Origin: Firmicutes bacterium HGW-Firmicutes-21
GTDB taxonomy: Bacteria > Bacillota > Clostridia > Oscillospirales > CAG-382
Reading direction: 5' to 3'
NCBI GenBank assembly: GCA_002841455.1
Contig: PGZT01000008.1
Location: 1-33,165, forward strand
Length of the DNA stretch: 33,165 nucleotides
A program made the translations under genes and the position numbers. The notes beneath the pieces are model-generated. The model saw only the letters and a list, made by a program, of their open reading frames with translations, had not been told where the DNA came from and did not search any database. Positions 1-33,165 of the stretch are shown here, piece after piece; position 1 is the first letter of the stretch, and every line of letters begins with the position of its first letter.

Positions 1-478
1 TAAGCGGAAAATCCTCAAAAACCAGTCGTTTTACCGATTCGCACCCTAACTCGGGGAAGGCGACTTCATCACAGCTCTTTATATGCTTTGCCGCGACCGC
101 ACCCGCTCCGCCGATTGCTATAAAGTAAACGCTTTTATTGCGTACCAGTGCATCAATAATAACCTTATTGCGGTCTCCCTTGCCGATTGCTGCGGCAAGT
201 CCGCAGTCAAAGAGTTGCGGATAACCGTCCATCCTGCCGCTTGTGGTGGGACCGAACGAGCCGCATACCCTACCGTGCTTTGCGGGGGTTGGACCCGCAT
301 AATATATTACACCGTCCTTTAACGGGAACGGCAGAGCGGCGCCCTCTTCCATCAGAGCCACTATTTGCCTATGAGCGGCGTCCCGTGCGGTATAAACCAC
401 TCCGGATAAAAGAATCTCCTCCCCGCAGGAAAGGCTCTGTGCCCATTCTCTTATATTAACGGTATTAAATTTTTTCAC
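1..478 (-). CDS. Fumarate hydratase (class I Fe-S hydro-lyase) C-terminal/beta subunit, partial; runs off the window edge
   Basis: Reverse translation from a GTG start (476-478) reads VKKFNTVNIREWAQSLSCGEEILLSGVVYTARDAAHRQIVALMEEGAALPFPLKDGVIYYAGPTPAKHGRVCGSFGPTTSGRMDGYPQLFDCGLAAAIGKGD..., typical of the fumarase/tartrate dehydratase beta region (YYAGPTP, GPTTSGRMD, GKGD). Not in the ORF track, probably because of the GTG start and missing stop. Confidence 0.88.
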   Translation of the reverse strand, partial: MKKFNTVNIREWAQSLSCGEEILLSGVVYTARDAAHRQIVALMEEGAALPFPLKDGVIYYAGPTPAKHGRVCGSFGPTTSGRMDGYPQLFDCGLAAAIGKGDRNKVIIDALVRNKSVYFIAIGGAGAVAAKHIKSCDEVAFPELGCESVKRLVFEDFPL

Positions 479-493
479 TTTTTCTACCTTTAA

Positions 494-1105
494 TTACCTT
501 TTGATTGTTATAAGCGCTTCCACTTCTGCTATTGCTTCATAAATATGCTTGCGGGCCTGCTCAAGTCCCGCATTTATAAAAACCTGCTTTTTTTCATATT
601 CATCTATCGCCTTATAAACGCTCTCCGCGCGCTTGCTCGCTTCCTCAACAAGACGGTTTATTTCCTCACCGGCTTCGTCGGTTGCCTTTGCGAGTATATC
701 CTTAGCTTCCCTCTGTGCTGTTTTAACTATCTCCTCCGCACGCACATCGGCTACCAAAAGTCTCTCACCCATCCGCTCACACAGCTTTTTATAATCACCG
801 TTTTCCTCTGTTCTTATAATCGGTTCTACCGGAGCGGTGATTTTTTCTACAGACGGCTTTTGCTGTTCTATAAAATTCTGCCTCTCTGCGTTTAACCGCT
901 GAACCTCTTCGGTGAGTCGCTCATTGATAGCAATGGTTTCCTCAAAGCGTTGTTTTATCTCTATTATTTCGCCGCTGAGCTTTCGTGTCTCTGTGGCGAA
1001 ATCCTGCTGTTTTTGCTGTAGCTCTGTGTTGAGCTTTATTATAAACGCTTCAACCTCGTCGGGACTGTATCCCTTGAATACTTTTGTAAAATATATCTTG
1101 TTCAA
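494..1105 (-). CDS. DivIVA domain-containing protein
   Basis: N-terminus FTKVFKGYSPDEVEAFI followed by a long coiled coil is typical of DivIVA/GpsB-like proteins. Confidence 0.85.
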   Translation of the reverse strand: MNKIYFTKVFKGYSPDEVEAFIIKLNTELQQKQQDFATETRKLSGEIIEIKQRFEETIAINERLTEEVQRLNAERQNFIEQQKPSVEKITAPVEPIIRTEENGDYKKLCERMGERLLVADVRAEEIVKTAQREAKDILAKATDEAGEEINRLVEEASKRAESVYKAIDEYEKKQVFINAGLEQARKHIYEAIAEVEALITIKR

Positions 1106-1218
1106 CTTTTTCTCCCCCTAAATTTATAAAATAAACATAGCTTCTCTATTTTATTTGAATAATAGCATAAAATGCCGTGAATGTCAACATTTTCCGTTTT
1201 ATGCAATATAGCTCGTTG

Positions 1219-1971
1219 TTATAATCTGCGCATTGTCAGGCTGTGAGGCAGCAGCTTTGTTAAAACTCTGTACAGCTTGTATATAAATCTGTTTGTATAA
1301 ACAGCTCTGCCCTTTTTTGCTTTTATTATTGAAATTCGTACCACTTCCGATGTTTTGCACCTCGGGAGTAGCGAAAACAGCCTTGACCTTCCCTCAATAC
1401 CCGCAACGGCCATGAATTCCGTATCCATAGGTCCGGGGCAGACGGCAAGTACATTTATTCCCCTTTCTTTCAGCTCGTTCCGCAAGCCGAGTGAGAAGGA
1501 CAATATATATGCCTTTGTTGAGCTGTATACCGTCATTCGAGGAGTGGGGCAAAAAGCCGCAATGGAACAGACATTAATTATATTCGAGCCTTTTTTCATG
1601 TAAGGCACGGTAAGTAACGCTATCGCTGTCAGCGAGGCACAGTTGAGCATAACCATATCGGTTTGGTCCTTAAGTGGGATTTTTACCGCTTCACCGAGCT
1701 TTCCGTATCCTGCATTGTTAACAAGCATAACGACCTCCGGGTTTTTCTCGGCGAGTAAATTTCTGTATTCCGTAAAACTGTCGTTATCGGTCAGATCGAG
1801 CGGCAATACAAGGCTCGTTACATTCGGAACCTTATCCGCAAGCTCTTTAAGCTTACTCTCCCTGCGGGCAATCAGCCAGAACTCCTCCACCTCCGGACAT
1901 AGCTCCGTCAACGCTATAAAATACTCACTGCCCAATCCGGAGGAAGCTCCTGTAATAATAGCTGTTTTCAT
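1219..1971 (-). CDS. SDR family NAD(P)-dependent oxidoreductase
   Basis: TGASSGLG cofactor motif, NNAG, YSSTKAY (YxxxK), CPGPMDTEF. Start at MKTAIITG (1971) preferred over the 2091 ORF start. Confidence 0.88.
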   Translation of the reverse strand: MKTAIITGASSGLGSEYFIALTELCPEVEEFWLIARRESKLKELADKVPNVTSLVLPLDLTDNDSFTEYRNLLAEKNPEVVMLVNNAGYGKLGEAVKIPLKDQTDMVMLNCASLTAIALLTVPYMKKGSNIINVCSIAAFCPTPRMTVYSSTKAYILSFSLGLRNELKERGINVLAVCPGPMDTEFMAVAGIEGRSRLFSLLPRCKTSEVVRISIIKAKKGRAVYTNRFIYKLYRVLTKLLPHSLTMRRL

Positions 1972-2119
1972 AACCGTCCCCTTCGTTAATGTTAAAATAC
2001 TGATTACCCGAATAATACCATAAATAAAACCCGTTTTAAATATCTTTTGCAAAATAATATTCGGTATGCAAATATATCCGTATCCTGTCATATATATTTA
2101 CATAAAGGATTGATGTGTA

Positions 2120-3409
2120 TTGTCTGCTGAGGGAGTAAAAAACATAATTTGGGGTATGCCGACGGTATTTCTTATCCTTGTCATAGGAATATATTTTACA
2201 TTTCGCAGCGGCTGGTTCCCTATTGTCGGAATAAAGGAAATAACAAAACGCACACTCGGCTCGCTGAAAAAATCGAACGAAAAAGACGGCGACACAAAAA
2301 CCAAGGGCGGAGTTACCCCCTTTATGGCTGTTGCCACCGCTATCGGCGGAACCGTCGGAGTGGGTAGTATAGTCGGTGTCGGTTACGCAATCGCCACAGG
2401 CGGAGCGGGCAGTATTTTCTGGATGTGGGTTAGCGGCTTTTTCGGAATGATGATAAAATATGCCGAGGTTGCGATTGCGGTTAATCATCGCAAAAAAACC
2501 GAAAAAGGCTTTGCAGGCGGAGCTATGTACTGTCTTTCTTCCTTCGGCTATAAGAAGTTAGGCGTTCTGTTCTGCTTTCTCTGTATATTTGCTTCATTTG
2601 GGGTAGGTAACCTTGCTCAGACCAACGCAGTATCGTTAATTCTTGACGACATCGGCGTTTCTCCCATTATAACCGCAGCCCTGCTCTCCTTTTTCTTTTC
2701 GCTCATTATTTTCGGCGGACAACAAAAAATCGCTAAAATAAGCTCGGTTGTCGTCCCCCTCGTATCCCTTGTTTACCTTTCCTGCTCGCTTTACATAATA
2801 CTGCTCTTTCTTCCGCAGATACCAGCCGCATTCGGTAACATTTTCGGCGAAGCGTTTGGTTTTACAGCGGCTGTGGGCGGGTTTTCCGGTGCTTTAATCT
2901 CACGGGCGATACGGGTCGGCTTCGCAAGAGGGGTGTTCTCAAACGAGGCGGGAATGGGTTCCTCCCCAATTGCACATGCCGCCGCCGAGGACGCAACTCC
3001 GCACACGCAGGGCATGTGGGGGATAACCGAGATATTTATAGACACCTTCGTCGTTTCCACCATAACGGGGCTTATCCTTCTCTGTGCGGGGACAACCGAG
3101 GTTGGCGAGCTGTTTCATCACTGCTTCGGTTATTACGGCAGACCGCTGCTTGCGGTGCTTCTGACCGTGTTCGCCTTTGCATCAATGATAAGCTGGTGCT
3201 TTTACAGCGAGGGCTGTATTATATTCCTGTCCAAAAAGAAGGTGTATTTATCCCTTTACCGTGTTATCGCCGTTTTCGCAGCTTTTGCGGGCGCACTTGT
3301 TTCGGTTACGGTGATATGGGATATGGCTGATATTCTGAACGGGCTGATGATTTTCCCCAACCTGTTCTTATTGTTTATAAGACGGCACGAAATAACAAAA
3401 AGAGGTTAA
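2120..3409 (+). CDS. Sodium:alanine symporter (AGCS) family protein
   Basis: Multi-pass membrane protein with GGTVGVGSIVGVGYAIATGGAGSIFWMW and ARGVFSNEAGMGSSPIAHAAA, characteristic of AGCS. TTG start. Confidence 0.87.
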   Translation: MSAEGVKNIIWGMPTVFLILVIGIYFTFRSGWFPIVGIKEITKRTLGSLKKSNEKDGDTKTKGGVTPFMAVATAIGGTVGVGSIVGVGYAIATGGAGSIFWMWVSGFFGMMIKYAEVAIAVNHRKKTEKGFAGGAMYCLSSFGYKKLGVLFCFLCIFASFGVGNLAQTNAVSLILDDIGVSPIITAALLSFFFSLIIFGGQQKIAKISSVVVPLVSLVYLSCSLYIILLFLPQIPAAFGNIFGEAFGFTAAVGGFSGALISRAIRVGFARGVFSNEAGMGSSPIAHAAAEDATPHTQGMWGITEIFIDTFVVSTITGLILLCAGTTEVGELFHHCFGYYGRPLLAVLLTVFAFASMISWCFYSEGCIIFLSKKKVYLSLYRVIAVFAAFAGALVSVTVIWDMADILNGLMIFPNLFLLFIRRHEITKRG

Positions 3410-3414
3410 ATTCC

Positions 3415-3484
3415 GAAGGATAAATCTTTCAGATACGGTTTTATGCCTAACCGCAGGAGGTGCGGTTATCCGGTCTACACCGGA
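3415..3484 (+). ncRNA. Structured leader/repeat element, copy A (three consecutive hairpins)
   Basis: GAAGGATAAATCTTTC (3415-3430), TAACCGCA-GGAGG-TGCGGTTA (3448-3468), TCCGGT-CTAC-ACCGGA (3469-3484). Homologous to the reverse complement of 30822-30894, with compensatory changes in the stems. Ends ~20 nt before the P-type ATPase start. Confidence 0.6.
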
Positions 3485-3503
3485 GAAAGGACTGTTCATA
3501 TAT

Positions 3504-6011
3504 ATGTGGCATTCGAAAACAACGGCGTTTATATGTGATAAGCTTAACACCTCAAAGGAGGGTTTAAGCTCGGCAGAGGCATCTGCACGGTTAAACGCAA
3601 ACGGAAAAAATCTGTTGGAGCATAAGAAAAAGAAGAGCGTGGTAACTCGTTTCTTTATTGCAATGACAGACAAAATGACGGTCATTCTGCTGATAGCGGC
3701 GGCTGTTTCCTTCGCCGCTTCCGCAATAAGCGGAGAGAAGAATGCCGATCCATTAATAATCTTGATGATAGTGGTATTAAACGCCGCTATAGGCGTTTTT
3801 CAAGAGAGTAAAGCGGAAAAGGCTCTTGAGGCGCTCCGCTCGCTATCCTCTCCCGAGACAACCGTTGTCAGGGATAAAAGAGCGGTTAAAATAAAAAGCG
3901 AGGATATTGCGATAGGGGATTTTGTTTTATTGGAGAAGGGCTGCTTTGTCCCTGCCGATATAAGGCTGACAGACTCAAATGAGCTTATTATCGACGAATC
4001 TGCTCTTACCGGGGAATCTCTGGGAGTGAATAAGCAGGCGGATATTTTGTTCCCCGAAAAAACACATATAACCGATATACACAATATGGCTTGGTCGGGA
4101 ACGGCAATTGTAGGCGGCAGAGGGAGCGGCATTGCGGTTGCAACGGGAATGAACACCTATGTCGGCAGTATCGCAAAAATGCTGGACGGGGACAGCGGGC
4201 AGAAAACACCGCTTCAGCAGCGGTTATCCAAGGTAAGCGGTGTGCTGGGAAATGCCGCACTTATAATATGCGCGGTTATTTTTATACTGTCCATTATAGA
4301 AGGTCTGCCCGCAAGCGAGATGTTCCTGACCTCGGTCAGTCTCTCGGTGGCTGCGATACCCGAAGGGTTGCCCGCTATTGTAACCATAGTGCTGTCTATC
4401 GGAGTGCAGATGATGGCAAGGCAGAAGGCAGTGGTAAAGCGGCTGCCGGCCGTGGAGACCTTGGGCTGTGCGAGTGTAATCTGCTCCGACAAGACCGGAA
4501 CCCTTACGCAGAACAAAATGACGGTCACAGAGGTGTTCGGAGACGCAAAAAAGCTCTCTCTTCCCTTTATATTATGCAATAATTTCTCCTCACCGACCGA
4601 AACCGCTCTATTGGATTATGCAAAAATGTTTGTTCCCGATACAGATGCGATAATCACAAAATTCGAGCGGATAAACGAAATACCGTTTGACTCCAAAAAG
4701 AAGCTGATGGTAACCACCCATAAATACGGCAGCCGTTTCGTAATCTACATAAAAGGAGCGCCCGATGTATTACTTCCGCTCTGCCGAGGCGGTAAAGGTG
4801 CGGCGGAACGAGCGGTATCCGATATGGCGGGCAGGGCGCTTAGGGTAATGGCGTTTGCAAGGGCGGAGAGTGCTTTGCCCCCCGCAGACCCGTTTGAAGC
4901 AAGTTATGAGCTGGTCGGTCTCTGCGGTATGCTGGACCCTCCCCGTCCGGAGGTGTATGAGGCGGTTGCGGTTTGCAAAAGAGCAGGTATCCGCCCTGTT
5001 ATGATAACAGGCGATCATCTCGACACTGCTATCGCAATCGGAAAAAGCATAGGTATTTATAACGACGGCGACGAGTGTCATACGGAAAAGGAGCTTGAAC
5101 ACTTAGACAAGCGTCAGCTTGCTGAAGCGGTAACCAAATGTAGTATTTTTGCACGAACCACTCCCGAATTCAAGGTGAAAATCGTTGAGGCGTATCAGCA
5201 AAACGGTATGGTTGTTGCAATGACGGGCGACGGAGTGAACGACGCACCCGCACTTAAAAAAGCGGATATAGGTTGCGCCATGGGCATAAGCGGAACCGAT
5301 GTCGCAAAGCAGGCTGCCGACCTGATACTTACCGACGACAATTTTTCTACCATTATCGAGGCTGTAAGGCAGGGCAGAGGTATTTATTCCAATATAAAAA
5401 AGGCTGTGCATTTTCTGCTCTCTTGCAATATCGGTGAGATAATAACGGTTTTCGCAGCTATTCTTTTGGGGCTTCCCTCTCCGCTGACGGCAATACAACT
5501 GCTCTGGGTAAACCTTGTGACCGACAGCCTGCCCGCAATATCACTCGGCTTGGAGAAAACCGAACGGGATGTAATGAAGCAGAAACCGATAAAAAAGGGG
5601 GAATCGTTATTTTCCGGAGGTATGGTTCTCGAAATGGCCGCCGGTGGTATTTTAATAGGAGTCCTGTCCCTTATCGCCTACATAATCGGCATAAGGCTGG
5701 GAGGTCAATCGCTGGGCAGGACAATGTGCTTTCTGGTTCTGTCGATTTCGCAGCTGTTTCATTCCTTTAATCTGCACAGCAGAAGATCGCTGTTCAAGTC
5801 AAGTATTTTGAGCAACCCCTTTTTAGTGCTTTCCTTCTTCGTCTGCCTTTCCCTTCAGCTTGCGGTGGTTTTAATTCCGTTACTCTCCGGACTCTTCGGA
5901 ACGGTGATGATGAACGGTCGTGAATGGGCGATTGTTTTCCTGCTGGCGGTTGTTCCCCTTGCCGCATCCGAAATTTACAAATCGTTAATTAAGTTTTGCA
6001 GTAATAATTAA
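3504..6011 (+). CDS. Cation-translocating P-type ATPase (Ca2+-transporting type)
   Basis: SDKTGTLTQNKM phosphorylation site, TGES, PEGLPA, TGDGVNDAPALKKADIG, cation ATPase C-terminal region. Confidence 0.93.
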   Translation: MWHSKTTAFICDKLNTSKEGLSSAEASARLNANGKNLLEHKKKKSVVTRFFIAMTDKMTVILLIAAAVSFAASAISGEKNADPLIILMIVVLNAAIGVFQESKAEKALEALRSLSSPETTVVRDKRAVKIKSEDIAIGDFVLLEKGCFVPADIRLTDSNELIIDESALTGESLGVNKQADILFPEKTHITDIHNMAWSGTAIVGGRGSGIAVATGMNTYVGSIAKMLDGDSGQKTPLQQRLSKVSGVLGNAALIICAVIFILSIIEGLPASEMFLTSVSLSVAAIPEGLPAIVTIVLSIGVQMMARQKAVVKRLPAVETLGCASVICSDKTGTLTQNKMTVTEVFGDAKKLSLPFILCNNFSSPTETALLDYAKMFVPDTDAIITKFERINEIPFDSKKKLMVTTHKYGSRFVIYIKGAPDVLLPLCRGGKGAAERAVSDMAGRALRVMAFARAESALPPADPFEASYELVGLCGMLDPPRPEVYEAVAVCKRAGIRPVMITGDHLDTAIAIGKSIGIYNDGDECHTEKELEHLDKRQLAEAVTKCSIFARTTPEFKVKIVEAYQQNGMVVAMTGDGVNDAPALKKADIGCAMGISGTDVAKQAADLILTDDNFSTIIEAVRQGRGIYSNIKKAVHFLLSCNIGEIITVFAAILLGLPSPLTAIQLLWVNLVTDSLPAISLGLEKTERDVMKQKPIKKGESLFSGGMVLEMAAGGILIGVLSLIAYIIGIRLGGQSLGRTMCFLVLSISQLFHSFNLHSRRSLFKSSILSNPFLVLSFFVCLSLQLAVVLIPLLSGLFGTVMMNGREWAIVFLLAVVPLAASEIYKSLIKFCSNN

Positions 6012-6061
6012 TTATTAGTATGGTACAATTCCCCTTGTATGATAAATTTGGGGGTTGTTAA

Positions 6062-7087
6062 ATGGAAAAAAAGTTGCCTGTTATCGGAGAAAAAGCATTA
6101 ATCCTTTGCGAAGATAACGGAAAATATCTCCGTACACACGGACGATATACAATAAAACAAGGATGTCTTGCTTTTGACTGGTCTAACAGCGGCATCAGCT
6201 TTAACTTTATGGGAACCGGTTTTATTCTGTCTTTCGGAAGGTATAATGCCGATGAACCCGCATATGTGAAGGTCTATCTTAACGGTGTCGAGCACCGTTA
6301 TGCGGTTTCGACAGGTAAAGAGAAAATTATATACGAGAACCTCCCCGAGAAAAGGCACAGAGTTACCGTTTTAAGGGTTACGGAAGGCGATTCACCCCTT
6401 TTGTTAAAGGACCTTGTACTGTTCGGCATGGACCATAAGTTTATGGCACCGCCGTTTGATAAACCGAGAAAGATTGAGTTCATTGGCGACTCCATAACCA
6501 GCGGTTACGGCGTTATTGCAAATCCGAGCGAGAGTGCTTACCACACCTTCCAGCAGGACAGCACCATGACCTATGCCTTCTTTACTGCAAAAGAACTGGA
6601 GGCGGATGCCAATTATATCTGCATCTCCGGCAAGGGTATTGTATGCAATTGCAACGGCGAGAAGGATAACGAGGAAATACCGCTGTTTTTCGAATACGCT
6701 TCGAGGGAAAAGGAGCCTTGGGATTTCTCGGTCTGGACTCCTAATATAGTTGTTATTAACGCAGGCACAAACGATGTTGCCGGAGCTATACACGACCAGA
6801 CCTTTACCGAGGCATCGGTTGGTTTTCTTAATCTTATCCGTTCAAGGTACCCCGACTCACATATTATATGGGTTTACGGAATGATGAACGATAAATATGT
6901 TTCGGCAATAAAATCAGCGGTCAAGGAACTTAATAAAACCGACGACAAGGTGCATTTTCTCTATGTTGAAAGCATAAATCAGCTCCAGGGCGAGACCGGA
7001 GCCAACGGACATCCAAACACAAGAGCGAATATGCGTGTCTCAAAACTTTTAGTAAAGAAAATAAAATCCGTTACAAACTGGAAGTAA
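6062..7087 (+). CDS. SGNH/GDSL hydrolase family protein (CE2-type carbohydrate esterase-like)
   Basis: IEFIGDSITSGYG (block I) and VVINAGTNDVA; N-terminal beta-sandwich region as in CE2 esterases. Strong SD-like gggggtt and ATG. Confidence 0.82.
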   Translation: MEKKLPVIGEKALILCEDNGKYLRTHGRYTIKQGCLAFDWSNSGISFNFMGTGFILSFGRYNADEPAYVKVYLNGVEHRYAVSTGKEKIIYENLPEKRHRVTVLRVTEGDSPLLLKDLVLFGMDHKFMAPPFDKPRKIEFIGDSITSGYGVIANPSESAYHTFQQDSTMTYAFFTAKELEADANYICISGKGIVCNCNGEKDNEEIPLFFEYASREKEPWDFSVWTPNIVVINAGTNDVAGAIHDQTFTEASVGFLNLIRSRYPDSHIIWVYGMMNDKYVSAIKSAVKELNKTDDKVHFLYVESINQLQGETGANGHPNTRANMRVSKLLVKKIKSVTNWK

Positions 7088-7102
7088 AACTGAATAATAA
7101 GC

Positions 7103-7147
7103 AAATAACCGCATTGATACATTATTAAGTACCAATGCGGTTATATT
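7103..7147. terminator. Bidirectional intrinsic terminator between convergent genes
   Basis: ATAACCGCATTG (7105-7116) / CAATGCGGTTAT (7133-7144) inverted repeat between convergent CDSs. Confidence 0.7.
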
Positions 7148-7157
7148 TAATACTGCT

Positions 7158-7898
7158 TTATATTAGCTTTTTCAAATTGGTATAGCATCTTGCTATTGAT
7201 TCAAAATCGTCCTGTGCGTCCTTCTCAACAATCACCCAGGCACACTCGGGTGTGTTTTTCGATATGTCGATTACCGCTTTCCAGTCAATATCATCCTCAC
7301 CGATGACACAGTCATAAGCCTTTTCCTTAGAGAATGCCTTGTAATGCACGGTTACGCCCTTATCTGCGAATCTTTTATACAGTGCAATCGGGTCCTGTCC
7401 TCCGTTGAGCGCATTGCCGATATCGAGCTGCATAATAAAATCGCTCGGAGTTTGTTCTCCTATCATTTCCCATGCGCATTTTCCGTTTTCAAGTATGATC
7501 ATCTCACCCTTGTGAGCATGGAATCCAAAAACAAACCCCTCCTCACGAAAGCGTGCATTAAGCTTATTGAAGGCACAGATGGTTTCCTGCCATTCGGCAA
7601 CCGTTTTCTGGGGCATCCACGGAACAACCACATATTTACAGCCCAATTTCTTCATGTAGCTTATTGTATTAACAACCTTTTCCTCGGTCTCGAATTCCGC
7701 CCAACCTGTGTGGAAGCCGCATAGCTCCAGTCCGAATTCATCAAGGCAGGAACGCAGGAACTCCGCCGAATGAGTGGCGAGCGCTCCGAAAAGCTCAACT
7801 CCGTCATAGCCTATCTCCTTTACCCTTTTAAAGCTTTGCTTTACATCAGCGGCGTAAGCGTCTCTTACCGAGTAGATTTGAACACCTAACTTAAACAT
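7158..7898 (-). CDS. Sugar phosphate isomerase/epimerase (xylose isomerase-like TIM barrel)
   Basis: KLGVQIYSVRDAY..., GYDGVELFG, LDIGNA, HYKAFSKEK pattern of the AP_endonuc_2-like family. Confidence 0.85.
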   Translation of the reverse strand: MFKLGVQIYSVRDAYAADVKQSFKRVKEIGYDGVELFGALATHSAEFLRSCLDEFGLELCGFHTGWAEFETEEKVVNTISYMKKLGCKYVVVPWMPQKTVAEWQETICAFNKLNARFREEGFVFGFHAHKGEMIILENGKCAWEMIGEQTPSDFIMQLDIGNALNGGQDPIALYKRFADKGVTVHYKAFSKEKAYDCVIGEDDIDWKAVIDISKNTPECAWVIVEKDAQDDFESIARCYTNLKKLI

Positions 7899-7926
7899 AA
7901 AATACCTCCATCATTTAATTATATTT

Positions 7927-8736
7927 CTATATTATTTTTACGGCGAGGGCAGGGGCAGCAACCGAAAGGTTGATGTCGCCGCCGTTGCCGTTTACACAGA
8001 CCTTAGCGCCGCAGGAGGCAAGCTTGCCCTTGCATTCACCGTATGCAATCTGCGGACGGTTGTTGTTCTCGCTTAAATGCGCAAGAACTATGCTTCTCGC
8101 ACCCTTTTCAACTAAAATGGGCAGGAAGTCGGCACAGTCTGCGTTGGAAAGATGACCTTTGTTACCGAGTATCCGCTTTTTCAGGAAATAGGGATAATCA
8201 CCTCTCCGCAGCATATCGGTGTCGTGGTTAGACTCTATTACCACATAATCACAGCCTATAAGCATTTTTGCGACATTGCCGCTCATATGTCCGATATCGG
8301 TCGCATAGCCGAGCGTTTTAGCGCCAAGCTCAATCCTGAACCCCACGCTTGCAAGCGAATCGTGCGGAGTAGCTACCGAACAAATCCGCATATTATCGAA
8401 CGATACGCATTTATTCTCTTCAAGCTCATGCATAATATCTGCCGTCTCCGGCTGCATCTGTGCAATACTACCCGCAGACAGAAAGGGAGCATATATCGGT
8501 ATTTTATAATGCTTGGAAATTATCTGCAAGCCGTTTATATGGTCCTTATGCTCATGGGTTATAAAAATCGCCTTAATGTTTTTTATGCTTGTCCCGATGT
8601 CGTTTAACGAGCAGCATATACGCCGTGCGGAAACGCCGGCATCGATGAGTATTTCATCACTGCCGCATTTTACATATGCGACATTCCCCCTTGAGGAGGA
8701 AAAGAGCATATACGCCTTCAGGTCGTTTTCACACAT
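7927..8736 (-). CDS. MBL fold metallo-hydrolase (YycJ/WalJ-like)
   Basis: SSSRGNVAYVKCGSDEILIDAG, THEHKDHINGL, YVVIESNHD, LAHLSENNN match the YycJ-type metallo-beta-lactamase fold. Confidence 0.87.
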   Translation of the reverse strand: MCENDLKAYMLFSSSRGNVAYVKCGSDEILIDAGVSARRICCSLNDIGTSIKNIKAIFITHEHKDHINGLQIISKHYKIPIYAPFLSAGSIAQMQPETADIMHELEENKCVSFDNMRICSVATPHDSLASVGFRIELGAKTLGYATDIGHMSGNVAKMLIGCDYVVIESNHDTDMLRRGDYPYFLKKRILGNKGHLSNADCADFLPILVEKGARSIVLAHLSENNNRPQIAYGECKGKLASCGAKVCVNGNGGDINLSVAAPALAVKII

Positions 8737-10031
8737 TAAACTGCGGCTCCCTCATAAATTTTGTCGCTGTCGAAGCTTATCGCACCGTACGGACGAACAT
8801 TCAGGAACATACACGAATCCGCTCCGAATATACTCTCGAGTGCTTTTTTATATCCGTCCCTTTTATCGTTCGGCACAAACGCCTGAATTGTTCCGGCAAA
8901 ACCTCCGCCGTGAACACGGCAGACAACGCCCATTCTCTCCGATACGGCAAGCGCAAGCGATAAGCCCTGCTCGCTTATGTTTTTGTTTGTATATATGTTC
9001 TGAAGGAACTTAAACGAGGAGTTACCCGATTCGGCGGCAAGCCTGAGGAAGCAATCGATATCGCCGTCCTTTAACGCCGCCCGTTGATTCTCAACCCGGT
9101 CATTCTCACGGAAAAAGTGCATGGCACGCATTATCGCACGGTCACCCGCAAGCCCTCTCAGATAAGCGATACGGGAAATAAAATCCGCCTCGTCAACCTC
9201 ACGCAGAACATTCCTGCCCAGCAGATTTGCACAGGTGTACATCTCCTTGGGAACGGAAGCGTAATCCTCCGTTAAATCCGCATGATTTCCGCCGGTATTA
9301 ACTATACCGAGTGAATAACCGCAGCCTGAAAGGTCAAAATTCATCTTGTCTACCATGGGCGTATCGTTATGCTCAAAATCGATATACGAAAAACCGCCGT
9401 GCGCACATGCGGTCTGGTCCATAAGTCCGCAGGGCTTACCAAAATAAACATTCTCCGAGTATTTACCCGCTTTGGCAAGCTCGATAGCCGGGATTTTCCC
9501 GTTGTTGTAAAAATGCGAAATTATGTTTCCGCACATGACCTCAAACGCCGCCGACGAGGATAGCCCCGAACCGGTCAGCACATCGCTGGTTGTGCAGGCT
9601 AAAAATCCGCCGCAGGCGTAACCCTTAATCTCCAGAGCATCGCATACACCCGCAATAATGGCGGATGAGCTGTTCTTGCGGAACTTGGAGGGGTTTTTTA
9701 TCTTAATATCGACAACATCCTCCTTATATCCCTCGCTCTTTACTCGGATAACGCTATCGCCGCTTTTATATGCTACCGCAATAATGTCTATATCGACCGC
9801 CGCCGCAAGCACCTTGCCATTATTATGGTCGGTATGATTACCGGATATTTCGCTTCTCCCCGGAACCGAAAACAAGCTGACCTCAAGGTCTCCGTAAAGC
9901 GAGATAAAGCTCTCGGTCAACTTTGTGTATCGCTGTCTCTGTGCGTCAAGCCTGTCGGCTCCGTAGAGCAGCGTGAGCATTTTATCGTATTCCTTATCCC
10001 TTATTTGTTTTAGAGTTTCTGTTGCTGTCAT
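8736..10031 (-). CDS. Galactokinase family protein (GHMP kinase), atypical signature
   Basis: GRSEISGNHTDHNNGKVLAAAVD, TGSGLSSSAAFEV, GLMDQTACAHGG, RVHGGGFAGTIQAF. Translationally coupled (TAATG) to the MBL hydrolase. Confidence 0.85.
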   Translation of the reverse strand: MTATETLKQIRDKEYDKMLTLLYGADRLDAQRQRYTKLTESFISLYGDLEVSLFSVPGRSEISGNHTDHNNGKVLAAAVDIDIIAVAYKSGDSVIRVKSEGYKEDVVDIKIKNPSKFRKNSSSAIIAGVCDALEIKGYACGGFLACTTSDVLTGSGLSSSAAFEVMCGNIISHFYNNGKIPAIELAKAGKYSENVYFGKPCGLMDQTACAHGGFSYIDFEHNDTPMVDKMNFDLSGCGYSLGIVNTGGNHADLTEDYASVPKEMYTCANLLGRNVLREVDEADFISRIAYLRGLAGDRAIMRAMHFFRENDRVENQRAALKDGDIDCFLRLAAESGNSSFKFLQNIYTNKNISEQGLSLALAVSERMGVVCRVHGGGFAGTIQAFVPNDKRDGYKKALESIFGADSCMFLNVRPYGAISFDSDKIYEGAAV

Positions 10032-10043
10032 CCTTGAAAATCC

Positions 10044-10541
10044 TCATTTTTTCAGTATTTGTTTTATCTCGCATATATAAACGGTATGGAAGTCGCCCTT
10101 ATACCACTGGCTTGGATCAATATCAACAAAACCGCTTTCCTTTATTGTGTCGGTATAAATCTTTCTGCCGCAGATAACCGTTTCCGCCTGTTCAAAATAC
10201 ACTATTCCGTTATCATTTATCGGAGTAAGTCCCGTCTCGGCTATTTTGTCGCAGTCCCTGCCGCTTTTACTTCCGCAAATTTTAAGCGTGTCCCGATATT
10301 CCTCCTCAAAAAAGGATAGGGTTATCTCGTTCGATTCCTCAGTAAACTCATGCGTGTAGCGTTGCGGACGAACAAAGCAGAAAAAAACATTTTTATTCCA
10401 CAAAACACCCATTCCGCCCCAGCTCGCTGTCATTGTGTTAAAGCTGCCGTCCGCTTTTTTTGCGGTTATAAGCATCCATTGCCTGCCTACCGCATTGAAA
10501 ACATTCTTATCAAGTTCCTCGGGTAAAATCCGTTTAAACAT
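10044..10541 (-). CDS. Flavin reductase family protein (flavoprotein)
   Basis: NKNVFFCFVRPQRYTHEFTEESNEITLSFF and NTMTASWGGMGVLW, typical of the FMN-binding split-barrel flavin reductase-like family. Confidence 0.82.
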   Translation of the reverse strand: MFKRILPEELDKNVFNAVGRQWMLITAKKADGSFNTMTASWGGMGVLWNKNVFFCFVRPQRYTHEFTEESNEITLSFFEEEYRDTLKICGSKSGRDCDKIAETGLTPINDNGIVYFEQAETVICGRKIYTDTIKESGFVDIDPSQWYKGDFHTVYICEIKQILKK

Positions 10542-11053
10542 TACATCAGTTCCTCCTTTAAGGTATTATATGCTTTAACCTTGGAAAGAATTATCGAGAG
10601 TGTGATAAACAGCGTCGCATTTACCAATCCCTGTATTAGTGTAAATATCGCATTTGGAGCGGCTAACTCTTTTCCATATATAAACACCTCAGCAAGGAAA
10701 TAGCCCGCTACCAAAACAATCGTCGCTATTATAAGCGCCGAAATGTTTCTAACCGAAAAAACATTCTTTCTGCTTGTAAACCATACAGCCATCAGAGCTT
10801 TGATAATTATCGTGAAAGGCGCATAAACAGCCCATCCGGAGGTTATGTCCGCAAGGGACGCTCCTATAGCGCCGACAAAAATACCATATGGCATGGGAAG
10901 CAGCGTCGTAAATAAATATATCATCGAGTCGCCGGGGTGTATATAACCCGTTCCGTTAACTATGGGCATCTGAAAAAAGCGAGTGAAAATAAATACCAAT
11001 GCCGCACCCATTGCGGCTACCGTAAGCCTTTTTATATTCTTGTTTCTGTTCAT
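10541..11053 (-). CDS. ECF transporter S component, possibly for vitamin B6
   Basis: Small multi-TM protein (AAMGAALVFIFTRFFQMPI...GYIHPGDSMIYLFTTLLPMPYGIFVGAIGASLADI) typical of ECF S components. Directly downstream of a pyridoxamine kinase. Confidence 0.8.
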   Translation of the reverse strand: MNRNKNIKRLTVAAMGAALVFIFTRFFQMPIVNGTGYIHPGDSMIYLFTTLLPMPYGIFVGAIGASLADITSGWAVYAPFTIIIKALMAVWFTSRKNVFSVRNISALIIATIVLVAGYFLAEVFIYGKELAAPNAIFTLIQGLVNATLFITLSIILSKVKAYNTLKEELM

Positions 11054-11056
11054 ATT

Positions 11057-11896
11057 CTATAGCTCTCCGATCATTTCTTCAAACTCCAATCCCCATGCGG
11101 GAGGTGTGCCTAACTTTTTGGTGTGCGCAGACACCTTAGAGATAAACTGCACAGCGGTCTTAATGGATTCAAAAATACCGCTTCCGTTGAGAACATTCCC
11201 CAATAATATCGAGGCGAAAAGGTCGCCGCTCCCGGGGAAAAAGCAATCGCTGTATGAGGCAAAGCTGCTCCCGTAGGAAACCTCATTTTTATCCTTTATG
11301 GCAAAAACCGCTCCGATGGTGTCCTGCTGTTCGTTATGTACGCCTGTTATTATAACAGCCCGTTTTTCCTTCTTACCTATTTTCAGGAGCTTATCGAGCA
11401 AAATCCTCAGCTCGTCGGCATCCGATTGCTTTTTATACGCCTTGCCGAGCAGAATATAAGCCTCGGTCAGATTAGGAGTGATAATATCCGCCGATTCGCA
11501 GAGTGTCCTCATTCCGTCACACATCGCTTTGGTATATGTTTTATATATATGTCCGTTGTCACCCATAACAGGATCGACCAAAACCAGAGTTTTACCGCCG
11601 GAAAAATCCTGTAAAAAGCGTTTTACCGTCTCTATCTGCCGCTCGTCTCCCAAAAATCCGCTGTATATGGCATCAAACTCAAGCCCTAAACGCTTCCAGT
11701 GAGAGGATATTTTATCCATCTCGTCGCTCAAATCCAAAAAAGAGAAGCCCTCGAATCCGCCCGTATGCGTAGAGAGCAATGCCGTCGGCAGAGGACAGAC
11801 CTGATGCCCGAAATGGGACAAGGCAGGCCAAATTACCTGCATTGAGCACCTTCCGAAGCAGGCTATATCATGTATTGCGGCGATTCTCTTTGACAT
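11057..11896 (-). CDS. pdxY: Pyridoxamine/pyridoxal kinase
   Basis: KRIAAIHDIACFGRCSMQVIWPALSHFGHQVCPLPTALLSTHTGGF, LVDPVMGDNG, ITPNLTEA, GSGDLFAS. Start at MSKR (11896) preferred over 11953. Confidence 0.87.
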   Translation of the reverse strand: MSKRIAAIHDIACFGRCSMQVIWPALSHFGHQVCPLPTALLSTHTGGFEGFSFLDLSDEMDKISSHWKRLGLEFDAIYSGFLGDERQIETVKRFLQDFSGGKTLVLVDPVMGDNGHIYKTYTKAMCDGMRTLCESADIITPNLTEAYILLGKAYKKQSDADELRILLDKLLKIGKKEKRAVIITGVHNEQQDTIGAVFAIKDKNEVSYGSSFASYSDCFFPGSGDLFASILLGNVLNGSGIFESIKTAVQFISKVSAHTKKLGTPPAWGLEFEEMIGEL

Positions 11897-11985
11897 CTTT
11901 CTCACTTGCCCCTGTTTTCTGTATTCGTTAATCTGTATAATAACATAACACAATCAAAAAGAAAAGAATTTTTTCTTGTTTTTTT

Positions 11986-13071
11986 TCAATGCTCGGCAAA
12001 CAGGAAAACATCCCATGCGGGGACATATTCCTTTTTTCGTAAATAGAGCTTATATTTATAGTCATAGCTCCGTATTAACAACGGTATGTCAAGCAGGTCA
12101 TATGCTCGGTGATATAGAGCAACCATTATATTCGGTCGGCTATTGTAAAGCGTGTTGACCGCTCCCTGCAAGACCTCTTTATCGGCACCCTCGGCATCTA
12201 TTTTTATGCTGCCGACTTTAACTCCGTTATCGTTTATTGTGCGTTGGCCGCAATAGCCGTCAATACTGACAGTCCTAATATTGCCCTCGCTTTGTTTTAT
12301 AAAAGAGGATGCACGATTACCCTTTTGCGAAAACATCCCGACCCCATCCCTGTTTGTTACGGCTGTATTCTCACAAAGTACGCCTCTTATATGCGAGGTG
12401 TTCTTAACCAGCTTACGGAAATTAACCTTATCGGGTTCAAATGCCGCTATATCGGAATAGGTGCTGTTAATTGACGAGAATTCGATAACCGTATCACCGT
12501 CGAACGCTCCGACATCAATATGCCGTTTTGTATGTGTAAAAAAGCCCTGCGGAAACGAAAAGCTGTTTTTGCTCTCGAATAAATAATCCGTTTCTCCCGT
12601 GATATTGTACTTTAACAGCGAGACGAACAGCTCCCTTGACAAATCGTCCGCTAAATAATTATATAACCTCCGAACCCTGTCAATATGAGATAATATATAT
12701 TCCTTATCAAAAATACCCTCTCCGTAAACGGGCAGGTTAGGTGAATAAAGGGTATGAAATTTTTTAATCGATTTTATAATCCCGGTCTTCTCCCCCTCAA
12801 GAGCAAAGCATAAAACGGCGACAAAATCACCGTACTCCTTCTCCGCCTCGGCAAGACTCATCACAGGGAAGCCCAAAAAGCTCTGCCCTCTGACAAAACC
12901 CTCGCTTGCAAAAACGCCGCTTACCTTAACCGACCTTTTTACGAGTGTATTAAATATCTTCTCTGCTCCGTCTCCCATTCCGTAAAGTAAAATAGGGCGT
13001 TTTTCCGCCGCCAGCTCTTCATACATACAAGGCAGAGAGGCGAGTGTTTCCGTAATATTCATTGTAAGCAC
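11986..13071 (-). CDS. FkbM family methyltransferase with N-terminal Rossmann-like domain
   Basis: HIDVGAFDGDTVIEFS...AFEPDKVNFRKL...IKIDAEGADKEVLQGA, typical of FkbM methyltransferases. Confidence 0.82.
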   Translation of the reverse strand: MLTMNITETLASLPCMYEELAAEKRPILLYGMGDGAEKIFNTLVKRSVKVSGVFASEGFVRGQSFLGFPVMSLAEAEKEYGDFVAVLCFALEGEKTGIIKSIKKFHTLYSPNLPVYGEGIFDKEYILSHIDRVRRLYNYLADDLSRELFVSLLKYNITGETDYLFESKNSFSFPQGFFTHTKRHIDVGAFDGDTVIEFSSINSTYSDIAAFEPDKVNFRKLVKNTSHIRGVLCENTAVTNRDGVGMFSQKGNRASSFIKQSEGNIRTVSIDGYCGQRTINDNGVKVGSIKIDAEGADKEVLQGAVNTLYNSRPNIMVALYHRAYDLLDIPLLIRSYDYKYKLYLRKKEYVPAWDVFLFAEH

Positions 13072-13194
13072 ATACCTTTCCCGATGTTAAAAAAGCAAGC
13101 GTTTGCTACCTTGAATATTTTATTAGAAAAACGAAAAAAAGTCTACCCTTTTTCCAAAATTTATGTATAATGGGAGCAAAGGAGTTGAACCGTT

Positions 13195-14298
13195 ATGCAA
13201 AATACCCCGAAAAAAGAAAATACGATCGGGAAAATTACCCTGACCGAATACAAGGACAAGCTGAGAGCCGCTTTTTTAGGCAGAGCCGCAGGCTGCACGC
13301 TGGGCGCACCAGTTGAGGGCTGGACACTGCAACAAATGGAGGAATACGCAAAGGAGACAGGGCTTGCGGATTATCCGCTTAACGATTACTGGACAAAAAG
13401 CCCCACTCCGGATCAACAACGCTATATACACGAGACCTACAGCAGTTATCTTAAAAACAGTATGACGCATATTCCCTGCGACGACGATATAGGCTACACC
13501 CTGCTCTCGTTGTTTATTGCGGAGGAGGGTAACGGGCTTGACTTTACTCTTGAGGATGTCGCTAAGGCATGGGTAAAATATATAACCGTTGCCTATACCG
13601 CAGAGCAGGTTGCGCTTGATAACCTCAAAAAAGGTATCCCTCCCGAAAAAGCCGCCGAAATCGATAACCCGTACGATGAATGGATAGGAGCGGATATACG
13701 CTGCGACGGCTACGGCTACATGGCTCCCTGCAATCCGCGGAAGGCCGCCGATATGGCGGAAACCGACGCTCTTATCAGCCACCGGAGCAACGGCGTTTAC
13801 GGCTCCATGTACTTTGCCGCCGTCATTTCCTTGGGCTTTGGTTTATCCGATACCAAAAAGGCTTTAACAGCGGGGCTTGATTATATTCCCGCCGACTGCG
13901 ATCTTGCGGACGGAATCCGTTGGGCGCTTGATAATTACGAAACCGTAAAGGATTATCGCCACGCAGTCGAGCTGGTTGATGAACGCTACCCGGATATGAG
14001 CGCCGTACACACCATAAACAACGCCTGCTTAACTGTTTTTTCGCTTTCGCTCGGTAAAAAGGATATCGGCAAGGTTATTTCAAACGCCGTCGCAATGGCG
14101 CACGACTGCGACTGCACCGCCGCCACAGCAGGCTCGATTGCAGGTGCGTGTTATGGGATGGAGCACCTTGAAGATCATTGGTACAAGCCCTTCGGCGATA
14201 CGGTCGGCTCCTACTTTAACGGTGAAAAGAGTTATTCCATAAATGATATACTGAGCCGTTTTGAAAAATTCGCCTTGCTCGGCGGACAGATAATATAA
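13195..14298 (+). CDS. ADP-ribosylglycohydrolase family protein
   Basis: RAAFLGRAAGCTLGAPVEGW, DDDIGYT, AMAHDCDCTAATAGSIAGACYG: ARH-type metal-binding motifs. Confidence 0.87.
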   Translation: MQNTPKKENTIGKITLTEYKDKLRAAFLGRAAGCTLGAPVEGWTLQQMEEYAKETGLADYPLNDYWTKSPTPDQQRYIHETYSSYLKNSMTHIPCDDDIGYTLLSLFIAEEGNGLDFTLEDVAKAWVKYITVAYTAEQVALDNLKKGIPPEKAAEIDNPYDEWIGADIRCDGYGYMAPCNPRKAADMAETDALISHRSNGVYGSMYFAAVISLGFGLSDTKKALTAGLDYIPADCDLADGIRWALDNYETVKDYRHAVELVDERYPDMSAVHTINNACLTVFSLSLGKKDIGKVISNAVAMAHDCDCTAATAGSIAGACYGMEHLEDHWYKPFGDTVGSYFNGEKSYSINDILSRFEKFALLGGQII

Positions 14299-14317
14299 CG
14301 ATATGGAATATAGATAT

Positions 14318-14345
14318 GATAAACCGGTCGCTTGACCGGTTTATC
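14318..14345. terminator. Bidirectional terminator hairpin
   Basis: Perfect 12-bp stem GATAAACCGGTC-GCTT-GACCGGTTTATC between convergent genes. Confidence 0.75.
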
Positions 14346-14368
14346 TATTTCTGTATATCGATATACCT

Positions 14369-15118
14369 CTACGCTTGTAAAAAATTTACGTACCATTTCC
14401 CTTGGACTTTAATGCAATAAGTCTGAAATATCTGCTTATCTTCCTCTTGATCTACGATATAATAATAAACAAGTGCAAATTCTTCAGCATCGTTTTTGTT
14501 ATATGATGTGATTCTTATGCTACTGATTTCATCCTGCTTAAAAATCATCGCATCCTTCACTATAATGGTTTTTTCTTGAATTTTTTCACATATTGAATCT
14601 AAATAATCATACATTGTGCTTGAATTAAATAAATATGCTGATTCTTCGGGAGCACCGTTTATTTCGTCATTATATATAGAGAGCCGCACTATCTCGTCCA
14701 TATCTTTTTCCTGCATTGCCACAAACATCCGCTCCACCGCTTTTTCGGGAGTAGCTCCTTGCTTTAAGGCAAGAATCAATCCGACGACAGACGCCAACAG
14801 AACACATACGACGACAGTTATTATTATGGATTTCTTTAATGCGCCGCCCTTATTCTGCGTTGTATTATACGCATATGGCTGAGCGTATTGCGGCTGCGTA
14901 AACTGCTGCGTCTCGGGCTGCTGTATTATCGGTTGCACGGGTGTCTGACCGGCTGTGTTATTCTCCGATTTTAATAAAGTCTGCCACTCGTTTTCCTTTT
15001 TGGGACGGAACGCCTCGTCGGTTGTCGCCTGCTGCGTCGGTATCGGTTTACCGCATGAAGCGCAAAACAAATCGGTATCGGATATTCCCCTGCCGCAATG
15101 AACACAAAACATAATCAT
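14369..15118 (-). CDS. Zinc-ribbon domain-containing membrane protein
   Basis: MFCVHCGRGISDTDLFCASCGK zinc ribbon, Q/P-rich linker, one TM helix (SIIITVVVCVLLASVVGLILAL), extracytoplasmic domain. Confidence 0.8.
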   Translation of the reverse strand: MIMFCVHCGRGISDTDLFCASCGKPIPTQQATTDEAFRPKKENEWQTLLKSENNTAGQTPVQPIIQQPETQQFTQPQYAQPYAYNTTQNKGGALKKSIIITVVVCVLLASVVGLILALKQGATPEKAVERMFVAMQEKDMDEIVRLSIYNDEINGAPEESAYLFNSSTMYDYLDSICEKIQEKTIIVKDAMIFKQDEISSIRITSYNKNDAEEFALVYYYIVDQEEDKQIFQTYCIKVQGKWYVNFLQA

Positions 15119-15287
15119 TACCTCTGTTTTAAAATTTTAATATCTCCTTTTATAATAATACCATATATGTTGCGGATTGCAACATTTTTTTCACTTTTAT
15201 AAAAATAAAAATGCAAAAGTCATATAAACAGCCGTTTTTTCATATGCTTTTACCGTATTTATAATATTTCGGAAGGGATATGGGATT

Positions 15288-16487
15288 ATGAAAAAGATGC
15301 TTGTTTTTTTAACCGTTATATGTCTGCTGCTTCCTCTTTCGGCTTCGGCTACCGAGCAAGCCGCAGTTTACCCGTTTGAATACGCATGGGAGGAGTTCTG
15401 GTTTGAGGAAGCCGCTCAAACAGCAACCCTGTCCGGCGACTTTAGAGTAAAGAGTGCTTTCCTCATGGAGGCATCGACCGGAAAGGTATTATATTCCCTC
15501 AACGAGGACGAAAGGCTGCCCATTGCTTCGGTAACCAAAATAATGAGTACGCTTTTGATTATGGAGGCGTTGGACAGCGGAAAAATCAAGCTCGACGACA
15601 TTGTTGTTGTCAGCGAGAATGCGGCGTCCATGGGCGGCTCGCAGGTTTTCCTCGAGCCTAACGAGCAGATGAGTGTTGAGGAAATGCTTAAAGCGGTTGT
15701 CGTTGTCTCGGCTAATGACGCTACACTCGCACTTGCGGAGCATATCTATGGCAGCGAGGATTCGTTTATTATCGAAATGAATAACCGCGCCAAACAGCTC
15801 GGTATGGAGAACACCAACTTTGTCAATACAAACGGTCTGCCGATAGCGGACCATTATTCGTCCGCCGAGGATGTTGCGTTAATGACACAGGAGCTGTTAA
15901 AATATCCTCTTGTTCTCGAATATTCCACTATATGGATGGACACCATAAGAAACGGAAGCTTTGGACTCGCCAACACAAACAAGCTGATTCGTTTTTATAA
16001 GGGTGCAAACGGAATGAAAACGGGCTTTACCGACGAAGCTATGTTCTGCCTTTCCGGAACGGCTCTGCGTGACAATATGCAGCTTATCGCCGTTGTTTTG
16101 GGAGCGGATACAAGCGCCGAACGCTTCGGCACCGTAAAGAAAATGCTTGATTTCGGATTTGCGAATTATTCGATAGTAACTCCGGAAAAGCTGAATCTTG
16201 AGCCTGTCAGGATAATAAAAGGCGTAAAGGAATACGCCGAAATAGATTATACACCCGCTTCGATTCTGCTTGAAAAAGGAAAGAGCGCAAACATTGTACA
16301 AACCGCTCATATAGTCGAGCTGCCCGAGGCACCTGTGTCCGAAGGCGACAAGGTAGGTTATGTGGTTTATTCCATCGACGGCAAGGAGGTTGCCAAGGTT
16401 CCCGTTTATATAACCGAGGATGTCGGTAAAATCGGCTATTTTATAATTCTGGGCAGGATAATAAAGAATATATTTGCGTTTTTCTAA
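15288..16487 (+). CDS. Serine-type D-alanyl-D-alanine carboxypeptidase (DacF/PBP5-like)
   Basis: Signal peptide; SVTKIMS (SxxK), SAND (SxN-type), KTGFT (KTG) motifs; PBP5-like C-terminal domain. Confidence 0.92.
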   Translation: MKKMLVFLTVICLLLPLSASATEQAAVYPFEYAWEEFWFEEAAQTATLSGDFRVKSAFLMEASTGKVLYSLNEDERLPIASVTKIMSTLLIMEALDSGKIKLDDIVVVSENAASMGGSQVFLEPNEQMSVEEMLKAVVVVSANDATLALAEHIYGSEDSFIIEMNNRAKQLGMENTNFVNTNGLPIADHYSSAEDVALMTQELLKYPLVLEYSTIWMDTIRNGSFGLANTNKLIRFYKGANGMKTGFTDEAMFCLSGTALRDNMQLIAVVLGADTSAERFGTVKKMLDFGFANYSIVTPEKLNLEPVRIIKGVKEYAEIDYTPASILLEKGKSANIVQTAHIVELPEAPVSEGDKVGYVVYSIDGKEVAKVPVYITEDVGKIGYFIILGRIIKNIFAFF

Positions 16488-16507
16488 AAAACCTTTATTA
16501 ATATCGG

Positions 16508-16536
16508 TTGACAAGGAATAGGGTTTGTCTTATAAT
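16508..16536 (+). promoter_or_regulatory. Consensus sigma-A promoter upstream of pgi
   Basis: TTGACA (16508-16513), 17-bp spacer, TATAAT (16531-16536): exact consensus. Confidence 0.85.
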
Positions 16537-16585
16537 TAATAATCGATGCCCGCACGGGTAATATTGGAATAAAGGAAGTATAAAC

Positions 16586-17929
16586 ATGGTTAAGCTGAGG
16601 TACGCACATATAAAGAGCATTACAGAGGAGGACCTTGCGGCATTAAAGGCTCCGCTTGAGGCTGCCGACGGTAAAATAAGGAACAAAAACGGCGAGGGTG
16701 CAGAATATACCGGCTGGATTGACCTGCCGGTAAATTATGACCGTGACGAGTTCAACCGCATTAAGGCGGCGGCGGAGCTGATACGCTCAAACAGCGATGT
16801 TCTGCTTGTCGTCGGAATAGGCGGCAGTTATCTCGGAGCGAGAGCGGTAATAGAGTTCCTTTACTCCGCTTATTATAATCAAATAAAAAAGGATGCGCCC
16901 GAGATATATTTTATCGGCAACTCCTTTTCGGGGGATGAGCTTACACAGGTGCTCTCTCTCTGCGAGGGAAAACGCATCAGTGTAAATGTGGTGTCAAAGT
17001 CCGGAACAACAACTGAGAGTGCGGTAGCGTTCCGGCTTGTCAGGAGCTACCTCGAAAAGCGTTATACCGGGGAGGAATTAAAGCGACGGATATTTGCCAC
17101 AACCGATAAAAGGGCAGGCGCTCTAAAGGAGCTTGCCGATAAAGAGGGTTACGAGTGCTTTGTTATCCCCGACGACATAGGCGGCAGATTCTCTGTTTTA
17201 ACCGCAGTCGGTTTACTGCCTATCGCCGCAAGCGGTGCTGATATAGACGCACTTATGGCGGGCGCAGCCGCCTGCCGAGAGCATTTGTTTGCGGAAGGAC
17301 TCGGCAACGCCGCATATACATATGCGCTGCTGCGGAACGCCTTTCTTCAAAAGGGAAGAACAGTGGAGGTGCTTGCAAGCTATGAGCCGTCGTTCAGGTA
17401 TATGGGCGAATGGTTCAAGCAGTTGTTCGGAGAGAGTGAGGGGAAGGATAAAAAAGGTATCTTCCCTTCCTCGGTTATATTTTCATCCGATCTTCATTCT
17501 CTCGGACAGTTTATACAGGATGGCAATCCGATTTTGTTTGAGACCGTATGCAGGCAGGTATCTGCCTCGGAGGAGATTGCTGTGCCGTTTGACGAGCAGG
17601 ACACCGATAATCTGAACTATCTTGAGGGTGTATCCTTGAACGCTATAAACAACAAGGCGTTACTCGGCACGCTGCTCGCCCATGCGGACGGCGGAACCGA
17701 CAGTATTATTGTCGAATACGAGGGAAAAAACGAATTCTCGCTCGGCGAGCTTATATATTTTATGTTTATCTCCTGTGCCGCATCCGGCTATATTCTGGGT
17801 GTCAACCCCTTTGATCAGCCCGGTGTGGAGGCTTATAAAAAAAATATGTTTGCTTTACTCGGTAAACCGGGAAGTGAGAAAAAAAGAGCCGAGCTTGAAA
17901 ACAGGTTAAATTTACTAATGCTAAAATAA
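16586..17929 (+). CDS. pgi: Glucose-6-phosphate isomerase
   Basis: VVGIGGSYLGARAVIEFL, VVSKSGTTTESAVAFR, DIGGRFSVLTAVGLLPIA, FDQPGVEAYK. Confidence 0.95.
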   Translation: MVKLRYAHIKSITEEDLAALKAPLEAADGKIRNKNGEGAEYTGWIDLPVNYDRDEFNRIKAAAELIRSNSDVLLVVGIGGSYLGARAVIEFLYSAYYNQIKKDAPEIYFIGNSFSGDELTQVLSLCEGKRISVNVVSKSGTTTESAVAFRLVRSYLEKRYTGEELKRRIFATTDKRAGALKELADKEGYECFVIPDDIGGRFSVLTAVGLLPIAASGADIDALMAGAAACREHLFAEGLGNAAYTYALLRNAFLQKGRTVEVLASYEPSFRYMGEWFKQLFGESEGKDKKGIFPSSVIFSSDLHSLGQFIQDGNPILFETVCRQVSASEEIAVPFDEQDTDNLNYLEGVSLNAINNKALLGTLLAHADGGTDSIIVEYEGKNEFSLGELIYFMFISCAASGYILGVNPFDQPGVEAYKKNMFALLGKPGSEKKRAELENRLNLLMLK

Positions 17930-17943
17930 ATACCTATTTGGGG

Positions 17944-17972
17944 TTGATTTTTTCGCAAATATAAAGTAAAAT
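17944..17972 (+). promoter_or_regulatory. Probable sigma-A promoter for the P-loop protein gene
   Basis: TTGATT, 17-bp spacer, TAAAAT. Confidence 0.6.
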
Positions 17973-18067
17973 ATGATTAAGAAAGCGGTAAAAAATGTAT
18001 TATTTAGTCGTTATAATTATTTCTACGCCGCTTATACCGAAATATACTAAAAATGGAGGTTTTTATT

Positions 18068-18487
18068 ATGGTTCAGTTAATTGTAGGTCTTAAGGGAACG
18101 GGTAAAACCAAAGCGCTGATCAACGAGGTAAACAGAGCAGCTAAGGAATCACACGGTGCGGTTGTATGCGTGGAATACGGAAGGAAGCTCACCTATGACA
18201 TTAAATACCAGGCCCGTCTTGTCGATGCAAAGGATTATGAAGTAAACGATTCCTCCACGCTTTACGGTTTCATCTGCGGAATTCTTGCGGCTAACTATGA
18301 TGTTACCGAGTTATTTATCGACAGCGCACTTAAGATTTGTCAGGAGAATGTTGACGATTTTGAAGATTTTATTCTTAAAACCGACAGTATCACAAAGAAG
18401 AACAACATAAACTGTATTATAACCGCCTCTATTGAGCTTGAAAGGGTTCCTGCAACAATAACAAATCTGATAAGGGAAACGCATTGA
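18068..18487 (+). CDS. Small P-loop (Walker A) protein of unknown function
   Basis: MVQLIVGLKGTGKTKALINEV (GxxGxGKT) and LFID (Walker B-like). The ORF-track start at 18053 (ATGGAGG) overlaps the likely SD; ATG at 18068 preferred. Confidence 0.75.
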   Translation: MVQLIVGLKGTGKTKALINEVNRAAKESHGAVVCVEYGRKLTYDIKYQARLVDAKDYEVNDSSTLYGFICGILAANYDVTELFIDSALKICQENVDDFEDFILKTDSITKKNNINCIITASIELERVPATITNLIRETH

Positions 18488-18491
18488 CACC

Positions 18492-18914
18492 ATGAACAAG
18501 GAAAAGGTTCAAAAATACAAGAGCTGCCTGTATAAATCACTGTTATTATACACAGTATTATCATACGGTTATTTAGCGGCGGTTGCTTCCTCTTCCGCAG
18601 ACAATACCAGTACGGCTATCTCCGTTTTTGCCAGGGAGCTGCTGTCCAACAATGCCGTATTGCTTTTATTCTCTCTGGTGTTCGGTTTTTCCTTCCTCAT
18701 ATTTACAATAAAAGGAATGCCGAATGCGGCGAAATGGACTATTCATATTGTGCTGTTGTATGCTTCAATGCTTCTGGCTTTTTTATCAATGGCAAGAGTC
18801 GGTGCCGATCCGAGGAGCAAGGTGTTGTTTATATTTATATCAACCCTGATATTTGCGGTTCTGTACAGTATATCGGCATTGATTGTGCATTTATATAAGA
18901 GAAAAAGGCGTTAA
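18492..18914 (+). CDS. Hypothetical small integral membrane protein
   Basis: 140 aa with about four hydrophobic segments, directly after the P-loop gene on the same strand. Confidence 0.65.
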   Translation: MNKEKVQKYKSCLYKSLLLYTVLSYGYLAAVASSSADNTSTAISVFARELLSNNAVLLLFSLVFGFSFLIFTIKGMPNAAKWTIHIVLLYASMLLAFLSMARVGADPRSKVLFIFISTLIFAVLYSISALIVHLYKRKRR

Positions 18915-18927
18915 AATAAAGAAATTG

Positions 18928-18957
18928 GGGATGCTCATTCGAGCATCCCGCTTTTTA
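18928..18957. terminator. Intrinsic terminator
   Basis: GGGATGCTC-ATTC-GAGCATCCC followed by GCTTTTTATT. Confidence 0.82.
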
Positions 18958-18968
18958 TTTCTGTCTAT

Positions 18969-21950
18969 TTATTCATACAAGTTATAACTGCCCATGAAAT
19001 GCCGCTTAACCATCAGATAATCTATTGAAGTAATGTCGTCACCGCCCGCAACGCAGCCTGCCGCAAGGAAAGCACCCTCAAGGTTATAATTACCCATGAA
19101 TGCACGCTTAATGCGTAGATAATCAATGGCTGTAATTCTACCGTCTCCGCTGGTATCGCCTTTTATGACAATGGTATAGCTGTTCTGTCCGATTTGTATA
19201 ATACAACCCGTACCAACAAGGGCTGATCCCGCAAGTGTGGCACCGCTCGCATCCTTGACGGTTATAGTGCCGTCGAACATTGCGGTAACCTCCGTCACTG
19301 TCTGCAAGCTCCTGAGACCGTTTGCAAAATCATCCTCTAATCTCAGAGCGACTCCGGGCTTTAACGAAACATTCGTCTTAATGGATATATAACTGCCCGC
19401 AAGTGCCGTTCTGTTATTTATATTTATTCCGTGCAGCACAAGAACATCACCGACCTTGGCTGTGTTTGCATATGCTTTGTTTATGGCTCCATCGCCGCTG
19501 TCACCGTGAACACCTAATACAAAACCGTTTCCGGGAACTGTTTTAATCACATTGCTTCCGTTGCCGCTTGCGGTCTGGATAACAACATACGCTCCGATTT
19601 GCGGGTTCCACTGTGCCGCAATTGCCCTTGCCCAGTTTAGATTTGCATTATCCCCGTTAAGCTCCGGCGCATATCCGGGAGTGAATATAATACTATGGTT
19701 TGTAAGTATCTTGGAGTTGAAGCCCGTCAGGTATATTCCATCTGCAATCTGTACATCGCTCTTGTAAACCTCAAGCTCTGTGATGAACATAAACGGCTTT
19801 ATAGCACCACCCACCATATGAAACTTTACATATCTTCCGCTGACACCTTCCGCAAGAATCAGAGTATATTTTACATCGGTTCTTTGGATTTTTTCTGCGT
19901 TAGCTTCATCCGCTACGCTCCTGCACAGATTCGGCTGGTCTGCAACGGCTATACCCGCTTCGGTAAAGCTTACCCCGTCATCCGAAACAAGTATAACCAC
20001 CTTTGTGGGTGCTTCTATTCCCGCACCCCAATCGTGCTCCGAATAAGTAATGAATTCGGTTAGCTTGTTTTCTGTTTTATTTAAATCTATAATGACATCG
20101 TAATAGGGTTTGCCGTCCTCGGTTCCGGCCTTTAGAGAGCTGTGGAAGCCCACCCAAGCGGGTCCGTATGCGCCCGAAAGCAGCGAACCGATATTTCCGT
20201 CGGTTAATTCCTTATTGTCGGTATCCTCATAATTACCTGTCCATACTCCGCCTATTTTTGTATAGCTCTTTCCTTGAGCTATATTTATCAATGCGTCGCC
20301 GGTCATGTTCAACAACGCTCTGAGCTTCCTTGTCGCCTCTGCAATCTCCTCCGAGGTAGCGTCCGCATCGGCTCTTATGGCAGATGCTTCTTCGTATGTT
20401 TCCCAAATCATTTTAAGCACGGTATCGCTATAATCCTTGAAGTAAACTCCCGATGCCGCCGCAAGTGCGGCGTCCAGCTCCGCTTTACCGGAAATTGCTG
20501 ATTGAAGGAACATATATGCACGGGTGTAATCGCCCGGCATGCTGTTTGGGTTATCTAAAACCGCTTCGGCATTTGCAATCGCTTCTATGACCGCAGTTGT
20601 TGTGTTCTCTGCGTTATCCGCAATAAGCTGCTCGAGTGCGGTAACAATTTCTGTGTCCGGACTCTGTCTCTCGACTATATAGATACAGTTTGCGACATTC
20701 CGTCCATATGTACCCTCAGAGCTTTTAAGAGCGTATTCAAAATCACCGTTCGGTTTGGTAATCAGCATCTGTGTCGAGCCGCCTCCGTCGAGGTTATAGG
20801 CGGTTACACATCCCATCTGTACCATTATATCCGCAAGCTCATAAACCGTAAGTCCGGGTGCGCTGTCCGTAAGATTTCTGCCCGCTGTTGTTATCAGCAT
20901 TACCGAGCCGTCCGCTTTCAAGCCGATGGAGGACCTCTGCGCTCTTGCGCTCATAAAATCAGCGCCGAGCTGGCTAAGGGATTCCGCCGTATCCCTGACT
21001 CCGTTCTTTACGATGGGATACTGTGCGACAAGCGCTGCGTTTGCTCTCTCTGTGTACTGCTTGGATGCTTCTATTGTCTCACTGACTGCAATTTCAAAAA
21101 TGTCACCGACCGTAACAGAAGCCGCAACAGCCGCTTTAAGCGGCGAATCATTCTTGACATAGAGAACAAATTCATCCGCACCGACCGTGCTGTAATAGGA
21201 ATTTGTCCTTACCTCAAGCACCTGACCCTTAAGGTTTCCGCCTATTGTGAGCTGACCGTAGTCCAGCTTTTTACAGAGTATCTCAAGACCTGCGATAACG
21301 GAATCTGTTCTTGTTCCGCATTCGGTATCCCAATAATAAAATCTGTTGTCAACGGCGGTCGCCAATGATTTTTTATTTATATGAACAAGAGCGCTTGCAC
21401 CGCCTGAGGTTATCTCCGTTCCGTTGTGGTAAAGATTGAAATTAAGCTTTGATTGCACTATGTTCACTTGACCGTCCGAATCGAAGGTGATGATATCGTT
21501 CTGATACCCTAAGGTCGCTTGTGCAAGTCTGCCGTCATGCACCCAGTAGCCCGCATAGGTGCTTCCGGTATTCGTCGCATAAAATGTAGCGTTAATACCG
21601 CCGATTACATTTGCGCCGAACTGACTCTCCGCTTGCTGCGCCGATCTGTATATATCCGCTCCCGTGCCTGTCCACTTGCTGTATACATAAGGCATATAGT
21701 TGCTTGTGGTCGGATTAAACTCAAGCGCATATACCGCTTGCTGACGGCTTCCGCTGTCTGTAAACACCGCTTTTGAGTATGTAACGGCACCGTCCGTGGT
21801 TAGATTCCTGTTATCAACCGCTGTAATAATGCCCGTTCCAAGCGTTCCGCCAACGGAAAATGCAATTGCGGAAACCGACCCTGCCAACGACGACAATAAA
21901 ACCGTTACCGTCAGTAATAACGCAAGAATTTGCTTTTTTGTCCTTCTCAT
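18969..21950 (-). CDS. Secreted phosphodiester glycosidase (NAGPA-type) domain protein with F5/8-like and dockerin-like domains (paralog 1)
   Basis: Signal peptide; GGINATFYATNTGS and NLDGGGSTQM (NAGPA domain); NIAQGKSYTKIGG...VSGRYVKFHMVGG (discoidin-like); C-terminal GDTSGDGRITAIDYLRIKRAFMGNYNL...DITSIDYLMVKRHFMGSYNL (dockerin type I-like). Confidence 0.85.
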   Translation of the reverse strand: MRRTKKQILALLLTVTVLLSSLAGSVSAIAFSVGGTLGTGIITAVDNRNLTTDGAVTYSKAVFTDSGSRQQAVYALEFNPTTSNYMPYVYSKWTGTGADIYRSAQQAESQFGANVIGGINATFYATNTGSTYAGYWVHDGRLAQATLGYQNDIITFDSDGQVNIVQSKLNFNLYHNGTEITSGGASALVHINKKSLATAVDNRFYYWDTECGTRTDSVIAGLEILCKKLDYGQLTIGGNLKGQVLEVRTNSYYSTVGADEFVLYVKNDSPLKAAVAASVTVGDIFEIAVSETIEASKQYTERANAALVAQYPIVKNGVRDTAESLSQLGADFMSARAQRSSIGLKADGSVMLITTAGRNLTDSAPGLTVYELADIMVQMGCVTAYNLDGGGSTQMLITKPNGDFEYALKSSEGTYGRNVANCIYIVERQSPDTEIVTALEQLIADNAENTTTAVIEAIANAEAVLDNPNSMPGDYTRAYMFLQSAISGKAELDAALAAASGVYFKDYSDTVLKMIWETYEEASAIRADADATSEEIAEATRKLRALLNMTGDALINIAQGKSYTKIGGVWTGNYEDTDNKELTDGNIGSLLSGAYGPAWVGFHSSLKAGTEDGKPYYDVIIDLNKTENKLTEFITYSEHDWGAGIEAPTKVVILVSDDGVSFTEAGIAVADQPNLCRSVADEANAEKIQRTDVKYTLILAEGVSGRYVKFHMVGGAIKPFMFITELEVYKSDVQIADGIYLTGFNSKILTNHSIIFTPGYAPELNGDNANLNWARAIAAQWNPQIGAYVVIQTASGNGSNVIKTVPGNGFVLGVHGDSGDGAINKAYANTAKVGDVLVLHGININNRTALAGSYISIKTNVSLKPGVALRLEDDFANGLRSLQTVTEVTAMFDGTITVKDASGATLAGSALVGTGCIIQIGQNSYTIVIKGDTSGDGRITAIDYLRIKRAFMGNYNLEGAFLAAGCVAGGDDITSIDYLMVKRHFMGSYNLYE

Positions 21951-22082
21951 CGCTTGATTTCTCCCCGTTAATTATTTTGTTTTTTTGTTTTGTATCAAAT
22001 AGTTCATTTTATTATACAACTTTACCAAAAATAAGTCAATACAAACGATTATATTTTCTACATTTTTACGAAAAGCAGTAAA

Positions 22083-22110
22083 AAGCGGATGCAATGCTCT
22101 GCACCCGCTT
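22083..22110 (-). terminator. Intrinsic terminator of the upstream paralog (22134-25130)
   Basis: Minus-strand AAGCGGGTGCA-gagcat-TGCATCCGCTTTTT; the one non-Watson-Crick position is G.U only on the minus-strand RNA, supporting that orientation. Confidence 0.75.
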
Positions 22111-22133
22111 AAATATTGAGTTTTTACAAGCTG

Positions 22134-25130
22134 TTATTCCGCAAATATGTCGTAGGTGTTAAGAAAATGTCTTTTTATCCTTAGATAATCCTTGGAGGTC
22201 GGGACGGGAGTTCCCTCAAGAGCGCCTGCTCTCAGCTGTACTGCGTTAAGCGTATAAGAACCTATAAAAGCTCTCTTGGCAAACAGATAATCACTGGAAT
22301 TTATCCTTCCGTCGCCGTTAATATCGCCTTTAACAATAACGGTATAGCTGTTTGATCCGGCTTGAATGACGCAGCCCGTACCCACAAGAGCTGTTCCGGT
22401 GATGGTGGCTCCGCTCAAATCCTTTACAGTAACGCTGCCGTTGAACATCGCCGCAACCTCTGCCACCGTCTGCAGGTTCTTGAGACCGTTAGCAAACGCA
22501 CCCTCTAACTTTAAAGCTACTCCCGGTTTTAACGAGATAGCCTCCTCCGCTGTCTGAATGGTGATATAGCAACCCGCAAGCGCTGTTTTGCTGTTTATGT
22601 CGATTCCGTGCAGAACAAGTATGTCGCCGACTTTGGCGGTATTAGCATATGCCTTGTTTATAACTCCTTCGCCGTTGTCGCCGTGAACACCCAAGACAAA
22701 GCCGTTTTCGGGTACTGTTTTAATCACATTGCTACCGTTTCCGTGTGCGGTCTGAATAACTACATATGCCTGTTTTTCTTCATTCCACTGTGCAGCAATT
22801 GCTCTTGCCCAGTTTAGATTTGCGTTGTCTCCGGTAAGCTCCGCCGCATAATCGGGGGTGAAAATTATCGAGTGGTTCGTTAGGATTTTTGCGTTATAGC
22901 CTGTTAAAAACATTCCGCTTGTAATCGGCGAATCGCTCTTGTAAACCTCAAGCTCGGTAATAAACATAAACACCTTTGTAGCTCCGCCCACCATATGGAA
23001 CTTTACATATCTTCCGCTGACGCCTTCGGTAAGGTTAAGAGTATATTTTACATCTGTTCTTTGGATTTTTTCTGCGTTAGCTTCGTCCGCTACGCTCCTG
23101 CACAGATTTGATATGTCTGCAACGGCTATGCCTGCCTCGGTAAAGTTTACGCCGTTATCCGAAACAAGTATAACCACTTTAGTAGGTGCTTCGATTCCCG
23201 ATACCCAGTCATGTTCCGAATAAGTAACAAACTTAGACAGCTTGTTTTCTATTTTGCCAAGGTCAATTGTAACATCGTAAAAGGGTTTACCGTCCTCGGT
23301 TCCACCCTTGTACGAGGAATGGAAGCCCACCCAAGCGGGTCCGTATGCGCTGATAAGCAGCGAACCGATATTTCCGTCGGTCAACTCCTTGTCGTCGGTG
23401 TCAAGGTAATTATTATTTGCGGTCGGATGTGTACCGCCTAATTTGGTATAGCTCTTACCTTGGGACACATTTATCGACGCTGTACCCTTCATGTCCAACA
23501 GATTTCTGAGCTTCCTTGTCGCCTCTGTAATCTCTTCCGAGGTAGCGTTTGCATCGGCTCTTACGGCAGATGCCTCTTCATATGTTTCCCATATCATCCT
23601 AAGCACGGTGTCGCTGTAATCCTTAAAGAAAATACCCGATACCGCCGCAAGTGCGGCATCCAGCTCCGCTTTGCCCGATAGTGCCGATTGAAGGAACATA
23701 TATACACGGGTATAATCGCCCGGCATGCTTTTTGTGTTATTGATTACAGCCTCGGCGTTTGCAATCGCTTCCACAACCGCAGTCGCCGTGTTTTCTGCGT
23801 TATCCGCAATAAGCTGCTCGAGTGCGGTAACAACCTCTGTGTCCGGACTCTGTCTCTCGACTATATAAATACAGTTTGCGACATTCCGTCCGTTTGCACC
23901 CTCATTACTTATATGTACTTTTTCAAAGCTTCCGTTTTCCTTGATCACCATCTGTGTAGAGCCGCCGCCGTCGAGGTTATAGGCGGTTACACATCCCATT
24001 TGTACCATTATATCCGCAAGCTCATAAACCGTAAGTCCGGGTGAGGAATCGGTTATATTCCTGCCTGCCGAGGTTATAAGCACAACCGTTCCGTCCGCTT
24101 TTAAACCTATGGAGGACCTCTGTGCTCTTGCGCTCATAAAGTCGGCACCGAGCTGGCTGAGAGATTCCGCCGTATCCGCAACTCCGTTCTTTACGATGGG
24201 ATATTGTGCTACAATGGCGGCGTTTGCTCTCTCTGTATACTGCTTGGACGCCTCTATTGTCTCACTGACCGCAATTTCAAAAAAATCACCGACCTTAACA
24301 GAAGCCGCAACAGCCGCTTTTAGCGGTGAATCGTTCTTGACATAGAGCACAAACTCATCCGCACCGACCGCGCTGTTAAAAGAGTCCTCTCTTATTTGGA
24401 GAACCTCACCCCTCAGCGTACCGCCGATTGCAAGCTGACCGTAATCCAGCTTTTTACAGAGTATCTCAAGCCCTTCGATAACGGAATCTGTCTTTGTTCC
24501 GCATTCGGTGTCCCAATAATAAAACCTGTTATCAACGCCGGTTGCCAAAGATTTTTTGTTTATATGTACAAGACCGCTTCCGCCGCCTGAGGTAATCTCT
24601 CTGCCGTTATGAAAAAGGCTAAAATTAAGTCTTGAATTAACGATGTTAACCTGTCCGTCGGAGTCAAAGGTTATAATATCGTTCTGATACCCCAAGGTCG
24701 CCTGTGCAAGCCTTCCCTCATGTACCCAATAGCCCGCATAGGTGCTTCCGGTGTTCATCGCATAAAAGGTAGCGTTAATTCCGCCGATTACATTTGCGCC
24801 GAACTGGCTCTCCGCTTGCTGCGCCGTAGCCAATGCATTGCTTCCCGTGCCTGTATATTTACTGTATACATAAGGCATATAGTTGCTTGTGGTCGGATTA
24901 AACTCAAGCGCATATACCGCCTGCTGACGGCTTCCGCTGTCTGTAAATACGGCTTTTGAAAATGTAACCGCGCCGTCCGTGGTTAGATTCCTGTTATCTA
25001 CCGCTGTAATAATACCCGTTCCAAGCGTTCCGCCGACATTAAATGCGATTGCGGATACGGTAAGCGACATTCCGCCGACCGTAACAAGCAAAGCCAGCAA
25101 AGCCGCTAACAGCCTCGTTCTTTTATTCAT
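22134..25130 (-). CDS. Secreted phosphodiester glycosidase (NAGPA-type) domain protein with F5/8-like and dockerin-like domains (paralog 2)
   Basis: Same architecture as 18969-21950; NLDGGGSTQM; C-terminal GDINGDGRINSSDYLFAKRAFIGSYTL...TSKDYLRIKRHFLNTYD. Confidence 0.85.
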   Translation of the reverse strand: MNKRTRLLAALLALLVTVGGMSLTVSAIAFNVGGTLGTGIITAVDNRNLTTDGAVTFSKAVFTDSGSRQQAVYALEFNPTTSNYMPYVYSKYTGTGSNALATAQQAESQFGANVIGGINATFYAMNTGSTYAGYWVHEGRLAQATLGYQNDIITFDSDGQVNIVNSRLNFSLFHNGREITSGGGSGLVHINKKSLATGVDNRFYYWDTECGTKTDSVIEGLEILCKKLDYGQLAIGGTLRGEVLQIREDSFNSAVGADEFVLYVKNDSPLKAAVAASVKVGDFFEIAVSETIEASKQYTERANAAIVAQYPIVKNGVADTAESLSQLGADFMSARAQRSSIGLKADGTVVLITSAGRNITDSSPGLTVYELADIMVQMGCVTAYNLDGGGSTQMVIKENGSFEKVHISNEGANGRNVANCIYIVERQSPDTEVVTALEQLIADNAENTATAVVEAIANAEAVINNTKSMPGDYTRVYMFLQSALSGKAELDAALAAVSGIFFKDYSDTVLRMIWETYEEASAVRADANATSEEITEATRKLRNLLDMKGTASINVSQGKSYTKLGGTHPTANNNYLDTDDKELTDGNIGSLLISAYGPAWVGFHSSYKGGTEDGKPFYDVTIDLGKIENKLSKFVTYSEHDWVSGIEAPTKVVILVSDNGVNFTEAGIAVADISNLCRSVADEANAEKIQRTDVKYTLNLTEGVSGRYVKFHMVGGATKVFMFITELEVYKSDSPITSGMFLTGYNAKILTNHSIIFTPDYAAELTGDNANLNWARAIAAQWNEEKQAYVVIQTAHGNGSNVIKTVPENGFVLGVHGDNGEGVINKAYANTAKVGDILVLHGIDINSKTALAGCYITIQTAEEAISLKPGVALKLEGAFANGLKNLQTVAEVAAMFNGSVTVKDLSGATITGTALVGTGCVIQAGSNSYTVIVKGDINGDGRINSSDYLFAKRAFIGSYTLNAVQLRAGALEGTPVPTSKDYLRIKRHFLNTYDIFAE

Positions 25131-25198
25131 CCTAATTCGCTCCTTTGTGTTTAGTTAATGTGTTTATTATACAAATATTCGTAAACATTGTCAATAGA

Positions 25199-25774
25199 TT
25201 ATGTGTAACTTTCCGAATCAAGGATTTGGGATATCTTACATATCGGCAGCCCCATAACATTGAAAAAGTCACCCTTTATACACTCGACAAACGCAGACGC
25301 TCTGCCCTGAACACCGTAGGAGCCTGCTTTATCAAACGGCTCGCCGCTCTTTATATAGTCGATTATCTCCCGTTCGGAGAGGTTTCTGAATTTAACCTCG
25401 GTTACCTCATAACCGATATGCCGCCGCTCTCCGCAAAGTATCGCATAGCCTGTATATACCTCGTGCCAAGCACCCGACAGTTTTTTCAGCATAAGAAATG
25501 CGTCGGCGGTGTCCCTCGGTTTCCCAAGCAGAACTCCTCCCAAGTAAACCATGGTATCGGCGGCAAGGATAAGTGCGTCTGTAATTGCGATTTTTTGCTT
25601 TACATATAACGCTTTATCAAGCGCAATCCGCTTTACCGCCTCGGGAGGGGTTGCTCCCTCGGGAACCGTCTCGTCGGTAGCCGCCTCCTCAACCGTGAAA
25701 ATATACCCTGCGTTCCGTAGTATTTCCCGCCGACGGGGTGATTTTGATGCCAATATAATGCTTTTTTTATCCAT
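25199..25774 (-). CDS. maf: Maf family nucleotide pyrophosphatase
   Basis: IILASKSPRRREILRNAG, ALILAADTMV, GKPRDTADAFLMLKKLSG, YGVQGRA. Confidence 0.92.
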   Translation of the reverse strand: MDKKSIILASKSPRRREILRNAGYIFTVEEAATDETVPEGATPPEAVKRIALDKALYVKQKIAITDALILAADTMVYLGGVLLGKPRDTADAFLMLKKLSGAWHEVYTGYAILCGERRHIGYEVTEVKFRNLSEREIIDYIKSGEPFDKAGSYGVQGRASAFVECIKGDFFNVMGLPICKISQILDSESYT

Positions 25775-25800
25775 TTACAATGCTCCTGTGTAAAAATGTC

Positions 25801-25829
25801 TTGCAAATATCGTGATATGTTATTATAAT
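25801..25829 (+). promoter_or_regulatory. Predicted sigma-A promoter of the proB-like gene
   Basis: TTGCAA, 17-bp spacer, TATAAT. The ORF-track ATG at 25828 lies inside the -10, so translation likely starts at 25867. Confidence 0.7.
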
Positions 25830-25866
25830 GTATATTATCTTATATGTAAACAGAGGGAATGAAGAA

Positions 25867-26691
25867 ATGAGCTTTGATTGTGAAATTGTTGGGAAAATAG
25901 GTTCCATGGCTCTTATTAATCATGAAATAAACGAGCTGGATTATAATACTTTCAGCAGAATAGGTAAATATCTCAGTCCCGGATGCGTATGGATAAGTTC
26001 GGGAGCTGTGGAGATCGGTAAAATAGATTATTACAAGAGGAATAACTGTGCCATTGTGCCGGAGGATGATATTGCCAAATCATTATACGCTTCACAAGGT
26101 CAGTGTATTTTAATCGAGAATTACAGACATTTTATAAAGCCGGAATATTCGGTCAGACAAATACTGCTTGAGCATAACCATTTCAATGACGAAAACAAAA
26201 GGGAATATATAAAGAAATTATTATTACGGTCAATCGAACAAAAAGCGATACCTATTATAAACTATAATGACTCCGTCAGTAATTACGAAATAATGAAAAT
26301 GGAGCTAAACAGAATACGGAACAAAAACGAGTCGGCTGTGGAGTGTATAGACAATGACGAAACCGCCTCTCAGATTTCGGTTTTATTAAAGTCAAAATAC
26401 TTGTTGATTATGACATCCGCCGACGGCTTGCTAAAAAATCCTGATGACCCTTCCTCTTTGATTGAAAGAGTGGAGGGAAAAGACGCATATGAGCTGACGG
26501 AAAACATTAACGGTCTTTTTCATCATTGCAACGGAACAAGCCGCAAGGGGTCAAACGGAATGCTGGCAAAGCTGCAGTATATAAAGGAACCGGTTAAGAA
26601 CGGTACGATTGTAATAATCGGCAGTCCGAAATATACCATTCCGGATTTGATTAAAGGAACTGTAAGACGAACTGTTATTTCAGTGCGGTAA
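25867..26691 (+). CDS. proB: Divergent glutamate 5-kinase (amino acid kinase fold, no PUA domain)
   Basis: GKIGS, ISSGAVEIGK, IPIINYNDSV, IMTSADGLLKNP, GSNGMLAK; followed by proA. Confidence 0.8.
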   Translation: MSFDCEIVGKIGSMALINHEINELDYNTFSRIGKYLSPGCVWISSGAVEIGKIDYYKRNNCAIVPEDDIAKSLYASQGQCILIENYRHFIKPEYSVRQILLEHNHFNDENKREYIKKLLLRSIEQKAIPIINYNDSVSNYEIMKMELNRIRNKNESAVECIDNDETASQISVLLKSKYLLIMTSADGLLKNPDDPSSLIERVEGKDAYELTENINGLFHHCNGTSRKGSNGMLAKLQYIKEPVKNGTIVIIGSPKYTIPDLIKGTVRRTVISVR

Positions 26692-26741
26692 ACAAAACAG
26701 ACGGTGATTTTTATCAATTAAAACAGAAAGGATATAAATAT

Positions 26742-27971
26742 ATGCTTAAAAACAAATGCTTAAAGGCAAAAGAAGCGTTTGCCGTACTGTCCTCGTCAAC
26801 CGGACAGGTGCGTAACAGAGCGATAGCTCTTATGGCGGAGTCTCTTGAAGCCGAATACGAATATATTCTAACCGAAAACGAAAAGGATATTGCGGATGCG
26901 GCTCTAAAAAGGCTGTCCGATGCCATGACCGACAGGTTAAGGCTGACAAAGGAGCGTATTTTTGCTATCTCGGCTTCCCTTAGGAAGGTATGTATGCTCC
27001 CCGACCCGTTGGGCAAGGGCACGGTTTTTACCCATCTGAACGGGCTAACCATACAAAAGGTACAGGTTCCGCTTGGACTTATCGCCATAATATACGAATC
27101 CCGTCCGAATGTAACCGTCGATGCCGCCGCACTCTGCATTAAATCGGGTAACACGGTGATATTGCGGGGTGGCAGCGAGGCAATAAACTCAAATATCGCA
27201 TTAGCGAGGGTATTACGGAACGCACTTTCCGCCTCCGATCTCCCTGCCGACTGTATTCAGATTGTGGAGGATACCTCAAGGGAGACCGCAACCGAGCTTA
27301 TGAAGCTGAACGGTTATATTGACCTGCTTATTCCGAGAGGCGGTAAATCGCTTATACAGGCTGTCGTTGCCAACTCCACCATCCCTGTTATAGAGACGGG
27401 AGAGGGTAACTGTCATATTTATGTTGATGAGAGTGCGGATACCGAAATGGCTCTCAATATAATAAATAATGCAAAGACCTCCCGCCCTTCTGTTTGCAAT
27501 GCTGCGGAGAGCCTGCTGCTTCACCGCTCCGTCGCCGCCACACTGCTCCCGCTTATAAAAGCACGGATGCCGAAGGTAGAGCTTAGAGGATGTGCGGAGA
27601 CTCTTAAAATATTGCCGGATATTACCGCCGCAACCGATGAGGATTTCTACACCGAGTATCTCGACTATATTATGTCGGTCAAGATAGTTGCGGATGTTAA
27701 GGAAGCGGTAACTCATATAAACGAGTACAACACCAAGCATTCGGATGCTATTATTACCAAGAACCCCGACGCCGCAGAATATTTTACGGTGAATGTGGAT
27801 GCCGCCGCCGTTTATGTCAATGCCTCCACCCGTTTTACCGACGGCGAGGAGTTCGGATTCGGTGCCGAAATCGGTATTTCCACGCAAAAGCTGCACGCAA
27901 GAGGACCGATGGGGCTTGACGAGCTCACAACGATAAAATACAAGGTTATCGGCAACGGACAAATCAGATAA
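26742..27971 (+). CDS. proA: Glutamate-5-semialdehyde dehydrogenase (gamma-glutamyl phosphate reductase)
   Basis: PLGLIAIIYESRPNVTVDAAALCIKSGNTVILRGGSEA, VIETGEGNCHIYVD, RFTDGEEFGFGAEIGISTQKLHARGPMGL. Confidence 0.95.
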   Translation: MLKNKCLKAKEAFAVLSSSTGQVRNRAIALMAESLEAEYEYILTENEKDIADAALKRLSDAMTDRLRLTKERIFAISASLRKVCMLPDPLGKGTVFTHLNGLTIQKVQVPLGLIAIIYESRPNVTVDAAALCIKSGNTVILRGGSEAINSNIALARVLRNALSASDLPADCIQIVEDTSRETATELMKLNGYIDLLIPRGGKSLIQAVVANSTIPVIETGEGNCHIYVDESADTEMALNIINNAKTSRPSVCNAAESLLLHRSVAATLLPLIKARMPKVELRGCAETLKILPDITAATDEDFYTEYLDYIMSVKIVADVKEAVTHINEYNTKHSDAIITKNPDAAEYFTVNVDAAAVYVNASTRFTDGEEFGFGAEIGISTQKLHARGPMGLDELTTIKYKVIGNGQIR

Positions 27972-27994
27972 AACAAGGGAGCAAGGACAATAAA

Positions 27995-29197
27995 TTGGAT
28001 ATCCAAACGCTAACAAAAAGGGAGCTGGAAAATAGGATAGCCCGTTTTTCCGGCGAGATGAATAAACGGAATCCCGATTGGGATACCGCTATAATAATCA
28101 GCAGGGTTAACCAGTATTATTTTTTGGGAACTATGCAGGACGGTATGCTGATTATTAAAAAGGACGGCACACTTTATTATTTTGCAAGAAGAAGCTATGA
28201 GCGGGCAATGGATGAGTCTCCGTTCGCCGAAAACGGATATATTTATCCCATGGAGAGCTACCGTGACGCAAAGGCTGTTATAGGAGCCAACCTCGGCAGC
28301 ACCTATATCGAATCGGAGGTTATGACCTGCGCTGTCGCAGACAGGCTCGGAAAGCATTTTACCTTTACCAAAACAGGTTCGCTCGACAGGACTATATTCG
28401 CCGTAAGAGCGGTAAAATCCGATTATGAGCTTGCGGTAATGGAGGAAGCGGGCAGACGACACAATCTCTTGTTGCAGGAGGCTGTTCCCGTACTTTTACA
28501 CGAGGGTATCAGCGAGGCTCTCCTTGCCGGAAAGCTGTATGCCGAGATGATGAGCAGAGGACACCAGGGATTAAACCGCTTTTTTATGTTCCAGACCGAA
28601 ATGGGTATCGGGCAGATTGCATTCGGAGAGAGCTCGTTATACCCCACCGGCTTTGACGGACCGGGCGGCTCGTTCGGTATGTATGCCGCTGTTCCCGTTA
28701 TCGGGAGCTATGACCGAAGGTTAAAAAAAGGCGATACGGTATTTGTGGACATCGGTTTTGGTATGTACGGCTACCACAGCGATAAAACGCAGCTGTATAT
28801 ATACGGCGCAGAGCCATCGGATAAGGTTAAAAACGCACATTCATTATGTATAAGAATACAAAAGGAAGTTGCCTCAAGATTAAAGACAGGAGCTGTTCCG
28901 TCCGAGATTTACCGCATGGTAACCGACGGGTTGACCGAGAAGGAAAAAGAGAATCTGGGCGGCTTCGGCAGCCGAAGGGTTAAATTCCTCGCACACGGCA
29001 TCGGCTTGCAGGTCGACGAATATCCCGTCATTGCCGAAGGGTTTGACGAGCCTCTTGAGACAAATATGCTCTTTGCCATCGAGCCTAAAAAAGGTATTGC
29101 CGGCATCGGAATGGTCGGAGTTGAGGACACCTTCGTTGTAACTCCCGAGGGCGGACGCTGTATTACGGGCGGCTGCAGTGATATAATAATAGTATAA
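27995..29197 (+). CDS. M24 family metallopeptidase (Xaa-Pro peptidase)
   Basis: Creatinase-like N-terminus; VFVDIGFGMYGYHSDKTQLY, HGIGLQVDEYPVI, AIEPKKGI metal-binding pattern. TTG start. Confidence 0.87.
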   Translation: MDIQTLTKRELENRIARFSGEMNKRNPDWDTAIIISRVNQYYFLGTMQDGMLIIKKDGTLYYFARRSYERAMDESPFAENGYIYPMESYRDAKAVIGANLGSTYIESEVMTCAVADRLGKHFTFTKTGSLDRTIFAVRAVKSDYELAVMEEAGRRHNLLLQEAVPVLLHEGISEALLAGKLYAEMMSRGHQGLNRFFMFQTEMGIGQIAFGESSLYPTGFDGPGGSFGMYAAVPVIGSYDRRLKKGDTVFVDIGFGMYGYHSDKTQLYIYGAEPSDKVKNAHSLCIRIQKEVASRLKTGAVPSEIYRMVTDGLTEKEKENLGGFGSRRVKFLAHGIGLQVDEYPVIAEGFDEPLETNMLFAIEPKKGIAGIGMVGVEDTFVVTPEGGRCITGGCSDIIIV

Positions 29198-29316
29198 AAA
29201 ATTCGTCAAAAAACTCTGTTTGTTTTTTTACAGCAAAAAATCTTATCCGACATTATTTTACTTTGCACCCATTGCGTATCTTCTTCATATTATTACTATT
29301 GAAGGGAGGATATGTA

Positions 29317-29412
29317 ATGGGTTGCTTTGATGGTTTATTTGGCGGCGGCGGCGGTAGCTGTTGCTGGATTATTATTCTCATTGCTATTGTAATTGTTTGC
29401 TGCTGCTGCTAA
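29317..29412 (+). CDS. 31-aa Gly/Cys-rich hydrophobic microprotein
   Basis: ATG-TAA reading MGCFDGLFGGGGGSCCWIIILIAIVIVCCCC, preceded by a strong SD (GAAGGGAGGA). Confidence 0.65.
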   Translation: MGCFDGLFGGGGGSCCWIIILIAIVIVCCCC

Positions 29413-29591
29413 GCCGGTAAATGAAACATAGTTAAGGAAAGGGATATGCGGCTTTAAACGGTTAATATATGCCGAAAAAGTTCTGCCTACGGTCGTAAAA
29501 CGCCGACTTATCTTTAATGCACTGAGATAACGGGGATTTTCCCAAAAAGCCAACCACCGCAATGGTGTAGGCGATGGGCAACGCTGCTGCG

Positions 29592-29621
29592 TCTTTTGCG
29601 GAAGCGTCTTCTGCGGAAGCG
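29592..29621 (+). repeat. Tandem 15-nt repeat x2 inside the ncRNA candidate
   Basis: tcttttgcggaagcg / tcttctgcggaagcg (14/15 identical). Confidence 0.8.
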
Positions 29622-29659
29622 TGTTCCTATAAAGTGTCTCTTCCTTGGGAAAAGCTACA

Positions 29660-29695
29660 AAAAACCGCTTACTACTTTGCGTATAAGCGGTTTTT
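29660..29695 (+). terminator. Intrinsic terminator of the ncRNA candidate
   Basis: AAAAACCGCTTA...TAAGCGGTTTTT 12-bp stem with U-tract. Confidence 0.85.
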
Positions 29696-29825
29696 CTCTG
29701 TATTTATATCGTTTTTAAGCGTTTTTGGGCTATTATGGTATTACGCATTTGGAACAAAAACGGTTTACTAAAGGTTTATATTGGAAATAATATATAACAT
29801 ATACTCGTAAACGGAGGGATTTAGT

Positions 29826-29924
29826 ATGAATCGTTTCAAAAAGCTGCTCTATTTAATCACCCCCGCTTTAATTATGTCGGCGGTTCTGTTTATTTACTCA
29901 TTTATTGCAAACCAGTTCTTTTAA
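29826..29924 (+). CDS. Candidate 32-aa single-TM microprotein
   Basis: MNRFKKLLYLITPALIMSAVLFIYSFIANQFF preceded by ACGGAGGGATTTAGT (SD). Its 3' end overlaps the convergent DNA glycosylase stop region. Confidence 0.5.
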   Translation: MNRFKKLLYLITPALIMSAVLFIYSFIANQFF

Positions 29925-30755
29925 TATATTCCGCTCGTAATAAAACAGATATTGCTGGGCAATTCCTGCATTTTTCCCAAAGTAATCGGAAGTAAAATCG
30001 GCTCCGTAATGCCTCTCGATAACCCGTTTTACCCATACATCCTTGGGAAACGCCTCATAAAACCCAAAGGCAAACAGCAGCACACAGTCTGCGACCTTAT
30101 CGCCCACTCCCTTTATCTCTGTCAGCTTGTCCTTTGCCGACGGGTAATCAAGCTTGCATATGCTGTCTAAATCAACTATACCGCTCGCAACCTTTTCGGC
30201 GGCATCAACTATGTATTTTGCTCTGAATCCGCTTTTTATAGGTGCAAGCCCTTCTATGCCTGCCGCAGCGACCCTTTCGGCAGGCGGAAAAGAATATACA
30301 CCCTCACAAATCTGTTCACCAAGCAAGGCGCAGAGTGAACCGATTATTTTTTTTATTCTCGGGATATTATTGTTTTGCGAAATAATAAACGAGCAGAGAG
30401 TCTCCCAGCTGTCCTGCCTTAAAATGCGTATGCCTGCGGTTCTCTCGGCAGCTGTTCTGATTCTGCAATCAAAGGACAGCTCCTTTAAAATACAGGCATA
30501 ATCTCTTTCAAGGTCAAAGTACCGCTCCCATTTCTCCTTAAATTCTTCATATGAAACATCGAATAGGGTTATTACATCGGCTTCCTGCTTCAATAACAGC
30601 TCCCTGCCGAATGCAACCCCGCGAAAAAATCCACCGTCCTCCTTTTGAAAACGGAAGCATTGACCGCATTCAAAGGTCTGCTCAAGGTCAAAATTATCGC
30701 ACGAGCTTAATATTATATTATTGTTTTCCGAAATAATTCTCATATTTATGACCAT
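29898..30755 (-). CDS. 8-oxoguanine DNA glycosylase / HhH-GPD family (OGG1-type)
   Basis: FDLEQTFECGQCFRF, SFIISQNNNIPRIKKII, GFRAKYIVDAA, LTEIKGVGDKVADCVLLFAFGFYEAFPKDVWVKRVIE (HhH-GPD with catalytic K/D). Confidence 0.92.
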   Translation of the reverse strand: MVINMRIISENNNIILSSCDNFDLEQTFECGQCFRFQKEDGGFFRGVAFGRELLLKQEADVITLFDVSYEEFKEKWERYFDLERDYACILKELSFDCRIRTAAERTAGIRILRQDSWETLCSFIISQNNNIPRIKKIIGSLCALLGEQICEGVYSFPPAERVAAAGIEGLAPIKSGFRAKYIVDAAEKVASGIVDLDSICKLDYPSAKDKLTEIKGVGDKVADCVLLFAFGFYEAFPKDVWVKRVIERHYGADFTSDYFGKNAGIAQQYLFYYERNILKELVCNK

Positions 30756-30782
30756 TTCTTCCCCGGCGTATGCCGAAAAGTA

Positions 30783-30894
30783 TGAAACGCACCTAAAGGC
30801 TGCGTTTCACGATTGTGCCGCTTTGTATGTAATACAAATGGCTGCACCTCTTGCAGCCAAGGCACAAAACCGTATTTGAAAGATTTATCTTTCA
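30783..30894 (-). ncRNA. Structured leader/repeat element, copy B (core 30822-30894, plus extra closing stem and downstream hairpin)
   Basis: On the minus strand: TGAAAGAT-AA-ATCTTTCA; TGGCTGCA-AGAGG-TGCAGCCA; TTTGTAT-TAC-ATACAAA; TTGTGCC/GGCACAA closing hairpins 2 and 3; then TGAAACGCA-n9-TGCGTTTCA. Homologous to 3415-3484. Confidence 0.6.
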
Positions 30895-30911
30895 GACTTA
30901 TATACCTGTGC

Positions 30912-30940
30912 TTGCAAATTTCTTCTTTGTCCTGTATAAT
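30912..30940 (+). promoter_or_regulatory. Predicted sigma-A promoter for the DUF6062-like gene
   Basis: TTGCAA, 17-bp spacer, TATAAT. Confidence 0.7.
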
Positions 30941-30965
30941 ATAAAACATAAAGGAGTTATATATT

Positions 30966-31661
30966 ATGAAGGAAAAAATATATACCATACCGGTTAACGA
31001 GGCGTTTGAGCAGAGCGAGGGCGGATGTCCGTTTTGCCTTTTATTCAAAAGGCTTGAGGACATTGAGCTTGATCTGATTTTAGGTGCGTCCATGATGGAG
31101 CCGGATATAAGACAAATAACAAATAAAAAGGGTTTTTGCAAAACGCACTTCACAAAAATGTTCAACCTGAAGAACCGTTTAAGCCTTGCTCTTATGCTGG
31201 AGAGTCATCTTGAGGAGTTGAAGGGAGAGCTTAAAACGGGCGGGCTTTTTTCCAAAAATATAGGAGCAAAGTCCGCCGAACGGATAAGCACGCTTGAGAA
31301 GAGCTGCTATGTTTGCGACCGTGTTGAGGAAAAGCTTGAAAAAATGTTTGCCACAGCACTTTATCTGTATTCATCCGAGAGCGAGTTTGTAAGTAAATTC
31401 AACTCGCAGAAAATGTTCTGTCTGCCGCATTACAGGAGACTCCTGGAGACCGCGCAGCGCTCTATGGATAAAAAGAAGTACGAGTCACTTGTCAAGGATG
31501 CCGATAAAATCGTTACCGCTTACCTTGCCGCATTAAAGGAGGATATTTCCTGGTTCTGCAAGAAGTTTGATTACCGTTATGACGGCGAGCCGTGGGGTAA
31601 CGCAAAGAATTCGGTTGAGCGTTCGATACGGTTTTTAAGCGGTCCTACCGATATAGATTAA
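30966..31661 (+). CDS. DUF6062-like protein with repeated CxxC / FCxxH motifs
   Basis: GGCPFCLLFKRLEDIELDLILGASMMEPDIRQITNKKGFCKTHFTKM ... CYVCDRVEEK ... FCLPHYRRLLE. Confidence 0.78.
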   Translation: MKEKIYTIPVNEAFEQSEGGCPFCLLFKRLEDIELDLILGASMMEPDIRQITNKKGFCKTHFTKMFNLKNRLSLALMLESHLEELKGELKTGGLFSKNIGAKSAERISTLEKSCYVCDRVEEKLEKMFATALYLYSSESEFVSKFNSQKMFCLPHYRRLLETAQRSMDKKKYESLVKDADKIVTAYLAALKEDISWFCKKFDYRYDGEPWGNAKNSVERSIRFLSGPTDID

Positions 31662-31690
31662 AGAAATTATTTTACTCATTATATATTTCC

Positions 31691-31717
31691 AAAAACCGGC
31701 AGAGATTGCCGGTTTTT
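31691..31717. terminator. Intrinsic terminator
   Basis: AAAAACCGGCA-GAGAT-TGCCGGTTTTT. Confidence 0.85.
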
Positions 31718-31801
31718 ATTGACATTATTTGGTGTATAAAGGTGGATTTTTGTTTACATAATACACGCTTAATGCACCTGATATAAATTATGGAGTCCAC
31801 A

Positions 31802-31896
31802 CTTTCCACAAGGTTATCCACCGTTAATGGAGTGTAAAAACATTATATTGGTGGATTATTGTTAAAAAACATATGTTTTCCACAGACTTATCCACA
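31802..31896. promoter_or_regulatory. Cluster of DnaA-box-like sequences
   Basis: TTATCCACA (31888-31896, perfect), TTTTCCACA (31876-31884, 1 mismatch), TTATCCACC (31814-31822, 1 mismatch), CTTTCCACA (31802-31810, 2 mismatches), and reverse-strand GGTGGATTA (31850-31858, 2 mismatches), in AT-rich convergent intergenic DNA. Confidence 0.55.
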
Positions 31897-31946
31897 ACAA
31901 GAGCCAAAACATTATGTATTATTGATTACTTAACAAAATTCCGTTT

Positions 31947-32963
31947 TTAAACACTTTTTGTCGCAAAAGCGTTCTGCGATAACGGTGCGGTTACGCCCGA
32001 AATCAGCTCAAAAAAACCCTGTGAAGCTATCATAGCGGCGTTATCTCCGCATAATGAAAGAGGGGGCATAAAGAGACCGACGCCGAAGCTGTCTGCAAGC
32101 TCTCCGACAGCCCGTCTGAGGTGCGTATTAGCCGCTACACCGCCCGCCATAACTATGGGCAGGGTGGAATCCCTCTCCAGCAAAATACGCAGCCTTGAGG
32201 TTATGGTGCGTACCAGAGCATCCGTATATGAAGCGGCGATATCCGCTTTGAATGCTTCGTCAGGTTCTACACCCTTGTTTTTTTCTGTATGGTTATGAAC
32301 GAGGTTAATTACGGCGGTCTTCAGTCCCGAGAACGAAAAATCATATTCGGCGTTATCAACACTGCTGACGGTGAATTTAACCGCCGTTTTATCGCCCTTC
32401 GATGCCATTCTGTCCATGGAAACTCCGCCCGGGTATGGAAGCCCCAGAACGCGAGCCGCCTTGTCAAACGCCTCTCCCGCCGCATCATCTCTTGTATGAC
32501 CGATGGATTCGTAATCCGTATATGTCAAAACCTTAAGAAGCGAGGTATGCCCGCCCGAAACCACCAATGCAATAAACGGAGGCTCAAGCTCTTTAAAGGC
32601 AAGGAAGTTAGCCGCAACATGCCCTCTTATATGATGTACGGGAACCAACGGTATCCCGGAGGCGAAGGATAAACCCTTTGCGAACGAAAGTCCGGTCAGC
32701 AGCGCTCCTATCAGACCGGGCGAATAGGTAACCGCAATCGCTCCTATATCCGAAAGGGTAACCGATGCCTTGTCAAGAGCCTTCTCCACCACTCCGTAGA
32801 TAGCTTCCGTATGTGCTCGGGAGGCTATCTCGGGTACAACCCCTCCGTATAAGGAATGGATATCGACCTGAGAAGCAATTATATTTGAGAGCAGCTCCCT
32901 GCCGTCCTTAACCACCGCGGCGGCGGTTTCGTCGCAGGATGTCTCTATACCTAATACCAACAT
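31947..32963 (-). CDS. tsaD: tRNA N6-adenosine threonylcarbamoyltransferase
   Basis: VLGIETSCDETAAAVV, GVVPEIASRAHTEAI, VHHIRGHVAANF, VSGGHTSL, AGEAFDKAARVLGLPYPGG, VMAGGVAANTHLR. Confidence 0.96.
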   Translation of the reverse strand: MLVLGIETSCDETAAAVVKDGRELLSNIIASQVDIHSLYGGVVPEIASRAHTEAIYGVVEKALDKASVTLSDIGAIAVTYSPGLIGALLTGLSFAKGLSFASGIPLVPVHHIRGHVAANFLAFKELEPPFIALVVSGGHTSLLKVLTYTDYESIGHTRDDAAGEAFDKAARVLGLPYPGGVSMDRMASKGDKTAVKFTVSSVDNAEYDFSFSGLKTAVINLVHNHTEKNKGVEPDEAFKADIAASYTDALVRTITSRLRILLERDSTLPIVMAGGVAANTHLRRAVGELADSFGVGLFMPPLSLCGDNAAMIASQGFFELISGVTAPLSQNAFATKSV

Positions 32964-33009
32964 ATTGTTTTATCTCCCAATACCTTTGTAATTATCACTG
33001 ACAGAAAAC

Positions 33010-33165
33010 CTACAAGCATTTTAGCTTCATAATTAATGACTGTTCGTTTTCGTAGAAACCCTTTCGCCGTCCGACGGCAACGAAGCCGAAACCCTCATAC
33101 AACCCGATCGCAGAGGTGTTTTCCGAGTCAACCTCGAGAGTAAAAACACCAACACCCCGCTCTTT
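33010..33165 (-). CDS. rimI: Ribosomal protein alanine N-acetyltransferase (GNAT), C-terminal part; runs off the window edge
   Basis: Reverse translation KERGVGVFTLEVDSENTSAIGLYEGFGFVAVGRRKGFYENEQSLIMKLKCL*. GNAT C-terminus plus adjacency to tsaD. Confidence 0.85.
   Translation of the reverse strand, partial: KERGVGVFTLEVDSENTSAIGLYEGFGFVAVGRRKGFYENEQSLIMKLKCL

What the first reader, a model, noticed from the sequence alone, without database searches (positions are those of the whole stretch)
3415..3484. Three-hairpin element (copy A) between the AGCS symporter and the P-type ATPase, paralogous to an element 27 kb away
A 33-nt block (gaaggataaatctttcagatacggttttatgcc) matches 30 of 33 positions in the reverse complement of 30862-30894. 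The hairpins that follow differ in sequence but keep their pairing. Hairpin 2 is TAACCGCA/TGCGGTTA here and TGGCTGCA/TGCAGCCA in copy B, with three compensatory pair changes and a conserved RGAGG loop. Hairpin 3 is TCCGGT-CTAC-ACCGGA here and TTTGTAT-TAC-ATACAAA there, almost completely covaried with a TAC loop. Hairpin 1 changes only A-U to G.U. This points to selection on RNA structure. Both copies are sense-oriented and lie upstream of a start codon. I do not recognise it as a named riboswitch. It may be a new cis-regulatory RNA or a dispersed structured repeat.
Basis: partly seen in the sequence, partly recalled or inferred. Interest (0 to 1): 0.75.

Follow-up and report, generated by a model that had tools for sequence, protein, structure and literature searches.

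The report
Mini insertion elements landing at start codons
The repeated three-hairpin sequence is a tiny mobile DNA element, related to IS110-family jumping genes, that inserts exactly between a gene's ribosome-binding site and its start codon and brings a replacement ribosome-binding site, so the gene it lands on can stay readable.

Summary
Copies A and B are 2 of about 40 dispersed copies in this genome. Covariation is very strong, but G-U and A-C intermediates are equally common (80 vs 78 cells), so nothing points to selection on the sense RNA.

Copies lie sense to genes, after a native Shine-Dalgarno (SD) and usually 2 nt before the start codon, whatever the gene's function. The empty site of copy A in a same-genus genome is AAGAGGTTAA^TATATG: insertion falls between SD and ATG, without target duplication, and the element supplies its own SD.

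Two same-genus genomes and most relatives lack it. Both ends and the landing site match complete IS110-family insertion sequences (Clostridium, Enterococcus, Lactococcus, one relative of this order), one with its own empty site (AAGGAGATAA^ATTATG).

Best reading: miniature non-autonomous relatives of an IS110 lineage whose target is the SD-start gap. IS900 is a known precedent for the target; I found no description of such miniatures. Who moves them, and whether a bridge RNA reads the SD, is inferred.

The parts
2120..3409 (+). Sodium:alanine symporter (AGCS) gene; its stop TAA (3407-3409) lies in the SD-to-ATG spacer of the next gene
   Evidence: PF01235, E 1.4e-104
3400..3405 (+). Native SD (AAGAGG) of the P-type ATPase gene, now cut off from its start codon by copy A
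   Evidence: Empty site AAGAGGTTAATATATGTGG in same-genus G001
3410..3500 (+). Copy A, whole inserted element (91 nt; boundaries +/-1 nt because of a 1-nt overlap)
   Evidence: Comparison with the empty site; model R1 match 3412-3495, 49 bits
3415..3430 (+). Copy A hairpin 1, the left-end palindrome GAAGGAT-AA-ATCTTTC
   Evidence: its sequence is conserved across genomes
3448..3468 (+). Copy A hairpin 2
3469..3484 (+). Copy A hairpin 3; the closing strand of the outer stem that should follow is missing
3484..3491 (+). SD carried by copy A (AGAAAGGA), 12 nt before the ATPase start codon at 3504
   Evidence: Sequence
3504..6011 (+). P-type cation ATPase gene downstream of copy A
   Evidence: PF00689, PF00122
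30746..30897 (-). Copy B, whole element with the complete three-way junction
   Evidence: model R1 match 30807-30896, 94.6 bits
30878..30893 (-). Copy B hairpin 1
30861..30867 (-). Copy B outer stem, 5' strand TTGTGCC
30839..30859 (-). Copy B hairpin 2
30822..30838 (-). Copy B hairpin 3
30813..30819 (-). Copy B outer stem, 3' strand GGCACAA
30746..30755 (-). Copy B right end ATGGTCATAA; its ATG is in frame with the gene start at 30743
29898..30755 (-). 8-oxoguanine DNA glycosylase gene downstream of copy B (start at 30755 or 30743)
   Evidence: PF07934, PF00730

Best explanation
The finding is a miniature, non-autonomous insertion element of an IS110-family lineage. Shown: it sits between the SD and the start codon of genes in sense orientation, it is absent from the same sites in same-genus genomes, it leaves no target duplication, its right end carries a new SD (and often an ATG), and both its ends and its landing position are those of complete IS110-family insertion sequences in other Firmicutes. 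Inferred: an IS110-type recombinase acting in trans moves it, with a bridge RNA (seekRNA) whose donor guides read the conserved ends and whose target guide mimics an SD. This would explain why only the ends keep their sequence, why orientation is fixed (an SD is directional), why any gene is a target, and why tandem arrays form (each inserted copy offers a new SD-AA-NN-ATG target). The stems between the ends are kept as DNA palindromes or by a strand-symmetric process rather than as a sense-strand RNA.
For: About 40 copies in the genome, none detected in two same-genus genomes and patchy in the order: 12 of 397 genomes with the hairpin-1 motif. Position: 72 of 82 distinct copies have a start codon 0-5 nt after the right end, 57 of them at exactly 2 nt; 62 of 82 have an SD match of 4 or more bases upstream of the left end, against 20% of random positions. 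Empty site for copy A; at lepA-hemW the element's own ATG replaces the old start in frame. IS110-family elements with the same ends and site: G049 right end GAAAGGAATGGTCATAA before ATATG/GTATG and left end AAGGTTGAAAC after SD-like flanks; C. tagluense, E. faecalis, E. raffinosus and L. lactis with SD-AAG(N)TTGAAA at one end and GTGCCTTGAGCG..GCGAAAGGAATG..ATAA-ATG at the other; empty site of the C. tagluense IS: AAGGAGATAAATTATG. A roughly 330-nt derivative with both ends and no transposase gene in Lactococcus petauri. Precedent for the target: IS900.
Against: No IS110-family gene was found in most element-carrying genomes, the window's own included: 3 of 14 searched genomes have one, and those of G023 and G061 are not flanked by the shared ends; multicopy ISs are often lost from draft assemblies, but that is an excuse, not evidence. 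The shared ends are short. The guide-to-flank match of the SD mimic was not significant in my shuffle test (82 vs mean 76.7; 182 of 2000 shuffles as high). The strong conservation of the three-way junction is not explained by this model.
Confidence: 0.78

Rival explanations
1. A structured cis-regulatory RNA (riboswitch or leader) controlling the translation of a regulon.
For: Strong covariation; always sense and just before start codons; carries the SD.
Against: Downstream genes are unrelated (ATPase, glycosylase; by resemblance recF, hemW, uppS, addA, tlyA); absent from the same operons in same-genus species; G-U not above A-C; stem and loop sequences differ between genomes; mini copies lack the junction altogether.
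Confidence: 0.08
2. A mobile repeat moved by another enzyme, such as a Y1 (HUH, RAYT-like) transposase, whose ends resemble the IS110 ends by convergence on SD-ATG or because an IS110 was captured inside a copy in G049.
For: The own genome has one Y1 gene and no detected IS110; a conserved end palindrome and lack of target duplication also fit single-strand transposition.
Against: No element copies flank the Y1 gene. Four independent plasmid IS110 lineages show the same two ends and site, which capture in G049 cannot explain, and the C. tagluense IS has a clean empty site.
Confidence: 0.11
3. A translated leader (TTG start after the native SD, MKDKSF...) acting as an attenuator or re-initiation device.
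For: A TTG lies at normal SD spacing in most copies; IS900 is reported to use host signals for its hed ORF (title cited in PMC8141618).
Against: The reading frame is not kept: hairpin-1 loop lengths vary by one base, and stops fall at different places in different copies.
Confidence: 0.03

Closest known systems
IS110-family insertion sequences guided by bridge RNA / seekRNA (PMC11208160, PMC11187229)
   Same: Both ends and the insertion position match members of the family found here; no target duplication beyond the core; fixed orientation
   Different: The window element has no transposase gene and is about 90-150 nt; movement by an IS110 enzyme is not shown
IS900 of Mycobacterium avium subsp. 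paratuberculosis (Doran 1997, cited in PMC8141618)
   Same: IS110-family element reported to target translation initiation signals
   Different: Full-size IS reported to use the host signals for its own hed ORF; here a miniature element that re-supplies an SD to the host gene. I read the title and a summary, not the 1997 paper
Prokaryotic MITEs and dispersed repeats (BOX, ERIC, REP/BIME, RPE)
   Same: Short, non-coding, multicopy, hairpin-rich, modular, tandem or solo, patchy distribution
   Different: No terminal inverted repeats or target duplication; strictly sense; one precise position, the SD-start gap. A 2024 review of prokaryotic MITEs (PMC10969869) does not mention IS110

Membership tests
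Non-autonomous derivative (MITE in the broad sense) of an IS110-family lineage | Multicopy, dispersed, no transposase gene of its own | tested here: met
   About 40 copies of about 90-150 nt in the genome
Non-autonomous derivative (MITE in the broad sense) of an IS110-family lineage | Both ends match those of autonomous members | tested here: met
   AAG(N)TTGAAA and GAAAGGAATG..ATAA shared with G049 and the plasmid ISs; short motifs
Non-autonomous derivative (MITE in the broad sense) of an IS110-family lineage | Same target site as autonomous members | tested here: met
   SD-AA^NN-ATG for both, with empty sites for both
Non-autonomous derivative (MITE in the broad sense) of an IS110-family lineage | Autonomous partner of the same lineage in the same genome | tested here: not met
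   No IS110 gene found in G000 and most carriers; assemblies are drafts
Non-autonomous derivative (MITE in the broad sense) of an IS110-family lineage | Mobilised in trans by the IS110 recombinase and its RNA | not testable with these tools
   Needs a transposition assay
Classical MITE | Terminal inverted repeats and target-site duplication | tested here: not met
   Copy A empty site shows no duplication; left and right ends are not inverted repeats of each other (consensus)
Cis-regulatory RNA / riboswitch | Match to a described Rfam family | tested here: not met
Cis-regulatory RNA / riboswitch | Functionally coherent downstream genes and conservation at orthologous sites | tested here: not met
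Cis-regulatory RNA / riboswitch | Excess of G-U over A-C at pairs on the functional strand | tested here: not met
   80 vs 78 cells, 38 vs 29 pair types; no positive control was run
IS200/IS605 (Y1) derived repeat (REP, PATE) | Copies flanking or adjoining a Y1 transposase gene | tested here: not met
   Only one Y1 gene in the genome, no element copies beside it

The most novel reading that the evidence does not exclude
An IS110 lineage in Firmicutes has a bridge RNA whose target guide is itself an SD mimic, so that nearly every gene start is a landing pad, and it has spawned families of 40-150 nt satellites that keep only the ends read by the donor guides, re-supply an SD, and thereby rewrite 5' UTRs and sometimes N-termini (hemW, tlyA) without killing the gene.
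Probability: 0.5. Interest if true: 0.75.

Novelty: new variant of a known kind. Interest (0 to 1): 0.62.

Why it matters
It explains a strongly covarying intergenic structure that would otherwise enter the pipeline as a candidate riboswitch, and it warns that covariation plus an upstream-of-start position does not prove a regulatory RNA. It suggests that RNA-guided IS110 systems can evolve a near-universal, gene-tolerant target, the SD-start gap, with small mobile cassettes that swap ribosome-binding sites across bacterial operons and phages. Such elements can change translation of essential genes and can mislead start-codon annotation.

Tried and rejected
Rfam: nothing for the element. Conserved short ORF through the element: open in some copies, frame not kept. 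Y1/RAYT partner: one gene, no element copies next to it. Possible long version at G023:C19: only a mini copy plus an unrelated end 2.6 kb away. IS110s of G023 and G061: not flanked by the shared ends. Formal SD-guide match test: not significant. Bridge-RNA consensus fold on five regions: weak energy; the G049 region was lost from that alignment through a script error. Literature: no IS110-derived miniature element found; only IS900 for the target.

Full report
What is there. The 33-nt block and the three hairpins are present as described, with copy B at 30893-30861 on the minus strand. The block is one of 27 pattern hits in the 1.55-Mb draft genome (0 for the reversed control), and a covariance model built from 19 full copies finds about 40. 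The full consensus is RTTTGAAAGATAAATCTTTCAAAY - CGGTTTTGTGCC [hairpin 2] [hairpin 3] CGGCACAATTCCCG - variable - AGAAAGGAATGGTCATAA - NN - ATG. Hairpins 2 and 3 are enclosed by the TTGTGCC/GGCACAA stem; copy A has lost its 3' strand.

Structure. On 19 own-genome copies 90.6% of cells pair, and 14 of 34 pairs have changes on both sides (0 of 500 shuffles; slid controls 35-47% paired). With 75 matches from about nine genomes, 30 of 34 pairs have such changes (that alignment is fitted to the model). Non-Watson-Crick cells are 80 G-U and 78 A-C. A sense RNA should favour G-U, its antisense A-C; neither is favoured. Pairing is therefore conserved without regard to strand, as for DNA palindromes or arm-to-arm correction. 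No positive control was run for this test.

Position. In 32 own-genome copies the element is sense to its neighbours, usually begins within about 20 nt of the stop of a co-directional gene, and precedes the next gene's start. Among 82 distinct copies from several genomes, 72 have a start codon 0-5 nt after the right end, 57 of them at exactly 2 nt; 62 have an SD match upstream of the left end, against 20% of random positions; and AA is nearly fixed at the left junction. These copies were picked by their two conserved ends, so the counts describe well-preserved copies. Phage contigs carry it in the same way. Tandem arrays (C3, C36, C39, C82) follow naturally if each inserted copy offers a fresh SD-AA-NN-ATG target.

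Mobility. Two genomes of the same genus have no copies. At the copy A locus one of them (G001) reads AAGAGGTTAATATATGTGG, where the window reads AAGAGGTTAA-[91 nt]-TATATGTGG: an insertion between SD and ATG without target duplication (1-nt overlap). At lepA-hemW the old hemW start is split and the element's own ATGGTCATAA opens the gene in frame; at dxs-tlyA a truncated copy replaces the first codons of tlyA (gene names by sequence resemblance). The hairpin-1 motif occurs in 12 of 397 genomes of the order, in scattered families, and in named Clostridia MAGs.

Link to IS110. The exact right end recurs at seven contig ends of G049. Behind it lies an IS110-family transposase gene on the opposite strand, and the other ends of that repeat all read AAGGTTGAAAC, several of them after SD-like flanks. 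Its plasmid relatives in C. tagluense (63% identity), E. faecalis, E. raffinosus and L. lactis have the same left end after an SD, and a right end with GTGCCTTGAGCG..GCGAAAGGAATG..ATAA placed 0-2 nt before ATG/GTG. A second C. tagluense plasmid has the empty site AAGGAGATAAATTATG. The motif GTTTTGTGCC(TT) inside the right end is shared with the window elements. A roughly 330-nt derivative with both ends and no transposase gene occurs in Lactococcus petauri.

Mechanism. IS110 recombinases use a non-coding RNA that pairs with target and donor (PMC11208160, PMC11187229). In the plasmid ISs the non-coding region holds a conserved CACGGGGAGGTGAGTAAG, an SD mimic inside a putative target loop, and a CTTTTCAAGC resembling the IS end. 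This fits SD-guided insertion, but my guide-versus-flank test was not significant, so it is inference. IS900, also IS110 family, was reported to target translation initiation signals (Doran 1997, cited in PMC8141618). The weak point is the absence of a detectable IS110 gene in most carriers, for which draft assembly is a possible but untested excuse.

Verdict. A new variant of a known kind: miniature relatives of an IS110 lineage that lands in the SD-start gap. It works like a gene-tolerant mobile cassette; that an IS110 recombinase moves it is likely but unproven.

Noticed in passing
G000:C35:2953-3204 (L058): A Y1 (RAYT-like) transposase gene whose reading frame contains a different hairpin repeat, GTAGGGCAGGGGCTCTGCTCCTGCCGC and a near-inverse copy; possibly its own REP.
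   Followed up: partly
G000:C90:6650-6750: A truncated copy is fused into tlyA, so that the predicted N-terminus of the protein appears to come from the element (TTG start inside hairpin 2).
   Followed up: partly
L228, L232, L253 (G253, G074): Variants of the element carry an extra hairpin (GCTTTCGC..GCGAAAG) between the SD-like AAAGGA and the ATGGT(A/C)ATAA end, so the SD and the start codon are separated by a stem.
   Followed up: no
L206, L207, L208, L299-L302 (IMG/VR contigs): Viral contigs carry the element before genes including two apparent serine recombinases and apparent tail or connector genes (by eye); L208 is nearly the same sequence as contig QKJV01000098 (L129) binned as Desulfobulbaceae, which may be a misbinned phage or prophage.
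   Followed up: partly
L131:5435-5507: A Gut-1 RNA (RF01706) next to tRNA genes in Clostridiales bacterium DTU089.
   Followed up: no
L129:1409-1489: A pemK cis-regulatory RNA (RF02913) on the same contig as two copies of the element.
   Followed up: no
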